Shown: positions 1-64,000 of the stretch, in pieces
How the letters are laid out: each line of letters opens with the position of its first letter
Numbering within the stretch: the first letter of the stretch is position 1
Assembly (NCBI RefSeq): GCF_949769285.1
Contig: NZ_OX458331.1
Span: 1,116,001-1,180,000 of the forward strand
DNA: 64,000 bases
Direction: 5' to 3'
Origin: Anaerococcus sp. Marseille-Q7828
GTDB lineage: Bacteria > Bacillota > Clostridia > Tissierellales > Peptoniphilaceae
Notes under the pieces: generated by a model
The model's input: only the letters and a program-made list of their open reading frames with translations
Databases searched by the model: none
What the model was told of the DNA's origin: nothing
Position numbers and translations under genes: made by a program

Positions 1-428
1 TTTTTGTCATTTATATAATCAATAGTTGTGATAGTTGAAGCTGATATAATTATGATGTTTTTATCATAGAAATCACTCGCTCCAACAGCTCTGATTATTC
101 TATCTGTGCCGACTTCTTTTGGATTCTCACATTTTATATTTATTCCTGTCTTTACTCCAGGAGAAATTATTATTGGATTTTTATTAGTAATTTTTTGTGA
201 AATTTTGCTATAGCTTTCTAATAATTCTGGAACAACTGTAGAAATTATTACATGATCAATATCAGAAAATTTTATTTCCTTATCCATTAGCATTAGCTTT
301 AGGATGAGGTAAATCTCATCTATCGATTTATTTTTGTCAGTTGTTATTTCAAAATTACCTATTAGCTTTTTATTTTCAAATATTCCTACATTTGTAATTT
401 TGTTTTCTATGTCAATTGCAAGTAACAT
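1..428 (-). CDS. CoaX-like protein (type III pantothenate kinase paralogue with altered motifs), partial
   Basis: The gene reads leftward and runs off the window, so only about 142 N-terminal residues are visible. The start ATG (426-428) follows a GAAGG site and lies one base after the stop of the ECF gene, so the two are almost certainly cotranscribed. The fold matches type III pantothenate kinase (CoaX): a first strand with D6, a TGI..K.ENPKEVGTDR stretch retaining the GxDR aspartate, and a following strand. The ATP-binding motifs are changed, however. D-I-G-N-T of CoaX is D-I-E-N-K here, and D-x-G-T-A-x-T is S-A-S-T-I-T-T near residue 128. A canonical coaX lies at 37572. I infer a CoaX relative with weak or no kinase activity, perhaps a sensor or partner of the adjacent transporter. 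Confidence 0.7.
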   Translation of the reverse strand, partial: MLLAIDIENKITNVGIFENKKLIGNFEITTDKNKSIDEIYLILKLMLMDKEIKFSDIDHVIISTVVPELLESYSKISQKITNKNPIIISPGVKTGINIKCENPKEVGTDRIIRAVGASDFYDKNIIIISASTITTIDYINDK

Positions 429-429
429 T

Positions 430-1176
430 TTACCTTCTCGTATTCTTTACAGCTTTTACTACTGATGTTGCTAGTATGACAGAAAGTATTGCTTCTGGAA
501 TTCCTGATGTGATTGATACTCCAAGGATTGTAGATTTGGCACTTTCTAGTGGAATATTTACTGCTTTTACGTATTTTTCAGCATAGATTACATATATGCC
601 GCCTAGGACAAGTATGGTATTAGTCATTGATCCGACAAAGGCACCTATGGCTACTGGAAAGTCTAAGGTTGGTGTTTTTTGTGAATAGATTAATAGACCA
701 ATTGTAATTAAAAGTAGAATTACAACCAATACTATGTTTAGTTTTGATGCACCAGTTTTGATGTTTCTATAGAGTAGAAAAACAAGTCCTAGTAAGATTA
801 GTGTCCACAATACTTTTGTTAGTACTTTTAATGTTTTTTCATCTTTGCCTTTAAGAGCATTGTAAGCATAGTAAGAAGTAATGCCTATAAGTATCCTTGG
901 GACTATTGATATAAGTGGGTTGTAGAATACAAAAGATACCGGATTAGGTCTAATGATAGCATTGGCTAGGGATGATATACCAAATATCAAACCTACCAGT
1001 GCGCCTACTAGTGGTCCTTCTACAATGGCTGCAATGATTACTGGAATATGCATGGTTGTAGCATTTATTAGGCCAAGTGGTATTAGCCCTAGTGGTGTAA
1101 GGGAAAGTACTACTGTTATAGCACCGAGAATGGCAGCTGTAACAAGTTTTTTGCTCGTTAGTTTTTCTTTTTTCAT
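430..1176 (-). CDS. ECF transporter substrate-binding (S) component, PanT-like
   Basis: A 248-residue integral membrane protein beginning with a short basic stretch followed by many hydrophobic segments. The block TTMHIPVIIAAIVEGPLVGA and the following FGISSL and PVSFVFYNPL stretches are typical of S components of energy-coupling factor vitamin transporters in the family that includes the pantothenate transporter PanT. Such proteins bind a vitamin and work with shared EcfA, EcfA' and EcfT subunits, none of which is encoded here. The start at 1176 has a consensus AGGAGG site (1182-1187). Pantothenate as substrate is inferred only from the adjoining CoaX-like gene; the family alone does not settle it. 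It is longer than many S components (about 180-200 residues) because of a loop and extra helices around residues 108-165. Confidence 0.75.
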   Translation of the reverse strand: MKKEKLTSKKLVTAAILGAITVVLSLTPLGLIPLGLINATTMHIPVIIAAIVEGPLVGALVGLIFGISSLANAIIRPNPVSFVFYNPLISIVPRILIGITSYYAYNALKGKDEKTLKVLTKVLWTLILLGLVFLLYRNIKTGASKLNIVLVVILLLITIGLLIYSQKTPTLDFPVAIGAFVGSMTNTILVLGGIYVIYAEKYVKAVNIPLESAKSTILGVSITSGIPEAILSVILATSVVKAVKNTRR

Positions 1177-1190
1177 TTTTACCTCCTGAT

Positions 1191-1292
1191 ACGGTTCATA
1201 TTGATACCGTTCTTTCTTTGTTCACTAACTTAGCTTTTATTTTGCTAGGATCAGTTAAGTATCCTGCCTTTAAATAAGCTATATAAATTATA
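1191..1292 (-). promoter_or_regulatory. Promoter and hairpin leader of the ECF/CoaX-like operon
   Basis: On the minus strand a perfect TATAAT (1287-1292) lies about 110 bases before the ECF start. The -35 region is poor. Between them, just upstream of the Shine-Dalgarno sequence, is an inverted repeat (1191-1210) with arms ACGGT and ACCGT and an inner TCA/TGA pair, which could control access to the ribosome site. No known riboswitch consensus was recognised in the leader. Confidence 0.4.
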
Positions 1293-1344
1293 GCATAAAA
1301 AAACAGATAGTAAAGTTATTAGTTATAAATCTAACGAGTAATAT

Positions 1345-1375
1345 TTAAGTGTCTTATCTTTAAAAACGGTATAAT
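1345..1375 (+). promoter_or_regulatory. Promoter of uppS operon
   Basis: A perfect TATAAT (1370-1375) lies 28 bases before the uppS start, with a weak TTAAGT -35 candidate at 1345-1350 (spacing 19). It is the only good -10 box in front of the uppS-cdsA-rseP-ispG-polC run, whose genes overlap or are spaced by about 10 bases. Confidence 0.5.
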
Positions 1376-1402
1376 ACTTCTAGACTTTATGAAGAGGGAA
1401 CT

Positions 1403-2101
1403 ATGGAAGATATAAAAACACCAAGTCACGTTGCTATAATACTTGATGGGAACGGACGTTGGGCTCAAAAAAGAAATATGCCAAGGACTTTTGGCCACAA
1501 AAATGGAGCAGAAAATGTAGTCGATATAGCTATCCACGCCAAAAAACGTGGAGTAAAATATTTGACCCTATATGCATTTTCTACCGAAAATTGGAAAAGA
1601 CCAAAAAAAGAAGTTGACTATTTGATGAAACTTCTTATTAAGTTTGTAAATGATAAAATTGATCAGCTTATGGAAGAAGATTGTAAGTTGAACTTTTTGG
1701 GAGATTTGTCCGCTATTCCTGACCAAACTAGAAAGGCAGTCGAATTGGCACTTGATAGAACAAAGGATAATAAATCTCTGTTTATAAATATTGCTTTAAA
1801 CTACGGTGGTAGGAACGAGCTAGTCCATGCTTTTAAAAGTATTATTAGCCAAGGATACAAGGCAGAAGATATAGATGAAAAGCTCATTTCTGAAAATTTA
1901 TATACTAAAGATATACCAGACCCAGATTTATTGATTAGACCTGGTGGTGAGCTTAGAATATCAAATTTTTTGATTTATCAAATTGCCTATAGCGAGCTAT
2001 ATTTTACTGATAAGCTATGGCCAGATTTTTCTTATGAGGACTTTGATAAGGCTATAGAAGAATATTCTAGACGTAACCGCCGATTTGGAGATGTCAAATG
2101 A
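1403..2101 (+). CDS. uppS: Isoprenyl transferase (undecaprenyl diphosphate synthase)
   Basis: This cis-prenyltransferase adds isopentenyl units to farnesyl diphosphate to make the C55 lipid carrier used for peptidoglycan and other wall polymers. The diagnostic first motif HVAIILDGNGRWA occupies residues 9-21, with the Mg-binding aspartate at D15. It is followed by FGHKNGAENV, the YAFSTENWKRP segment, and near the C-terminus LLIRPGGELRISNFL, which binds the homoallylic substrate (RPGGE here where many homologues have RTSGE). Length is 232 residues against the usual 230-250. The start has a GAGG site eight bases upstream. It leads the lipid/isoprenoid operon, and its stop overlaps the cdsA start (ATGA). 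Confidence 0.95.
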   Translation: MEDIKTPSHVAIILDGNGRWAQKRNMPRTFGHKNGAENVVDIAIHAKKRGVKYLTLYAFSTENWKRPKKEVDYLMKLLIKFVNDKIDQLMEEDCKLNFLGDLSAIPDQTRKAVELALDRTKDNKSLFINIALNYGGRNELVHAFKSIISQGYKAEDIDEKLISENLYTKDIPDPDLLIRPGGELRISNFLIYQIAYSELYFTDKLWPDFSYEDFDKAIEEYSRRNRRFGDVK

Positions 2102-2874
2102 ATTTGCTAAAGAGAACTTATGGTGGAGCTATAATCCTACTTGTGATATTTGCCATAACATATTTGGGCCACTTATCACTAAGTATTGGATTTACAATAT
2201 TTTCCCTTATAGCTATAAGGGAGATTACGGAAGCTTTTGCCAATATTAATATAAAACTTCCAAAAACTTTATTATATATTTGTGATTTAGCCATAATGGG
2301 GGCTGCATACTGGCAAGATAAAGATGCCTTCATTCTAGCAATTATTTTTTCTGTCATAGCACTACTAATTTATATGATTTTTAAGGAAGATGTGTCTTTT
2401 TATACAATTAGTATTGGGATTTTTATCCTTATGTATATCCCTACTTTGATGGGAACTATTATTAGAATCAGGGACATAAATTATATTTGGCCTTTATATA
2501 TCACAGCCTGGGGATCTGATACCTTTGCTTACCTAGTAGGTTCTACTATAGGTAGGAGTAAGATCAAATCAATAGCTCACATTAGTCCCAAAAAGACTAT
2601 CGAAGGATGTATAGGTGGTATAATTGGAGCTTTGGTTTTAAATTTGATTTACCATAAATATTATTTAGTTGGTATTAACACATCTTATGTTATAATTTTT
2701 TCAGTATTTGGAGCTATCTTATCCCAAATTGGGGATTTGGTGGCAAGTTTTATTAAGAGAAAAACGGGAATAAAAGATTTTGGCAATATAATCCCAGGCC
2801 ATGGGGGAATTGTAGATAGATTTGATTCTATGATATTTATTGCCCCAATCCTTTATCTTTTTTCCATCATGTAA
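2098..2874 (+). CDS. cdsA: Phosphatidate cytidylyltransferase (CDP-diacylglycerol synthase)
   Basis: This enzyme converts phosphatidic acid and CTP into CDP-diacylglycerol, the precursor used by PgsA (30479). It is a 258-residue polytopic membrane protein with a run of hydrophobic helices followed by the family signature. SPKKTIEGCIGG near residues 162-173 and the C-terminal stretch GDLVASFIKRKTGIKDFG... PGHGGIVDRFDS contain the conserved acidic and glycine residues of the CDS active site. Translation is coupled to uppS through a four-base overlap. The next gene is rseP nine bases on; dxr, which often sits between these two genes in Firmicutes, is absent. Confidence 0.93.
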   Translation: MNLLKRTYGGAIILLVIFAITYLGHLSLSIGFTIFSLIAIREITEAFANINIKLPKTLLYICDLAIMGAAYWQDKDAFILAIIFSVIALLIYMIFKEDVSFYTISIGIFILMYIPTLMGTIIRIRDINYIWPLYITAWGSDTFAYLVGSTIGRSKIKSIAHISPKKTIEGCIGGIIGALVLNLIYHKYYLVGINTSYVIIFSVFGAILSQIGDLVASFIKRKTGIKDFGNIIPGHGGIVDRFDSMIFIAPILYLFSIM

Positions 2875-2883
2875 GGAGAGTAA

Positions 2884-3897
2884 ATGGGAACAATTATTAT
2901 AGCCATTGTCATGTTCTTACTTCTGGTAACAATCCACGAGTTTGGACATTTTATAGTGGCAAAATTATCCGGCATAAAAGTAAATGAATTTGCCGTAGGT
3001 ATGGGACCAGAGATAGTCTCAAATCAGAAGGGAGAAACAAAGTATTCTCTAAGGCTTCTACCAATTGGTGGATATTGCGCTATGGAAGGGGAAGACGACG
3101 AGTCAAATGATCCAAGAAGTTACGACAACGCACCTGCTTACAAGAGGTTTTTGACAATTCTCGCAGGGCCTCTTATGAATCTGATACTTGCAGTTATTGT
3201 GTTTACCATAGTTGCCTTTAACAGTGGAACTGCTACAAATTCTGTTGGTGGCTTTACTGACGATTCAAAGGCAAAAGAAGCTGGAATTATCTTGGATGAT
3301 GAGATTTTGAGTGTTGGAGATAGGGAAATTAACGATTTTACTGATATTTCAAAGAATCTTACAAGTTTCTATGAGACTAATCCAAAAGATAAGCCAGTGA
3401 CTGTTAAGGTTAGAAGAGATAATGAAGAGAAGTCCTTTGATATCATCCCATCATTTCAAGATGATATGGCCTATATTGGTGTAACTGCCAAGATGCGCGA
3501 TGTGGGATTTTTGGAAGCTATTGGACTGGGTTTTAAAGAAACAGGTCGAAATATTAAACTTATTTTTACTGTTTTGGGCAATCTATTTACGGGCAAACTT
3601 TCCTTTGGAGCCCTAAGTGGACCAGTTGGCGTAGTAAAGGAAATTGGCAATCAAGCTCAAAATGGAGTGATGAATGTCCTATACTTCTTGTCATACATCA
3701 GCGTAAACCTTGCAGTTTTCAATTTGATTCCATTTCCAGCCCTTGATGGATCAAAAATATTTACCAATCTCTATGAGATGATTACAAAAAAAAGGGTCAA
3801 CAAGAAAATAGAAGAAAAGGTGACTATTGCAGGATTCATAATACTCTTATCCTTGATATTAATAGTCACAATAAAAGATATATTTACACTTTTTTAA
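2884..3897 (+). CDS. rseP: Site-2 intramembrane zinc metalloprotease RseP/RasP
   Basis: This membrane-embedded site-2 protease cuts transmembrane substrates such as anti-sigma factors and remnant signal peptides. The zinc motif HEFGH is at residues 18-22 in the first transmembrane helix. A second helix (about 90-110) precedes a PDZ domain (about 115-200). The third conserved motif, NLIPFPALDGSKIF, carries the LDG aspartate that completes the zinc site, and a last helix closes the protein. Length is 337 residues, normal for Gram-positive members with one PDZ. A strong AAGGAGAG site precedes the ATG. Confidence 0.94.
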   Translation: MGTIIIAIVMFLLLVTIHEFGHFIVAKLSGIKVNEFAVGMGPEIVSNQKGETKYSLRLLPIGGYCAMEGEDDESNDPRSYDNAPAYKRFLTILAGPLMNLILAVIVFTIVAFNSGTATNSVGGFTDDSKAKEAGIILDDEILSVGDREINDFTDISKNLTSFYETNPKDKPVTVKVRRDNEEKSFDIIPSFQDDMAYIGVTAKMRDVGFLEAIGLGFKETGRNIKLIFTVLGNLFTGKLSFGALSGPVGVVKEIGNQAQNGVMNVLYFLSYISVNLAVFNLIPFPALDGSKIFTNLYEMITKKRVNKKIEEKVTIAGFIILLSLILIVTIKDIFTLF

Positions 3898-3906
3898 GGA
3901 GATGTA

Positions 3907-4968
3907 ATGAGAAAAAATACTAGAAAAATTTATGTGGGAGAAGTTGCAATTGGAGGTGACTCTCCTATTTCTATCCAATCAATGACAACAGAAAAGACTA
4001 GCGACATAGATGCTGTAGTAAGGCAAATCAACGCCCTAGAAGAGGCAGGCTGTGACATATCTAGATCAGCTGTAAATGATATGGATGATGCAAAAGCAAT
4101 CCCTGAGATTAAGAAGAGAACCAATCTGCCTTTTGTGGCAGACATACAATTTGACTACGAGCTAGCCCTTGCTGCTGTAGAAAATGACTGTGACTGCCTA
4201 AGATACAATCCAGGTAATATTGGTAGTGAGGATAAGGTTCGTGAGATTGTCGAAGCTTGCAAGAAAAAAGATATTCCTATAAGAATTGGCGTAAACTCTG
4301 GCTCTATTTCCAGAGAAATTGTGGATAAATTTGGAGGAGTTAATGCTGATTCTCTTGTGGCAAGCGCCATGTCAGAGATAAAAATCCTAGAAGATATGGA
4401 TTTTTATAATATGAAAATATCTGTCAAATCTTCTGATGTTAATACCATGATTGATGCCTATAGGAAGCTATCAGACCTTGTTGACTATCCACTTCACCTT
4501 GGTGTAACTGAGGCTGGTCCTTTGTACCAAGCCCTCGTCAAATCATCAATCGGCATAGGATCTTTGCTTAAAGATGGGATAGGAGACACTATCAGAGTTT
4601 CTATAACTGGAGATCCTGTAGAAGAAGTAAAGGCCGCAAAGACAATTCTAAAGGCACTAAACCTACGCCGCGATGGCCTTGACATTGTTTCATGCCCAAC
4701 TTGTTCAAGAACAACAGTAGATTTGGAAAAGATTGTCGCAGAAGTAGAGGAAAAATCAGCAGGAATAGGAGTAAATGCCAAGGTTGCAATCATGGGATGT
4801 CCTGTAAATGGACCTGGCGAATCTAAGGAAGCTGACTATGGGATTTCTGCAGCAAATGGCATGGGATTCCTATTTAAAGATGGAAAGACAATCAAAAAGG
4901 TAAAAGAAGAAGAAATAGTGGATACACTTTTGGAAGTTTTAAAAGAAAGCCATCTAAATGAAAATTGA
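3907..4968 (+). CDS. ispG: 4-hydroxy-3-methylbut-2-enyl diphosphate synthase (IspG/GcpE)
   Basis: This is the penultimate enzyme of the MEP isoprenoid pathway. It reductively converts MEcPP to HMBPP using a [4Fe-4S] cluster. The N-terminal TIM-barrel part begins with the typical V(A)IGGDSPISIQSMT segment. The C-terminal cluster domain shows SCPTCSRTTVDLEK and IMGCPVNGPGE, which give the three cysteines and the glutamate expected to hold the cluster. The 353-residue length is normal. It follows rseP with a good GGAG site and overlaps polC by 11 bases. Its presence implies that the MEP pathway feeds uppS, although dxr is not in this cluster. Confidence 0.95.
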   Translation: MRKNTRKIYVGEVAIGGDSPISIQSMTTEKTSDIDAVVRQINALEEAGCDISRSAVNDMDDAKAIPEIKKRTNLPFVADIQFDYELALAAVENDCDCLRYNPGNIGSEDKVREIVEACKKKDIPIRIGVNSGSISREIVDKFGGVNADSLVASAMSEIKILEDMDFYNMKISVKSSDVNTMIDAYRKLSDLVDYPLHLGVTEAGPLYQALVKSSIGIGSLLKDGIGDTIRVSITGDPVEEVKAAKTILKALNLRRDGLDIVSCPTCSRTTVDLEKIVAEVEEKSAGIGVNAKVAIMGCPVNGPGESKEADYGISAANGMGFLFKDGKTIKKVKEEEIVDTLLEVLKESHLNEN

Positions 4969-7900
4969 TTTAAGTAAGTTCGTAGAAATCAAAGAAAATG
5001 AATATACTATAACAAATGCCATATATTTTAAAGAAAATAATGAGCTAAAATTAACCATAGAATCGAACCTCGATCACCTTGATGAAAAGATAAGGTCATC
5101 CTTAGACGAGTATTTTTCTTATGTGACACTCACAATTGAATTTATAAAATTATCTCCAGCTGTGGAAGAAGATTCTGCTGGCAATGATATTACAGAAACT
5201 ATTAACGAAGTAGAGGTCATAGAAGATCAGGACTTAGAAAGTGAAGTTCCTGAGACTCTAGTAGAGAATGAAGAGGATAGTGAGAGTGATTCTTGTGATG
5301 ATATCCTAAAGAAAAAGGAAGAAGAGCTTAAGGCTCGCATAAGCCATGCTATTGATAACAGCAAGAAAGAGGAAAAAAAGCAAGAAGAGCCAGTTGACGG
5401 TTTAAATTTTGGTAGGAAGATTAGGGAAGATGTGATTCCTATTTCAGAAATTTATTCCAAAAAAGGCCTAAGAGTTTCCCTTATAGGAACTGTCTACAGC
5501 CTAGATGTCTTCCAAACAAAAAACAATTACTTTATATATACCTTTGACTTAGAAGATGAAAGTGATGCCATAGCTTGCAAAATATTTGCATCTGAAAAGA
5601 CTAATCCTAAGCTTGCTGATCTTAAAAACGGCATAGCAATTCAAGTAGAGGGAGTACTAAATTACGATGACTACGCCCACGATGAGGTTTTTACAGCCAA
5701 TTCAGTAATTCCTGCTACAATTTCCAAAAAAATAGACACTGCTATAGACAAACGCATTGAGCTAGAAGTTCACAGCAAGATGACAAACTTAGATGGCTTT
5801 GTGGACAATGCTGATATTGTAAGAGTTTTAAATGATTGGAATTGGGATGCAATTGGCATCACAGACACAGCTACCCTTCAAGGCTTGCCTGATCTTTACG
5901 AAGCTATAAGTAAAACTGGCAAAAAGATGCTACCAGGCGCTGAGCTTTTGCTAGTAGAAGATGAGCTAAGAATACTTACTAATCTATCTGAAAACCCTGT
6001 TCCTAAAATTAAGGATATAAAGGACCAGGAATTTGTAGTCTTTGACTTGGAAACTACAGGGCTTTCTAGATTTGCTGATAAAATCACAGAAATTGGCGCT
6101 GTAAGAGTAGTTAATGGTGAGATTACAGAAATCTTTAATGAGTTAGTAAATCCAGAAAAGCTCATTCCAGACAAGGTCATAGAGTTAACAGGAATTACCA
6201 ATGAAATGGTTATGGATAAGGATAAAATTGATGAGGTTTTACCAAGATTTCTAGATTTTGCAGGAGATGCCATATTAGTTGGACAAAACTCTGACTTTGA
6301 TATTGGCTTTGTAAGGGAAAATGCAAGAAATCTAGGCTATGACTTTTCTCCGATTTACATGGATACCCTACCTATGGCTCGTGCCTTATTTGACGATATG
6401 GGTAGGTTTTCTCTTGATAAAATAGCTAGAAAGTTAAATATACCAGCCTTTAACCACCATAGGGCGAGTGACGATGCTAGAGCAACTGCTCAAATTTTCA
6501 TAAAAATGTTTGATATGATAATGGAACAAGACGTTGATTTATCTAATATCAATAAGCTTACCACACATTATCCAAAGGCGAAGTTTGAAACATTTTCTGC
6601 CATAGTATTTGCCAAAGACCAAGTTGGTCTTAAAAATCTATACAAGCTAATTTCAAAATCAAGGATGGAAAATTTTGCCAACGAGGGCAAAACTCCTATT
6701 TCCCTGCTCAAGCAATACAAGGAAGGTTTGCTTGTGGGAAGCGGTGGCCATGGAGGACTACTATTTAACTATCTTTTAAATGGATATCCACAAAGTAAGG
6801 TTGATAGTGCCCTAGAACTTTTCGATTTCCTCCAAGTAGAACCTCTTGAAATTTTTGCGGATGAAGTTAACAATGGCAAGATAAGAAGTTTTGACCAAGT
6901 AAAAGAGATTAATACAAGGATAATAAACCTTGCCAAAGAAAATGATAAGCTAGCTGTTGCAACAGGCGGAGTGAGATATCTTAAACCAAGCGATTATATC
7001 TTGAGAAATATCCTCCACAAGGGCCAATATTTCAGATACCACGAGAATAGACCACTTTATTATCTAAGGACTACGAAGGAGATGCTGGATGGATTTTCTT
7101 ACCTAGATAGGAATTTGGCCGAAGAGCTTGTAATCAAAAATCCAAAGCTCGTTGCAGAACAAATCGAAGATATAAGACCGATTCCTCCTGGAACTTTCCC
7201 ACCAAAAATTGAAGGATCTGATGAAAAACTCAGAGATGCTTGTTTTACAAAAGCTAAGTCAATATATGGAGACCCTTTGCCACAGATTGTGGAAGATAGA
7301 CTAAATCGTGAGCTAAATTCCATAATTTCAAATGGCTATGCAGTTTTATATATCATAGCCAAGGAGCTTGTAGGAAAGTCAAACAGAGATGGATACCTTG
7401 TAGGATCAAGAGGATCAGTAGGATCATCATTTGCAGCTACAATGGCAGATATAACAGAAGTAAACCCCCTTTCCCCTCATTATGTATGTCCAAAGTGTAA
7501 GCATAGCGAATTTTTTGAAGAAGATAGGCTAGGGGCAGGTATTGACTATCCAGATAAGGATTGTCCAATCTGTGGAAGTCCTATGAATAAAGATGGTCAC
7601 AACATACCATTTGAAGTTTTCCTAGGCTTTGAGGGAGACAAGGAACCAGATATAGACCTAAATTTTGCGGGAGAATACCAACCTACAATCCACAAATATA
7701 CCGAAGAACTTTTTGGTGAGGGCAAGGTATTTCGTGCTGGAACCATAGGTGCTATCCAAGATAACACGGCTTTTGGTTACATCAAAAAATACAGCGAAGA
7801 GTACAATGAAACATTCACCAATGCCCAGATTAGAAAACTTCAAAGGGGTCTTAAGGATGTTAAGAGGACCACAGGTCAGCACCCGGGTGGACTGATAGTT

Positions 7901-9082
7901 GTGCCAAATGACATAGAAATATTTGACATAACCCCAATCCAATATCCAGCAGATGATCCAAAAGATGACATCAAGACAACCCACTTTACCTACAATATGA
8001 TGCATGAAACTTTGCTAAAACTTGACTTGCTTGGCCATGATGTTCCATCTATCATCCGTGCCCTCCAAGATCTGACAGGAACTGATCCCCTTAAGATAAA
8101 AATGGGCGATCCAGAAGTTATGAAGATATTCTCAAATACTGAGCCGCTTAATATCAAGCACGACTTTTCCAATAACGAGATAGGTACTCTTGGGATACCA
8201 GAATTTGGAACTAACTTTGTGCGAGGCATGTTAAAAGAAACATTTCCAACCAAGTTTTCTGAAATGACTAGGATATCAGGCCTATCCCACGGAACAGACG
8301 TATGGAACAACAATGCTCGTGACATAATTGCAGCAAAAACTGCTGGATTTGATGAGATTATATCAACTCGTGATGATATCATGAACTCACTAATTCAAAA
8401 AGGACTTGATAAGAAAAAGTCTTTCCAAATCATGGAAATTGTAAGAAAGGGAAGGTCACTTTCAGAAGAACAATTGGCCTATATGAGAGAAAATGGAGTT
8501 CCAGAATGGTATATAGAATCTTGCCTAAAGATAAAATACCTATTCCCGAAGGCTCACGCTGTAGCATATTGCTTGATGAGTTATCGTATAGCCTACTACA
8601 AGGTTTATTATCCAAGAGCCTTTTATGCCACATATTTTAATACCAAAGTCAATGATTTTGTCTACTCAATTATCATTAATGGTCTAGAATCTATACAAAT
8701 GGCTCTTAAATCCTACCAAGAAAGATATGATCTCACGGCTCGCGATGAGAACATAAGAAAAGTTTTGGAAGTAGCTGAAGAGATGTATGCCAGGGATATT
8801 ATGATTGATAAGGCCGATTTATATAAATCTGAAGCAACAAAGTTTATCCTAAGTGAAAAAGAAGGCTACATATTGCCACCACTTAGCTCAGTAGACAATG
8901 TTTCAGAGGCTATGGCCATAGATATAGTAAATGAACGTGAAAAAGGCGAATTTATATCAGTTGAAGATTTAAATTCTAGGACTTCCATAAACAAAAACGC
9001 CATGGATTCACTAAAGAATTTTGGAATCATAGATAATATGGGCGAAGAAAATCAAATAAGTCTATTTGATGGAATGTTCTAA
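4958..9082 (+). CDS. polC: DNA polymerase III alpha subunit, PolC type
   Basis: The 1374-residue replicative DNA polymerase of low-GC Gram-positives. Order: an acidic N-terminal region; an OB-fold (about 165-270); a PHP domain split by the proofreading exonuclease, whose first motif FDLETTG carries D363 and E365; then the polymerase. In the palm, GSRGSVGSSFAATMADITEV precedes a zinc knuckle beginning CPKC at C844, and PDIDLNF supplies catalytic D898 and D900. Fingers motifs such as KAHAVAYCLMSYRIAYYK follow. The tail QISLFDG matches the sliding-clamp binding motif. The start overlaps the ispG end and has only a weak ribosome site, suggesting coupled translation. A 19-base copy of its 3' end occurs again at 11221. 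Confidence 0.97.
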   Translation: MKIDLSKFVEIKENEYTITNAIYFKENNELKLTIESNLDHLDEKIRSSLDEYFSYVTLTIEFIKLSPAVEEDSAGNDITETINEVEVIEDQDLESEVPETLVENEEDSESDSCDDILKKKEEELKARISHAIDNSKKEEKKQEEPVDGLNFGRKIREDVIPISEIYSKKGLRVSLIGTVYSLDVFQTKNNYFIYTFDLEDESDAIACKIFASEKTNPKLADLKNGIAIQVEGVLNYDDYAHDEVFTANSVIPATISKKIDTAIDKRIELEVHSKMTNLDGFVDNADIVRVLNDWNWDAIGITDTATLQGLPDLYEAISKTGKKMLPGAELLLVEDELRILTNLSENPVPKIKDIKDQEFVVFDLETTGLSRFADKITEIGAVRVVNGEITEIFNELVNPEKLIPDKVIELTGITNEMVMDKDKIDEVLPRFLDFAGDAILVGQNSDFDIGFVRENARNLGYDFSPIYMDTLPMARALFDDMGRFSLDKIARKLNIPAFNHHRASDDARATAQIFIKMFDMIMEQDVDLSNINKLTTHYPKAKFETFSAIVFAKDQVGLKNLYKLISKSRMENFANEGKTPISLLKQYKEGLLVGSGGHGGLLFNYLLNGYPQSKVDSALELFDFLQVEPLEIFADEVNNGKIRSFDQVKEINTRIINLAKENDKLAVATGGVRYLKPSDYILRNILHKGQYFRYHENRPLYYLRTTKEMLDGFSYLDRNLAEELVIKNPKLVAEQIEDIRPIPPGTFPPKIEGSDEKLRDACFTKAKSIYGDPLPQIVEDRLNRELNSIISNGYAVLYIIAKELVGKSNRDGYLVGSRGSVGSSFAATMADITEVNPLSPHYVCPKCKHSEFFEEDRLGAGIDYPDKDCPICGSPMNKDGHNIPFEVFLGFEGDKEPDIDLNFAGEYQPTIHKYTEELFGEGKVFRAGTIGAIQDNTAFGYIKKYSEEYNETFTNAQIRKLQRGLKDVKRTTGQHPGGLIVVPNDIEIFDITPIQYPADDPKDDIKTTHFTYNMMHETLLKLDLLGHDVPSIIRALQDLTGTDPLKIKMGDPEVMKIFSNTEPLNIKHDFSNNEIGTLGIPEFGTNFVRGMLKETFPTKFSEMTRISGLSHGTDVWNNNARDIIAAKTAGFDEIISTRDDIMNSLIQKGLDKKKSFQIMEIVRKGRSLSEEQLAYMRENGVPEWYIESCLKIKYLFPKAHAVAYCLMSYRIAYYKVYYPRAFYATYFNTKVNDFVYSIIINGLESIQMALKSYQERYDLTARDENIRKVLEVAEEMYARDIMIDKADLYKSEATKFILSEKEGYILPPLSSVDNVSEAMAIDIVNEREKGEFISVEDLNSRTSINKNAMDSLKNFGIIDNMGEENQISLFDGMF

Positions 9083-9169
9083 TGTCTAAAAAAAGATAGA
9101 ATCATAATAATTGTAAGATGCTATATGAATATGTCTAAAAGCATCATGGAATAGTAAAAACATAATAAC

Positions 9170-9212
9170 AAAATGCCCTACATTGGATTTCCAATAGTTA
9201 GGGCATTTTTTA
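9170..9212. terminator. Bidirectional rho-independent terminator between polC and the CC protein gene
   Basis: Arms AAAATGCCCTA and TTAGGGCATTTT flank a nested perfect repeat ATTGGA/TCCAAT. An A-run stands on the left and a T-run on the right, so the hairpin can end polC rightward and the small Cys-Cys gene leftward. Confidence 0.85.
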
Positions 9213-9521
9213 TGAGTTAAGTGGACTAAATTCTGTTTTTGTAAAAAATGATTTTTTATTTCTAAAACCAAAAACTGAAATAACTACTTGTGGGCAATTA
9301 ATCAAAAGTGCTTCTAATCTAGGGTCATAGTAGGTTGTGACTAAATCAGATTCTTCTTTTTTGTAATTTTCTTCATTGCCGCCTTTAGTAGAAATGTTTA
9401 GCTTTATGGTAGAGATAGAACAGCAACCAATGGATGATTCTATATCTTCTCTGATAAATATCTTATCTATATTTTTTCTTTTTATATAGTCCTGTGCTTT
9501 TTTATTATATACAAATTTCAT
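9210..9521 (-). CDS. Small Cys-Cys motif protein, copy 1
   Basis: A 103-residue soluble protein of unknown function. An in-frame ATG exists ten codons earlier (9551), but that one lies in a terminator hairpin. The ATG at 9521 has an AAGGA site and gives exactly the length of the paralogue at 11330. Features shared with that copy are an N-terminal MK.VY..... segment, a vicinal cysteine pair (IGCCSI), a YYDPRLEALL-like helix, a P-x-V-V-I-S-V-F-G strand and a C-terminal K-T-E-F-S. I recall a family named CC/Se motif (seleno)proteins of about this size in anaerobes, which may be the right one. The Cys pair suggests redox or metal binding. It is transcribed after cstA copy 1. Confidence 0.65.
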   Translation of the reverse strand: MKFVYNKKAQDYIKRKNIDKIFIREDIESSIGCCSISTIKLNISTKGGNEENYKKEESDLVTTYYDPRLEALLINCPQVVISVFGFRNKKSFFTKTEFSPLNS

Positions 9522-9542
9522 TATATAAGTCCTTTTAAAAAT

Positions 9543-9559
9543 AGGGGGCAAAGCCCCCT
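9543..9559 (-). terminator. Intercistronic terminator-like hairpin, cstA copy 1 to CC protein
   Basis: Reading leftward, the arms AGGGGGC and GCCCCCT with an AAA/TTT loop are followed by ATTTTT. It sits between cstA copy 1 and the downstream small gene and probably lowers expression of that gene relative to cstA or gives partial termination. Confidence 0.65.
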
Positions 9560-9566
9560 AAAATTA

Positions 9567-11021
9567 TTATTGCAATGTAATAGCCCTAATTCTGTCTTTG
9601 TTTTTCTTTGATTTATTTACTACAAAGTATGTGTAAGCTATTGCAATTACCGCACCAATTATAAGTGCTAGATTGTAGTTCATACCAAAACCTACTGCTG
9701 GATCGTATAGGATAAATGAAAATACTATAAATGTATAGAATATTCCAGGAATTAGAGCTATACGATAGTTTTTGCCGCTGTTTAGTAAGAAACTTGTTGC
9801 CATTGCTAGAGCAAATAGTGCTACTAATTGGTTTGTAAATCCGAAGTATCTCCAAAGCATATTAAAGCCATTTGGATTTGATTTTGCCCAGTAAAGTAAG
9901 AATATTGCAGGAACAAATAATACTGCGGCAACTCCAATTCTCTTTGCTGGTACTTTTTGATCTATATTTAATTCTTCAGCTACAATAAGTCTAAGTGATC
10001 TAAACGCTGTATCTCCAGATGTAATTGGAAGTGCTATTACACCTATAATAGCTAATAAACCACCGACTTTTCCCATGAAAAATCTTGAGATTTCACCAAC
10101 CATAAGGGTTGCACGTGTATCCATTGGAACAATTCCTTGTGATAATAAAACTATAGCACCAGCAGCCCAGATCATAGCTATAAAGCCTTCTGCAATCATT
10201 GTTGAGTAGAATGTTGCTCTGTTTTCTCTTTCAGAAGCTACTGTTCTTGAAACAAGGGTTACTTGAGACCCGTGGAAACCAGAAAGTATACCACAAGCTA
10301 CAGTTATGAAAAATGATGGGATGAATTTTTGTCCTGTTGGGTGATCAGCAAGTAGGCCAGCTCCTTGGAAAGATAAGTGTCCAGCACCTTTAGTAAGAAC
10401 ACCAATTAAAACTCCTATAGCAGATACAATTAAAAATGCACCAAATAATGGATAAACTCTACCGATTAGTTGGTCAATTGGTAATACTGTTGAAAGTATG
10501 TAATATAAGAAAATAATTGCATAGATTACCCATATTGCGTTTGAACCCTCGGCAACACTCATAAGGTCATTAGCAATCAAATCTCCAGGTGTGTAAACAA
10601 ATACAGTTCCTGTAAGAAGCAATAGTACTGCGATAACTATATTATAAAATTTACGAGTACCATTTCCTAAATATTTACCAACTAGTTTTGGAACTTGAGC
10701 TCCTCCATTTCTCATAGAAATACTACCTACAAGAAAATCGTGTACTGCTCCAGCAAATACGCATCCAAGAGGGATAGCTATAAATGCTATTGGTCCAAAT
10801 AATATGCCTTGTATTGGTCCTAAGATTGGGCCAGTACCAGCTATGTTTAGTAAGTTTATTAGCCAGTTTTTCCATTTTGGCATAGCAACAAAATCGATGC
10901 CGTCAGCCTTGCTAACAGCTGGGGTTTCTCTATCATCTATACCTAGTTGATTTTCTACGTATTTTGAGTAGAAAAATCCACCAACTAGAAGGATGACTAA
11001 ACCTATTAAAAATAACGCCAT
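9567..11021 (-). CDS. cstA: CstA family peptide/pyruvate transporter, copy 1
   Basis: A 484-residue polytopic membrane protein of the carbon starvation CstA family, whose characterised members import peptides or pyruvate. The N-terminal DGIDFVAMPKWKNWLINLLN, the GTGPILGPIQGILFGP block and the HDFLVGSISMRNGGAQ segment are hallmark CstA sequence. More than twelve hydrophobic segments follow. The length matches the short Gram-positive form rather than the roughly 700-residue E. coli CstA. The ATG at 11021 has a perfect AGGAGG site. It lies in a leftward unit with a small Cys-Cys protein, and a second copy is upstream. An operator-like palindrome lies 120 bases before the start. The substrate cannot be told from sequence. 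Confidence 0.9.
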   Translation of the reverse strand: MALFLIGLVILLVGGFFYSKYVENQLGIDDRETPAVSKADGIDFVAMPKWKNWLINLLNIAGTGPILGPIQGILFGPIAFIAIPLGCVFAGAVHDFLVGSISMRNGGAQVPKLVGKYLGNGTRKFYNIVIAVLLLLTGTVFVYTPGDLIANDLMSVAEGSNAIWVIYAIIFLYYILSTVLPIDQLIGRVYPLFGAFLIVSAIGVLIGVLTKGAGHLSFQGAGLLADHPTGQKFIPSFFITVACGILSGFHGSQVTLVSRTVASERENRATFYSTMIAEGFIAMIWAAGAIVLLSQGIVPMDTRATLMVGEISRFFMGKVGGLLAIIGVIALPITSGDTAFRSLRLIVAEELNIDQKVPAKRIGVAAVLFVPAIFLLYWAKSNPNGFNMLWRYFGFTNQLVALFALAMATSFLLNSGKNYRIALIPGIFYTFIVFSFILYDPAVGFGMNYNLALIIGAVIAIAYTYFVVNKSKKNKDRIRAITLQ

Positions 11022-11142
11022 ATAATACCTCCTAATTATGTATTAATTATAATGACTATTAAATTATAAACATTAAATAAAAAAATTGCAAGTTTTTTAG
11101 CAAAGTAGAATAATAAGCAAGTTTAATTTACTATGATGTATA

Positions 11143-11165
11143 TAGTATTGACAAATGTCATACTA
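11143..11165. promoter_or_regulatory. Palindrome upstream of cstA copy 1 (possible operator)
   Basis: A 23-base imperfect palindrome with core GACA-AA-TGTC and outer arms TAGTAT/ATACTA, one base out of register. It stands about 120 bases before the cstA copy 1 start, in a 308-base gap otherwise filled only by the polC scar and a terminator. No equivalent is seen before copy 2, so the two copies may be regulated differently. Binding of a regulator is inference. Confidence 0.4.
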
Positions 11166-11212
11166 GAATAATTACAAGTATAACTTTAAAATTATTGAGT
11201 TATTAATAATAA

Positions 11213-11261
11213 GGGTGAAGAAATAAGTCTATTTGATGGGATAGATGAAGTTAGTCAATAA
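11213..11261 (+). pseudogene. Remnant of polC 3' end
   Basis: In the polC frame this stretch reads G-E-E-I-S-L-F-D-G-I-D-E-V-S-Q-stop, against G-E-E-N-Q-I-S-L-F-D-G-M-F-stop at the true polC end. Nineteen bases are identical (11221-11239 against 9054-9072), the two-codon N-Q is deleted and the tail is changed. It has no start codon and stands where polC would stand relative to the second CC gene. It is a scar of the tandem duplication, not a gene. Confidence 0.7.
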
Positions 11262-11325
11262 AAAAGATGGAGCTATTACAAATAATAGATTATATCTATC
11301 TACTATTATGCAACAGCTCCACTAT
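11262..11325 (-). terminator. Terminator after CC protein copy 2
   Basis: A long hairpin reading leftward: outer arms TGGAGCTGTT and AATAGCTCCA, then inner AATAGTAGATAG against CTATTATT, followed by TCTTTTTT. It ends the cstA copy 2 - CC protein unit. Confidence 0.75.
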
Positions 11326-11329
11326 AAAA

Positions 11330-11641
11330 TTAGTCAAGTTTAACTGACGAAAATTCTGTTTGAGAAACTAATGTTTTCATATTACCAATGCCAACAGCTG
11401 TTATTATTATTTCTGGTGAACTTTTTAAAAACTGGTTTATAGCTGGGTGATAATTTGTATTTATCCCATCAAAATAATCCTTGATATATTCCTTGTCATC
11501 TTTTACATGACTTTTAATATCAATTCTTACACCTCGGATGCCACAACATCTGCTGCCAGTTAGGACTGGTTTTATATATACATTTTCAATTTTTTTATCT
11601 TTGATTAATTCTTTTGCACTATCTGTATATACAACTTTCAT
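11330..11641 (-). CDS. Small Cys-Cys motif protein, copy 2
   Basis: A 103-residue paralogue of the protein at 9210. It begins MKVVYTDSAKELI and carries the vicinal cysteines in GSRCCGIRG near residue 33, a YHPAINQFLKSSPE segment, the strand IIITAVGIG and a C-terminal QTEFSS. The Cys pair is encoded by two TGT codons, so no selenocysteine is involved. The region around C-C is more glycine/arginine rich than in copy 1. It follows cstA copy 2 after a terminator-like hairpin, the same layout as copy 1. A GGAGG site precedes the ATG. The function is unknown; conserved pairing with cstA suggests an accessory role to that transporter. Confidence 0.7.
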   Translation of the reverse strand: MKVVYTDSAKELIKDKKIENVYIKPVLTGSRCCGIRGVRIDIKSHVKDDKEYIKDYFDGINTNYHPAINQFLKSSPEIIITAVGIGNMKTLVSQTEFSSVKLD

Positions 11642-11670
11642 ATTATCCTCCTTTTATATTTTAAACAAAA

Positions 11671-11689
11671 AGAGGCCACTAGGGCCTCT
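11671..11689 (-). terminator. Intercistronic terminator-like hairpin, cstA copy 2 to CC protein
   Basis: Reading leftward, AGAGGCCC-TAG-TGGCCTCT is followed by TTTTTG. It matches in position, though not in sequence, the hairpin between cstA copy 1 and its small gene. Confidence 0.7.
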
Positions 11690-11700
11690 AAATTATTAAA

Positions 11701-13158
11701 TTACTCAAGGATTATATGAGCTATTCTATCTTTATTTTTCTTACTTGCATGAAGTGTACCGTAGCCATAAGCTGCTGTTAGTACTAAACCAATGATTAGT
11801 GCTATAGGATAGCTTACTCCAAATCCTACCTTTGGATCGTATAGGATAAATGATGATACTATAAATGTATAGAATAGGCCAGGTATAAATACGATTAAGT
11901 AATTTTTGCCCTTGTTCATCAAGTAGCTTGTTGCAGCTGCTAGAGCGAAAATACCAACTAATTGGTTCATAAAACCGAAGTATCTCCAAATCATGTTAAA
12001 GCCATTTGCGTCTGATTTAGCCCATACTAGTAGTAAAATTGCTGGTATGAATAGAAGAACAGAAAGTCCTAATCTCTTTCCTGCTGCTTTTTGATCTAAG
12101 TTAAGTTCTTCAGCAACGATTAATCTAAGTGATCTAAATGCTGTATCGCCTGTTGTTATAGGAAGTGCTATAACACCGATAACTGCGATTACACCACCAA
12201 CTTTGCCCATGAAGTATCTAGAAACTTCACCTACCATTAATGTAGCTGGTGTATCAAGTGCTGTATTTTGTGAGAATAGTACCATTGCACCTGCTGCCCA
12301 AATCATAGCTATGAAACCTTCACAAATCATTCCTGAGTAGAATACTTGTCTGTTTTCTCTTTCGCTACCAATTGTTCTTGAAATAAGAGTTGATTGAGTA
12401 GCATGGAAGCCGGAGAGTATACCGCAGGCTACCGTTACAAAGAATGCAGGGATGAATTTTTGTCCTGTTGGGTGTTCATATAGTAAGCCGCTTTGGTTTG
12501 GCATACTTAGGTGTTGTAAGTTACCATTCATAAATAGACCTATAAATATACCAACTGCTGATATAATAAGGAATGCACCAAAGATTGGATAGATTCTTCC
12601 TATTAATTGGTCAATAGGTAGTACTGTAGATAGTAGGTAATAAAGGAATATTATAGCATAGATAATAAATACTTGGTTAGAAGCTGGGTCAATATTTAAG
12701 ATATCGTTTGCAATTAAGTCGCCAGGTGTGTAAACAAATACAGCTCCTACTAGAAGTAAAAGCACTCCCATTACTATGTTATAAATTTTACGAATATTAT
12801 TTCCTATGTACTTACCAATTACTCTTGGCATTTGAGCTCCACCATTTCTCATTGAAATAGTACCCATTACGAAGTCGTGAGTTGCTCCTGCAAGCACGCA
12901 ACCGATTGGGATAGCTAGAAATGCAATTGGTCCAAATAAAATACCTTGGATAGGTCCTAAGATTGGGCCGGTTCCAGCGATATTTAACAAGTTAACAAGC
13001 CAGTTTTTCCATCTAGGCATTACAACGAAATCGATACCATCAGCTTTTTTTATTGCTGGTGTTGGATTATCACCAATTTCAAGTTGTTTTTCAACATAAC
13101 CTGAATATAGGTAACCGCCTCCAAATAGTATAATAAGTCCTACAAAAAATAATAGCAT
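11701..13158 (-). CDS. cstA: CstA family peptide/pyruvate transporter, copy 2
   Basis: A 485-residue paralogue closely resembling the protein at 9567, including DGIDFVVMPRWKNWLVNLLN, GTGPILGPIQGILFGP and the TPGDLIAND segment. The frame is open to 13221, but the ATG at 13158 is preceded by a perfect AAGGAGG and aligns with the start of copy 1, so the upstream 21 codons are rejected. The copies differ mainly in loops, for example around residues 230-245, where this one has an extra N-G-N-L-Q-H stretch. It has its own strong promoter (13193-13221) and is the first gene of the leftward set. Confidence 0.9.
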   Translation of the reverse strand: MLLFFVGLIILFGGGYLYSGYVEKQLEIGDNPTPAIKKADGIDFVVMPRWKNWLVNLLNIAGTGPILGPIQGILFGPIAFLAIPIGCVLAGATHDFVMGTISMRNGGAQMPRVIGKYIGNNIRKIYNIVMGVLLLLVGAVFVYTPGDLIANDILNIDPASNQVFIIYAIIFLYYLLSTVLPIDQLIGRIYPIFGAFLIISAVGIFIGLFMNGNLQHLSMPNQSGLLYEHPTGQKFIPAFFVTVACGILSGFHATQSTLISRTIGSERENRQVFYSGMICEGFIAMIWAAGAMVLFSQNTALDTPATLMVGEVSRYFMGKVGGVIAVIGVIALPITTGDTAFRSLRLIVAEELNLDQKAAGKRLGLSVLLFIPAILLLVWAKSDANGFNMIWRYFGFMNQLVGIFALAAATSYLMNKGKNYLIVFIPGLFYTFIVSSFILYDPKVGFGVSYPIALIIGLVLTAAYGYGTLHASKKNKDRIAHIILE

Positions 13159-13192
13159 ATAAACCTCCTTAGTCTCTATTATTTTCACCTTA

Positions 13193-13221
13193 ATTATAAA
13201 TCCTTTCACAAAAAAAAGCAA
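13193..13221 (-). promoter_or_regulatory. Promoter of cstA copy 2
   Basis: On the minus strand TTGCTT (13216-13221) and TATAAT (13193-13198) are separated by 17 bases, about 35 bases before the start codon. This is a good sigma-A type promoter. Confidence 0.7.
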
Positions 13222-13276
13222 TAGGAAAATGTTTTATTTGAGTGTTTAAAAGATCTCTTTTTAATGATAATAAAAA

Positions 13277-13304
13277 TTGAATAAATGAATGAAAAGAGTA
13301 TAGT
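13277..13304 (+). promoter_or_regulatory. Promoter of the rimP-nusA-infB operon
   Basis: TTGAAT (13277-13282) and TATAGT (13299-13304) are spaced by 16 bases. The run from rimP to ribF that follows has almost no intergenic space. Confidence 0.6.
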
Positions 13305-13314
13305 TATTTTTAGT

Positions 13315-13342
13315 AAAAGGGTGGGAGGATTTCCGCTCTTTT
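13315..13342 (+). promoter_or_regulatory. Leader hairpin before rimP
   Basis: A 12-pair stem AAAAGGGTGGGA against TTTCCGCTCTTTT (several G-U pairs) lies right after the promoter and ends in a T-run about 20 bases before the rimP start. It looks like an intrinsic terminator or attenuator in the leader of an operon that encodes the elongation factor NusA, so feedback by NusA-assisted termination is a reasonable hypothesis. Confidence 0.5.
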
Positions 13343-13361
13343 GTATTGTATGGAGCAAAGG

Positions 13362-13826
13362 ATGGATAATAAGATGGATTTAATAACAACACTTAAACAA
13401 ACCTTTGAAGAAGATATTGAAAATCTGGGATATGAACTGGTAGACATTGACTTTAGAACTACTAAAGAAGGCAGGATGCTTACCTTTTATATCTATGATG
13501 AAGATGGAATAGCAGTAGATGATTGTGAGAAAGTTAGTAATTTCTTGGACGAAAAGCTTGATGAACTTGACCTAATAAAGGGTCAGTATTATCTGGAGGT
13601 TTCAAGCCAAGACTTATCTAGACCTTTGAAAACTGACAGAGATCTGATTAGAAATTACCAGGAACTTTTGAAAGTTAAGTTAAAAACAGGAGACTTCTTC
13701 CTTGGACATATTGAAGAAATAAATGAAGATGACCTTGTTTTTAGAGTGGAGAAAGATAAAAAAGAAGAGAAAGTTTCAGTAAATAGAGAGGATATTAAAA
13801 AAATCAATATAGAGATTGTATTTTAA
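13362..13826 (+). CDS. rimP: Ribosome maturation factor RimP
   Basis: RimP helps assemble the 30S subunit. The body (LGYELVDIDFRTTKEGRMLTFY..., then EDGIAVDDCEKVSNFLDEKLDE and YYLEVSSQDLSRPL) is the family core, followed by the C-terminal SH3-like domain. The frame is open from 13341. Three ATGs compete, at 13350, 13362 and 13374. I choose 13362 because GGAG lies about seven bases before it; the family core begins a few residues later in any case, so the N-terminus is uncertain by up to eight residues. It heads the translation operon and is followed by nusA after nine bases. Confidence 0.9.
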   Translation: MDNKMDLITTLKQTFEEDIENLGYELVDIDFRTTKEGRMLTFYIYDEDGIAVDDCEKVSNFLDEKLDELDLIKGQYYLEVSSQDLSRPLKTDRDLIRNYQELLKVKLKTGDFFLGHIEEINEDDLVFRVEKDKKEEKVSVNREDIKKINIEIVF

Positions 13827-13835
13827 GGGGAAATT

Positions 13836-15080
13836 ATGAATGAAGAATTTATGCTAGCCTTGGATGAGCTAGAAAAGGATAAAAATATTGATAAGGGTGT
13901 TATCCTTGAAGCACTTGAAAAAGCTTTGATCAAAAGCTATCAAAAAAACTACGACAATGCAGAAAATGTCGATGTTGTAGTTGACAAGGAGACAGGAAAT
14001 ATCGAGGTCTTTGCCCTTAGGACTGTAGTTGATGAAGTAAATGACAATGTCAACGAAATCTCATTGAAGGAAGCAAATGAAATTGATAAAGAACTTGGCA
14101 TTGGTGATGTTGCAAGGATAAAAATCGCACCAAAAAATTTTGGACGCGTTGCAGCTCAAACTGCTAGAAATATTGTAATCCAAAAAATCAGAGATGCCCA
14201 AAGGGACTCTGTTTACGGAGAATATTTGGACCGCGAAAATGAAATGATAACTGGAACTATCCAAAGAGAAGATAAGTACAATGTATATATTAATCTAGAT
14301 AAAATCGAAGGAGTAGTTCCACTAAAAGAACAAGTGGCAAGTGAGAAATACATTCCTAACGAAAGAATGAAATTCCTTATTAAGGATGTTAAAAGTTCAT
14401 CAAAAGAACCACAAATTATCTTATCTAGAGCAAGTGAGAATTTAGTTAAAAGACTTTTTGAACTAGAAGTTCCAGAGATAAATGATGGAACTATAGAAAT
14501 ATATTCTATAGCCCGTGAGGCTGGTTCTAGAACTAAAATAGCAGTTTTTTCTAACGATGATGCAATTGATGCAGTCGGAGCTTGTATAGGTTACAAGGGA
14601 GTTAGGGTAAATTCTATAGTTGATGAACTTCAAAACGAAAAAATTGACATTATTAACTATGATAAGGATATAAAAGTATTCATATCAAATGCTTTATCAC
14701 CAGCTGATATAGTTGATGTTTTGATAAATGAGAAGAAGAAGCAATCACTAGTTGTAGTAAATGACTACCAACTATCCCTTGCCATTGGTAAAGAAGGTCA
14801 AAACGCAAGACTTGCAGCAAGGCTTACAAGCTGGAAGATAGATATCAAGTCAAAAGAAGATTTCGATACAATGAGCCAAGAAGATATAGACCAGATACTT
14901 GGTCTAGTAGATGATGAAGAAGAGTCTAGCGAAAGTAAGGAAGAAGCTTTAGCAGGTGAAGATTTAGAAGAAGCTAGCGAAGAAAGCCTTGCTAATCTTG
15001 ATGATGATCAAATTGAAGAACCATCAGATGAAGATCATGAATTAATTGATCAAGAAGATTTGTCAGAGGATGAAAAATAA
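13836..15080 (+). CDS. nusA: Transcription elongation/termination factor NusA
   Basis: NusA binds RNA polymerase and nascent RNA and modulates pausing, termination and antitermination. The 414-residue protein has the N-terminal polymerase-binding domain (1-125), an S1 domain beginning near GTIQREDKYNVYINL (about 135-200) and two KH domains; the second contains LSLAIGKEGQNARLAARLTSW. An unusually acidic tail of about 65 residues, rich in Glu, Asp and Ser, replaces the extra repeats of E. coli NusA. A GGGGA site precedes the ATG. Confidence 0.95.
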   Translation: MNEEFMLALDELEKDKNIDKGVILEALEKALIKSYQKNYDNAENVDVVVDKETGNIEVFALRTVVDEVNDNVNEISLKEANEIDKELGIGDVARIKIAPKNFGRVAAQTARNIVIQKIRDAQRDSVYGEYLDRENEMITGTIQREDKYNVYINLDKIEGVVPLKEQVASEKYIPNERMKFLIKDVKSSSKEPQIILSRASENLVKRLFELEVPEINDGTIEIYSIAREAGSRTKIAVFSNDDAIDAVGACIGYKGVRVNSIVDELQNEKIDIINYDKDIKVFISNALSPADIVDVLINEKKKQSLVVVNDYQLSLAIGKEGQNARLAARLTSWKIDIKSKEDFDTMSQEDIDQILGLVDDEEESSESKEEALAGEDLEEASEESLANLDDDQIEEPSDEDHELIDQEDLSEDEK

Positions 15081-15081
15081 A

Positions 15082-15348
15082 ATGGCAAAAGCAAAGAAGA
15101 TTCCCCAAAGGAAATGTATAGTTTGTGGTAATCTTTATGATAAAAACGACTTGCTTAGGATTGTAAATAACAAAGACCTAGGCGTTGTGATAGATGAAAC
15201 TGGAAAACTTAACGGTCGTGGGGCATACATTTGTAAAAACGAAGCCTGCCTTAAGGACGTTAGGAAGAACAATAAGCTTAATCGAGTATTCAAACAAAAA
15301 ATTGATGACAAACTTTATGAGGAGTTAGAAGCTTATGAATTAAAATGA
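15082..15348 (+). CDS. ylxR: YlxR family RNA-binding protein
   Basis: An 88-residue basic protein of the YlxR family, found between nusA and infB in most Firmicutes and thought to bind RNA or to influence transcription. The N-terminal PQRKCIVCG with a second Cys pair (ICKNEACL), then NGRGAYIC and a C-terminal lysine-rich helix match the family. The frame is open further upstream, but the ATG at 15082 begins right after the nusA stop and aligns with homologues; GAGG lies 12 bases upstream. The L7Ae-like gene (ylxQ) that often follows is missing, and infB starts ten bases on. Confidence 0.88.
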   Translation: MAKAKKIPQRKCIVCGNLYDKNDLLRIVNNKDLGVVIDETGKLNGRGAYICKNEACLKDVRKNNKLNRVFKQKIDDKLYEELEAYELK

Positions 15349-15358
15349 GGTGTTATAA

Positions 15359-17611
15359 ATGGCTGATAAAATGAGAGTATATGAACTAGCAAAGAAACAC
15401 AATATGCCAGCAAAAGAAATGGTTGAATTTCTAAATGATGAATTTGGTCTAGCAATCAAGTCCCACATGTCAAATGTAAGTGGAGATGACCTAATTCTTA
15501 TAAATGAGTATTTTGAAGAAGATAAAAAAGAAAAAACAGACAAAAAAAATAATACAGAAAAGAATAATCAAAAGAAAGTAGAAGAGAATTCTTTAGATAA
15601 AAAACCAAATATGAGTAAACATAGCCAAATAAGAAATAATGATATAGATGATTTATACGATGACGAAAATGTAGCGAAAAAAGAGAAATTTTCTAAATCA
15701 AATAAAAATAAAAGCCAAAAGAAATCTGACCAAGCTAAAAGCTACAACAACGAAGATTTTGTAGCAAACAAAACGAAGAAGAACAGAAAGAAAAAAAATA
15801 AAAAGTCAAAGGGACCGAAGGCAAATAACCAAGCTACAAATACCAAAGAAGAAGCAAATTCAAAAATCGAAATTCCAGAAGTTATAAATGTTGGAGCATT
15901 TGCAGAAAAAATCGGAGAAAATCCTAATGTAGTTATAGGCAAACTAATCCAACTTGGAGTTATGGCTGGTCTAAATGATCCAATAGAATTTGATCAAGCT
16001 GAACTTATTGCCATAGATTTTGGCAAAGAAATCACTCTTGAACAAGAATATTCTGCTATAGAAGAGCAATCTCTAGACTTAGACTATGAAGACAATGACG
16101 AAGATCTAATCACACGTGCTCCAGTAGTTTCAGTAATGGGACACGTTGACCATGGTAAGACTTCTATCCTAGATTCAATCAGAGATACACATGTAACCCG
16201 TGGAGAAGCAGGTGGTATAACCCAACACATAGGTGCATACTCTGTTGACCTTGATGGTAGAATGATTACCTTCCTAGATACCCCAGGACACGAAGCCTTC
16301 ACAGAAATGAGAATGAGAGGGGCACAATCAACTGATATTGCAATTCTTGTAGTTGCTGCAGATGATGGGGTTATGCCTCAAACAGTAGAAGCAATCAACC
16401 ACGCTAAGGCTGCTGATATTCCAATAGTTGTAGCAGTAAACAAGGTTGATAAAGAAACAGCTGATCCAAACAGAGTAAAACAAGAACTTATGCAATACGG
16501 TCTAGTTGCCGAAGATTGGGGTGGAGATACAATCACAGTTGATGTTTCTGCAAAAACAGGTCATAACATTGACGAACTTCTCGAAATGGTACTACTTGTT
16601 GCAGAGATGAAAGAACTAAAGGCAAATCCAAATAGAGCTGCAGTTGGTCTAATCATTGAAGCTCAACTTGACAAGGCAAGAGGTCCAGTAGCAACTGTCC
16701 TAGTACAAAAGGGAACTCTTCACGAAGGGGACAATGTCCTAACTGGTTCTGCATCTGGTAGAATCCGTGCAATGTTTAACTCCAAGGGAGAAGCTATCAA
16801 AGAAGCTGGTCCATCTATTCCAGTACAAATCCTTGGTTTATCAGACGTGGCAGAAGCTGGTGATAAGCTATTTGCTGTAGAAGATGAAAAGACAGCCAGA
16901 GCCTATGCAGCAAAAGCTGAAGAACAAAAAAGAGAAGAAAGACTTATGGCCAAAGGTGCTAGCCTTGAAGACATATCAGGCGAAGCATCAGAAGGCGAGC
17001 TAAAAGACTTAAATATCATTGTAAAAACAGATGTTAGAGGAACTGTAGATGCAGTTAGCCAATCACTAATCAAGCTATCAAATGAAGAAGTAAAAGTTTC
17101 AGTTGTAGCTGGTGCAGTTGGTGGTATTACTGAATCTGACGTACTACTAGCTCAAGCATCAAATGCTATTATCATAGGCTTTAACGTTCGTCCAACCCAA
17201 GGAGCAATGGAAAGAGCCAAGGATAATAACATTGAAATTAGAACATATAGCGTAATCTATGAAGCTATAGAAGATGTAGAGAAAGCTATCAAAGGTATGC
17301 TTGACCCAGAATTTGTAGAAGAAGTTCTAGGCCGTGCAGAAGTACGTGATACCTTTAGAGTGCCATCAGTTGGTACAATAGCTGGTGTTATGGTTACAAA
17401 TGGATCTATACCAAGATCTGCAAAAATCAGACTACTACGCGACAACATAGTAATCTTTGATGGTGATATCACTTCTATGAAGAGATTTAAAGACGATGCC
17501 AAAGAACTTGCTTCAGGCTATGAGGGCGGTATTGGACTAAATAGATTTAACGACATCAAAGTTGGCGATGAGATGGAAGCTTACCAAATAGTCGAAAAAG
17601 AGAGAGAATAG
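15359..17611 (+). CDS. infB: Translation initiation factor IF-2
   Basis: IF-2 is the GTPase that delivers initiator tRNA to the ribosome. The 750-residue protein has an N-terminal IF2_N domain (1-50), a long lysine/asparagine-rich disordered linker (about 55-165), a second IF2_N-like domain (170-230) and the G domain with P-loop GHVDHGKT at 261-268, DTPG, and NKVD. The beta-barrel domains II and III and the initiator-tRNA-binding domain IV at the C-terminus follow. All GTPase motifs are intact. It is in the standard place between ylxR and rbfA. Confidence 0.97.
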
Positions 17612-17612
17612 A

Positions 17613-17996
17613 ATGAAAAAAATAAGAACAGAAAGAATAGGTGCAGAAGTCCAAAAGGAATTGTCAAAAATCATCAGAGATGACTTAAACGACCCTAGGC
17701 TAGCTGATACCGCTGCTGTTTCTGTGATAGAAGTTAGGGTAACAAATGACCTATCCTTTGCTGATTGCTACATCTCTGTTCTAGGAGATACTAGCAAAAA
17801 AGATGATGTTATAGATGCTCTTAACCAAGCCAAAGGATATATCAAAGTCCTAATAGGGGACAGGATGAGCCTTAGATCTATGCCAGAATTTAGGTTCAAA
17901 CTTGACGAATCTATAGAATATGGTGCATACATGGATAAGCTCATCAAAGAAACAATAGAAAAAGATGAAAGGTCTCATATAGAAGATGAAAATTAG
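17613..17996 (+). CDS. rbfA: Ribosome-binding factor A
   Basis: RbfA is a small KH-fold protein needed for late 30S maturation and cold adaptation. The 127 residues show the family pattern: an N-terminal R.ERIGAEVQKELSKII helix, DPRL, a V.RVTNDLSFADCYIS strand and LRSMPEFRFKLDESIEYG near the end. It starts one base after the infB stop and overlaps nrnA by 11 bases, which points to coupled translation. Confidence 0.94.
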   Translation: MKKIRTERIGAEVQKELSKIIRDDLNDPRLADTAAVSVIEVRVTNDLSFADCYISVLGDTSKKDDVIDALNQAKGYIKVLIGDRMSLRSMPEFRFKLDESIEYGAYMDKLIKETIEKDERSHIEDEN

Positions 17997-18948
17997 CAAA
18001 GAAAAATTAGACAAATTAATGTGCTTTATAGATGAGGCAGAAACTATAGCCATAGCTTCTCATGTGGACCCAGATGGAGATAATCTGGGATCTACCCTTG
18101 GCTTTGCAAGGGCCCTCAGAAATTATGGCAAGGATGTCGATGTTATAGGCCATGATGAGATAGATGATTATTTGAAATTCTTACCTGACTTAGAATATTA
18201 TTCAAAAGATCACAGAGATTCTTATGACCTATTTTTCGTCCTCGATGCATCTGAGATGGAAAGAATTGGAACAGCACTACCAATAGCTCGAAATTCTAAA
18301 AAAACAGCAGTAGTTGATCACCATGTAGGTGGTGGAATCCAAACTGACCTAAATATCATAGTTGATGATTCACCTGCCACTTGTGAACTTATTTATGAAA
18401 TCATAGATAGACTAAATCTTCCTCTAGATAAGATTACAGCAAGCTTACTATTTACAGGAATTGTCACAGATACTGGTAGATTTTTGTATACAAATGTAAC
18501 AGAAAACACCTTTGTGACGGCTGGAAAACTTTCCACAGCTGGTGCTGATATGGAATATATCTACAGAAATTTATACCAATCCAAACCAATCAAAGTAATG
18601 CAATTTGAAAATGAAATGATTGCAAATGCTGAATTTATTGGCAATAAAGTTTTTGCCATAGCATCTAAAGACCTTGTAGAAAAACATGGAGTACAAATTG
18701 GCGATGCAGAAAATGTGGTAAACCAACTAAGAGATTTAGATGGTGTAGATGTTTCTATGATTATCAAAGAATACGGCCCAAATGAATTCAAGGCATCACT
18801 TAGATCAAAAGATGTTGATGTATCAAAAACAGCTCGTGAAAACGGTGGCGGAGGCCATATCAGAGCTAGTGGATTTACAATCTTTGCTGATAACCTAGAC
18901 CAAGCAAGAGATAAAGCCTTAAAGATTTTAGAAAGTATAAATGATTAG
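17986..18948 (+). CDS. nrnA: Bifunctional oligoribonuclease/PAP phosphatase NrnA (DHH family)
   Basis: A DHH/DHHA1 phosphoesterase that degrades oligoribonucleotides of a few bases and dephosphorylates 3'-phosphoadenosine 5'-phosphate. Metal-binding motifs are visible in order: SHVDPDGDNLGS, FFVLDASE, the DHH motif in VVDHHVGGG, and later FTGIVTDTGRF. The C-terminal DHHA1 RNA-binding domain ends in the glycine motif ENGGGGHIRASG. Length (320) is typical. It overlaps rbfA and truB, a common arrangement in Firmicutes. Confidence 0.93.
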   Translation: MKISKEKLDKLMCFIDEAETIAIASHVDPDGDNLGSTLGFARALRNYGKDVDVIGHDEIDDYLKFLPDLEYYSKDHRDSYDLFFVLDASEMERIGTALPIARNSKKTAVVDHHVGGGIQTDLNIIVDDSPATCELIYEIIDRLNLPLDKITASLLFTGIVTDTGRFLYTNVTENTFVTAGKLSTAGADMEYIYRNLYQSKPIKVMQFENEMIANAEFIGNKVFAIASKDLVEKHGVQIGDAENVVNQLRDLDGVDVSMIIKEYGPNEFKASLRSKDVDVSKTARENGGGGHIRASGFTIFADNLDQARDKALKILESIND

Positions 18949-19825
18949 CGGAATATTAAATGTAAACAAAGAAGTCGGCATATCTTCTAACAAATGTGTA
19001 GGCCTTGTTAAAAAAGCCTTAAACACTAAAAAAGTTGGTCACACTGGAACCCTAGACCTTGAAGCAGAAGGAGTTTTGCCAATTGTAATAGGCAAGGCAA
19101 CTAGGGTTTCTGATTTTCTTATGGATGAGAAAAAGGAATACATCACAGAAGCTATATTTGGCTCTCGCACCGATACATTAGATTGGTCAGGCCAAGTAGT
19201 GGAAGGATCTGATAAGACTTTTACAAAAGATGAACTTATAAGTGAGATGGAAAACTTCAAGGGTCAAATCACCCAAGTCCCACCTATGTATTCAGCTATT
19301 AAGATTAACGGAAGTAAGATGTATGACTTGGCTAGAAAGGGTATAGAAGTTGAAAGAAAGACTCGAAAAGTCACAATTTATGATTTTAAGCTCCTAGACT
19401 TTGACTTTCCAAAAGCTACTTTTAAAATCACTTGCTCTAAGGGAACCTATATTAGGACCCTTATAGACGACTTGGGAGAAGCCTTGGGATCTTTTGCCTA
19501 TGTAAATAAGCTCACTAGGTCAAAGGTTGGAGATTTTGTCATAGAAGAAGCCATAAGTTCAGCAGACTTACTGGAAATGGACAAAGATCAAATTTTAAAG
19601 TATATAAAGCCAGTTGATTATGCCCTTAAGGATTACAAAGAGATAAAGCTTGATAAATCTTACTTTAAACAAGCGACAAATGGCATGACTATGAGACTTG
19701 ATGCTTTATACTCTGATGATTTGCTAAGAGTTTATATAGAAGATCAATTCATAGGACTAGGAAAAAATTTTAAAAATGAAGACCGATATTTCCTAAAAAT
19801 GGAGAAAGTATTTTATGAGAAATAA
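18941..19825 (+). CDS. truB: tRNA pseudouridine-55 synthase TruB
   Basis: TruB makes the pseudouridine at position 55 in the T-loop of tRNAs. The N-terminal NVNKEVGISSNKCV is followed by motif KVGHTGTLDLEAEGVLP, whose aspartate (in G-T-L-D) is the catalytic residue. The YSAIKINGSKMYDLARKG segment and CSKGTYIRTLIDDLG motif are also intact. Length is 294 residues. It overlaps nrnA by eight bases and ribF by 11. Confidence 0.95.
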   Translation: MISGILNVNKEVGISSNKCVGLVKKALNTKKVGHTGTLDLEAEGVLPIVIGKATRVSDFLMDEKKEYITEAIFGSRTDTLDWSGQVVEGSDKTFTKDELISEMENFKGQITQVPPMYSAIKINGSKMYDLARKGIEVERKTRKVTIYDFKLLDFDFPKATFKITCSKGTYIRTLIDDLGEALGSFAYVNKLTRSKVGDFVIEEAISSADLLEMDKDQILKYIKPVDYALKDYKEIKLDKSYFKQATNGMTMRLDALYSDDLLRVYIEDQFIGLGKNFKNEDRYFLKMEKVFYEK

Positions 19826-20753
19826 TATAAAAGTAGTAGACCTTGACCAAGGACTTACTGATGTAGAAGCTAAGGTAGTCTCCCTTGGCAACTTCGATGG
19901 AGTCCATATTGGCCATCAAAAACTAATGCAAACAAATATTGACCTGGCAAAATCTATGAATCTAGTTCCTTCGGTTTTGCTTTTTAAGGAAAATAGCAAG
20001 AAAACTCTAACTAAGGAATCCCTATATCTTACAAGTATAGATGATAAGATTGAGATGCTTGCAGATATGGGTATAGAAGATTTTTGTATATTAGAATTTA
20101 ACGACAAATTTAAATCACTTTCCCCATTAGAATTTATTAGAGATATCTTATATAAAAAGTTAAACACAAAAGTAGTCGTTGTTGGTGGAGACTATAGATT
20201 TGGCAAAAATGCTTCTGGAAATGTGGATGTGCTCAAAAAATATGAAGAAGAATTTTCTTACAAGACCAAGGTAGTTGATTTTATCTACGATGGTGATAAA
20301 AAAGTATCTTCTGGAACAATAAGAGAACTTATAAAAGAAGCTGAAATTGCAAAGGCCAATGAGTATTTGGATAGACCTTATCAAATAAGAGGATTTGTGA
20401 CCCATGGCTACAAAAGAGGCAGAACTTTAAACTTTCCAACTGCAAACCTTAAGTTAAATTACGACTATGTAATACCGGCAGATGGAGTATATCTGACACG
20501 TGTTAATGTCAAAGGTAAAGCTCATTTTGCCCTAACCAACATTGGCAAAAACCCTACTTTTGAAAATATGGATAGGAAAATCGAAACTTATATACTTGAT
20601 TTCTCAGATGAAATATATGATGAATTGATTTCTTTAGAATTTTTGGAGTTTTTCAGAGGAGACTACAAATTTAATAGTGCTGAAGAGCTTATAGAGCAGA
20701 TGGAAACTGACAAAAAAATGGCCTACGATACTATAAAAAATAAGTATTTGTAA
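19815..20753 (+). CDS. ribF: Bifunctional riboflavin kinase/FAD synthetase
   Basis: RibF phosphorylates riboflavin to FMN and adenylates FMN to FAD. The N-terminal nucleotidyltransferase domain begins with SLGNFDGVHIGHQKL, the HxGH-type signature, and continues to SSGTIRELIKE. The C-terminal flavokinase domain has the GRTLNFPTANL motif (about residue 195) and IGKNPTF. Length 312 is standard. It is the last gene of the rimP operon. Its flavins would serve the flavin-dependent Rnf subunits encoded later in the window. Confidence 0.95.
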   Translation: MRNNIKVVDLDQGLTDVEAKVVSLGNFDGVHIGHQKLMQTNIDLAKSMNLVPSVLLFKENSKKTLTKESLYLTSIDDKIEMLADMGIEDFCILEFNDKFKSLSPLEFIRDILYKKLNTKVVVVGGDYRFGKNASGNVDVLKKYEEEFSYKTKVVDFIYDGDKKVSSGTIRELIKEAEIAKANEYLDRPYQIRGFVTHGYKRGRTLNFPTANLKLNYDYVIPADGVYLTRVNVKGKAHFALTNIGKNPTFENMDRKIETYILDFSDEIYDELISLEFLEFFRGDYKFNSAEELIEQMETDKKMAYDTIKNKYL

Positions 20754-20755
20754 TC

Positions 20756-20784
20756 TTTACAAATGCTTTTTTTATTGGTATAAT
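20756..20784 (+). promoter_or_regulatory. Promoter of rpsO
   Basis: TTTACA (20756-20761) and a perfect TATAAT (20779-20784) are separated by 17 bases. The promoter starts three bases after the ribF stop. Confidence 0.8.
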
Positions 20785-20794
20785 AGCTAAAGTA

Positions 20795-20838
20795 CCTAGG
20801 CTCAGTGATTGAAACCTCGACTTTTACCGGGCTTAAGG
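20795..20838 (+). promoter_or_regulatory. Structured rpsO leader, candidate S15 autoregulatory element
   Basis: CCTAGGCTC (20795-20803) pairs with GGGCTTAAGG (20829-20838), with one bulge and two wobble pairs, closing a 25-base inner region. The helix lies between the rpsO promoter and its ribosome site. Ribosomal protein S15 represses its own mRNA through leader structures in several bacterial groups, so this is a plausible S15-binding site; whether it matches a described class was not testable by eye. Confidence 0.5.
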
Positions 20839-20861
20839 CAAATATAATAACGGAGGAAATT

Positions 20862-21128
20862 ATGTTAACATTAGAAAAGAAACAAGAACTAATCAAAGAA
20901 TACCAATTAGAAGAAGGAGACACAGGTTCTCCAGAAGTACAAATAGCTATTTTAAGCTACAGAATTAAAGATTTAACAGAGCACCTTAAGGCTAATCCAA
21001 AAGATCACTCATCAAGAAGAGGACTTTTCAAAATGATTAGACGTAGAAGAGGTTTACTAAACTACTTAAAAGATAATGATATTGATAGATACAGATCAAT
21101 AATCGAAAGAGTAGGAATCAGAGGTTAA
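20862..21128 (+). CDS. rpsO: Ribosomal protein S15
   Basis: This 88-residue primary-binding protein of the 30S subunit contacts the 16S rRNA three-way junction and bridges to 50S. It carries the conserved [35 protein letters not shown] and [10 protein letters not shown] segments. The frame is open further upstream, but the ATG at 20862 has a perfect GGAGG site and gives the universal S15 N-terminus. It has its own promoter and structured leader and is followed by a hairpin before pnp, the common rpsO-pnp arrangement. Confidence 0.97.
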
Positions 21129-21133
21129 TTATT

Positions 21134-21160
21134 GGCGGGGTTATACCCGCCTTATTTTTT
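21134..21160 (+). terminator. Terminator/attenuator between rpsO and pnp
   Basis: Arms GGCGGG and CCCGCC around GTTATA, followed by TTATTTTTT. pnp has no other obvious promoter in this 43-base gap, so partial read-through, or processing as in other rpsO-pnp operons, is likely. Confidence 0.75.
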
Positions 21161-21171
21161 AGGGAGAAATT

Positions 21172-23352
21172 ATGGAAAAAAATTACAAGTATAGTTCAAA
21201 TCACGGCTTTGATCTAGATGTGACAATAGGAAAATTTGCAGAACAAGCCAACGGAGAATGTTACATAAAAAGTGGGGATACATCCCTTTTAGTAACAGCA
21301 GTAGCAAGCGAAAAACCAAGAGAGGGCATAGACTTTTTTCCTCTAATTTGTGATTTCCAAGAAAAGCTATATGCTGTAGGGAAAATACCAGGTGGGTTCT
21401 TAAAAAGAGAAGGTAAGGCAAGTGATGAAGCAACCCTTATCAGCCGCCAAATGGATAGACCACTAAGACCACTTTTCCCTGAAAACTACTATAACGACGT
21501 TCAAGTCATTGCAACAGTATTTTCTATGGATGAAGATAACAAGCCAGACTGCCTATCTACAATAGGCGCAAGCATTGCCCTTGGCATATCTGACATACCA
21601 TTTAATGGGCCTGTTGCAGCAGTATCTGTAGGCTATGTGGATGGAGAATATATCATCAATCCAAACGAAGCACAAAGAGAAAAATCACTGCTTGAGCTTA
21701 CAGTTGCAGGTAGCAAGGATGCTATAAATATGGTGGAAGCTGGAGCAAACGAGCTTACTGAAGATAAAATGCTTGAAGCAATGCTAATAGCTCATGAAGA
21801 GATTGGCCATATTTGTGACTTTATCCAAACAATAATTGACGAAATAGGCAAAGAGAAAAATATGGTGGAAGTAATAGTTCCATCTGAGCTAGAAGAAAAA
21901 ATCATAGCAGAGTATTCTGAAGCTATTAAAGGCTCTATCAGAACAACTGATAAAATGGAACGTGGAGAAGCTATCTTTAATATAGAAGAAGCAGCCAAAG
22001 AAAAATTCCTAGAAGACTATCCAGAAAGTGAAGATGAAATCCACAGAGTCATTGATGATATCATGAAAAAAGAAGTTCGTCGTATGATTTCTATTGATAA
22101 GATCAGACCAGATGGACGTCAAATGAAAGAAATCAGACCACTTTCAGCAGAAGTTAGTACACTACCTAGAGTTCACGGATCAGGTTTATTCAAGAGAGGT
22201 CAAACACAAGTATTATCTGTAGTAACCCTTGGTTCACCAGCAGATGTACAAATCATTGATGGCCTAAACCGCAAAGAAATCCAAAAACGCTACATGCACC
22301 AATACAACTTCCCACCATTTTCAGTAGGGGATATCAAACCACTAAGAGCTCCTGGCCGTCGTGAAATAGGACACGGTCGTTTGGCAGAACGTGCACTTAT
22401 TCCAGTTTTGCCAGAATTAAGTGAGTTCCCTTATACAATTAGGGTTGTTTCTGAAGTATTATCTTCAAATGGTTCAAGTTCTCAAGCATCAATCTGTGGT
22501 TCAACCCTATCACTAATGGATGCAGGTGTTCCAATCAAAAAACCAGTAGCAGGTATAGCTATGGGTCTTATAAAAGAAGAAGATTCTATTTCAATCCTTA
22601 CAGATATCCAAGGTCTAGAAGACCACTTAGGAGATATGGACTTTAAGGTAGCTGGTACACGTGATGGTATCACAGCTTTACAAATGGATATGAAAATATC
22701 AGGAATCACAAGAGAAGTCCTAGAAGAATCTCTAGCAAATGCCAAAGAAGCTAGGATGCAAATCCTTGACTTAATAGAATCAACTATCCAAAACCCACGT
22801 GAAGACATATCAGAGTTTGCACCAAGACTATTTACCATAGACATAGACCCAGAAAAGGTTCGTGATGTAATTGGTTCTGGTGGAAAGACAATCAACAAAA
22901 TCATCGATGAAACTGGAGTAACTATAGAAACAGAAGATGATGGACACATTACAGTTGCATCAGTAGATGGTGAAAGTGGTAAACGTGCCATAGAAATGAT
23001 CAAATCTATTGTAACAGATCCAAAAGCTGGCGATGTTTACACTGGCAAAGTTACAAGGATAATGAACTTTGGTGCCTTTGTAGAAATTGCTATTGGCAAA
23101 GAAGGCCTACTTCACATATCTCAAATAGATCACAAACGTGTTGGCAAGGTCGAAGATGTTCTAAGTGTTGGAGATGAAGTAAAGGTAGAAGTTACAGAAA
23201 TCGACAAACAAGGTAGAATTAATCTTTCAAGAAAAGCCCTTCTTCCAAAACCAGAAAGAGATGAAAAGGAAGAAAGACAAGATAGAAAAGAGAGACCAAG
23301 AAAACAAGAAGCTTGGCCAGCAGATGAAGATCCAAGAGACCACAATAATTAA
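21172..23352 (+). CDS. pnp: Polyribonucleotide nucleotidyltransferase (PNPase)
   Basis: This 3'-5' phosphorolytic exoribonuclease trims and decays RNA as a homotrimer. The 726-residue protein has two RNase PH-like cores. The second is catalytic and shows GRRE.GHGRLAERALIPVLP and the acidic segment GDMDFKVAGT. A KH domain follows (VIGSGGKTINKIIDETG, about residue 566), then an S1 domain (VYTGKVTRIMNFGAFVEI, about 622) and a charged Glu/Arg/Lys tail. An AGGGAGA site precedes the ATG. Its own terminator hairpin has been split by an IS3-type insertion 24 bases after the stop. Confidence 0.97.
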   Translation: MEKNYKYSSNHGFDLDVTIGKFAEQANGECYIKSGDTSLLVTAVASEKPREGIDFFPLICDFQEKLYAVGKIPGGFLKREGKASDEATLISRQMDRPLRPLFPENYYNDVQVIATVFSMDEDNKPDCLSTIGASIALGISDIPFNGPVAAVSVGYVDGEYIINPNEAQREKSLLELTVAGSKDAINMVEAGANELTEDKMLEAMLIAHEEIGHICDFIQTIIDEIGKEKNMVEVIVPSELEEKIIAEYSEAIKGSIRTTDKMERGEAIFNIEEAAKEKFLEDYPESEDEIHRVIDDIMKKEVRRMISIDKIRPDGRQMKEIRPLSAEVSTLPRVHGSGLFKRGQTQVLSVVTLGSPADVQIIDGLNRKEIQKRYMHQYNFPPFSVGDIKPLRAPGRREIGHGRLAERALIPVLPELSEFPYTIRVVSEVLSSNGSSSQASICGSTLSLMDAGVPIKKPVAGIAMGLIKEEDSISILTDIQGLEDHLGDMDFKVAGTRDGITALQMDMKISGITREVLEESLANAKEARMQILDLIESTIQNPREDISEFAPRLFTIDIDPEKVRDVIGSGGKTINKIIDETGVTIETEDDGHITVASVDGESGKRAIEMIKSIVTDPKAGDVYTGKVTRIMNFGAFVEIAIGKEGLLHISQIDHKRVGKVEDVLSVGDEVKVEVTEIDKQGRINLSRKALLPKPERDEKEERQDRKERPRKQEAWPADEDPRDHNN

Positions 23353-23358
23353 AAAAAT

Positions 23359-23373
23359 AATCGGTTTTAAGCT
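23359..23373 (+). terminator. Left arm of the pnp terminator, separated by an IS insertion
   Basis: AATCGGTTTTAAGCT here pairs with AGCTTAGGCCGATT at 24848-24861. With the IS removed and one ATG copy kept, the site reads as a perfect small hairpin with an ATG triloop and a following T-run. The functional terminator is now broken by 1.47 kb. Confidence 0.8.
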
Positions 23374-23424
23374 ATGTGATATGTACCCTCTTTACTGGAC
23401 AAACCAGTAAGGAGGGTGTTTTTT

Positions 23425-23991
23425 ATGAAATATAGTTATGAATTCAAAAAAGAATGTGTACAGTTGTATAGGGAAGGTAAATGGCCTGATACACCTGAAG
23501 GGACCACCGAAAAAAACTTTCATGATTCAATTAGAATATGGTTTAAGTTAGAAGAACTTCATGGACCAGAAATTTTAAAACATGGAAATAATATCAATTG
23601 GACACCTGATGAGAAGTTAGAAATGGTATCTAAGGTATTAGCTGGAAATTCAATAAAGTCTGTAGCAATTGAATACGGAATTAATGATGGACAACTCTAT
23701 TCATGGGTTAACAAGTATAAAAATTATGGATATAATGGTCTTGTTAATAAAAAGAAAGGCCGTAAATCTAAAAATACAAGTATGAAAAGTAAAAATAACC
23801 ATAAAGTAAAAGAACTTAATGAATCTGAAAGAGAAGAACTAATAAGACTTAGAGCAGAGAATGAATATATAAAGGCAGAAAATGAAATAATAAAAAAAGA
23901 GATCGCCTTGAGAGAAGAACGTTACGCTGCGCAACTCAAGGCGAAAAAGCAGCGATTGTCAAAGAACTCAAAGAAAAAGGATACAAACTAA
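23425..23991 (+). CDS. IS3-family transposase OrfA
   Basis: The 188-residue DNA-binding part of an IS3-type transposase. The N-terminal segment MKYSYEFKKECVQLYREGKW and a second helix-turn-helix (about 55-95, KLEMVSKVLAGNSIKSVAIEYG...SWVNKYK) should recognise the terminal repeats. A C-terminal leucine-zipper-like coiled coil (RLRAENEYIKAENEIIKKE) follows, as expected for multimerisation. The ATG has a GGAGGG site eight bases before it; a GTG at 23416 is in frame but overlaps that site. The frame runs over orfB, and an A7 run (23892-23898) would allow the -1 frameshift that makes the OrfAB fusion. Confidence 0.88.
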   Translation: MKYSYEFKKECVQLYREGKWPDTPEGTTEKNFHDSIRIWFKLEELHGPEILKHGNNINWTPDEKLEMVSKVLAGNSIKSVAIEYGINDGQLYSWVNKYKNYGYNGLVNKKKGRKSKNTSMKSKNNHKVKELNESEREELIRLRAENEYIKAENEIIKKEIALREERYAAQLKAKKQRLSKNSKKKDTN

Positions 23992-24809
23992 AATATCTTT
24001 TAATAGCTATTGATATGCCAAGGTCAACATACTATTTTGAAATAAATAAAGTTGATAAGATAAAAAATAAGAATAGTCATATCGCAGATAAAATAACCCA
24101 AATATTTAACTTACACAAAGGCAGATATGGAGTAAGAAGAGTATATATGGAGTTGGTAAATCAAGGTTATGTCATAAATCATAAAAGAGTGCAAAGGATA
24201 ATGCATGAGTTAAAGCTATTCGGAAAAAGGTCTAAAGAAAAATACCACTCATATAAGGGGAAGGTAGGTAAAGTAGCTGATAATATAATAAATAGAGATT
24301 TTAAGGCAGATAGACCTCTACAAAAATGGGCCACTGATGTATCAGAATTTAAATTTTCTTGGGGTAAATGCTACATCTCTCCAATACTTGATATGTATAC
24401 AAATGAGATAATATCTTATGACTTATCCTTACGCCCTAATTTAAAACAAATATCTAATATGTTAGAAAAAGCATTTAACAAATTTCCGAAACTAAATAAT
24501 CTGATACTACATTCAGATCAAGGATGGCAATACCAACATAAATACTATGTGAATGAGCTTAAAAAACATGACATAAGACAATCAATGTCAAGGAAGGGAA
24601 ATTGCTATGATAACTCCATTATGGAGACATTCTTTGGAAGATTAAAAAATGAAATTTATTATGGTTATGAAAAGAGCTATAGCTCTTTTGAAGAATTTTC
24701 GAGAGCAATAGAGGAATATATTGATTATTACAATAACGAGAGAATTCAATCCAAAACAAAATGGATGCCACCTACAAAGTATAGGTTAGCATCCACTACA
24801 ATTAGTTAA
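23886..24809 (+). CDS. IS3-family transposase OrfB (DDE integrase domain)
   Basis: The catalytic half of the transposase, given from where its frame opens. The first ATG is at 24015, but conserved OrfB sequence (AAIVKELKEKGYKLKYLL) lies upstream of it, so the product is most likely the frameshifted OrfAB fusion. An HTH_21-like segment (HKGRYGVRRVYMEL) precedes the rve-type catalytic core. The core has TDVSEF (first D), LHSDQGWQYQ (second D) and SRKGNCYDNSIMETFFGRLK (catalytic E). No stop or frameshift damages the core. Confidence 0.85.
   Translation, partial: NNKKRDRLERRTLRCATQGEKAAIVKELKEKGYKLKYLLIAIDMPRSTYYFEINKVDKIKNKNSHIADKITQIFNLHKGRYGVRRVYMELVNQGYVINHKRVQRIMHELKLFGKRSKEKYHSYKGKVGKVADNIINRDFKADRPLQKWATDVSEFKFSWGKCYISPILDMYTNEIISYDLSLRPNLKQISNMLEKAFNKFPKLNNLILHSDQGWQYQHKYYVNELKKHDIRQSMSRKGNCYDNSIMETFFGRLKNEIYYGYEKSYSSFEEFSRAIEEYIDYYNNERIQSKTKWMPPTKYRLASTTIS
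23892..23898 (+). other. Slippery heptamer A-AAA-AAA for -1 frameshifting (orfA to orfB)
   Basis: Seven adenines followed by G, in orfA phase A-AAA-AAA-G, stand just inside the open part of the orfB frame, which opens after a TGA at 23883-23885. IS3-family elements typically use such A-rich slips to make the full-length OrfAB transposase. Confidence 0.7.
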
Positions 24810-24847
24810 TTAAATATTGTGTCCAGTTTTATGGGTACACATCAATG

Positions 24848-24865
24848 AGCTTAGGCCGATTTTTT
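24848..24865 (+). terminator. Right arm and T-run of the split pnp terminator
   Basis: AGCTTAGGCCGATT followed by TTTTT is complementary to 23359-23373. It lies directly after the ATG target duplication, showing that the insertion hit the loop of the hairpin. Confidence 0.8.
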
Positions 24866-24956
24866 AATTGTAAAATATTGGTTAATATAAAGTAAAATTT
24901 ATGTTAATTTTATTAGATATTAAAAAATAATGATATAATTTTCCTAGGAGGATCCT

Positions 24957-25895
24957 ATGGACAATATTATTGAAGTAAGGGGCTTGGTAAAGTCTTATAA
25001 AAAACTAAAAGCAGTCGATAATCTAAACTTAGATGTCAAAAAGGGAGAAATCTTAGGTTTGCTGGGCCCAAATGGTTCAGGTAAGTCAACGACGATAAAT
25101 TGTATGCTTGCCTTACTTTCTAAGGATAGTGGGTCTATTAAGATTTATGGCAAAGAAATGACCCCGGAATCCTATGACATAAAGGCAAAAATTGGGGTGG
25201 TTTTTCAAGATGTAGGTGTCTATGAAGAGCTTAGCGTCTATGAAAATATTGATTATTTTTGTGGCCTCTACATAAAAGATAAAAACAAAAGAAAAGAGCT
25301 TGTAGGAGAGGCTTGTGATTTGGTTGGTCTCAATGACTTCTTGAAATTTAAACCAAAAGAGCTTTCTGGTGGACTCTTAAGAAGACTAAACATAGCCTGT
25401 GGTATAGCCCACAAGCCAGAAATCATTATTTTTGATGAACCGACAGTTGCTGTCGATCCTCAATCTAGAAATAATATCTTGGAGGGGATCAAAAAATTAA
25501 ATCAAGATGGAGCTACAATAATATACACTTCTCACTATATGGATGAAGTAGAAGAGCTCTGTGATTACATAGTAATTATTGATAGGGGCCAGGTCATAGC
25601 CAAGGGTACAAAAGAAAGTCTCAAAGATTTGATAGATATAAATGAGAAAGTATCATTTGCAAGTGATAAGCTAAGTGATGATAATTTAGAGAAAATAAAG
25701 GCAATGGATCATCTTATAGATATAGAATATAAGGATGGTTTCTATCATTTAAACTTTGCTCATGGTAAAAATAACCTTATAAATTTGATTGATTTCTTTA
25801 ATCAAAACTCTTTAGAGTACGATGATTTGACTAGCCAATCTCCGAGTCTTAACGATGTATTTTTGTCTCTTACAGGCAAAGAATTGAGGGACTAG
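24957..25895 (+). CDS. ABC transporter ATP-binding protein
   Basis: The ATPase subunit of an ABC-2 type exporter. The 312-residue protein has Walker A GPNGSGKST (about 38-46), the Q-loop in VVFQDVGVYEEL, a signature LSGGLLRRL (the usual Q of LSGGQ is L here, as in some members of this group), Walker B IIIFDEPTVAVDP and the switch histidine in YTSHYMDE. A C-terminal extension of about 90 residues is common in drug/lantibiotic-type ATPases. A TATAAT (24934-24939) and a GGAGG site lie just upstream. It is cotranscribed with two permease genes; the substrate is unknown. Confidence 0.92.
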   Translation: MDNIIEVRGLVKSYKKLKAVDNLNLDVKKGEILGLLGPNGSGKSTTINCMLALLSKDSGSIKIYGKEMTPESYDIKAKIGVVFQDVGVYEELSVYENIDYFCGLYIKDKNKRKELVGEACDLVGLNDFLKFKPKELSGGLLRRLNIACGIAHKPEIIIFDEPTVAVDPQSRNNILEGIKKLNQDGATIIYTSHYMDEVEELCDYIVIIDRGQVIAKGTKESLKDLIDINEKVSFASDKLSDDNLEKIKAMDHLIDIEYKDGFYHLNFAHGKNNLINLIDFFNQNSLEYDDLTSQSPSLNDVFLSLTGKELRD

Positions 25896-25896
25896 G

Positions 25897-26994
25897 ATGT
25901 TTGCTCATGAATTTAAAAAGACTCTTAAAGTCTTTATGCGACAAAAAGTAATGATTTTTTGGGCCCTAATCTTTCCTCTAGTTTTGGGAGTATTCTTTAA
26001 ACTTGCCCTGGGTAATGTTAAGGATTCCAATAATTTTGAAGCAATTAAAGTTGGAGTAAATGAAAGCCTGCTTGATGATGAGTATTTTAAAAACTTTACT
26101 GATCAAATGAAAGAGGAAGACTTACTTGACCCAATAGCATCCATAGATAACAAAATCTTAGATCAAGATGATATAAGTGCTTATATAGAAAAAAAAGATA
26201 AGGTTCTTTTAAAGAAAAATGGGGTTAGAGAAAGCATTCTTGTAAACATACTAAAGTACTATTCCATGAATGAAAATATGGTAAGAACCATAATGGAGAA
26301 AAATCCCAACACTGATATTTCAAATATTTTTGTCGATAAGACTCATATAGAAAGTGATATACCAAATAAGGATATGGATCCTACTATGGTGTTCTTCTAT
26401 GCACTAATTGGTTTTCAAATCATATATGGTTATTCCTGGGGGCTTTCTATAATCTACCAATATGAAGCAAATTTGACCACTATAGCAAAAAGAAATGCCA
26501 TATCACCACTTAATAAAAGAATAAGTCTTTTGGCATCTATGAGTGTAGGATTTTTGTTAAACTTTTTCATTGCCTTATTTACAATGCTAATTTTTAATAA
26601 AGTTTTAGGCGTGGATTTTTCTAATAGAATCCCCCAATTGTTGCTGATAGTAGCCATAGGATCGGTCACAGGAGTAAGCCTTGGTATGGTAATCGGAGCA
26701 AGCAACAAGGCTGACATTGAGACAAAGCTTGGCCTAGGCATAGGTATATCCCTGTTATTGTCTTTTCTAGCCGGAATGATGGTATCTGGTATAAAAATAA
26801 TCATAGCCGAGAAAGCACCTTTGATAAATAAGATTAATCCAGTAGCTTTAATCAGTGATGGCATATATTCCTTGTACTATTACCAAAGCTTAGATAGGTA
26901 CTACAATAACATTATTTGCCTAGTGGGAGTTACCCTAGGACTTATCTTATTAACTTTTATATTTACTAGAGGTAAGCAATATGATAGTCTTTAA
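25897..26994 (+). CDS. ABC-2 type transporter permease, first subunit
   Basis: A 365-residue membrane protein that begins two bases after the ATPase gene. One N-terminal helix (about 20-40) is followed by an extracytoplasmic domain of about 140 residues and then five or six helices (from about 165), the layout of ABC-2 permeases in the NatB/YhgE-like class. A central MVIGASNKADIETKLGLG segment resembles the coupling region of ABC-2 membrane proteins. It overlaps the next permease by 14 bases, and the two subunits probably form a heterodimer. Confidence 0.85.
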   Translation: MFAHEFKKTLKVFMRQKVMIFWALIFPLVLGVFFKLALGNVKDSNNFEAIKVGVNESLLDDEYFKNFTDQMKEEDLLDPIASIDNKILDQDDISAYIEKKDKVLLKKNGVRESILVNILKYYSMNENMVRTIMEKNPNTDISNIFVDKTHIESDIPNKDMDPTMVFFYALIGFQIIYGYSWGLSIIYQYEANLTTIAKRNAISPLNKRISLLASMSVGFLLNFFIALFTMLIFNKVLGVDFSNRIPQLLLIVAIGSVTGVSLGMVIGASNKADIETKLGLGIGISLLLSFLAGMMVSGIKIIIAEKAPLINKINPVALISDGIYSLYYYQSLDRYYNNIICLVGVTLGLILLTFIFTRGKQYDSL

Positions 26995-28081
26995 AAATTA
27001 CTTTAAAATATTAAAAAGTCACAAGAAATCATTGATGCTTTACACAATTATATTTTTAGTTTTGATGTTTATATTTGCTGGAACCGGTGATCCAGTTGAT
27101 AAATTTACAACAACTAAATTACCTATTTATGTAAAAGATGAGTCAAATACTGAAATCTCTAAGGCTGTAGTTGATTTTATAGACAAAAATCACATTCTTG
27201 TTGATGTGGATGAAGATATGCTCGATGACAAATTATTTTACGAAGAGATAGTCTGTGCCATAGATATACCAAAGAATTTTGAAAAAAATCGAGTATTGAA
27301 GTTTAAAGAAGTATATAATGATTCATTCACTCTATTTGCAAAAAATGATTTAAATTCTTACTTAAATCAAATAGAAGCTTTTGAAAGTGCTGGATTTGCC
27401 ACAAGTGAGGCTATAAAAAATACAGAGGATAATTTTGCTAAAGAGATAGATGTCAAAGTCAATTCTATTAGCAAAAACTACAAAAAAGATAGCCCATATT
27501 ATTTTCAAATGATGGCATATGTTATAATGAGCCAGATAATTCTCGTAGTAGGAACCATCAATCTTACTTACAATAAGGAGATGACAAAAAAGAGAAATCT
27601 CATCTCTCCAATGAAGAAATCTAGTCAAGATTTACAGCTTATCTTGGGACATATTGTATCGGGTCTTGGAATTTGGCTAATTTATGTAGTCTTATACTAC
27701 ATATATTTTAAAGATTTTTCATTTTCAAGGCAAGTTAGACAAATGATGGCAAATGCACTTTTGTTTACAGCAACCATAGTTTGCTTTGCGGTCCTTGTTT
27801 CAAAACTTGCAAAAAAAGAAAACACCATAACTGGGGTAATGAACGTATTTTCCTTGGGATCATCATTTCTTACAGGAATATTTGTTCCCCAAGAACTTTT
27901 AGGTGATTTTGCTATCAAAATAGGCAAAATATTCCCAGCCTTTTATTACGTTTCAAATATAAAAGATATCATGAGCAAAGCTGATTATTCCTTTATCAAT
28001 AAGAATAGCCTTATATTAATTGGTTTTTCCCTAGGATTTATAATACTTACGATAATAGCTAAGCCAAAGTTAGAAAAATAA
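26981..28081 (+). CDS. ABC-2 type transporter permease, second subunit
   Basis: A 366-residue membrane protein with the same architecture as its neighbour: one N-terminal helix (about 18-36), a soluble loop to about residue 165, then a cluster of helices. The segment FSLGSSFLTGIFVPQELLG near residue 290 is typical of ABC-2 permeases. It completes a three-gene exporter. A terminator follows directly, so the operon ends here. The exported compound, and whether it acts in resistance, peptide export or signalling, cannot be read from sequence. Confidence 0.85.
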   Translation: MIVFKNYFKILKSHKKSLMLYTIIFLVLMFIFAGTGDPVDKFTTTKLPIYVKDESNTEISKAVVDFIDKNHILVDVDEDMLDDKLFYEEIVCAIDIPKNFEKNRVLKFKEVYNDSFTLFAKNDLNSYLNQIEAFESAGFATSEAIKNTEDNFAKEIDVKVNSISKNYKKDSPYYFQMMAYVIMSQIILVVGTINLTYNKEMTKKRNLISPMKKSSQDLQLILGHIVSGLGIWLIYVVLYYIYFKDFSFSRQVRQMMANALLFTATIVCFAVLVSKLAKKENTITGVMNVFSLGSSFLTGIFVPQELLGDFAIKIGKIFPAFYYVSNIKDIMSKADYSFINKNSLILIGFSLGFIILTIIAKPKLEK

Positions 28082-28085
28082 GAAG

Positions 28086-28112
28086 AGCAACTAGATAAGC
28101 TGGTTGCTTTTT
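28086..28112 (+). terminator. Terminator of the ABC exporter operon
   Basis: AGCAACTAG and CTGGTTGCT pair around ATAAG and are followed by TTTT, five bases after the last permease stop. Confidence 0.8.
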
Positions 28113-28176
28113 CTATTTAAGCCGTTGAGGTTTCTTTTTTTGCTCATTTCAGATATAATTTATAGGGAGGTAGATT

Positions 28177-30477
28177 ATGGCTAATAGTAAAAATCAAAAT
28201 AGAATAAGAAAGACATCTACTAGAAAGCCTCCTAAAAATTCTAAGAATAAAAAACGCACTCGGTCATTTGATTTTAATATTTTTTCATTGATAATGATGG
28301 GACTTAGTGCATTCTTGTTTATATTTATCCTATCAAGTAACACTGGAAAGCTCGGCAATGCCATAACTAATTGGTTTACAATAAGTTTTGGCAAGATTTC
28401 AATAATAATGCCTGTGATAATTTTTATAAGCTTCCTTTTTGCCTATAGGGACAAGTACAAAGAAAATTTAGGTAAATTCTTGCTCTTGTACTTGGTATTT
28501 CTGCTAACACTTGGATTTTTGTCAAAGGACTTAGTAAGATATGATCTTTCATGGACTATTGATTATAACAAGGCCCATGCAAGTCTTGGTGGAGGAATAC
28601 TTGGCGGATACATAGCATATTACTTGGTAAGTTTTATTGGAACTTTGGGCTTAAATATTTTGTATATTATCTCGGTATTTTTATTTTTGGTAGGGATAAG
28701 CCCCCTAACTTACAGAGAGTTTTTCGTAAGACTTAGGAATTTAATAGTCTTTATTGCAAATAAGATAAGTTCATTTGTTAAAGATCAAAATGAAAAAATC
28801 AAGGAATCCAGAAATGAGGATGAAGAGATAAGTGTTGATACTCTACCAAATGATAGCAAAGTCTATGAGAATCCTATAGAAGATATAGAAGAGAGAAAAG
28901 AAAAAGAAGACTTTGACCAAGCTTTTGACGAAGAGACAGTAGTAAAAAGGGCTCCTATCAAAGCTTATGATTTCGACAAGGATGAAGAAGTCGAAGTAAG
29001 AAGCTACAAGTCAAAACAAATCGAAATGAAAGACTTGGATGAAGGCATAAAAAAAGAATTTGATAATTACAATTATCCGACCATAGACTTATTAGAAGAT
29101 AGGACAAATGCAGGATCTATAGACGAAAAAGAGATCAAAAACAAGGCACTCGCCATAGAAGAAACCCTTGAAAGTTTTGGTATAGGGTCAAAGGTGGTCC
29201 AAATCGATGTAGGGCCTACTGTGACTTGTTATGAGCTAAAACCACAAAGGGGTGTAAAAGTAAGCAAAATATTAAACTTATCTGATGACCTGGCCTTATC
29301 CCTTGCAACAAGTGGGATTAGGATTTTAGCCCCTATTCCAGGCAAAAGCCATGTAGGTATTGAAGTGCCAAACAAGAGCAAGGAAATAGTAGGATTTAAG
29401 GAAATTATATCGACATCTAATTTCCAAAATGCCAAATCCAAAATACCTTTTGCTATGGGTAAGTCAATTTCTGGTGACCCAATAGTATCTGGAATTGAAA
29501 AGATGCCCCACCTTTTAGTATCTGGAGCTACAGGCTCTGGTAAGTCTGTTTGTATCAATACAATTATTATGAGTATTCTTTACAAGCACTCTCCAGATGA
29601 AGTCAAACTCTTGATGATTGACCCAAAGGTTGTAGAACTTTCTGTGTATAATGGGATACCACATCTTATAATGCCAGTTATCACAGATCCAAAAAAGGCA
29701 AGTTCATCGCTTTTTTGGGCAATATCTGAGATGGAAAAAAGATATAAGGCCTTTCAAAAGTACCATGTCAGAGATATAGAAGGATACAAAGAGGCAGCTA
29801 AAACAGATGAATCCATGGAAAATCTTCCATATATTGTTGTAATCATAGATGAGTTGGCCGACCTTATGATGACTGCGGCTAGTGAAGTAGAAGATTATAT
29901 TATGCGCCTTGCACAAAAATCTCGTGCCTGTGGAATCCACTTGGTCATAGCAACTCAAAGACCAACAGTCGATGTCATCACAGGAACTATTAAGGCAAAT
30001 ATTCCATCAAGAATTTCTTTTGCTGTAACTAGCCAAACCGATTCAAGGACTATTCTTGATACAGCTGGCGCAGAGAAACTCCTTGGCAAGGGCGATATGC
30101 TATTTGCATCAAGTGATTCTATGAGACCACTTAGGATTCAAGGAGCCTTTGTATCAGACAAAGAAGTACTAAATGTAGTTGAACACATCAAAAAAGAAAG
30201 CCAAGCAAGCTATGATGAAAAGGCCATAGAAACTGTGGAAGAAAAATCAAAGGTAGCAGAAATTGACGATGAAGATGAACTTTTAGATGAGGCTACAAGA
30301 ATCATAATAGAAGAAAACACAGCATCAGTTTCACTCTTGCAAAGAAAACTTAGGATAGGTTATGCAAGGGCTGGCAGGATTATAGACCAGCTAGAAACAA
30401 AGGGTATAGTAGGCCCCTATGAGGGTAGCAAACCACGTAAAGTCTTGGTAGATAAATCTTATTTTGAAGGAGAGTAG
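28177..30477 (+). CDS. ftsK: DNA translocase FtsK/SpoIIIE
   Basis: This ATP-driven pump moves chromosomal DNA through the division septum. The 766-residue protein has a basic N-terminus, four transmembrane helices (about 35-180), a short acidic linker (about 200-290) and the RecA-like motor with Walker A GATGSGKS at 450-457 and Walker B IVVIIDELADL. The C-terminal gamma winged helix (LLQRKLRIGYARAGRIID...) reads polarity sequences in the chromosome. A TATAAT (28154-28159) lies 18 bases before the ATG, giving a very short leader with GGGAGG. It is the first gene of an ftsK-pgsA-recA run. Confidence 0.95.
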   Translation: MANSKNQNRIRKTSTRKPPKNSKNKKRTRSFDFNIFSLIMMGLSAFLFIFILSSNTGKLGNAITNWFTISFGKISIIMPVIIFISFLFAYRDKYKENLGKFLLLYLVFLLTLGFLSKDLVRYDLSWTIDYNKAHASLGGGILGGYIAYYLVSFIGTLGLNILYIISVFLFLVGISPLTYREFFVRLRNLIVFIANKISSFVKDQNEKIKESRNEDEEISVDTLPNDSKVYENPIEDIEERKEKEDFDQAFDEETVVKRAPIKAYDFDKDEEVEVRSYKSKQIEMKDLDEGIKKEFDNYNYPTIDLLEDRTNAGSIDEKEIKNKALAIEETLESFGIGSKVVQIDVGPTVTCYELKPQRGVKVSKILNLSDDLALSLATSGIRILAPIPGKSHVGIEVPNKSKEIVGFKEIISTSNFQNAKSKIPFAMGKSISGDPIVSGIEKMPHLLVSGATGSGKSVCINTIIMSILYKHSPDEVKLLMIDPKVVELSVYNGIPHLIMPVITDPKKASSSLFWAISEMEKRYKAFQKYHVRDIEGYKEAAKTDESMENLPYIVVIIDELADLMMTAASEVEDYIMRLAQKSRACGIHLVIATQRPTVDVITGTIKANIPSRISFAVTSQTDSRTILDTAGAEKLLGKGDMLFASSDSMRPLRIQGAFVSDKEVLNVVEHIKKESQASYDEKAIETVEEKSKVAEIDDEDELLDEATRIIIEENTASVSLLQRKLRIGYARAGRIIDQLETKGIVGPYEGSKPRKVLVDKSYFEGE

Positions 30478-30478
30478 G

Positions 30479-31009
30479 ATGAATATAGCAAATAAGGTCA
30501 CAACATTAAGATTGATATTAATACCAATATTCGTAGCCTTTTATTATTTCATGGGCAGAGATAACAACATTGCAGCAATTATATTTATAATCGCTTCTCT
30601 TACAGATGCCCTAGACGGTCACTTGGCTAGAAGCCGCAATCTTATCACAAACTTTGGTAAATTTGTAGATCCACTTGTAGATAAGGTACTCACTATGGCA
30701 GCCTTCATAGTTTTAGTAGAAGGACAAATTATACCTGCATGGGCAGTTATAATAATTATTGCCCGTGAACTAATAATTACAGGCTTCAGGACTCTTGCTG
30801 CAGACCAAGGCATAACAATAGCTGCAAGTATGTGGGGCAAGGCAAAAACAACTAGCCAAATGATAGCACTAGTATGTCTATTGCTGGATGTTGAAGTCTT
30901 AAACAATATTGGAATCTATATATTTTATATAGCAGTTGCCTTAACAGTGATTTCTGGAGTAGACTATATAGTTAAAAATAAACAAGTTCTTGATTTAGAA
31001 AATATTTAG
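30479..31009 (+). CDS. pgsA: CDP-diacylglycerol-glycerol-3-phosphate 3-phosphatidyltransferase
   Basis: PgsA makes phosphatidylglycerol phosphate, committing CDP-diacylglycerol (from CdsA) to acidic phospholipids. The CDP-alcohol phosphatidyltransferase signature D-G-x2-A-R-x8-G-x3-D-x3-D is seen as DALDGHLARSRN followed by FGKFVDPLVDK, near residues 43-66. The ATG at 30479 has an AAGGAGAG site; an in-frame start 15 bases earlier overlaps the end of ftsK and is less likely. The product is 176 residues with about five hydrophobic helices. The position just before recA is common in Firmicutes; cinA and rny, often nearby, are absent. Confidence 0.94.
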   Translation: MNIANKVTTLRLILIPIFVAFYYFMGRDNNIAAIIFIIASLTDALDGHLARSRNLITNFGKFVDPLVDKVLTMAAFIVLVEGQIIPAWAVIIIIARELIITGFRTLAADQGITIAASMWGKAKTTSQMIALVCLLLDVEVLNNIGIYIFYIAVALTVISGVDYIVKNKQVLDLENI

Positions 31010-31018
31010 GAGATAAAA

Positions 31019-32065
31019 ATGGATGCAAACAAACAAAAGGCATTAGATCAAGCCTTTAAAAATATAGAAAAAAAATATGGCAAAGGCTCTATAATGAAGA
31101 TGGGAGAAGCGCCAAGAGTGTCTGTTTCTGCCATTCCAACAGGAGCCATAAACCTTGATATAGCCCTAGGCATAGGTGGTATACCAAGAGGTAGGGTTAT
31201 AGAAATTTATGGACCAGAATCTTCTGGTAAGACAACCCTAGCCCTCCATATGATTGCCGAAGACCAAAAACAAGGCAATATGTGTGCTTTCATAGACGCA
31301 GAGCATGCTATGGATGCAGACTATGCTAGAAACCTAGGAGTAGATATAGATAATCTTATCCTTTCTCAACCAGATACTGGGGAGCAAGGCTTAGATATAG
31401 CAGAATCCCTAGTTCGTTCTGGTGCAGTAGATCTTATAGTAATAGATTCTGTAGCAGCCCTAGTTCCTAGAGCAGAAATCGAAGGTGAAATGGGAGATAG
31501 CCACGTTGGCCTACAGGCAAGACTTATGAGTCAAGCCCTAAGAAGGCTAACTGGTGTTATTGCAAAATCAAACACAACAGTAGTATTTATAAACCAACTA
31601 CGTGAAAAAGTTGGGGTAATGTTTGGATCTCCAGAAACGACAACAGGTGGTCGTGCCCTCAAATTCTACTCATCTGTAAGGTTAGATATCAGAAGAATTA
31701 AGACAATCACTGAAGGGGACAATTCAATTGGATCTCGTACCAGAGTAAAGGTAGTAAAAAACAAGGTAGCTCCACCATTTAAAGTAGTAGAATTTGATAT
31801 AATGTATGGAACAGGTATATCAAAATCTGGTGTAATCCTAGATACAGCAGTGGAAATGGACATAGTTGACAAGGCTGGTTCATGGTTCTCTTACGATGGC
31901 GAGAAACTAGGCCAAGGTAGGGAAAATGTAAAAACATACCTTGAGGAAAACCAAGATATAATGAATGAAATTGAAGGTAAAATCAGAGCAACCCTAGCAC
32001 CAGAACTAAAAGAAAATATGGATGAAAATGGAGAAGATACCCAAGAAAGCTTGGATTTAGAATAG
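31019..32065 (+). CDS. recA: Recombinase RecA
   Basis: RecA forms filaments on single-stranded DNA for homologous recombination and triggers LexA cleavage. The 348-residue protein has an N-terminal helix ([20 protein letters not shown]), Walker A GPESSGKT at 65-72, Walker [11 protein letters not shown], the L2 loop region [17 protein letters not shown] and an acidic C-terminal tail. Every key motif is intact. No LexA-type operator was recognised; the gene follows pgsA by nine bases with AGGAGA upstream and ends at a strong terminator. Confidence 0.97.
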
Positions 32066-32080
32066 TCGTTTTAGAAGAAC

Positions 32081-32118
32081 AAAAAAGAAGTATTAGTGAT
32101 TTCTAGTACTTCTTTTTC
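32081..32118. terminator. Bidirectional terminator between recA and dinB
   Basis: AAAAAGAAGTA-TAG pairs with CTA-GTACTTCTTTTT around GTGATTT. The A-run on one side and the T-run on the other serve both converging genes. Confidence 0.85.
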
Positions 32119-33153
32119 TTATAAAAAACTAAGTTGGTTGGAATTTCTATCTGAAAGTTTTGATATTGAGATCCCAATTAGTCTAATGTATTCATTTTTG
32201 TAAGAGTCTTTGAGTAAGTCAGTTGCTGCTCGATATATCTCTTCTTTTTTGTAGACTGGTTCTTGGAGGGTTATTGCCCTGGTTATAGTTTTGAAGTCAG
32301 CATTTTTAAGCTTTAAATTGACAGTCTTGCCCTGCAAGTCTTTACTAGCCAAATCACTTTCTATTTTTTCTGAAATTTCTAACAAATAGTCATTTAATAT
32401 ATTTATATCATTAGTGTTATTTGCAAAAGTTCGCTCACGACCCAAAGACTTTCTTTGCCTAGTAGGATTAATTTCCCTATCGTCTATGCCACGGATTACA
32501 TTATAAATATATGTCCCATGCTTGCCAAAGAGTCCTATTAGAAACTCTTGGTCCAATTTCATCAAATCTCTGATAGTATAAATGCCTATCTTTCTAAGTT
32601 TTGCTACTCCATGGCTACCTAAACCGTGAACCTTTTTGATATCAAGATCTAGGAGAATATCGGGCAGGTCATCTTTTGATATTTCTTTGATCCCATGTGG
32701 CTTGTTCCAATCGCTGGCAAGTTTTGCCAAAAATTTATTATACGAAATCCCTATAGAAACGTTAATCTTAGTTTTGTCAAAGACTTCATTTTGTATAGTT
32801 GCTGCTAGTTTATAAGGATCTTTGGAAGTTACTTGTAGGTAAGCCTCATCTATAGAAACTTGCTCAAAGTTTATGGCATAATCTCTAATAATATCAAAGA
32901 CTTCCTTTGATTTTTCCCTATAATAAGGATGGTCAACCTTAAGCAATATGAGATCAGGACAAAGCTCTTTTGCCATAAAAACTGGCATAGCAGAGTGGAT
33001 GCCATATTCTCTAGCCTTGTAATTAGCTGTAGTTATTATTGATTTGTTGGAGAGGCCTCCTACTGCAAGAGGGAAGTTTTTTAGCCTTGGATTCCTAAGT
33101 TCCTCACAAGAAGCGTAAAAGGCATCACAATCTATATGTAAAATATTGTTCAT
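32119..33153 (-). CDS. dinB: DNA polymerase IV (Y-family translesion polymerase)
   Basis: A low-fidelity polymerase that copies past DNA lesions. The N-terminus ILHIDCDAFYASCEE carries D8 and D10. SIDEAYLQVT (the second catalytic acidic pair), the SIGISYNKFLAKLASDWNKP segment and the helix-hairpin-helix KVHGLGSHGVAKLRKIGI follow. The little-finger domain ends in NQLSFL, a likely clamp-binding motif. The frame is open to 33201, but the ATG at 33153 begins the universal family sequence; only a partial GGTGAT ribosome site is seen. Length is then 344 residues. It converges on recA across a shared terminator. Confidence 0.92.
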   Translation of the reverse strand: MNNILHIDCDAFYASCEELRNPRLKNFPLAVGGLSNKSIITTANYKAREYGIHSAMPVFMAKELCPDLILLKVDHPYYREKSKEVFDIIRDYAINFEQVSIDEAYLQVTSKDPYKLAATIQNEVFDKTKINVSIGISYNKFLAKLASDWNKPHGIKEISKDDLPDILLDLDIKKVHGLGSHGVAKLRKIGIYTIRDLMKLDQEFLIGLFGKHGTYIYNVIRGIDDREINPTRQRKSLGRERTFANNTNDINILNDYLLEISEKIESDLASKDLQGKTVNLKLKNADFKTITRAITLQEPVYKKEEIYRAATDLLKDSYKNEYIRLIGISISKLSDRNSNQLSFL

Positions 33154-33227
33154 ATTATCACCACTGATATTATACGACATATATCTTGGGTATAAATACA
33201 AGGAATTAGGGAAAGGACTTTTTTGAT

Positions 33228-33446
33228 ATGGATAAAATAAAAGATGAATACTTAGAAAAACTAAATAGAGGGGAAAAAGTTGTAATGCCCCTTCATGAAG
33301 AGAGGGTTATAGTAAGAAAAGAAAAAAAGGTTGTTGAAGAAATAATTATAAGGCGTGAAAAATATATAGAGATGGAAACTATTCGCGTACCTGTTAGAAA
33401 GGAAGTCATTTCTATAGATGAAAGTAAAATAAACTACGAAGATTAA
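33228..33446 (+). CDS. Short DUF2382-type protein
   Basis: A 72-residue, highly charged, soluble protein. Its core MPLHEERVIVRKEKK followed by IIIRREKYIEMETIRVPVRKE matches one repeat of the DUF2382 (YsnF/AvaK-type) domain that occurs twice in the gene immediately downstream. It is therefore a stand-alone single-repeat version. A GGGAAAGGA stretch lies before the ATG. The function of DUF2382 is not established, though its members are commonly stress-associated. The pair may have arisen by partial duplication. Confidence 0.7.
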   Translation: MDKIKDEYLEKLNRGEKVVMPLHEERVIVRKEKKVVEEIIIRREKYIEMETIRVPVRKEVISIDESKINYED

Positions 33447-33478
33447 TAAAATATTTTGCTAAAAATCATTTATTTTAT

Positions 33479-33503
33479 GTTTAGGAGTATATTGCCCGGG
33501 TAT
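33479..33503 (+). promoter_or_regulatory. SigB-like general stress promoter before the YsnF-like gene
   Basis: GTTTAG (33479-33484), a 13-base spacer and GGGTAT (33498-33503) match the sigma-B consensus known from Bacillus (GTTTAA, 12-15 bases, GGGTAT) at 11 of 12 positions. It stands about 50 bases before a gene whose homologues are general stress proteins. Confidence 0.65.
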
Positions 33504-33555
33504 ATATTAAATAGAAGATGACAACCATGTATGCTTATAACCAAAGGAGATTATA

Positions 33556-34374
33556 ATGGCAAATTTTGAAACATTCAGAAGTGAAGAAGAACTATTAGCA
33601 AGAATCGACCAACTTAGAGCACAAGGATTTAAAGACAGCGAACTAGAAGTTATTTCTGCAAATGAAATCAAAAACAATGACACTCTCAGATACTACGGTA
33701 TCTCAGATAGAGCAAGAAAAGAAGTATTGGATCCAGAATATAATGGAGTTTATGCTTATTATACAGGAGAAGATTTAGATCCAGCATACTTTGGTGATTT
33801 CGGCTTTGACAGTACAGTCTCTGATGAAGCAATTGGAGCAGTTGAAAATGGTAACTACGTACTAGCTATCGAAAGAGAAGGATACCTAGAAAATCCTGAA
33901 TATATCGATGCTGCTTTTGAAAATAGAAAAGATTATATAGATAAAGACATTCTTGAAAGAGAAGACCTTTCTAAAAACGAAAAAATCCAACTTCACGAAG
34001 AAAGACTAAGAGTAAACAAAGAAAAAGTTCAATCTGGTGAAATCGGACTTAAAAAACACGTTGTAACTGAAACTCAAGAGATTGAAGTTCCAGTAGAAAA
34101 AGAAAGAGTAACAATCGAACGTCACGCAGTAGACGGTGAAAAAGTTGCTGATGGATATAACTTCGATTCAACTGATGAAGAAATCAGAATTCCAATCCAT
34201 GAAGAAAGAGTAACAGTTGACAAAGAAGCTTATGTAAGCGAAGAAGTAGAAATTAACAGAGAAAATGTAACAGAAAATCAAACAGTTTCTGAAGAAGTTA
34301 GAAAAGAAAAACTTGATGTAGTTGAATCAGGTGATGTTAAAGAAGTTGATTCAGATAAAGACGGTCTATTATAA
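33556..34374 (+). CDS. YsnF/YflT-like general stress protein with DUF2382 repeats
   Basis: A 272-residue acidic soluble protein. Residues 1-110 resemble the YflT/GSP17M-type stress domain (FRSEEELLARIDQLRAQGFKD..., DEAIGAVENGNYVLAI). Residues about 145-240 hold DUF2382 repeats: IQLHEERLRVNKEKV and IPIHEERVTVDKEAY, each followed by a V-E-V/I strand pattern. The tail is rich in Glu, Val and Asp. Bacillus YsnF has the same two-part layout and is induced by general stress, which fits the SigB-type promoter upstream. An AAGGAGA site precedes the ATG and a terminator follows. The molecular role is unknown. Confidence 0.82.
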   Translation: MANFETFRSEEELLARIDQLRAQGFKDSELEVISANEIKNNDTLRYYGISDRARKEVLDPEYNGVYAYYTGEDLDPAYFGDFGFDSTVSDEAIGAVENGNYVLAIEREGYLENPEYIDAAFENRKDYIDKDILEREDLSKNEKIQLHEERLRVNKEKVQSGEIGLKKHVVTETQEIEVPVEKERVTIERHAVDGEKVADGYNFDSTDEEIRIPIHEERVTVDKEAYVSEEVEINRENVTENQTVSEEVRKEKLDVVESGDVKEVDSDKDGLL

Positions 34375-34390
34375 AAAAATGTAAAGTTTT

Positions 34391-34414
34391 AGCCCAGGTT
34401 ATCCTGGGCTTTTT
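34391..34414 (+). terminator. Terminator of the YsnF-like gene
   Basis: AGCCCAGG-TTAT-CCTGGGCT followed by TTTT. Confidence 0.88.
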
Positions 34415-34451
34415 AAGTGGATAAAATTAGTAAATCAAGTAAAATTTACTT

Positions 34452-34697
34452 ATGAGAATAGATAAATTTTTAAAGAATTCAAGAATAATAAAAAGACGCA
34501 AAGTAGCAAAAGAGGCTTGCGAAAATGGCAGAGTAAGTATAAATGGCAATATTGCAAAAGCTGGATCAATTGTCAATGAGGGTGATGAGATAGAAATCGT
34601 ATTTGGCAAGAGCAATCTAAAAGTTCGCGTCAAAGATATAATCGATGGAGCCAAAAAGGCTGATGCTAGTGAAATGTATGAGGTAATAGATGGCTAA
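34452..34697 (+). CDS. rqcP: S4-domain RNA-binding protein RqcP (YabO/HslR-like)
   Basis: An 81-residue protein that is essentially one S4 RNA-binding domain: MRIDKFLKNSRIIKRRKVAK, NGRVSINGNIAKAGS and VNEGDEIEIVFG. In Bacillus the homologue RqcP (YabO) works with RqcH on stalled 50S subunits in ribosome quality control, stabilising the P-site tRNA during alanine tailing. Gene order here (rqcP, divIC, then tilS and hpt) parallels the yabO-divIC-tilS-hprT region of Bacillus, which supports this assignment over plain HslR. It overlaps divIC by eight bases. Confidence 0.82.
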   Translation: MRIDKFLKNSRIIKRRKVAKEACENGRVSINGNIAKAGSIVNEGDEIEIVFGKSNLKVRVKDIIDGAKKADASEMYEVIDG

Positions 34698-35070
34698 AAA
34701 AAAGTCTTATGCAAAAAAAAGGAAGGCTAAAAATACTAAGTTCTTTGTTATGATTCTTATCTTGACCCTGCTTTTTGCTGGCTTCATTTACTACACAAAC
34801 TCCAAGATGGATGCTGAGCTTAGAGAACTTGATCAAGAGATGACTTCAAATAAAAAGAAGATGCAAGAACTAGACGAAGAAATCACTAGCCTTGAAGATG
34901 ACTACGATATAAGAAATACAGATGAATTTAAGGAAAAGATAGCCAAAGAAAGACTTGGCATGGTCAAAAAAGACTCTGAAGAAAATTTCGATGATGGAGA
35001 GTCTAATGATGAAAATGCTAATCCTGAGAGTGTAGAAAACGACGAAGACAATAATGACAATCCTAACTAG
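34690..35070 (+). CDS. divIC: Septum formation initiator DivIC/FtsB-like
   Basis: A 126-residue bitopic membrane protein: a very basic cytoplasmic start, one transmembrane helix (about 17-36), a coiled coil (about 40-80, ELRELDQEMTSNKKKMQELD) and a short conserved segment (FKEKIAKERLGMVKKDS), then an acidic Asn/Asp/Glu-rich tail. This is the DivIC/FtsB layout of the division sub-complex with FtsL and DivIB. Sequence conservation is weak in this family, so context (yabO-like gene before it, tilS after it) carries part of the call. It overlaps tilS by 17 bases. Confidence 0.8.
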   Translation: MAKKKSYAKKRKAKNTKFFVMILILTLLFAGFIYYTNSKMDAELRELDQEMTSNKKKMQELDEEITSLEDDYDIRNTDEFKEKIAKERLGMVKKDSEENFDDGESNDENANPESVENDEDNNDNPN

Positions 35071-36415
35071 ATTTAAAGATAATATAATTTACCACAAGCT
35101 TATAGATTTTGGCGATACCATAATAGTTGGAGCAAGCGGAGGGCCGGATAGTCAGTTTTTAATTTACTTATTAAATCAAATAAAAGAAGAATATAAGCTT
35201 AATATAGTCCTTGCTCATCTCAATCACCTACATAGAAAAGAAGCTATTAATGATGAAAATCTAGTCATAGAAACAGGCAAAAAGCTTAAACTTGATGTGA
35301 GAGTTAAGAGAGCTAGCATGGATGATTTTGCAAGAGAGAAGAAAATCTCAGCTGAAGATGCAGGCAGAAGACTTAGGTATGAATTTTTTAGGGAAATTGC
35401 TGGAGAATTTGATAATGGGATAATTGCTGTCGCCCACAATAAGGACGATCAAGCAGAAACCGTCCTTATGAGAATGATAAGAGGCACGGGACTAGATGGC
35501 TTAAGAGGTATGGATTTTAGATCTGAAGATATTATAAGACCTATTTTAACTTTTGAAAAAAAGGAAATTTTAGCATATCTTAATGAGAATAACATTCCCT
35601 ATGCCCTTGATCAAAGTAATTTTTCCAATGATTACACTAGAAATTATATAAGAAATGAAATAATACCAAGAATGGAAAAAATCAATCCAAGACTTAAGGA
35701 TAGTATATTCTCACTTTCTGATTTAGTAAAAAATGATTTGGCAATTATAGATGATAATATAAAAAATATTAGTAAGGATACCATAAAAAGTATATCAAAT
35801 GATCAAATTAGCTTTGATAAAAATTCATTTGAAAGCTTATCATCTCCTTATCAAGCAAGGATATTAAGATCTGCAATTGAGGATTTGAATGGGTCAACTA
35901 AGGATTTTAGCAAACAAAATATTGATGACTTTATAAATCTAACAAATCTTTCTAATGGCAAAAAAATCATCAAGGATGATTTGGAATTTTCAAAGTCTTA
36001 CAAGTCATATGATTTAAGAAAGATAAGAAGTGAATCATTATCCGATGAAAAAATATATTTATCTTTGGGAGAGGAAAAATCTTTCAATGGCTATATGATA
36101 TCAGCAGACCTTGTAGATAAGGCTAAAGATAAAGCTAAAACTATAGGATATTTTGACTATGATAAACTAAACTTTCCCCTAGAGATAAGAACTCGCAAGA
36201 ATGGGGATAAGTTCAATCCCCTCGGATTTGGACATAGTAAAAAATTAAAAGATTTTTTTATTGATGAAAAAATTGATAAAATAGATAGGGATAGGATTCC
36301 CCTTATCTTATCAGATGGGAAGATAATTTGGTTAGTTTCTTATAGATTAGCAGAAGATGCTAAGATAGATCAGAGGACAAAAAAAATAGTTAGAATAGAG
36401 GTTACTAATGATTAG
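35054..36415 (+). CDS. tilS: tRNA(Ile)-lysidine synthase TilS
   Basis: TilS modifies the CAU anticodon of a minor tRNA-Ile with lysine so that it reads AUA. The PP-loop motif SGGPDS is at residues 28-33, followed by the VAHNKDDQAETVLMR segment, TGLDGLRGM and the N-terminal-domain motif NIPYALDQSN.....YTRNYIR. The C-terminal domain (from about 350) has IRTRKNGDKFNPLGFGHSKKLKDFF. Length is 453 residues. Its start lies inside divIC and its end overlaps hpt by eight bases. Confidence 0.94.
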   Translation: MTILTRFKDNIIYHKLIDFGDTIIVGASGGPDSQFLIYLLNQIKEEYKLNIVLAHLNHLHRKEAINDENLVIETGKKLKLDVRVKRASMDDFAREKKISAEDAGRRLRYEFFREIAGEFDNGIIAVAHNKDDQAETVLMRMIRGTGLDGLRGMDFRSEDIIRPILTFEKKEILAYLNENNIPYALDQSNFSNDYTRNYIRNEIIPRMEKINPRLKDSIFSLSDLVKNDLAIIDDNIKNISKDTIKSISNDQISFDKNSFESLSSPYQARILRSAIEDLNGSTKDFSKQNIDDFINLTNLSNGKKIIKDDLEFSKSYKSYDLRKIRSESLSDEKIYLSLGEEKSFNGYMISADLVDKAKDKAKTIGYFDYDKLNFPLEIRTRKNGDKFNPLGFGHSKKLKDFFIDEKIDKIDRDRIPLILSDGKIIWLVSYRLAEDAKIDQRTKKIVRIEVTND

Positions 36416-36971
36416 CGATACAAATTCAATGATAGAAAAAGTTTTAATAGACGAAGATAGTATAAATATTCGCATTAAACAACTTGCAAAGACAATAAAC
36501 GAATATTATGCAGACAGCCAAGGGCCTTTGATAATGGTTGGTATCCTAAAGGGATCTGTTATGTTTATGTCTGAACTTGCAAAGTATGTTAAAGTAGACA
36601 CGGCTATGGAATTTATGGCGGTTTCATCCTATGAGGGAACAACTTCAACTGGCAATGTCAAAATACTAAAAGATTTGGATACAGATATCAAGGATAAGAG
36701 TGTACTTTTGGTTGAGGATATCATAGATACCGGCCACACTCTCCTAAACTTAAAAAATAACCTATCAAAAAGAGATCCTAAGGATATCAAGATTGTAACT
36801 CTTCTAGATAAACCAGAAAGACGAGTGGTAGATATCAAGGCTGACTGGTATGGATTTAAAATACCAAATGAATTTGTAGTTGGCTTTGGTTTGGACTATA
36901 ATCAATTAATGAGAAATATCCCATATATAGGTGTTTTAAAAAGATCTGTATATGAAAAAGAGCAAGATTAG
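36408..36971 (+). CDS. hpt: Hypoxanthine phosphoribosyltransferase
   Basis: This purine salvage enzyme converts hypoxanthine or guanine with PRPP to IMP or GMP. The PRPP-binding loop VLLVEDIIDTGHTL is near residue 100, the flexible-loop segment FMAVSSYEGTTSTG lies before it, and VVGFGLDYNQLMRNIPYIG closes the fold. Length is 187 residues; a second in-frame ATG at 36429 would shorten it by seven, and GAGG upstream favours the first. It follows tilS as in many Firmicutes, but ftsH, the usual next gene, is absent and a terminator follows. Confidence 0.94.
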   Translation: MISDTNSMIEKVLIDEDSINIRIKQLAKTINEYYADSQGPLIMVGILKGSVMFMSELAKYVKVDTAMEFMAVSSYEGTTSTGNVKILKDLDTDIKDKSVLLVEDIIDTGHTLLNLKNNLSKRDPKDIKIVTLLDKPERRVVDIKADWYGFKIPNEFVVGFGLDYNQLMRNIPYIGVLKRSVYEKEQD

Positions 36972-36989
36972 GGCTAATGGCCCTTTTTT
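36971..36989 (+). terminator. Terminator after hpt
   Basis: GGGC-TAATG-GCCC followed by TTTTTT, sharing its first base with the hpt stop codon. Confidence 0.75.
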
Positions 36990-37007
36990 ATTTAAGGAGG
37001 TTTTATT

Positions 37008-37502
37008 ATGAATGGAAATATGGATATGTTTATTTTGATTTTATATGTAGCAATTATTTTGTTTTTTGCATATAGGATTTTTAAAACCAAAAAGAACAAG
37101 TCACTATTAAGTGGTGAGGTAGGTGAATTTGGTAGAGAAATTTCAAAATTAGAAATCGGTCTTTTGGTAGTTTTGTTAGTTACAGGCATTATTAATTTTT
37201 ACCAAGGATTCAAATTAAACGACAAGACTAGTATGGCAACGGCGGGAGTTATGATTGTTCTAGCTCTAATATTTGGCCTATATTCTAAAAACAAGATGTA
37301 TATTGGGGAAAATGGCATACTAGCAAATTCTAATTTTTACAATTACAAAGAGCTTAAAAAATGGGGCTTTGATAAGGAAAGTTCTGACCTTGTTTTGCAA
37401 GTTAAAAAAGATAACCAAAGTTCAAATGAGATTGTAAAAGTAAAAAAAGAAGATATAGAAGCTATTAATAATCTAATTAGAAAATATAAACTAAATAAAT
37501 AG
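37008..37502 (+). CDS. Small membrane protein, possibly DUF5673-like
   Basis: A 164-residue protein not firmly recognised. It has an N-terminal transmembrane helix (about 6-24), a charged loop, two more helices (about 49-65 and 76-92) and a cytoplasmic C-terminal half. The latter contains MYIGENGILANSNFYNYKEL and ends in a helix with EDIEAINNLIRKYK. That C-terminal pattern (a G-I-L turn, a K-K-W-G-F-type segment, then a closing helix) resembles the DUF5673 group of uncharacterised membrane proteins, which is only a suggestion. A perfect AAGGAGG site precedes the ATG. It stands alone between a terminator and the coaX promoter. Confidence 0.65.
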   Translation: MNGNMDMFILILYVAIILFFAYRIFKTKKNKSLLSGEVGEFGREISKLEIGLLVVLLVTGIINFYQGFKLNDKTSMATAGVMIVLALIFGLYSKNKMYIGENGILANSNFYNYKELKKWGFDKESSDLVLQVKKDNQSSNEIVKVKKEDIEAINNLIRKYKLNK

Positions 37503-37503
37503 C

Positions 37504-37531
37504 TTGATTTTATCAGATTTTGTCGTATTAT
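37504..37531 (+). promoter_or_regulatory. Promoter of coaX-dusB-greA-lysS
   Basis: TTGATT (37504-37509) and TATTAT (37526-37531) with a 16-base spacer. A small inverted repeat, AGAGT..AAAT with ATTTACTCT (37535-37561), lies between the promoter and the ribosome site and may be a leader hairpin or operator. Confidence 0.5.
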
Positions 37532-37571
37532 ATTAGAGTTAAATTTTAGTGATTTACTCTAAGGAGAAAAG

Positions 37572-38357
37572 ATGTTACTTGTAGTAGATATAGGAAATAC
37601 AAATACAGTTCTCGGTGTTTTTGACAAAGATGAATTATTATTTAGGTATAGAGTGGCTACAAATTTAAAGCGAACTAGCGATGAATTGGTAGCTACCCTT
37701 TTTAATATGTTCGGCGTTCACAATGTAGATAAGGACAAGATTGAAGATACAATTATTTCTTCAGTTGTACCAGATATAATGTATAATTGGCAGTCTTGCA
37801 ACAGGAAACTTTTTGGCAGAGAGGCCTTGATAGTTGATTATAAGACTGATACTGGTATAACTATTGACTATGACTCTCCAAGAGAAGTTGGGGCTGATAG
37901 AATTGTAGATTCTGTTGCTGTTTATAGTAAGTATGGCGGCCCATCTATCATAGTAGATATGGGTACAGCTATAACCTTTGATGTTATTACCGAAGATGGG
38001 GCATACCTTGGTGGTTCGATAGCACCGGGCATAAAGATTGCCCAAGATGGTTTGTTTGGATCAACTGCCCAATTACCAAAAATTGAGCTTAGGGAACCAA
38101 AGAGTGCAATTGCCACAACCACATCAGAAAGTATGAATGCCGGTATAGTTTTTGGTTATATATCAATGATTGATGGTCTGGTTGAACAGATTATGAAAGA
38201 ACTTCGCAATGACTATCATGTAGAAGATGATATAAATGTTATTGCAACTGGTGGATATTCCGAGCTTATTTCTGTAGAATCAAAATATATTAATATCATC
38301 GAGCCTGATTTGATGCTGGATGGTCTAAGAATTATTTATGAGCGAAACAAGAAATAA
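37572..38357 (+). CDS. coaX: Type III pantothenate kinase
   Basis: CoaX performs the first step of coenzyme A synthesis, phosphorylating pantothenate, and needs a monovalent cation. All motifs are canonical: D6-I-G-N-T for ATP phosphates, TGITIDYDSPREVGADRIV with the catalytic aspartate in GADR, and VDMGTAITFDVI. Length is 261 residues. This intact copy contrasts with the altered CoaX-like gene at the left edge of the window. It overlaps dusB by 20 bases; coaE is at 50042. Confidence 0.95.
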   Translation: MLLVVDIGNTNTVLGVFDKDELLFRYRVATNLKRTSDELVATLFNMFGVHNVDKDKIEDTIISSVVPDIMYNWQSCNRKLFGREALIVDYKTDTGITIDYDSPREVGADRIVDSVAVYSKYGGPSIIVDMGTAITFDVITEDGAYLGGSIAPGIKIAQDGLFGSTAQLPKIELREPKSAIATTTSESMNAGIVFGYISMIDGLVEQIMKELRNDYHVEDDINVIATGGYSELISVESKYINIIEPDLMLDGLRIIYERNKK

Positions 38358-39315
38358 AGAAATAATGCTAGCTCCCCTTGCGGGAGTAACGGATGTTGCC
38401 TTTCGCATTATTTGCGAAAAATACGGAGCGGACAAAACTTTTACTGAAATGGTTAGTGTAAATGCCATGGCCTTTGACAATAAACAAACTGACGAGATAA
38501 TGTTTATTTCAGATAAGGAAAAACATGCCAATATACAAATTTTTGGTAGGGATCTAGAAAGAATTGAAAAGGCAGTAAAAGAAAAGATAAATCCACTGGA
38601 TAATGTAAAAGAAATAAGTTTTAATATGGGCTGTCCTGCACCAAAGATCTTTAAAAATGGTGAAGGTTCTGCTCTGATGAAAGACCTAGACCAAGTAGAC
38701 AAAATAACAAAAACTTTGAGAAAATCAACTGATAAGATAATAAATGTAAAGTTTAGAACTGGAGTAGATGATAGCCATAAAAATTACCTAGAAGTTGGTA
38801 AAATGTGTGAGACAAATGGCATAGATTATGTCATCCTCCACGCAAGAACAAGGGACCAACATTACCAAGGCAAGGCTAGCTGGGAAGATATAAGAATATT
38901 AAAAGATAATTTGTCTATACCAGTAATAGCAAATGGCGATGTCTTCACAGTAGAAGATTTTATCAATATAATGGATGAAACAAAAGCCGATGGAGTCATG
39001 CTTGCCAGAGGGGCCATGGGAAATCCATTCTTGTTTAAGTATATCAAAGATTATTTGAAAAATGGTTCTTACCAAAAGGTTCGTCCAGCTGAGATAGTTG
39101 ATCAAATACGCGAACAATACGAGCTCTCCTTGCTGTATAAGGATGAGAGATTAGTAGTAAATCAAATGAGAAAGCATGTAGGCTGGTACATTAAGGGCCT
39201 TCCAAACGCTACAAAAATTAGAGAAAAAGTAAATACACTAAAGACTAAAGAAGAAATATTTAGTTTGTTAGATGAATATAAGGATGTTTTAGAGGAAGAA
39301 AATGACAGAGAATAA
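38338..39315 (+). CDS. dusB: tRNA-dihydrouridine synthase
   Basis: A flavin-dependent enzyme that reduces uridines in tRNA D-loops. It begins [22 protein letters not shown], the FMN-binding start of the TIM barrel, and shows [20 protein letters not shown] with the catalytic cysteine. [24 protein letters not shown] and IANGDV follow in order, then [15 protein letters not shown] and a C-terminal helical domain. Length is 325. It matches the DusB subgroup that accompanies coaX or lysS in Firmicutes, though the exact target uridine cannot be read from sequence. Confidence 0.92.
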
Positions 39316-39775
39316 AGAAGTAATTTTATCAAAAGAGTACCTAGAAAAGCTAGAAGATGAACTGGAATATCTTAAAACAAAAAGAAGACCAGAAATAGCA
39401 GAAAAAATCAAAATTGCAAGATCTTTTGGAGACTTATCAGAAAATGCTGATTACGATGAAGCCAAAAACGAACAAGGTGAAGTTGAAAGTCGTATAGCAA
39501 AAGTCGAAGATATGATTAGAAATGCAAAAACCATTGAAGTTGACCTAAACTCTGATGTAGTAGGAGTGGGAAATACTGTAACAGTTTTTGATGAAGAGTT
39601 TGATGAAACATTGGACTACAAAATCGTAGGTACTGCAGAAAGTGATCCAGTAAAAGGATTTATTTCAAACGAATCACCTGTTGGTGCAGCACTATTGGGT
39701 AAGAAAGTAGATGACAGAGTTGAAGTAGTAACACCAAATGGGAAAATGTACTTCACAGTAAAAGGCATCAATTAA
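39302..39775 (+). CDS. greA: Transcription elongation factor GreA
   Basis: GreA rescues backtracked RNA polymerase by stimulating transcript cleavage. The N-terminal coiled coil carries the acidic tip [16 protein letters not shown] (near residue 40) with the conserved D and E residues, and the C-terminal FKBP-like domain begins at [14 protein letters not shown] and ends [12 protein letters not shown]. Length is 157 residues, the normal size. It sits directly before lysS, a conserved Firmicute arrangement, and overlaps dusB by 14 bases. Confidence 0.96.
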
Positions 39776-39788
39776 AAAAGGAGCGAAA

Positions 39789-41681
39789 ATGACAGATCAA
39801 GATTTAAATGAAATGCTACGAATTAAGAGGGAAAAGCTAGAAGAATTAAAAGCAAATGGCAAGGACCCTCATGAAATTGTTAATTTCAAAGACCGTACAC
39901 CATCAAAGGAAATCAAGGACAATTTTGACGAATTTGAAGGCAAATCAGCAAGAATAGCTGGTCGTATTATGGCTAAACGTGGCCATGGTAATATGAGCTT
40001 TATGGATATCCAAGATGAAAGTGGGATCATACAAATCGTAAACCGTAAAAATGTAATCGGAGATGAGTTCAAAGAAGTTAAAAAATATGATATTGGTGAT
40101 ATAGTTGGGGTAGAAGGTGAAGTTTTCAAAACTAACCAAGGCGAGATATCAATAGAAACACACACACCACAACTACTAACCAAGTCTTTACAAATGCTTC
40201 CAGAAAAATGGCATGGCCTAAAAGACCCAGACCTTCGTTACAGACAAAGATATCTTGATCTTATAGTAAACCCAGAAGTAAAGGAAGTTTTTGTTCTAAG
40301 AAGCAAAATTATTTCTGAAATCAGAAAATTCTTGGATAATAGAGGATTTTTGGAAGTTGAAACACCTATATTAAACACTATAGCAGGTGGAGCTACAGCT
40401 CGTCCATTTATCACCCACCACAACACCCTAGATATAGATATGTATCTAAGAATTGCAAACGAACTATACCTAAAAAGACTAATCGTTGGTGGTTTTGACA
40501 AGGTATATGAAATGGGCAGAATGTTCAGAAACGAAGGAATGGACGCAACTCATAACCCAGAATACACAGCTATGGAATTGTACCAAGCCTATGGTGATTA
40601 TGACGACATGATGGAAATCACTGAACATTTGATTGAAACTGTTGCTACAAATGTACTTGGTAAAACAAGCATAGAATATGATGGCAATGAGATCGAATTA
40701 AAGGCACCATGGAGAAGACTTCCAATGATTGATGCCATCAAAGAAGAAACAGGCATTGACTTTAACGAAATCACAAGCTATGAAGATGCGGTTGCTATAG
40801 CTAAAGAGAAAAATGTTGAAGTTAAAGAAAGCCGTGGCGAAATCATCGCAGAATTCTTTGAAGAATTTGTAGAAGAAAAACTTATCCAACCGACATTTAT
40901 CATAGATTATCCAGTGGAAATATCACCACTTGCAAAAAGAAAGAATGACGACAAATCATTAACATATAGGTTCGAAGCCTTCATCAACGGAAAAGAAGTA
41001 GCAAATGCCTTCTCAGAACTTAACGATGCAGCTGACCAAAGAGAAAGATTTGAAGCTCAAGTTGCAAAACGTGAAAAAGGTGACGATGAAGCTCAAATGA
41101 TGGATTATGACTTTGTAAATGCTCTAGAAGTAGGACTTCCTCCAACAGGTGGTCTAGGTATAGGTATAGATAGGGTTATAATGCTTCTAACAGGTCAACA
41201 TTCAATCCGTGACGTATTGCTATTCCCAACAATGAAACCAACAGGTAAAAACGCTGTTGAAAACAAAGAAGCAAGTGTTCAAACTATTGATCACGAAGAA
41301 GAAGTTATAGATTTTACAGGTGTTAAAACAGAAGAATTCTATGATGACATAGATTTTGATAATTTTGCTGCTTGCGACTTTAGAGTAGTTAAAGTTAAAA
41401 ATTGTGAAGAAGTACCAAAATCTAAGAAACTATTAAAATTCACCCTAGATGATGGTAGTGGAGAAGATAGAATTATCCTATCTGGTATCAAACAATACTA
41501 CAAGCCAGAAGAATTAATAGGTAAAAATCTAGTAGCTATAGTGAATCTTCCACCAAGAGCTATGATGGGAGAAGAATCAAATGGTATGATTCTATCAGCA
41601 ATACATGAGCAAAATGGCGAAGAAGGTCTAAATGTTCTAATGGTAAGCAATAGAATACCAGCAGGAGCAAAAATAGAATAA
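39789..41681 (+). CDS. lysS: Lysyl-tRNA synthetase (class II) with C-terminal Trbp111-like tRNA-binding domain
   Basis: Charges tRNA-Lys. The anticodon-binding OB-fold (about 55-150) is followed by the class II core: motif 2 [20 protein letters not shown] and motif 3 [15 protein letters not shown]. The core ends near residue 500 in LLFPTMKP, as in normal LysRS of about 495 residues. An extra domain follows at about 522-630: [43 protein letters not shown] and [17 protein letters not shown]. This is the Trbp111/EMAPII-type tRNA-binding OB-fold usual in MetRS and PheRS beta but not in typical bacterial LysRS. No T-box leader is seen in the short gap after greA. Confidence 0.95.
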
Positions 41682-41689
41682 GCAGATTA

Positions 41690-41722
41690 ACTTCCTAATC
41701 CCAAAAGATTAGGAAGTTTTTT
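41690..41722 (+). terminator. Terminator of the coaX-lysS operon
   Basis: A perfect 11-pair stem ACTTCCTAATC/GATTAGGAAGT around CCAAAA, followed by TTTTT. Confidence 0.93.
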
Positions 41723-41828
41723 GATGGATTTTATTATCAATTTCCTTGTTAAATTATTATATATACATTTTTGCAAAAAAATCTATAAATCAAAGAAGCT
41801 GGGGTATAATTTCCTTAAAGGAGTTATT

Positions 41829-42344
41829 ATGGCAGATATTTCAAATTACAAGGACACAAGTGTAGCGAAAAAATTTATCAAAAATTATAATCTTGCAACA
41901 TTATTTTTATCAATAGGAATGTTATTAGTTATTATATCATTTATCCCCTTGCTTATTATTGAAAGTCAACAAGCAGAGAACAAATACATACCGACTATAA
42001 TTATAGCAGCTCTTGGCTTATTGATGATAGTAGTAAGTAATTATAAAATAAGCTCACTTAAGCAAGCAAATAAGACAAAATACACTGTTGCAGCTTATGA
42101 CTATGTGGATGATAGGTCTATAGAAGTTAAAAAGATTTTCAGACGTGATTTGATCATAGGAATTTTGATAATTATATTAAGCATAAGTTTTTATTTCTTA
42201 TTGAAAACCAATACTATTATCCAAGAAGATTATATAAAATACTTTAATTCTTTTCTCATATTGTTATTTGCTATAGGAGTTTTTCTCATAGCTAATAGCA
42301 AGGGAAAACGCGATGCTTTGAAGTATATAAAAGAAAACATCTAG
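41829..42344 (+). CDS. Membrane protein of unknown function (four helices)
   Basis: A 171-residue protein that I do not recognise. The frame is open from 41721, but the first stretch overlaps the lysS terminator; the ATG at 41829 has an AAAGGAG site and a TATAAT box about 25 bases upstream (41805-41810). A hydrophilic start (MADISNYKDTSVAKKFIKN) precedes four hydrophobic segments (about residues 24-48, 57-75, 107-125 and 136-155), arranged as two pairs separated by a basic loop containing RRD. The C-terminus is basic. No enzymatic motif is visible. The last bases form part of its own terminator. Confidence 0.65.
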   Translation: MADISNYKDTSVAKKFIKNYNLATLFLSIGMLLVIISFIPLLIIESQQAENKYIPTIIIAALGLLMIVVSNYKISSLKQANKTKYTVAAYDYVDDRSIEVKKIFRRDLIIGILIIILSISFYFLLKTNTIIQEDYIKYFNSFLILLFAIGVFLIANSKGKRDALKYIKENI

Positions 42345-42364
42345 TTTTATTCTAGGTGTTTTTT
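42337..42364 (+). terminator. Terminator overlapping the end of the membrane protein gene
   Basis: ACATCTAG pairs with CTAGGTGT (one wobble) around TTTTATT, followed by TTTTT. The left arm includes the stop codon. Confidence 0.75.
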
Positions 42365-42517
42365 AATTTCTTTTGAAAATATCTCTGGTATAACTTTATC
42401 TATGACATCGTCTAGACAATTATCATACCTGTTTCCAATAATTGCTTGAATCATTTTTTTGAATTTATTAAGCTTATTAATAACTTCAGATCCAAAGAAA
42501 GTTTCTCCGTCTTTTAG
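42347..42517 (-). pseudogene. Fragment of a decayed gene (C-terminal piece)
   Basis: On the minus strand a 56-codon open stretch starts right after an in-frame TAA and has no start codon at its head. It reads [16 protein letters not shown], continues with hydrophilic helical sequence including [11 protein letters not shown], and ends [14 protein letters not shown]-stop. The protein-like composition suggests the C-terminus of a lost gene in this AT-rich gap. I could not name its family. An ordinary chance open frame is possible but less likely given the coherent helix pattern. Confidence 0.35.
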
Positions 42518-42709
42518 TTATTTTAGAATACAAATTTAATTTATTTTATCAAATTATATACTTATAAAGAGTTCTAAGCTCATGAATTTACATATGATTA
42601 ATTCTTGTTTAGAAAAAGTTATATGATATTTTTTAATAAATGTTTTGATAAAAATCTATACTAGATAAGTAGAAATTATAATTTATATCATTATTTTGAA
42701 ATAATTAAA

Positions 42710-42855
42710 ACAGATTAAAGTATATTTATCAATTTATAAGAATTATTATAAACAAATGATAAAAATATTTCTTTTTACTTTATTGACAAATAACATTATT
42801 GATGCTAACCTATTCATTGGACGGTTTGTAAGCTTGATTTTAACAGATTAAAGTA
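42710..42855 (+). repeat. Direct repeat AACAGATTAAAGTA (two copies, 132 bases apart)
   Basis: The 14-base sequence is exact at 42710-42723 and 42842-42855, in the AT-rich 576-base gap before the DUF3100-like gene. The copies flank a TTGACA-type promoter. The second copy falls inside a larger inverted repeat: CGGTTTGT pairs, with one wobble, with ACAAATCG. The remaining part of the gap (42530-42700) shows nothing I can identify. Confidence 0.5.
42783..42811 (+). promoter_or_regulatory. Candidate promoter of the DUF3100-like gene
   Basis: A perfect TTGACA (42783-42788), a 17-base spacer and TAACCT preceded by TGC, i.e. an extended -10 type. It leaves a leader of about 100 bases containing the CGGTTTGT/ACAAATCG inverted repeat. 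Confidence 0.45.
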
Positions 42856-42920
42856 ACAAATCGGTTTTAAGAAAAGGTTTGTTCATTTGCCTTTTCGATT
42901 TATTACATAAGGAGGTAAAA

Positions 42921-44264
42921 ATGAAAAAGAAAAGTATTCTTACTGATATGAGACTACATATTATTATTTTACTTGTAGTTATTGCAGCAGAAGCTATTGG
43001 AATTATTCCATTTGATCTTGGAATTGTTAAATTTAAGCTTCTACCAATGATCTACGCACTTATTATTGGAATTATTGTAGCTCGTAGACTAAGTAAAAGT
43101 TCTATTTCAGAACGTGATATGGCAAGAGCTGGTGAATATGTCAGCATTTCTTGTTTGTTCTTGATTGCTTTTATGGCAACAGCTATTGGACCAAATATTT
43201 CTACTGTTATTAAGGCAGGACCTGCTTTAATCTTACAAGAATTTGGTAACCTTGGTACAATTTTTATTTCTATTCCAATTGCAGTTTTTGTATTTAAAAT
43301 GGATAGAACAGCTATTGGTTCTGGTTTTTCTATTTCTAGAGAAGAAGGACTTGGAATTGTTGCAAATTTATATGGATTAGATTCTCCAGAAGGTCGTGGA
43401 GTTATGGGTTCATACATAACAGGAACACTTCTTGGAACAATTGCATTTTCTATAATTTCATCAATTTTTGTAAATATTCCATGGTTTAGTCCTGAATCAT
43501 TATCTATGGCTGCAGGAACTGGATCTGCATCTATGATGAGTGGAGCTATAGCTCCAATTATCGAAGCTTTTCCAGAAAAAGAACAAGCATTAATGGGATA
43601 TGGTGCTACAAGTCAAGTTTTATCAGCAGTTGATACAGTTTATGTTGCATTTTTCTTAGGAATTCCTATAGCAGAATGGCTATATAAAATTTGTAAAGGA
43701 AAAGAAAAATATGAAGCAGAAAAAGCTGCTCTTGCTCCAACTCGTCATATTGAAAAAAAGGATGAAAAAGAAGTAAATTTAGGCTTTGGAAAAACTCTTT
43801 CAAAATATTTAGGAGTTTTATGTATAACAGCAGTAATTTCTATAGCTGGTCTTTATATTTCAAGTATTAGAATGGGATCAGATTCAACCATTGCAGATGT
43901 TTTAGTTGGAATGCTTTGGTTATTTGGTATTACTGTATTTGGTTTAATTTTGGATCTTTTACTTCAAAAAGTTCACATAAATTTACCAACAATTCTATAT
44001 ATAGCATTTTTAGCATCTTTCGCATCAATTCCTGGAATTTCACCAGTGGCAGCACCTTTCAATGAAGCTATGGCTCATCTAGATTTATTGCCACTTTGTA
44101 CACCAATTTTGGCATACGCTGGAATTTCATCAGCAAAAGAATTAGATTCATTCAAAAAACAAGGTCTAAAAATAGTAGTAATAACATTATGTGCCCTAGT
44201 AGGAACTTATATAGGCTCAGCTGTTATTGCAAATATTGTATTAAAATTGATGGGAACAGTTTAA
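42921..44264 (+). CDS. DUF3100-family membrane transporter-like protein
   Basis: A 447-residue polytopic membrane protein. After a basic start (MKKKSILTDMRLHI) there are ten or more hydrophobic helices, a central cytoplasmic loop (about 265-295, APTRHIEKKDEKEV) and conserved-looking segments such as LLPMIYALIIGIIVARRLS, AIGPNISTVIKAGPALILQE and MAAGTGSASMMSGAIAPIIE. The pattern fits the uncharacterised DUF3100 family, which looks like a two-part secondary transporter. The frame opens at 42879, but the ATG at 42921 has a perfect AAGGAGG. Substrate unknown. Its codons favour T-ending forms more than nearby genes, and it sits beside an IS remnant, so it may be acquired. Confidence 0.75.
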   Translation: MKKKSILTDMRLHIIILLVVIAAEAIGIIPFDLGIVKFKLLPMIYALIIGIIVARRLSKSSISERDMARAGEYVSISCLFLIAFMATAIGPNISTVIKAGPALILQEFGNLGTIFISIPIAVFVFKMDRTAIGSGFSISREEGLGIVANLYGLDSPEGRGVMGSYITGTLLGTIAFSIISSIFVNIPWFSPESLSMAAGTGSASMMSGAIAPIIEAFPEKEQALMGYGATSQVLSAVDTVYVAFFLGIPIAEWLYKICKGKEKYEAEKAALAPTRHIEKKDEKEVNLGFGKTLSKYLGVLCITAVISIAGLYISSIRMGSDSTIADVLVGMLWLFGITVFGLILDLLLQKVHINLPTILYIAFLASFASIPGISPVAAPFNEAMAHLDLLPLCTPILAYAGISSAKELDSFKKQGLKIVVITLCALVGTYIGSAVIANIVLKLMGTV

Positions 44265-44288
44265 TAATTTATAGAACCTTCCAAAATT

Positions 44289-44575
44289 TGAAGTTACCCA
44301 TAGAAATGGACACAATATTTAATTAATTAGTTATAGTGGATGCTAACCTATATCTTATAGGTGGCATCCATGTTTTAAATTTTCTGGACCATGAAGTTTT
44401 TCTAACTTAAAGCATTTTCTGATTGCATCATGAAATATTTTATCCTTAACTCCTTCAGGTGTATCCGCCCATTTTCATTCTCTGTACTACTGTATACATT
44501 CTTTTTTTAATTCATAACTATATTTCATAAAAATACCCTCCTTACTGAGTTTTCTAGTAAAGAGGGTACATATCA
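44289..44575 (-). mobile_element. Internally deleted remnant of the IS3-family element
   Basis: Read leftward, this 287-base piece keeps both ends of the element at 23377-24844: TGATATGTACCCTC, the orfA start (MKYSYEL-like) and about 60 decayed codons, then abruptly the orfB 3' end (TGGATGCCACCTA...) and the right end. The junction lies at the short repeat ATGGA, which in the intact copy occurs at 23582 and 24761. Deleting 1179 bases between those points predicts 289 bases, almost exactly what is seen. Stops interrupt orfA. It has no transposase of its own but still has terminal repeats, so a full copy might mobilise it. Confidence 0.88.
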
Positions 44576-44597
44576 TTTTATCAGATGAGTTAATTTT

Positions 44598-45017
44598 TTA
44601 ATATCTTTCATAATTACCTGATTTTAAACTTTCTGTAAGTTTAGATGGCTTCTTTCTTATATTTTCAACAATGGTAAATTCTGACCTATTTACAGCAGCG
44701 AGTTTTGTATCATCGGACCATATTTTGCAATCTACAGTAACAGTCCTTTTTCCTCTTTTAATTATTTCAGATTTGGCATAAATATATTTAGTATCCAAAA
44801 TTGGTCTTAAAAAATTAGTATATGAGCTTTGAGTTGGAGCGGTATATTTTAATTGATTGGCCAGAATACCAGTTGCAACATCAGCAAGGGCCATAATTAT
44901 AGCTCCGTGTACAGCTCCAAGTTCATTTTTATATTCATCTTTAAAGGGGATTCTCATCTCCAAATATTGATCATTCATTTCATGTATTTCTACACCTAAA
45001 GTATCGTTAAATGTCAT
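44598..45017 (-). CDS. PaaI family hotdog-fold thioesterase
   Basis: A 139-residue acyl-CoA thioesterase-like protein. The hotdog signature NELGAVHGAIIMALADVATG, with the HG turn on the central helix and the catalytic-region acidic residue D, is followed by the SYTNFLRPI strand and IIKRGKRTVTVDCKI. The C-terminal tail is basic. The start has a perfect GGAGGAG site. It stands alone on the minus strand beside an IS remnant and divergent from the CapA gene. Hydrolysis of an acyl- or aryl-CoA is inferred from the family; the natural substrate is unknown. Confidence 0.85.
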   Translation of the reverse strand: MTFNDTLGVEIHEMNDQYLEMRIPFKDEYKNELGAVHGAIIMALADVATGILANQLKYTAPTQSSYTNFLRPILDTKYIYAKSEIIKRGKRTVTVDCKIWSDDTKLAAVNRSEFTIVENIRKKPSKLTESLKSGNYERY

Positions 45018-45115
45018 AAACTCCTCCGTACATTAGATACTTATACCCTTAAAGCGTAAAATGTTGTAGAATATATATAGTATAATTATAATATTTAGAA
45101 TAATAGGAGCAATTA

Positions 45116-46402
45116 GTGAAGATAAATAGAAAAATTTTTAGTGTATTATTCCTTAGTGTTTTTTTGGTAGCTTGTTCTAGCAAAGAAGCTGAACCTACTA
45201 GCGAAGAAGAAGTAGTTAGAACAGCTGATTTGATTGAAAATATCAACCAAAGCCAAAATGATGAAAACATTGATGAAAATATTCAAAACGAGGAAGTAAT
45301 AGAAGAAAATAGCCAGGAAGTTGATAAAAAAGAAACTGAAGAAGATCAAGAAGACCAACAGTTATATACAGTTAAGATAAAGACTTTTGGCGATATCATG
45401 GCTCACCTAGCTCAAATCCAATACGCCTACAACAAGGGTGGCGGGGCCTACGATTTTTCAGATTCATTTGCCTACGTCAGTGATTATATTAGCGATGCAG
45501 ATATTTCTATAGGAAATTATGAAACAACAACCAATCCTAACTTGGCATATGCAGGATTTCCTAGATTTAATGCGCCAAAGGAATACCTAGAAGCTATCAA
45601 AGATGCAGGATTTGATGTCCTTTCAACAGCCAATAACCACTCACTTGACACAGAGGTCGAAGGCTTATTTACAACAATTGAAGCTATGGATGAATTGGGC
45701 ATTGACCATGTGGGTTCAAAAGAGTCTGGAGAAAGTAGAATTTTGTATAAAAATGTCAATGGAATAAAATTAGCCTTTTTAGCCTATACTTATGGTGCAA
45801 ATGGTCTAGTTGACCTAGTTCAAGTTAGAGAAGAAATACCGGAACTAAATTACCTTAACCCAGAAGAAATACAATCTGACATCAAAGAGGCGAAGGCAAA
45901 TGGTGCTGATTTTGTAATAGTCTATCCACATTGGGGCATAGAATATCATTCTGATCCAAGTGCTGACCAAGTAGAACTAGGTAGAGAAATGATTGAATGG
46001 GGAGCAGACCTTGTCATAGGCAACCACCCACACGTTGTTGAACCGTACGAATACTACGAAGCTAGTGATGGTAGGACTGGCTTTATAGCCTATGCTCTAG
46101 GAAACTTTATCTCTTTTCAAAACCTTGAAAACAACAACGATATTAGAACAGAACAAGCAGTAAGCTACGAGATAGACTTGGCTAAAAATCCTAAAAATGG
46201 ATCAACATCAATTGAAAATATTGAGGCTCATCCAATCTGGGTGGGTGTAAAATATAATGACTTTGGAACAAGTGTTCAAACACATGTGGCAGAAGATTTC
46301 CTAGATGGTGGAAAATACTATGACGAAGTTGATGACTACCAAAGATCGAGAATCCAACAAGCTTATGATATGACTGTTGAAACCATAGATAAGGGAAATT
46401 AG
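45116..46402 (+). CDS. CapA family lipoprotein (poly-gamma-glutamate capsule-type metallophosphatase)
   Basis: A 428-residue exported lipoprotein. The signal peptide ends in LVACSS (lipobox cysteine about residue 20), followed by an acidic Glu/Asn-rich linker to about residue 80. The PGA_cap domain then shows IKTFGDIMAHLAQIQ, IGNYETTTNP, LSTANNHSLDT, HVGSKESG, VYPHWGIEYHSDPS and IGNHPHVVEP, the metal-binding pattern of calcineurin-like CapA proteins. The start is GTG with an AGGAGC site. No capB/capC genes are near, so a role in capsule synthesis is not supported here; an envelope-associated phosphoesterase is a safer description. Confidence 0.88.
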   Translation: MKINRKIFSVLFLSVFLVACSSKEAEPTSEEEVVRTADLIENINQSQNDENIDENIQNEEVIEENSQEVDKKETEEDQEDQQLYTVKIKTFGDIMAHLAQIQYAYNKGGGAYDFSDSFAYVSDYISDADISIGNYETTTNPNLAYAGFPRFNAPKEYLEAIKDAGFDVLSTANNHSLDTEVEGLFTTIEAMDELGIDHVGSKESGESRILYKNVNGIKLAFLAYTYGANGLVDLVQVREEIPELNYLNPEEIQSDIKEAKANGADFVIVYPHWGIEYHSDPSADQVELGREMIEWGADLVIGNHPHVVEPYEYYEASDGRTGFIAYALGNFISFQNLENNNDIRTEQAVSYEIDLAKNPKNGSTSIENIEAHPIWVGVKYNDFGTSVQTHVAEDFLDGGKYYDEVDDYQRSRIQQAYDMTVETIDKGN

Positions 46403-46403
46403 A

Positions 46404-46958
46404 ATGAATTCTTTTACAAGTTTTGAACTTTCTATACTAAATGCTATACAAAAAATAAGAAGCCCATTTCTAGATGAATTTATGGTTGCCATATCTTCTC
46501 TAGGAAATGGGGCAATACTTTGGATATGTTTAATAATAGTATTCTTATCAACAAAGGAATACAAAAAAATGGCACAAATAATGATTATTGCCTTTATAGG
46601 AAACTTAATAATTATAAACCTGGGCCTAAAAAACATCGTTGATAGAACAAGGCCATATGAATACGTTAAGGGACTAGAATTATTAATACCAAAAGTAGGA
46701 AATGCCTCATTCCCATCAGGACACAGCTCATATGCTGCCACATTTGCGACAATTATACTATTTATGGGCAAATCAAAATCACTAAGAATATTCACCTTAG
46801 TTTTGGCTATTTTAATCTCATTTAGCAGGCTATACCTCCACGTCCACTTTCCGTCAGACGTTCTAGCAGGTATAATACTTGGCATTGTAATAGGAATATT
46901 ATCAATGAAATTTTATTTTTCGGGATATTATAAAAAACTGCGTTTACAAGGCAAATAA
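46404..46958 (+). CDS. PAP2 family phosphatase
   Basis: A 184-residue membrane phosphatase of the type that recycles undecaprenyl diphosphate or dephosphorylates phosphatidylglycerol phosphate. The three PAP2 motifs are complete: KNIVDRTRPYEY, FPSGHSSYAAT (catalytic histidine) and SRLYLHVHFPSDVLAG. Five or six hydrophobic helices surround them. It begins one base after the CapA stop codon and is probably cotranscribed. Together with uppS it could serve the lipid-carrier cycle, though the real substrate needs assay. Confidence 0.9.
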   Translation: MNSFTSFELSILNAIQKIRSPFLDEFMVAISSLGNGAILWICLIIVFLSTKEYKKMAQIMIIAFIGNLIIINLGLKNIVDRTRPYEYVKGLELLIPKVGNASFPSGHSSYAATFATIILFMGKSKSLRIFTLVLAILISFSRLYLHVHFPSDVLAGIILGIVIGILSMKFYFSGYYKKLRLQGK

Positions 46959-46971
46959 AATATGGTATACT
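46943..46971 (+). promoter_or_regulatory. Promoter of tRNA-Leu and the GC-rich hairpin region
   Basis: TTTACA (46943-46948), a 17-base spacer and TATACT (46966-46971), overlapping the 3' end of the PAP2 gene. The expected start is near 46978, eleven bases before the mature tRNA. Confidence 0.75.
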
Positions 46972-46988
46972 ATCTTAGTAACCATTTT

Positions 46989-47075
46989 GCCGGTGTGTTG
47001 GAATTGGCAGACGAGACAGACTCAAACTCTGTTGTCCACCAGGGCGTGTGGGTTCGAGTCCCACCACCGGCACCA
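46989..47075 (+). tRNA. tRNA-Leu (anticodon CAA)
   Basis: An 87-base class II tRNA. The acceptor arms GCCGGTG and CACCGGC pair perfectly, discriminator A72-type base and CCA are encoded, the T-loop reads GGTTCGAGTCC, and the anticodon stem ACAGA/TCTGT holds loop CTCAAAC, giving CAA (reads UUG). The long variable arm (TTGTCCACCAGGGCGTG) is as expected for leucine. Confidence 0.97.
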
Positions 47076-47080
47076 TAACT

Positions 47081-47305
47081 CGCCTCCCCGGCGCAGAGAG
47101 GGGTCGTGCCCTATAGGCACGAAACAACCGCAACGAAGTGAGGACCTAAAAATCGCCGAAGGCACAATTTAAACAAGCCCGTCCGGCTAAGAGAGGACCC
47201 TCCACGGAGTGGTCGTGCTTAAGCACGAAGCCCGCGCGGCTAAAGGAGCGCTCGCGCCAACAAGCGCGAAATAACCGCAGACCCGTAGGGTCGAGGACCA
47301 AAAAA
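47081..47305 (+). ncRNA. GC-rich array of short hairpins downstream of tRNA-Leu (candidate structured RNA)
   Basis: About 225 bases that are clearly more GC-rich than the rest of the window, with no open frame of note. They contain many small stem-loops: TCGTGCC/GGCACGA (47104-47122), GCC-GAA-GGC (47155-47163), GCC-CGTCC-GGC (47177-47187), the palindrome TCGTGCTTAAGCACGA (47213-47228), GCC-CGCGC-GGC (47230-47240), TCGCGC/GCGCGA (47252-47269) and GACCC-GTA-GGGTC (47280-47292). GAGGACC occurs three times (47140, 47193, 47293), AACCGCA twice (47126, 47273) and GGTCGTGC twice (47103, 47212). It lies between the tRNA and a terminator with no other promoter, so it should be transcribed. No known RNA family was recognised. 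Confidence 0.5.
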
Positions 47306-47326
47306 GCTTCAATACATATTAAAAAT

Positions 47327-47357
47327 GCTCATAATCCACAGATTATGGGCTTTTTTT
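47327..47357 (+). terminator. Terminator of the tRNA-Leu/hairpin transcript
   Basis: GCTCATAATC pairs with GATTATGGGC (one wobble) around CACA, followed by seven T. It predicts a primary transcript of roughly 380 bases. Confidence 0.88.
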
Positions 47358-47366
47358 AATGCAATC

Positions 47367-47395
47367 TTTAAAATATCAACCATATGCGTTATACT
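47367..47395 (+). promoter_or_regulatory. Promoter of polA
   Basis: TTTAAA (47367-47372), a 17-base spacer and TATACT (47390-47395), 17 bases before the polA start codon. Confidence 0.6.
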
Positions 47396-47412
47396 ATTAC
47401 TAAGGAGTTCTT

Positions 47413-50055
47413 ATGACAAAAACACTAATGTTAATTGATGGATCAAGTTTAATATTTAGGGCTTTTTTTGCTCTGCCTAATCTTACAAATAATGATGGGG
47501 TTATGACAAATGGTGTCTATGGATTTTTGACCATGTACCAGAATGCCTTTGATAATTACAAGCCGGATTCAGTACTTGTTGCTTTTGACAGGTCTGGCAA
47601 AACTTTCCGTCATGACGAATTTAAAGATTACAAGGCAACTAGAGATAAGATGCCATCAGAACTTTCTTATCAATTTGGTATTTTAAAAGATATCCTTGAT
47701 TCAATGGGAGTAAAATATACTGACCTTGATGGCTACGAAGCTGACGATATTGTAGGAACCTATGCAAATATGGGCCAAGAAGCTGGTTATAAGGTCGTAG
47801 TAATCACTGGAGATAGGGACTATCTGCAGTTGGTTGATGAAAATATTACTGTCTATCTTACCAAAAAGGGTATTTCCGATATGGTGGAATACAACCTTGC
47901 AACTATAGAGGAAGAATTTGGTCTAAGTCCAAAGCAGCTCATAGATGTTAAGGGACTTGAGGGTGATAAGTCAGACAATATACCAGGTGTAGATGGTATC
48001 GGTCCTAAAAAAGCAATTGGCTTTATCAAAGACTACGGGTCAATAGAGGGGCTTTACGAGCATATAGATGAAGTTTCTGGGAAAAAGACTAAGCAAAATC
48101 TGATTGACAGCGAACACATTGCCTATATGAGCAAGAAAATCGGAACCATTGTCACTAATGCACCAGTAGAAATTGACTTAGATGATTTGAAATTAGGTCA
48201 AGTTGATGAGAAAAACCTTAGAGAGAAATTTTCTAAGTATAACTTTAATAAATTTATAGAAAAACTTGATAAAAATAGCGATGTAGCAGTAGAAGAAAAA
48301 TCTTTTGACCTAGATACAACAAATGACTTAAAAGCTTTAGTTGATAAGATAAAAAGTGGCAAAGAATTTACTTTTAAGGCCATATATGATGGGGATAACT
48401 ACATCCACTCAAATATTCATAAGATTGCTATAAAAACAAAAGATTCAAAAACATTTATCGTAGACCCAGATGAAGATTTTGTTGGAGATTTTAAAGATAT
48501 TTTTGCAGATGGGAAGATAATAAAGAATTCATTTGATATCAAAGAAGACATAGTCTTACTCGATAAAATCGGCATAGATGTAGAATTACCTTACCATGAC
48601 CTAATGCTCATGCATTATCTGATAGATCCTTCCAGGTCATCTTATGATGTAAAAACCTTAAGCCAAGCTTACTCTGATTACGAAGTGATAAGCTCGGTTG
48701 ATCTCATAGGCAAGGGAGCAAAAACAAAATCATATATGGATATAGACCAGGATGATTTGAATAATTACTTAGGATCTGTCCTATACACATTGGAAAATAC
48801 AAAGGATAAATTAGTTAGCGAACTTAAAGATTATCAAATGTATGACCTTTATGAGGATATAGAAATTAAATTATCCAAGGTTTTATCTGAAATGGAAATT
48901 GCTGGATTTGTCACAGATAGAGAGGTTTTAGAAGGCTTAAAAGCTGAAATAGATGAGATTATAGAAAATCTTACAAAAGACATTTATGAGCTGTCAGGAT
49001 CAGAATTTAATATTAATTCTACCAAGCAACTTGGAGAAGTCTTATTTAAAGACTTGGACTTGCCTGTTATCAAAAAAACCAAAACAGGATTTTCTACTGA
49101 CGCATCAGTCTTGGAAAAACTTAGGGATAAGCACCAAATAATACCAAAAATCGAACAATACAGGGAAATGTACAAGTTGCGTTCAACCTACATTGAGGGC
49201 CTTGAAAATTCTATAGATGAGGATGGTAGGATAAGATCTACTTTTAGACAAAATATTGCATCGACTGGTAGACTTTCTTCAACGGAGCCAAATCTTCAAA
49301 ACCTACCTATAAGGACTGAAGAGGGCAGAAAAATCAGAAAAGCCTTTAAAGCAAGTCCTGGTATGATTTTGATAGATGCTGACTATTCTCAGATAGAACT
49401 TAGGATTCTAGCTTCCCTATCAGAAGATCAAAATATGATAGATGCCTTTATAAATGGTGTAGACATACACACAAAGACAGCATCAGAAGTTTTTGATACT
49501 CCACTTGAGGAAGTTACAAAAGTTCAAAGATACAATGCCAAGGCTGTAAACTTTGGGATAATATATGGTATAAGCGACTACGGTCTTTCTCAAAATCTAA
49601 ATATTCCTAGAAAAGTTGCTAAAGATTATATAGAAAACTACAAGGCAAGTTATCCAAATATCAAAAAATATATGGATAATATTATCAAAGAAGCAAGAGA
49701 TCAAGGTTATACTGAAACACTATTTCACAGGAGAAGGTATATACCAGAGATTTCATCAAGGAATTTCAACGTAAGAAGCTTTGGTGAGAGAGTTGCATTG
49801 AATACTCCAATCCAAGGAACGGCTGCTGATATCATAAAAATAGCTATGATAAAAACTTATGAAAATCTCAAAGAAGCTGGCCTTGATGCTAGAATAATCT
49901 TACAAATTCACGATGAGATTATCCTTGAATCAAGCATTGATGATAAGGACCAAGCAATAGAGATATTAAGAAAGTCCATGGAAGAAGCCGCAAAACTTCC
50001 TGTCCCACTATTAGTTGATATAGATACTGGAGAGAGTATGTATGAATCCAAGTAA
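47413..50055 (+). CDS. polA: DNA polymerase I
   Basis: PolA fills gaps and removes RNA primers. The 880-residue protein begins with the 5'-3' exonuclease (MTKTLMLIDGSSLIFRAFFA, YEADDIVGTYA, VKGLEGDKSDNIPGVDGIGPK). The middle region (about 310-480) has the proofreading fold but lacks the DxE-type metal motif, so 3'-5' exonuclease activity is probably lost, as in Bacillus PolA. The polymerase shows motif A DADYSQIELR (D657), motif B RYNAKAVNFGIIYG and motif C QIHDEIILE (D834). AAGGAG precedes the ATG. It overlaps coaE by 14 bases. Confidence 0.96.
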   Translation: MTKTLMLIDGSSLIFRAFFALPNLTNNDGVMTNGVYGFLTMYQNAFDNYKPDSVLVAFDRSGKTFRHDEFKDYKATRDKMPSELSYQFGILKDILDSMGVKYTDLDGYEADDIVGTYANMGQEAGYKVVVITGDRDYLQLVDENITVYLTKKGISDMVEYNLATIEEEFGLSPKQLIDVKGLEGDKSDNIPGVDGIGPKKAIGFIKDYGSIEGLYEHIDEVSGKKTKQNLIDSEHIAYMSKKIGTIVTNAPVEIDLDDLKLGQVDEKNLREKFSKYNFNKFIEKLDKNSDVAVEEKSFDLDTTNDLKALVDKIKSGKEFTFKAIYDGDNYIHSNIHKIAIKTKDSKTFIVDPDEDFVGDFKDIFADGKIIKNSFDIKEDIVLLDKIGIDVELPYHDLMLMHYLIDPSRSSYDVKTLSQAYSDYEVISSVDLIGKGAKTKSYMDIDQDDLNNYLGSVLYTLENTKDKLVSELKDYQMYDLYEDIEIKLSKVLSEMEIAGFVTDREVLEGLKAEIDEIIENLTKDIYELSGSEFNINSTKQLGEVLFKDLDLPVIKKTKTGFSTDASVLEKLRDKHQIIPKIEQYREMYKLRSTYIEGLENSIDEDGRIRSTFRQNIASTGRLSSTEPNLQNLPIRTEEGRKIRKAFKASPGMILIDADYSQIELRILASLSEDQNMIDAFINGVDIHTKTASEVFDTPLEEVTKVQRYNAKAVNFGIIYGISDYGLSQNLNIPRKVAKDYIENYKASYPNIKKYMDNIIKEARDQGYTETLFHRRRYIPEISSRNFNVRSFGERVALNTPIQGTAADIIKIAMIKTYENLKEAGLDARIILQIHDEIILESSIDDKDQAIEILRKSMEEAAKLPVPLLVDIDTGESMYESK

Positions 50056-50635
50056 AATAGTAATTACAGGAACCATAGCCTCTGGCAAGTCTACCTTATC
50101 AAGGCTATTATCCGATTTGGGTTTTACAGTCCTATCAGCGGATGAAACAAACAGGCGATTATTAGAAGTTGGTGGTTTAAATTACCAGGCTATCAAGAAT
50201 TCACCTTCCTTTACCGATGCCTTTGATGGTGATAACTTGGATAAGAAAAAATTAGCGAAGATTATTTTTTCAGATGAAGATAAATTATTGGAATTAAATC
50301 AATTAACCCACAAAAATATCGTTAATGAGCTAGAAAAAACTATTGATAGCCTGGATGAAAAAGTGGTTTTTGTAGAAATTCCTCTATATTTTCAAATGAA
50401 AGAGAAATTTGCTTGTGATGAAGTTTGGCTTGTAACTGCAAATCACGATACCCAAGTAGAAAGGCTGATGGATCGAGATAATATAGATGCATCCTATGCC
50501 AAAGAAAAGATAGAAAAGCAAAAAGAGCAAATCCAAATGCAAGAGCAAAGCGATGTAGTTTTTGACAATAGCGGTTCTGTAGCAGATTTGATCAAAGAAT
50601 TAAAAATAGTTTTGGAAAAAAAGGATTTATTATGA
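50042..50635 (+). CDS. coaE: Dephospho-CoA kinase
   Basis: CoaE phosphorylates the ribose 3'-hydroxyl of dephospho-CoA, the last step of CoA synthesis. The P-loop GTIASGKS is at residues 10-17. LSADETNRRLLE (the D of the DxD-type substrate site), the lid-like region and VFVEIPLYF (usually VxxxPLLF) follow, then VTANHDTQVERLMDRD and ISRQ-like AKEKIEKQ. Length is 197 residues. The position after polA is common in Firmicutes, although mutM is missing between them. Confidence 0.92.
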   Translation: MNPSKIVITGTIASGKSTLSRLLSDLGFTVLSADETNRRLLEVGGLNYQAIKNSPSFTDAFDGDNLDKKKLAKIIFSDEDKLLELNQLTHKNIVNELEKTIDSLDEKVVFVEIPLYFQMKEKFACDEVWLVTANHDTQVERLMDRDNIDASYAKEKIEKQKEQIQMQEQSDVVFDNSGSVADLIKELKIVLEKKDLL

Positions 50636-51288
50636 AAGTTTTAAAATTTATAGGAAAAGTCTTAGGATTTATTCTTCTGACAGTCCTTACCCTAGTGGCA
50701 GTAAGCTATGGGGTGATTGCCTACCAAACATCTAGAACTCAGATAAATTACCAAGATCAGATAAATGAGTATTCAAATAAATACAATGTCGATCCCTTGC
50801 TTACAGCTTCTATTGTAAAGGTCGAATCAGATTTTGATAATGATGCACAATCTCACCAAGGAGCCAAGGGTTTGATGCAGTTATTAGATGAGACGGCCAA
50901 ACACTCAGCAGAAGTCATAGGAGAGGACTACTATCCAGATAAGCTAAATGACATTTATTATAACCTCAAACTTGGGGTTGGCTATTACAACTACCTATAT
51001 AATTATTATAACAACAAGGAATTAGCCCTTGCTGCCTACAATGGTGGGGTAGGAAATGTCGACAAATGGATAGATCAAGGAATTCTTGATAAAGTAAATC
51101 CAGATATCTCAAAGATACCTTTTGATGAGACAAGGCAATATGTCACAAAGGTTATGGCAAATTATGAAGTTTACAAGACTTTTTATAAGGATGGACTTCC
51201 AACTAACCTTGAATTATCAGATTTGGGGCAACTTGCATATAACAATTTTATGATTTTTTTGGGCAATATTTTAGATGATATTGCCTAA
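50632..51288 (+). CDS. Lytic transglycosylase (SLT domain)
   Basis: A 218-residue membrane-anchored peptidoglycan-cleaving enzyme. One N-terminal transmembrane helix (about 10-31) is followed by a short stalk and a soluble-lytic-transglycosylase domain: SIVKVESDFDNDAQS with catalytic E65, QGAKGLMQLLDETAKHSA, YYNLKLGVGYYNYLYNYY and ALAAYNGGVGNVDKWI. The layout equals the SLT-domain proteins often found after coaE in Firmicutes. It overlaps coaE by four bases. It would act outside the membrane on glycan strands during wall remodelling. Confidence 0.9.
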   Translation: MKVLKFIGKVLGFILLTVLTLVAVSYGVIAYQTSRTQINYQDQINEYSNKYNVDPLLTASIVKVESDFDNDAQSHQGAKGLMQLLDETAKHSAEVIGEDYYPDKLNDIYYNLKLGVGYYNYLYNYYNNKELALAAYNGGVGNVDKWIDQGILDKVNPDISKIPFDETRQYVTKVMANYEVYKTFYKDGLPTNLELSDLGQLAYNNFMIFLGNILDDIA

Positions 51289-51292
51289 TTAG

Positions 51293-51321
51293 TTGCTCAA
51301 TAATTAAAACTAATTTATAAT
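51293..51321 (+). promoter_or_regulatory. Promoter of the rnf operon
   Basis: TTGCTC (51293-51298), a 17-base spacer and a perfect TATAAT (51316-51321), 34 bases before the rnfC start codon. Confidence 0.75.
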
Positions 51322-51354
51322 AGTTAATGGAAAGAAAATAAGAAGGAGATTTTT

Positions 51355-52686
51355 ATGGCCCAAGATGTTTTAACATTTAAAAAGGGTGTACATATAGACG
51401 AGTATAAAGAGCTATCTGAAAATAGTGATTTATTAAAATTGGAAGTACCAAAAACTGTGGTTATTCCATTGACTCAACACATAGGCGCCCCAAGCAAATG
51501 TTTGGTTAACAAAAAAGATGAAGTGGCAATAGGCGATTTAATCGGCCAGGCTGTTGGTAATTTCTCAGCAAATATCCACTCATCAGTAGCAGGTGTTGTA
51601 AGCGATATTATCGATATCCAAACCGCCTCAGGTAAAAACTCACAAGCAGTAGTGATTGATACTGAGGGATATGATCAAGCAAAAGAGTACATACTAAATG
51701 ATAACGTTAGCTTACAAAAAGAAGAAATTGTAGCAAAAATCAAAGAAGCTGGAATAGTTGGTATGGGTGGAGCAGCCTTCCCAACACATATCAAATATAC
51801 ACCAGCAAAAGCTGTAGATACAGTTATAGTAAATGGTGCAGAATGTGAACCATATGTTACCTGTGATGATTACATATTAAAAAATAGACCAGAAGCAATA
51901 GTAAAAGGTCTAGAGCTCTTAGTTACTGCAGCTGGAGCAAAAGAGGGAATCATAGCAATTGAAGATAACAAGGCAAAGGCTTATGAAGTTATAGCAGATT
52001 ATCTTAAAGATTATGCAAACAATGCAACTAATATGCCAGAACTAAAAGTAGTAAAACTTGCTACAAAATACCCTCAAGGTGATGAAAAAAGATTAATTGA
52101 TGCAACACTAAATAGAGTAGTGCCATCAGGTGGTCTTCCAATGGATGCTGGAGTAATAGTTTCAAACGTATCAACTGTAAATGCAGTTTATGAAGCTATT
52201 TATTATGATAAGCCTCTCATAGAAAGAGTTATGACAGTTACAGGTCACAATGTAGCTAATCCTACAAATATGCTTGTTAAAATTGGTACTCCATTTGATT
52301 TTGCCCTAGAAGCGTCAGGAGGTACTAAGGGAGAAATTGGAAAACTTATAAACGGTGGACCAATGATGGGTATTGCCCAACCAAAAACTGACCTTCCAAT
52401 AGAAAAAGCAACTAACTGTATACTAGTTCAAACAACAGAGGAAGCGATCCCACCAGTTACTGAACCATGTATCAGATGCGCTAGATGTGTAGAAGTATGT
52501 CCAGTTAACCTATTACCTCTATATATCCACAAATATTCACTAAAAGAGAAATTTGACAAGGCAGAAGAACTAAGAATTATGGACTGTATAGAATGTGGAT
52601 CATGTTCTTATATTTGCCCATCAAAGAGACCTCTTGTAGAAGCAATCAGATTTGGTAAGAGACAAATAAGACAAGCAGGTAAATAG
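51355..52686 (+). CDS. rnfC: Rnf complex subunit RnfC
   Basis: RnfC is the peripheral NADH-oxidoreductase subunit of the ferredoxin:NAD+ complex that pumps Na+ or H+. The 443-residue protein starts with the barrel-like sandwich domain (FKKGVHIDEYKELSENSD, then PLTQHIGAPSK). The flavin/NADH-binding Rossmann-like part follows (IVGMGGAAFPTHIKY, VNGAECEPYVTCDD), then a SLBB-type region and two [4Fe-4S] motifs, CIRCARCVEVCP and CIECGSCSYICP. An AAGGAGA site precedes the ATG. It is the first gene of the rnfCDGEAB operon. Confidence 0.95.
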   Translation: MAQDVLTFKKGVHIDEYKELSENSDLLKLEVPKTVVIPLTQHIGAPSKCLVNKKDEVAIGDLIGQAVGNFSANIHSSVAGVVSDIIDIQTASGKNSQAVVIDTEGYDQAKEYILNDNVSLQKEEIVAKIKEAGIVGMGGAAFPTHIKYTPAKAVDTVIVNGAECEPYVTCDDYILKNRPEAIVKGLELLVTAAGAKEGIIAIEDNKAKAYEVIADYLKDYANNATNMPELKVVKLATKYPQGDEKRLIDATLNRVVPSGGLPMDAGVIVSNVSTVNAVYEAIYYDKPLIERVMTVTGHNVANPTNMLVKIGTPFDFALEASGGTKGEIGKLINGGPMMGIAQPKTDLPIEKATNCILVQTTEEAIPPVTEPCIRCARCVEVCPVNLLPLYIHKYSLKEKFDKAEELRIMDCIECGSCSYICPSKRPLVEAIRFGKRQIRQAGK

Positions 52687-52696
52687 GAGGAGATAT

Positions 52697-53671
52697 ATGG
52701 AAGATACAAAAAGACTATTAGTTACATCTTCTCCACACGTGAGAAGTAACCGCAATGTTAGAAAAGAAATGCTAGATGTAATAATTGCCCTAATTCCAGC
52801 AGGAATTGCAGCATTTTATTACTTTGGATATAGGTCCTTAGTTTTAGTTCTAGCATCAGTTTTAACTTGTGTGGCAACAGAAACATTATTTAACAAAGCA
52901 AGAAAGAAAGAAAACACAATTCATGACCTATCAGCAGTTGTAACAGGCATCTTACTTGCCTACAACGTGCCATTTACCCTACCAGTTTGGCAAATAGTAA
53001 TCGGCTCAATATTTGCAATTGCTGTTGTTAAAATGGCCTTTGGTGGACTTGGACAAAATATTGTAAACCCAGCTTTAGCAGCTAGAGCATTTTTACTAGC
53101 TTCATGGTCAAGCAATATGAGTAACTTCGTGCCACCTCAAAGAGTAGCAACACTAAAACACGTTAGTGACATTGCATCAGTATCTGCTGCAACACCACTT
53201 TCAGATCCAAATGCATATTCTCTTATGGATTTATTTTTAGGAAATATACCAGGATCACTTGGTGAAGTATCAGCACTAGCATTAATTATAGGTTTTATTT
53301 ACCTATTAATCAGAAGAGTAGTAAGCTTTAAAATGCCACTTATTTACATAGCAACAGCTACAATATTATCTGGCCTATTCACAGGATTTGATAACATCTT
53401 AAAAGATATTTTATCAGGTGGTCTATTACTTGGTGGATTTTTCATGTTAACTGACTATACTACAAGCCCTGTTACTCCAAAGGGACAAATAATATATGCA
53501 GCTCTAGCAGGACTTATCACAGCTGTTATTAGAGCCTTTGGCGGATATCCAGAAGGGGTAAGCTATTCAATCTTACTTGCAAACCTTGTAGTACCAATAA
53601 TTGAAAAATATACTATGCCAAAGGTATTTGGTGTGGATTATAGCAAACAAAAAGGAGTAGCAAATGAATAA
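52697..53671 (+). CDS. rnfD: Rnf complex subunit RnfD
   Basis: RnfD is a polytopic membrane subunit that carries covalently bound FMN and probably takes part in ion transport. The 324 residues begin LLVTSSPHVRSNRNVRKEML, the conserved N-terminal segment, and continue with about nine helices. KMAFGGLGQNIVNPALAARAF is the best-conserved block, and the flavin-attachment-type threonine lies in the SAATPLSDP region (about residues 168-176). An AGGAGG site precedes the ATG. It overlaps rnfG by eight bases. Confidence 0.95.
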   Translation: MEDTKRLLVTSSPHVRSNRNVRKEMLDVIIALIPAGIAAFYYFGYRSLVLVLASVLTCVATETLFNKARKKENTIHDLSAVVTGILLAYNVPFTLPVWQIVIGSIFAIAVVKMAFGGLGQNIVNPALAARAFLLASWSSNMSNFVPPQRVATLKHVSDIASVSAATPLSDPNAYSLMDLFLGNIPGSLGEVSALALIIGFIYLLIRRVVSFKMPLIYIATATILSGLFTGFDNILKDILSGGLLLGGFFMLTDYTTSPVTPKGQIIYAALAGLITAVIRAFGGYPEGVSYSILLANLVVPIIEKYTMPKVFGVDYSKQKGVANE

Positions 53672-54203
53672 TTTTAAATTAGGTTTAAGATTATTTGTTA
53701 TAACAGCAGTAGTAGCACTAGCTCTTGCATTTACAAATAGTCTGACAGCTCCAGTAGTTGCAGAAAATCAAGCACAGGAATTAAAAAAATCTCTATCTGT
53801 AGTGTATCCTGCAGATTCATATGAAGAATTAGAAGTGGATAAACCAGAAACAGTAGAAAATGTTTATAAAGCCATTACAGCTGATGGAGAAGGATATGTA
53901 TTCCAAATCAATTCTCCTGGTGGTTATGGAGGGGACATCGAATATCTAATCGGTGTTGATCCAGATCATAATATAACAGGATTTGCTCCATTAGACCAAT
54001 CAGAGTCACCAGGATTTGGTGCTGAAATGGAACAAGATTTCTTTAAAGAGGGAATGGTTGGAGTAAATATGGATAATGAAGTTGGATATTCAGAAGCTGG
54101 TGGTGAGAATGAAATCGTAGGTATTTCTGGAGCTACTATTTCTACTACAACTATTGTAAAAGGAATTAACGATGCTAGGGAAGTACTAGCTAGTCTAGAG
54201 TAG
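53664..54203 (+). CDS. rnfG: Rnf complex subunit RnfG
   Basis: RnfG is the extracytoplasmic flavoprotein of Rnf, with one N-terminal transmembrane helix (about 7-26) and an FMN-binding domain. The flavin is attached to a threonine in the S-G-A-T-x-S/T motif, present here as GISGATISTTTIVKG near residue 155. The preceding GYVFQINSPGGYGGDIEYLIGV and SPGFGAEM segments are family typical. Length is 179. It begins within rnfD and is followed by rnfE after eight bases. Confidence 0.94.
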   Translation: MNNFKLGLRLFVITAVVALALAFTNSLTAPVVAENQAQELKKSLSVVYPADSYEELEVDKPETVENVYKAITADGEGYVFQINSPGGYGGDIEYLIGVDPDHNITGFAPLDQSESPGFGAEMEQDFFKEGMVGVNMDNEVGYSEAGGENEIVGISGATISTTTIVKGINDAREVLASLE

Positions 54204-54211
54204 GAGTTATT

Positions 54212-54892
54212 ATGGAACAACAAATAGACAGACCTCTTGTAGACGAAAATACAAAGGTAGATAGTAAAAGAAAACAGAAAGTAAACCTAGGTAAGGTATT
54301 TTCCGATGGTATATTTAAAAACAATCCTGTATTTGTCCAATTAGTTGGGATGTGTTCGGTACTAGGTGTTTCATCAACTTTACAAAATGCTTTTGGTATG
54401 GGATTATCAGTTATATTTGTATTAGTGATGAGTAACCTTGTAGTATCTTTACTTAGAAACTTTATAAAAGATGAAATAAGAATCCCATCATTTATCGTAA
54501 TTATTGCAGGCTTTGTAACTATAGTTGAGTTAGTACTTAGGGCATATGTACCTTCTTTATATAAATCTTTAGGTATATTTATTCCACTAATCGTAGTAAA
54601 CTGTGTAATCCTTGCTCGTGCAGAAGGATTTGCTTCAAAAAATGGTCCTGTAGCATCTATTGTTGATGGATTAGGTCAAGGGTTGGGATATACATTAGCA
54701 ATATCTGTGCTAGCGTTTTTTAGAGAATTATTAGGAGCAGGAACAGTATTAGGAAAAACTATTATTCCAGCAGAATACACAATTGGATTCTTGCAACAGC
54801 CAGCATCATCATTTATAGTACTAGGTATATTATTTGCAGCTTATGCAGCTTATACAAACAAAAAAGAACGTAAAGCTGCTTTAGCTAAATAG
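54212..54892 (+). CDS. rnfE: Rnf complex subunit RnfE
   Basis: RnfE is an integral membrane subunit paralogous to RnfA; the two form the central, antiparallel pair that binds an iron-sulphur centre and takes part in electron transfer across the membrane. The 226-residue protein has a cytoplasmic N-terminus, then six helices with the conserved NPVFVQLVGMCSVLGVSS and FIPLIVVNCVILARAEGFAS segments carrying the two cysteines. An extended hydrophilic C-terminus ends the protein. The start has GGAG upstream. Confidence 0.95.
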   Translation: MEQQIDRPLVDENTKVDSKRKQKVNLGKVFSDGIFKNNPVFVQLVGMCSVLGVSSTLQNAFGMGLSVIFVLVMSNLVVSLLRNFIKDEIRIPSFIVIIAGFVTIVELVLRAYVPSLYKSLGIFIPLIVVNCVILARAEGFASKNGPVASIVDGLGQGLGYTLAISVLAFFRELLGAGTVLGKTIIPAEYTIGFLQQPASSFIVLGILFAAYAAYTNKKERKAALAK

Positions 54893-54900
54893 GAGTGTAT

Positions 54901-55473
54901 ATGTCAGATTTAATATCAATAATAATTGGTGCAATATTTGTATCAAACTATGTATTAGGACAATTCTTAGGAATTTGCCCAACTTTAGGGGTAACCAGTA
55001 AAGTTGAAACAGCTCGTGGTATGAGTTTTGCTGTAATATTTGTAATAACTCTTGCTTCTATAGTAACTTGGTTTATCCAATATTACTTACTAGAACCACT
55101 AAATATTGAGTATCTACAAACTGTAGTATTTATCTTAGTTATAGCATCTTTAGTACAATCAGTAGAGGCTGTAATGAAGAAAAATATGCCTAGCTTATAT
55201 GGAGCTTTGGGGGTATTCTTACCACTAATTACAACTAACTGTGTAGTACTAGGCGTAGCTATAAAAACTATTACAAACCAATATGATTTGCTTCAAACTA
55301 TTGTTTATGCCCTAGCAGCATCATTAGGATTTATGCTAGCTATGATGATCCTATCATACATAAGAGAAAGAATTGCAGAAAATGATACTCCAGAAGCCTT
55401 TAAGGGTGCGCCAATGAGTCTTATTACTCTAGGACTTATGTCAATAGCATTTATGGGCTTTGCAGGATTATAG
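54901..55473 (+). CDS. rnfA: Rnf complex subunit RnfA
   Basis: RnfA is the partner of RnfE. The 190-residue protein has six helices with NYVLGQFLGICPTLGVTSK and VFLPLITTNCVVLGVAIK, each containing the cysteine thought to hold the intramembrane iron-sulphur centre. A GTG at 54895 is in frame, but the ATG at 54901 is correctly spaced from the GGAG in the gap after rnfE and gives the family N-terminus. It lies nine bases before rnfB. Confidence 0.95.
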   Translation: MSDLISIIIGAIFVSNYVLGQFLGICPTLGVTSKVETARGMSFAVIFVITLASIVTWFIQYYLLEPLNIEYLQTVVFILVIASLVQSVEAVMKKNMPSLYGALGVFLPLITTNCVVLGVAIKTITNQYDLLQTIVYALAASLGFMLAMMILSYIRERIAENDTPEAFKGAPMSLITLGLMSIAFMGFAGL

Positions 55474-55482
55474 GAGTCATTT

Positions 55483-56283
55483 ATGAATGAGATATTATTA
55501 CCAGTTGTAGTTCTAGGGACCTTAGGATTTTTATTTGCTATTGCCCTTGGTCTAATAAGTTCAAAATTTAAAGTAGAAACATCAGTTACAGAAGAAGCCG
55601 TAAGAAATGCCTTGCCAGGTGCAAACTGTGGTGCCTGTGGTTATCCAGGATGCGATGGATGTGCAGCAGCAATAGCAAAAGGTGAAGCACCAGTAAATGC
55701 ATGCGTAATAGGTGGACCTTCCACAACAAGCTTGGTAGCAAGTGCAATGGGAGTGGAAGCAACAGGAAGCGACAACAGACAAGTTGCCGTTGTAAAATGT
55801 AATGGTGACTGCGACAGTGCTAAAGATATGTTTGAATATTCTGGACTTACCGATTGTAGAGCTCAAATAGCTTTATTTGGTGGTAAAAAAGAATGTAACT
55901 TTGGCTGCCTTGGCTGTGGAACTTGCGAAAATGTATGTGCATTTGATGCAATCCACGTACATAATGGAGTTGCCAAAGTAGATCGTGACAAATGTGTAGC
56001 ATGTGGTAAGTGTGTCAAAGCTTGTCCAAAAGACATCATAACACTTGTACCATACGATCAAAAAGCTGTAGTTTTATGTTCAAACCAAGAAAAAGGTAAG
56101 GATGCTAGGAAAAAATGTGACAAAGCATGTATTGCTTGTACACTTTGCGCCAAAACTTATCCTGAAGGTTTTGAAATGAAGAAAAACTTATCAGTAGAAA
56201 ATATCAATCCAGAATTGAACGTAGAATTATTAAAAGCAGCAGCAGAAAAATGTCCAAACAAATGTATTGAAGTTTTTAATTAA
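55483..56283 (+). CDS. rnfB: Rnf complex subunit RnfB
   Basis: RnfB accepts electrons from ferredoxin and feeds them to the membrane subunits. The 266-residue protein has one N-terminal helix, the Fe-S domain motif NCGACGYPGCDGCAAAI (near 45-61), and two ferredoxin-type [4Fe-4S] motifs (CLGCGTCENVC and CVACGKCVKACP). A further cysteine-rich C-terminal segment has CIACTLCAKTYP, where the last cysteine of a fourth-cluster pattern is replaced. It is the last rnf gene and is followed by a terminator. Confidence 0.95.
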   Translation: MNEILLPVVVLGTLGFLFAIALGLISSKFKVETSVTEEAVRNALPGANCGACGYPGCDGCAAAIAKGEAPVNACVIGGPSTTSLVASAMGVEATGSDNRQVAVVKCNGDCDSAKDMFEYSGLTDCRAQIALFGGKKECNFGCLGCGTCENVCAFDAIHVHNGVAKVDRDKCVACGKCVKACPKDIITLVPYDQKAVVLCSNQEKGKDARKKCDKACIACTLCAKTYPEGFEMKKNLSVENINPELNVELLKAAAEKCPNKCIEVFN

Positions 56284-56294
56284 TTAGCAAAAAT

Positions 56295-56321
56295 AAGCCG
56301 GTTATCCGGTTTATTTTTTTT
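56295..56321 (+). terminator. Terminator of the rnf operon
   Basis: AAGCCGG-TTAT-CCGGTTT (one wobble) followed by ATTTTTTTT. Confidence 0.85.
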
Positions 56322-56389
56322 CCCTAGATTTGGCCTTAAAATTGACATTAAATTATATAAAATGTAAACTCATATAATGAGGTATTTAT

Positions 56390-56770
56390 ATGAAATTTAA
56401 AAAAGGAGATATATTTATATCCCTAGGATTATTGATATTAAGTTTTTTGTTGGCCATTTATTTTCAAAGCTTTAATAGCAAAGAAGAAGGTCAATATATA
56501 AGGATAGAACACAATTCAAAACTTGTGGGAGAGTACCCACTTGATGTTGATAAAGAGATAGTGCTAGATGGCGATGGTAAGTATAACAAGGTTGTCATCA
56601 AAGATGGCAAGGCTTATATGAAAGAAGCAAATTGTAGGGATCAAATTTGCGTTCATATGAGAGAGATTAATGTTGATGGTGAAACAATCATATGCTTGCC
56701 AAATAGAGTCTATGTAGAAGTAATAGATAAGTCAAAAGAAGATGATAGTATAGATAGGGTGAACCGATGA
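56390..56770 (+). CDS. NusG domain II-containing membrane-anchored protein
   Basis: A 126-residue protein with one N-terminal transmembrane helix (about 9-26) and an extracytoplasmic beta domain of the NusG domain II type: IRIEHNSKLVGEYPLDVDKE, then NKVVIKDGKAYMKEANCRDQ ending in CVHMREIN and IICLPNRVYVEV. The two or three conserved cysteines (NCRDQICVH, ICLP) are hallmarks of this uncharacterised family. It is next to a Gx transporter gene and the rnf operon, a combination seen in many anaerobic Firmicutes, suggesting a redox or flavin-related job. It overlaps the next gene by four bases. Confidence 0.82.
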   Translation: MKFKKGDIFISLGLLILSFLLAIYFQSFNSKEEGQYIRIEHNSKLVGEYPLDVDKEIVLDGDGKYNKVVIKDGKAYMKEANCRDQICVHMREINVDGETIICLPNRVYVEVIDKSKEDDSIDRVNR

Positions 56771-57297
56771 AAGATATAAGAAATGTAACAAATATAGCCT
56801 TGCTTACAGCTATGGCTCTTGCCATATCTTTACTTGAGCATATGATTCCATTGCCAGTTCCAATACCAGGGGCAAAGTTAGGCTTTTCAAATATGATTAT
56901 TCTAATCACCCTTTATATGTATGGTTTCAAATCAGCTTTACTGGTAGGGGTTTTAAAGTCTTTTCTATTGATGCTAATAACAGGATCGGTTTCTGCATTT
57001 TTCTATTCTATAGCAGGAGCAATATTGTCAGCCATAGCCATGGCTATCGCCCTAAAATACCTATCAAAAATCACAAGTTTTATAGGTATAAGCGAGATTG
57101 GTGCGTTTTTCCACAATCTTGGACAGATACTTGTTGCTATGGTATTTATGGGCAATGTAAAGATGATTATATATTTTCCAGCCCTTGTAATAATGGGAGT
57201 TTTCACAAGTTTTTTTGTTGGACTTAGCGTAAATTACGTAACTAGCCATATGAAGAAATTAAATCTTGGAGATATTAATAATGAAAAAGACGATTAA
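56767..57297 (+). CDS. Gx transporter family protein (heptaprenyl diphosphate synthase component I-like)
   Basis: A 176-residue membrane protein with five or six helices. VTNIALLTAMALAISLLEHM is followed by the conserved IPLPVPIPGAKLGFSNMI, and later FHNLGQILVAMVFMGN. Databases name the family Gx transporter or heptaprenyl diphosphate synthase subunit I; the topology is that of an ECF-type S component, so a vitamin or small-molecule uptake role is more likely than prenyl synthesis. Context beside rnf and the NusG-II protein may hint at a cofactor precursor. The substrate is unknown. Confidence 0.82.
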   Translation: MKDIRNVTNIALLTAMALAISLLEHMIPLPVPIPGAKLGFSNMIILITLYMYGFKSALLVGVLKSFLLMLITGSVSAFFYSIAGAILSAIAMAIALKYLSKITSFIGISEIGAFFHNLGQILVAMVFMGNVKMIIYFPALVIMGVFTSFFVGLSVNYVTSHMKKLNLGDINNEKDD

Positions 57298-57961
57298 AGA
57301 TTTTGATTTATCTGACAGGCCAAGAGAAAAGCTGATTAAAGAGGGTTCAGATTCACTAAGCGATGAAGAACTTTTGGCCATAATATTATCTACTGGCACC
57401 AAAGAAAAAAACGCCATTGAACTAGCAAGAGAAATACTAGCAAATTTTTCCTACCAGGAATTATACGACATAGAAGTAAATGAACTTACTAAGATAAATG
57501 GAATCAAAGCTGCCAAGGCCAGCAAAATTGTCGCATCCTTAAAATTTGGCAAGAGAATAGCCAAAAGAGTCAACCAGAGATCTATAACAAAAATAGAAAA
57601 AAGCGAAGATATCTACAATTTTCTAAAAGAAGAGCTAGCTGATAAGAAAAATGAGTTCTTTTATGCTATCCTTCTTGATACAAAAAATGTTATAATATCT
57701 AAAGAACTAGTAAGTAAGGGGACTTTGGATTCATCCCTTGTCCACCCTAGGGAAGCCTTTAGGCCAGCTATCAAAAAATCTGCAAAATCAATAATTTTTG
57801 CTCACAACCACCCAAGTGGTAATCCAAAACCTTCAGCTGAAGATTATAATATTACCAGAAGGCTGGTAGAAGCTGGCAATTTATTAGATATTAATGTTCT
57901 TGACCATATAATAATAGGAGAAAATGATTATTATAGTTTTAAAAAAGAGAATGACATATAG
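57281..57961 (+). CDS. radC: RadC family protein (JAB/JAMM domain)
   Basis: A 226-residue protein of the RadC/YeeS family. The N-terminal helix-hairpin-helix part (DLSDRPREKLIKEGSDSLSD..., INGIKAAKASKIVAS) precedes a metalloprotease-like JAMM domain with the zinc motif FAHNHPSGNPKPSAED (near residue 172). The molecular role is uncertain despite the old link to DNA repair. The frame is open from 57266, but the ATG at 57281 with GGAG ten bases upstream gives the family start. It overlaps the Gx gene by 17 bases and is followed by mreB, as in Bacillus. Confidence 0.92.
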   Translation: MKKTIKDFDLSDRPREKLIKEGSDSLSDEELLAIILSTGTKEKNAIELAREILANFSYQELYDIEVNELTKINGIKAAKASKIVASLKFGKRIAKRVNQRSITKIEKSEDIYNFLKEELADKKNEFFYAILLDTKNVIISKELVSKGTLDSSLVHPREAFRPAIKKSAKSIIFAHNHPSGNPKPSAEDYNITRRLVEAGNLLDINVLDHIIIGENDYYSFKKENDI

Positions 57962-57974
57962 GAGCAAATAATAA

Positions 57975-58985
57975 ATGAAATTTAGGATGATTGCAAATGA
58001 CTTTGCAATTGATTTAGGAACAAGCACTGTTTCAGTGTACAAAAAAAATGAAGGATTGGTTTTAAGCGAGCCTTCTTTGATGGTATTAGATGAGAATTCT
58101 ACCAAAGTTTTGGCTGTAGGAAACGAAGCCAAGGAAATGCTTGGCAAAACTCCATCTAACATCCACGTTGTAAAACCAATAGTTAATGGTGTTATAACTG
58201 ATTTTAACTTGACTGAAGCAATGTTAAATTATTTTTTTAATAAGATAAATCCTGGTATGAGCCTTATCCAACCAAAGGTTGTTATTTCAATACCAGATGG
58301 GATTACAGATATAGAGACTAGGGCTATAGAAGATGCAGCCTTGCATGCTGGTAGTAGAGAAATAATCTTAGCCCCACAAACCCTAGCTCAAGCCTTCGGC
58401 ATGGGATTATCTCCAGATGACCCTAGGGCCATACTTATGGTTAGCATGGGAGCTGGCACTACAGAAGTATCTGTCCTTTCCTTAAATGGCATAGTTACCA
58501 ATGCTTCTCTTAAAAAGGGAGGAGACTATATAGATGAGGCCATTATTGACTTATTTAAGAAGAATAAGAAACTAGATATAGGGAAGAATACTGCTGAAAA
58601 TATCAAAAATAATATCCTAAGTCTTAGAGTCAAAGATGGAGATTTGTCAATGGATGTTGATGGTAGAGATATGATTTCAGCAAGCCCAAAGACAGTAGAA
58701 GTAAAGAGCCGTGATCTAGTGGAAGCTGTGATTACTTATGCTGATGAAGTAATGAATATGATCTATGAAGTTTTAGAAAAGACTCCGCCAGAGCTAACAG
58801 GAGACATTAGAAGAGATGGATTCTATTTGTCAGGTGGATTTGCAAATCTTAAGGGAATCAGAGAATATATAGAATCTAAGCTTAAGATTTCTTCATACAT
58901 ATCAGAAGAGCCTGGTCTTGATGCAATACTTGGGGCAGGAAAAATTCTAGAAGAACCTGATAGATTTTTGAAATATCGTAAGTAG
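57975..58985 (+). CDS. mreB: MreB-like actin homologue with altered nucleotide-site motifs
   Basis: A 336-residue MreB-family cytoskeletal protein. The first phosphate motif is intact (FAIDLGTSTVSVY, D13). The second half departs from MreB: where relatives read V-D-I-G-G-G-T-T this protein has V-S-M-G-A-G-T-T, so the aspartate is S157. The E-E-P motif holding the catalytic glutamate is A-P-Q-T here (133-136), with Q135 where actin has glutamine. The last motif is LSGGFANLKG rather than TGGGALL. It may bind nucleotide but hydrolyse it poorly. It is followed by mreC, mreD and a PBP2 gene, the classic elongation cluster, which is notable if the organism is a coccus. An AGGAGC site precedes the ATG. 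Confidence 0.88.
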   Translation: MKFRMIANDFAIDLGTSTVSVYKKNEGLVLSEPSLMVLDENSTKVLAVGNEAKEMLGKTPSNIHVVKPIVNGVITDFNLTEAMLNYFFNKINPGMSLIQPKVVISIPDGITDIETRAIEDAALHAGSREIILAPQTLAQAFGMGLSPDDPRAILMVSMGAGTTEVSVLSLNGIVTNASLKKGGDYIDEAIIDLFKKNKKLDIGKNTAENIKNNILSLRVKDGDLSMDVDGRDMISASPKTVEVKSRDLVEAVITYADEVMNMIYEVLEKTPPELTGDIRRDGFYLSGGFANLKGIREYIESKLKISSYISEEPGLDAILGAGKILEEPDRFLKYRK

Positions 58986-58991
58986 GTAAAA

Positions 58992-59885
58992 ATGGTTTAC
59001 AAAAGAGTAAAGAAAACTAACAAATCTTTTTTAATAACTATAGGTATTTTAGTTTTGCTAATAATAATTTCTTCCCAAACAGATACAATTTCTGGTGCAG
59101 GATCAAACTTGGCAAATACAATCTTTAAGCCAATAGAGAAAGTGACTTATTCCATATCATCAGAGATTATGGGCCAAGTTGAAAGAACAGTTGGATCAAG
59201 AGAAACTAGAAGTCAAGTTGAAAAATTAGAAGCAGAAAATAAGGCCCTAGAAATAGAAAATGCTAGGCTAAATACTATTATAAATAAGGAAGAATTCCTA
59301 AAAGAGGAAAGAGACGCCATAAGCTCTTCTGGCAACCAATACTTGAAGGCAAGCGTTGTAAATACTGATTTAAATTCTATGACATCCAATTTTACCATCG
59401 ATAAGGGCAAAAAAGATGGAGTCAAAAAGAATGACATCATCCTTCAAGCTATAGGAGAAAGTGACTATTATACAGGCCTTGTAGGCAAGATTACTGAAGT
59501 TTTTGAGAATACAGCTAGAGTAGTGACTATAAATAATGAGGCAAATGATGTTTCATTTATCAACGCTAGAAGCAATGACTATGGAGTTATAGATAAGTTT
59601 ACATCAAAAACTATCCAAGGTTATATGCTAGATGTAGATAGTGGAGCCAAAAACTCGGATGTACTTCTAACTTCTGGCCTAGGTGGAGTCTACCCATATG
59701 GTATATATATTGGTACAATTTCAAATGTTTCAATGAGCCAAGATTCCCTTAGAAAAAATATAACTATAGATTCACCAGTCGACTTCAACCACCTTTATAG
59801 GGTTTTGGTATTAAGTGGCAAAAGTGAATATCAATCTGATGAAACTAAGGATAATACAAAAGAAGATGGAGGAATGAATGAATAA
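58992..59885 (+). CDS. mreC: Rod shape-determining protein MreC
   Basis: MreC is a membrane-anchored scaffold of the wall elongation complex that contacts PBP2. The 297-residue protein has one transmembrane helix (about 12-30), a coiled coil (about 72-100, VEKLEAENKALEIENARLNT) and a beta-rich domain with ASVVNTDLNSMTSNFTIDKG, KKDGVKKNDIIL, GLVGKITEVFENTARVVTI and VLLTSGLGGVYPYGIYIGTI, the typical MreC segments. A Glu/Asp-rich tail follows. It overlaps mreD by eight bases. Confidence 0.93.
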   Translation: MVYKRVKKTNKSFLITIGILVLLIIISSQTDTISGAGSNLANTIFKPIEKVTYSISSEIMGQVERTVGSRETRSQVEKLEAENKALEIENARLNTIINKEEFLKEERDAISSSGNQYLKASVVNTDLNSMTSNFTIDKGKKDGVKKNDIILQAIGESDYYTGLVGKITEVFENTARVVTINNEANDVSFINARSNDYGVIDKFTSKTIQGYMLDVDSGAKNSDVLLTSGLGGVYPYGIYIGTISNVSMSQDSLRKNITIDSPVDFNHLYRVLVLSGKSEYQSDETKDNTKEDGGMNE

Positions 59886-60366
59886 ATTTAAAACATTTTT
59901 GATTTTACTTATATCATTTATCCTACAAACTACTATTTTTTCTAAGATAAATATATTTGGAGCAAATATCAACATAATTATCCCAGCCATTGTCGCAATT
60001 TCTCAAATATTGGGCTACAAAATTGGTGGCTTTGGAGCTTTGATTATTGGCCTTGTTGAAGACTTTTTATTTACTAGCTTCATAGGGGTTAGAGCCTTAT
60101 CATATTTTTTGATAGGATCTTTTGTTGCAAGTGATGTGATGAATATTAGTAAAGATAAACCAAGTGGAGCTATATCAACTTTTTTTGCTAGCATATTTAA
60201 TTTCTTTTTGATTAATTTGATTTACTATGTTTTTACGAGCAAAACTACATTGGGCACATATCTTCCAATACCACTGCTTGTTGAAGCCTTACTAAATTCA
60301 TTGATTTATTTGATTTATATAAATCTAGTAAAAAAAGTTATGTATATACCAACATACAGGATGTAG
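59878..60366 (+). CDS. mreD: Rod shape-determining protein MreD
   Basis: A 162-residue integral membrane protein with five hydrophobic helices, the size and topology of MreD. Sequence conservation in this family is low; the helix pair around GLVEDFLFTSFIGVRALSYF and the F-x-Q-x-T/S-x-F start (ISFILQTTIFSKI) are supportive. Its place between mreC and the PBP2 gene is the strongest evidence. It probably stabilises the MreBCD-RodA-PBP2 complex. Confidence 0.88.
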   Translation: MNKFKTFLILLISFILQTTIFSKINIFGANINIIIPAIVAISQILGYKIGGFGALIIGLVEDFLFTSFIGVRALSYFLIGSFVASDVMNISKDKPSGAISTFFASIFNFFLINLIYYVFTSKTTLGTYLPIPLLVEALLNSLIYLIYINLVKKVMYIPTYRM

Positions 60367-60379
60367 GGGTGGTCTTTAA

Positions 60380-63300
60380 GTGAGAAAACAAAAAGAAAGA
60401 CGATTAATACTTATCCAAGTCCTGGTTGTAATAGCTCTCCTTGCAATTGTAGCAAGACTATACACAGTTATGATCAGCCAAGGAGATTATTACAGGGACT
60501 TATCAGATAACAGGAAAGTTAAAGAGGTAGACGAGATTGCTAGCCGTGGAAATATATATGATAGAAACGGCAAAATTTTAGCAACAAGTGTACCTGCTTT
60601 TGCTGTACAAATTTATAAGGACCAGTTATTAAAACTTGATGATGAGGATAGAATTGATAGCATTTCTAAGCTTGTAGATATCCTAGAAGAAGATGGGGTA
60701 AACTATACTGATGGCTTTGCAATAAAGCTAAATTCTTTTGCTTATAAGAGAAACGAAGACTACTTTATCTTAGGGCAAATGCCAAATGAACTTGTTGTAT
60801 CAACTCTTATAGATAATGATTTAATCTATGATTTTCTAACATCAACTATTAAAGATGAAAATATAGAATATGAGACAATAAAAACAGCCCTCTTGGCTCT
60901 TAAAAAACGCGGAATAGATATACCTGCTCACGTAAGCCAAAAAGACGGAAACTTAGAAGTTACTTTTAAGGAAAATTCAGAAGAAAAATTAAAGTCTTCT
61001 GGTTATTCTATAGATGAAAATCCTATAGATGTAGTAGTACGAGCTGTTGGCAACGACAAGTCTGTTTTGCTATCTATACTTGAGAACTCAAATGCGAGAA
61101 TTCTTGCCTATAATATATTAAATGAAAGAGGCCTACTTGGAAGCCTTACTCTAAAAGATTATGCAGTAAAAGCCGATGAGGAGTTGATAGAGAAAAAGGC
61201 TAAGCTTTCAAAAGCCTATCCTGAAATAAGTCTCGAAAGTACTCCTAGTGATGATTTCTATGAGATAGTAAAATCTTCTACAATAAAAGACGTCTTGACC
61301 CAAGCTATTGTCAAAGACGATGGGGCTTATGTTATACCTGCAGATATCCTTATCCAAGAGTTGGAAAATAAGGGCATCTATGCAAACTTTGATACTGAAG
61401 TAATCACTGATACAGAAGATGACAGAAATCTTTATAAGGTAAATGTTAAATTTAGAAATGCCCAAGCTGGCTCTCCGGTAGATGAACTAGCAAGGCTAGC
61501 AGATGAACACGGCCTACTAAAACCACTTATATTATCAGAAGATATAAAATATATGGCTCAAAATGCCAATACAAAGAATAATATATATCCGAACATAGAT
61601 GTAAGTGAAGATGACCCAAAAGATTGGGACTACACTTTTAACATAGAAAAAGACAATTTCTACACTTACTATGCAGCAAAGGATAAGGTCAATCCAAGAA
61701 AAAAAGTTGTCGAAGTTTTAAACAAAGAGAAAGATCCTAAGGAAATATTAAACTATCTTAAAAAAATTAATGGCTTGGAAAATTTCTCAGACCTTGAAGC
61801 TGTTGGTATTCTTACCATTGATAACCAAGTAAATAGACAAGGCAACTTCGGTTATAGGCCAATAAGCTTGGTATATAATATCGACGAATCAACCGTATTA
61901 AAAATCGAGGAAAATATAAAAGCGACATCTGGAATAGATGTAAATACTATTCCTATAAGGTCTTATCCAAATAGGTACCTAGCAAGTCATATTTTGGGCT
62001 ATATGGGACCAATTGCCACAGAAGAAGAAATGGACAAATATGTCAAAAAAAGAGACTATTTGAGAGATGAAATCATAGGTAAAACTGGTATAGAGGAGTC
62101 CTACCAAGACAACCTAAAAGGGAAAAATGGCAAGAGCCTAGTGACTGTTGACTCAGCAGGTAATAGAAAGCAAACTATATCACAGTCACCATCAGAACCA
62201 GGAGATGACCTATACTTATCCATTGATGCTGATCTTCAAGAACAAGCCGAAAAATCCCTAGCAGGAGTTTTAAAGGCAATTAGAGAGGGTACAGACTACC
62301 AATCAGAATATGGAATATTTAGACCTCTAAGGAGAGCAGCCTATGCCGAAAGTGGGGCGGTAGTAGTATCTAATGTCAAAACTGGTGAGGTCTTGGCTAT
62401 GGCAAGTTTGCCAGACTACGATCCGAACCTATTTTCAACAGGTATCTCTCAATCAGACTGGGAAAGCTTACAAGTACCAGAAGATAGTGGTCCACTTGTA
62501 CCAAGACCGATGCTAAATATAGCTAGTCAAAGTGCTGTCATGCCAGGATCTACCTTTAAACTTGTAACAGCTCTTGCTGCCTTGGAAAATGGCCTAGACC
62601 CTCAAGCTGTAATCACTGACTACGGTTATATTGAAATAGGAAATAGACGATTTAACAACCTTGCTTGGACAGAATATGGAATTACCCAAGGTGAGGAAAA
62701 CTTATACGGAGCCATAAGAGATTCTAACAACTTTTATTTCTATGTTCTAGCCCTTGGTGAGAACCCTAGAGACGGCAAGTCTATAGGAACCAAGCTTGAA
62801 CTAAATGATATTAGAATTGCAGCAGAAAAACTTGGCCTAGATCAAGTCACTGGTGTAGAAATAAATATACCTAAAGAATCATCAGGTAATATTCCATCAA
62901 TTGACAAGAAAATTCAAATAACTAGGGCCATGCTAAAAGCATATCTTGATGAAAATCTTCCTCTCCACCTAAAGGATGAAGTCAAAAAATCAAGAAGTGA
63001 ATTTGAAAATGATGTTCTAGATATAGTAAACTTTACAGATAATCCAAAGGAATGGAATCGTAACAAGATTATAGAATTCCTAGATGAAAGAGGATATGAT
63101 CCTGAACTAATCCTTGAAGGAGAGAGGGCAGGACTTGCAGACACAATCAAATATACCTACCTAAACCAAGCTGAGTGGGATATAACGGATATGTTAAATA
63201 TAGTTATGGGCCAAGGGCAAAATGCCTATACTCCACTACAAATGAATAGGGCCATAGCAACTCTTACAAACGGAGGATATCTAAACAAATTCACCCTAGT

Positions 63301-63847
63301 AGATAAGGTAACCAACCACGATTCAGGAGATATTTTATTTAATAATGTCACTGAGGGAACAAGGATAGAATTAAAAGATAGAAAATACTTAGAAGATATC
63401 AAATATGGAGCCTTGCTTGTAGCACAAAACAACAAAATACTAAGCGAACTTCCAGTAGAAATTGGTATCAAAACGGGTACAGCAGAAGTAGAAGGTAAGA
63501 ACGCTGATGGAGTAGGATATGATTCCTATGCGTGGATGGTTGGATTTGCACCATATGATGATCCAGAAATCGCCATAAGCATTATCCTAACCCAAGGGGA
63601 TACCTCTTACAATGTATCGCCTATAATGAGAGATATAGTAGCCAAATATTTTGATTTGAATGTATACTCATCAAACCAAAACGAAAGCCCGGAAAATGTA
63701 GACACTGCTCAGTTTGGCGACAACGTTCCAGACCAAGGCGGTGATTTGATAGAAAATTTAGATAATAATATTACCGATATTACAAACGAGATTAATGGTA
63801 ATAACCAAAATATGGAAAATCTTGATGATAATCAGGGGGGAATATGA
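60380..63847 (+). CDS. mrdA: Penicillin-binding protein 2 (class B transpeptidase), unusually large
   Basis: A class B PBP that cross-links peptidoglycan during elongation. It starts at GTG with GGTGG upstream. One transmembrane helix (about 9-29) is followed by the RGNIYDRNGKILA motif of the dimerisation region (about 56-68). The next about 420 residues are an insertion of repeated-looking helical and beta segments not found in ordinary PBP2. The normal sequence then resumes (SYPNRYLASHILGYMGPIA, IGKTGIEESYQDNLKG). The transpeptidase domain has S724-T-F-K727, S782-N-N784 and K1031-T-G. The Asn/Asp-rich C-terminal tail is disordered. The total of 1155 residues is far above the usual 600-750. 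Confidence 0.92.
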   Translation: MRKQKERRLILIQVLVVIALLAIVARLYTVMISQGDYYRDLSDNRKVKEVDEIASRGNIYDRNGKILATSVPAFAVQIYKDQLLKLDDEDRIDSISKLVDILEEDGVNYTDGFAIKLNSFAYKRNEDYFILGQMPNELVVSTLIDNDLIYDFLTSTIKDENIEYETIKTALLALKKRGIDIPAHVSQKDGNLEVTFKENSEEKLKSSGYSIDENPIDVVVRAVGNDKSVLLSILENSNARILAYNILNERGLLGSLTLKDYAVKADEELIEKKAKLSKAYPEISLESTPSDDFYEIVKSSTIKDVLTQAIVKDDGAYVIPADILIQELENKGIYANFDTEVITDTEDDRNLYKVNVKFRNAQAGSPVDELARLADEHGLLKPLILSEDIKYMAQNANTKNNIYPNIDVSEDDPKDWDYTFNIEKDNFYTYYAAKDKVNPRKKVVEVLNKEKDPKEILNYLKKINGLENFSDLEAVGILTIDNQVNRQGNFGYRPISLVYNIDESTVLKIEENIKATSGIDVNTIPIRSYPNRYLASHILGYMGPIATEEEMDKYVKKRDYLRDEIIGKTGIEESYQDNLKGKNGKSLVTVDSAGNRKQTISQSPSEPGDDLYLSIDADLQEQAEKSLAGVLKAIREGTDYQSEYGIFRPLRRAAYAESGAVVVSNVKTGEVLAMASLPDYDPNLFSTGISQSDWESLQVPEDSGPLVPRPMLNIASQSAVMPGSTFKLVTALAALENGLDPQAVITDYGYIEIGNRRFNNLAWTEYGITQGEENLYGAIRDSNNFYFYVLALGENPRDGKSIGTKLELNDIRIAAEKLGLDQVTGVEINIPKESSGNIPSIDKKIQITRAMLKAYLDENLPLHLKDEVKKSRSEFENDVLDIVNFTDNPKEWNRNKIIEFLDERGYDPELILEGERAGLADTIKYTYLNQAEWDITDMLNIVMGQGQNAYTPLQMNRAIATLTNGGYLNKFTLVDKVTNHDSGDILFNNVTEGTRIELKDRKYLEDIKYGALLVAQNNKILSELPVEIGIKTGTAEVEGKNADGVGYDSYAWMVGFAPYDDPEIAISIILTQGDTSYNVSPIMRDIVAKYFDLNVYSSNQNESPENVDTAQFGDNVPDQGGDLIENLDNNITDITNEINGNNQNMENLDDNQGGI

Positions 63848-64000
63848 AAGTTTACGTTATAAAAGGTGAAAATGGAATAGGCAAAACAGATTTTGCTGTA
63901 AATCTTGCCGAATACTTACAAAAAAACGGCAAGGTGCTTTTAATTCAGGCCAAAAGAAACGCCAATTCTAATATTGAAGATTTCTTTCAAAAAGATGGGA
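63844..64000 (+). CDS. P-loop ATPase, ParA/MinD-like, partial
   Basis: Only 52 N-terminal residues are in the window. They begin MKVYVIKGENGIGKTDFAVN, continue LAEYLQKNGKVLLIQAKRN and reach NANSNIEDFF, the layout of the first strand, P-loop and second strand of ParA/MinD ATPases. The P-loop G-E-N-G-I-G-K-T lacks the signature lysine of the deviant Walker A (G-K-G-G-x-G-K-T); a Glu stands there, and the usual LIDxDPQ is LIQAKRN. The gene overlaps the PBP2 stop by four bases. minCD follows mreBCD in Bacillus, but these substitutions argue against ordinary MinD. Function beyond NTP binding is open. Confidence 0.65.
   Translation, partial: MKVYVIKGENGIGKTDFAVNLAEYLQKNGKVLLIQAKRNANSNIEDFFQKDG

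Follow-up and report, generated by a model that had tools for sequence, protein, structure and literature searches.

Bacteria commonly carry small dispersed repeats and, to our knowledge, what moves them and what they target is mostly unknown. Several described systems come close to the repeats analysed here. BOX elements of Streptococcus pneumoniae consist of fixed boxA and boxC ends around boxB repeats and are modular and dispersed, with an unproven mover (PMC3049150). REP sequences are single stem-loops of 20-40 bp tagged with GTAG (or CGTC) and go together with RAYT transposases (PMC3733652, PMC3116915). Rickettsia palindromic elements of about 150 bp have been described for the most part from genes, into which they are inserted in frame (PMC10969869), and MITEs such as RUP and Correia/NEMIS (PMC2229807) are likewise small, non-coding, folded and dispersed.

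Here, we analysed a GC-rich patch behind a tRNA-Leu(CAA) gene of Anaerococcus sp. Marseille-Q7828, located in a window of 64,000 nucleotides (positions 1,116,001 to 1,180,000 of contig NZ_OX458331.1), to which unlabelled coordinates refer. With a probability of roughly 0.6, we read the patch as three arrayed members of a genus-specific family of mobile repeats, small, non-autonomous and dispersed, which would be recognised as folded single strands and whose 5' edge would creep to gene ends. By analogy, the family is best read as functionally like BOX/REP/RPE repeats, yet it shows none of their defining features that were applied as tests. Like BOX, it is modular and dispersed, has variable tandem units that would be folded as RNA if transcribed, and can disrupt or extend genes. 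Compared by description, it differs in that its modules occur in any order around a pseudoknot core and its arrays adjoin tRNA genes, 5S genes or stop codons; the order boxA-(boxB)n-boxC was not found in Anaerococcus arrays. With REP and REPIN sequences it shares tiny palindromic units, many copies, clustering and a probably non-autonomous nature, but its unit is a pseudoknot with two hairpins, its consensus bears no GTAG tag at either end, no Y1 enzyme tracks it, and it has almost no G-T pairs, which are often seen in GTAG repeats (PMC3733652). An in-frame insertion in a protein gene (a transposase gene of A. provencensis) recalls the Rickettsia palindromic elements; however, the Anaerococcus units measure about 28-80 nt (a pseudoknot plus up to two hairpins) and lie mostly in intergenic regions beside RNA genes, with one intragenic site followed. 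In contrast to MITEs, the 3' ends (...GCACGAA or ...GAGGACC) do not repeat the 5' end (AACWAGCC) in inverted form, and there is no clear target duplication. The best sub-threshold Rfam match, the L10 leader RF00557, covers the last module plus the terminator and has ACCG.AGAC...CGAGG in common with them, but scores 27.5 bits, below the cut-off of 44, with part of the score contributed by the terminator, and no rplJ lies nearby.

Modules behind tRNA-Leu(CAA)

All features of the locus lie on the plus strand. The tRNA-Leu(CAA) gene (46989-47075; ARAGORN and Rfam) encodes its CCA end. As had been proposed in a preliminary description of this DNA, it is preceded by a promoter-like signal (46943-46971; sigma-70-like hexamers TTTACA-17-TATACT, a consensus match only), and the patch is followed by an intrinsic-terminator-like hairpin with a T tail (47327-47357; hairpin 47327-47350). 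Judged from these signals, the tRNA transcript probably extends through the array to the terminator, with the array as its trailer. The GC-richness claimed for the patch is real: the stretch 47081-47305 has a G+C content of 59% compared to 34% for the whole window, a value as high is found in only 3 of 2551 sliding 225-nt windows, and the fold of the patch is far more stable than that of dinucleotide shuffles (z = -4.5; 0 of 200). The recurring words were all found at the positions given before, namely GAGGACC at 47140, 47193 and 47293, AACCGCA at 47126 and 47273, GGTCGTGC at 47102 and 47211, and the stem TCGTGC/GCACGA at 47104/47117 and 47213/47223.

We found that the stretch 47077-47302 consists of three tandem modules in the order B-A-B, each opening with an H-type pseudoknot that is followed by two hairpins at this locus. 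The pseudoknot has the pattern GCC-Y-[abcd]-GGC-N4-6GA-[d'c'b'a'], in which the loop tetranucleotide pairs with a later complement and a linker of 4-6 nt ends in GA. In module A, it leads to CCAY-GGA-RTGG and then to another hairpin, capped by a GNA triloop; in module B, to a hairpin of 5-7 bp with a CNANA loop and to AAYAACCGCA-hairpin-GAGGACC. Covariance models R1 (for B) and R2 (for A), built from copies of the same genome plus two from a sister genome, recover exactly these three modules in the window. The first copy of B (47077-47149; R1, 73.9 bits, E = 2e-14) comprises P1 (47081-47084/47090-47093), the pseudoknot CCCC/GGGG (47086-47089/47100-47103), P3 with the loop CUAUA (47104-47110/47116-47122) and the outer CC/GG pairs of P4 (47128-47129/47142-47143), which enclose a GCA...GA internal loop and ACGAAGU. 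A spacer of 22 nt with the mini-hairpin GCC-GAA-GGC (47150-47171) follows, which also joins B to A at loci L010, L011 and L052. Module A (47172-47229; R2, 76.2 bits, E = 7e-20) is composed of P1 (47176-47179/47185-47188), the pseudoknot GUCC/GGAC (47181-47184/47195-47198), P3 with CCAC-GGA-GUGG (47202-47212) and P4 with UCGUGC/GCACGA (47213-47218/47223-47228). The second copy of B (47225-47302; R1, 75.5 bits, E = 9e-15) has P1 at 47229-47232/47238-47241, the pseudoknot GCGC/GCGC at 47234-47237/47248-47251, P3 at 47252-47257/47264-47269, the outer pairs of P4 at 47275-47276/47295-47296 and the inner stem GACCC-GUA-GGGUC at 47280-47292.

This anatomy revises the modules drawn in the preliminary description. 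Their frame, AACCGCA-insert-GAGGACC, does occur as a frame of words, but the repeat is larger and the frame makes up just its 3' half, and the third GAGGACC (47193), taken as the end of a parallel module, is actually the 3' strand of a pseudoknot. A kink-turn in the AACCGCA...GAGGACC internal loop was rejected since, judged by eye only, the GA/GA geometry fails across variants. In several species, a second repeat (AGTTYTCTGGAYTCRC...CTCAGARATGAAAAAT...CCACCC..GGGACTA) was observed at the same place inside the P3 loop of module B (L229 3111-3253, L230 1345-1486, L052 2140-2260). At four loci (L045 1990-2570, L046 2020-2620, L048 1950-2200, L049 1890-2120), large repeats measuring about 500-550 bp were seen, whose ends are similar to ACTTCGACYYAGGGG and which contain the pseudoknot in a longer stem.

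Covariation and distribution

The structure was tested on 97 distinct rows of A and 42 distinct rows of B found by the models; many rows are related, and covariation cells are thus not independent events. In the modelled helices, 95-96% of the cells are paired, 15-16 pairs have both sides changed and no shuffle equals the covariation score. The pseudoknot helix had been omitted from the models and therefore did not guide the alignment. It is paired in 98.2% of the cells in A (30 double-change cells in 97 distinct rows) and in 96.9% in B (36 double-change cells in 42 distinct rows), and its covariation score was reached by 0 of 500 shuffles; the covarying pairs are GUCC/GGAC, GUGC/GCAC, CUCC/GGAG and CCCC/GGGG. 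Homologous stems with compensatory changes in relatives, which mark a structured ncRNA, were hence found, in line with the earlier view of the patch as structured, and they are also compatible with pairing in DNA.

The strong covariation would also suit a functional RNA trailer, whose pseudoknot and hairpins would act in the transcript, e.g. by blocking 3' exonucleases or by steering the 3' maturation of tRNA, 5S and groEL RNAs, and which would be kept as useful to the host. The same holds for unpaired positions, which are strongly conserved (the GA before the pseudoknot strand, the CNANA loop and the GNA triloops). The type of pairing speaks against such a trailer, as G-U pairs are nearly absent, unlike in transcribed stems. 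P1, pseudoknot and P3 contain 18 of them in 1582 cells, compared to 101 in 1452 cells for tRNA acceptor and T stems at the same loci, i.e. they are about six times rarer (Fisher p about 1e-17, with rows that are not independent). Frequent G-T pairs in REPs have been read as a sign of RNA function (PMC3733652). The near-absence of G-U pairs in the Anaerococcus family hints that pairing matters in DNA, or that blocks were exchanged recently.

When compared to its own genome of 1.95 Mb, the 235-nt stretch yielded 34 matches, all but one partial, and both models together gave about 44 non-overlapping copies there (E <= 1e-3). Model A found copies in 25 of 31 Anaerococcus genomes and model B in 18 of 31. 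Recurrence in Peptoniphilaceae, suggested earlier as a check, therefore holds for Anaerococcus, in which copies lie next to tRNA genes and elsewhere, but not for the rest of the family, as neither model matched any of 99 other genomes. A 36-nt pattern of module A, searched over 84,980 species, returned 32 stretches, all of them from Anaerococcus, and a class-wide search of 391 genomes with model B gave one chance-level match (E = 0.0099). No match to the module was found in phages, plasmids and viral contigs, and a phage or plasmid origin was rejected on this basis. Among 4227 Rfam families, tRNA alone reaches its gathering threshold in the patch, and tRNA and rRNA alone pass on 17 module-bearing loci; the open-access literature held nothing on such repeats in Anaerococcus. 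The family of repeats, rightly suspected to be new, is previously undescribed and confined to the genus Anaerococcus.

Filled and empty sites

By comparison of filled and empty sites and of arrays at one site, copies were shown to move and modules to exchange. A DDE transposase gene (Pfam DDE_Tnp_1, DUF772) has an intact frame of 523 codons in L259 and L261, two copies in one relative, and is interrupted by the bare pseudoknot AACTAGCCCGTCCGGCTCGTGGAGGACC in L252, L254, L256 and L258. In the A. provencensis gene (L253, L255), the pseudoknot lies in frame, turning KPAYNIQLASASG into KPAYKKLARPARGGLASASG; as this gene occurs with the pseudoknot in several copies, the insertion appears to have multiplied with the IS. 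The site can be read either as a duplication of CTAGC or as a replacement of CATTCAAC. One operon has a module within its 23S rRNA intervening sequence, another operon of the same genome has none there, and 3' fragments of 5S and tRNA-Met are split by modules, with 5-8 nt lost or replaced. The 23S intervening sequence itself measures about 200-260 nt and was placed by eye at helix 45 (L042 8150-8570, minus strand; L051 5700-6020, plus strand). An automated search for empty sites by downstream flank returned mostly repeats of the module itself.

Arrays were seen in the orders AB, BAB, ABAA, BBB and AA. Behind groEL, they start 0-6 nt past the stop codon in 12 of 30 species and are lacking there in 18; related species have the strings AB, ABAA, BAB, AA or B, one array is decayed, and mapping on the tree requires three changes, two or more of them forced by well-supported branches. 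At the tRNA-Leu locus, BAB, BA, B, decayed remnants (G026, G013) or nothing was found depending on the species, and a 54-nt half module is located in the first B here and in the last B (B2) of the sister species G029. Behind intact tRNA genes (tRNA-Asp, tRNA-Met), we also observed units of about 160 bp repeated in tandem, every one of which closes with a copy of the tRNA 3' end (L053 2650-3150 and L042 3000-3560, both on the minus strand).

Several of these observations argue against a host-useful RNA trailer: one copy lies within a transposase ORF, the tRNA-Leu copies of G026 and G013 have decayed, and six members of the genus have no A copy. The preliminary description had left two readings side by side, selfish palindromes and a tRNA trailer or separate ncRNA. 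Dozens of dispersed copies, filled and empty sites, the transposase insertion, antisense copies and module turnover favour the former, i.e. mobile repeats, and disfavour a dedicated RNA gene. The modules could also be debris of a larger element, each unit being an end or internal domain shed from the GC-rich dispersed repeat of 500-550 bp. The same pseudoknot does occur in L045, L046, L048 and L049, within a GGGGC...GCCCC stem, but it also occurs alone and bare, and A and B modules are found without the rest of the large repeat. Descent in either direction would be possible; we consider such debris most improbable.

Position rule and proposed recognition of the modules

Neighbouring genes were called by ARAGORN and as simple ORFs. 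Sense arrays with a tRNA as nearest upstream gene start -1 to 3 nt after the tRNA in 33 of 43 cases, and of 15 antisense arrays, 13 are no more than 4 nt away from the 5' end of a tRNA gene (tRNA-Cys, -Asp, -Arg); on the far side, the gap between module and next tRNA varies widely (16-521 nt). The rule is thus polar, with the module's own 5' end adjoining the tRNA or 5S gene or, in groEL, the stop codon. When one site family per gene was counted by hand, flush sites were sense in 14 cases versus 3 antisense (binomial p = 0.013). Owing to this sense bias and to the placement of arrays between gene end and terminator, as at tRNA-Leu and groEL, the RNA trailer is the main rival of a mobile repeat; the antisense copies at the 5' ends of tRNA-Cys, -Asp and -Arg speak against it, and overall we regard it as unlikely. 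Insertion at hairpin ends was dropped as a general target rule, as upstream folds at the non-tRNA sites lie no nearer to the junction than in random windows.

Under the preferred reading of a mobile repeat, the folded single strand of the unit would be recognised by some mobilising or recombining activity, with DNA more likely than RNA because of the near-strict Watson-Crick pairing. At each insertion or turnover, a few bases 5' of the unit would be replaced, and the 5' edge would creep to the nearest selection-protected sequence (tRNA end, 5S end or stop codon) and halt there. Such replacement and creep, modelled on the basis of three junctions, would account for both tRNA orientations, the stop codons, the 5S ends and the free 3' side. 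Some findings count against the reading: the sense lean at gene 3' ends is not required of a purely DNA-level element and is expected under RNA function, the persistence of groEL arrays over many species could reflect selection, the hairpin-end test at non-tRNA sites was negative, no mobilising enzyme emerged among Y1 transposases and reverse transcriptases, and there are neither terminal inverted repeats nor a clear target duplication.

Which activity could move such units? A Y1 (HUH) tyrosine transposase, recognising the folded single strand of a REP-like element, would fit the folded DNA units, the high copy number, the clustering and the Watson-Crick-only pairing, and such transposases occur in 21 of 31 genomes of the genus. 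However, the module-rich genomes G026, G015, G004 and G022 gave no Y1 match, the GTAG tag is lacking, and the Y1 genes resemble multi-copy IS200-type genes rather than single-copy RAYTs, which makes this origin highly unlikely. In Anaerococcus genomes, genes for Y1 transposase and for reverse transcriptase do not follow module counts, and both are absent from several module-rich genomes; neither was retained as mover, as presence fails to track copies.

More tentatively, the pseudoknot alone may be the minimal mobile element. A single strand of 28 nt would then suffice for insertion, recognised as folded DNA by some enzyme, and would build exchangeable arrays with the 5' edge against functional ends of tRNA, rRNA and highly expressed protein genes; we hold this to be possible, though doubtful. 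The family offers a compact pseudoknot unit, clean filled and empty sites and a sharp positional rule, with the 5' edge at gene ends and on both strands of tRNA genes. Together with the fast exchange of modules in culturable human commensals, the recognition of such repeats becomes testable, and the arrays show how tRNA and groEL transcripts may gain folded tails.
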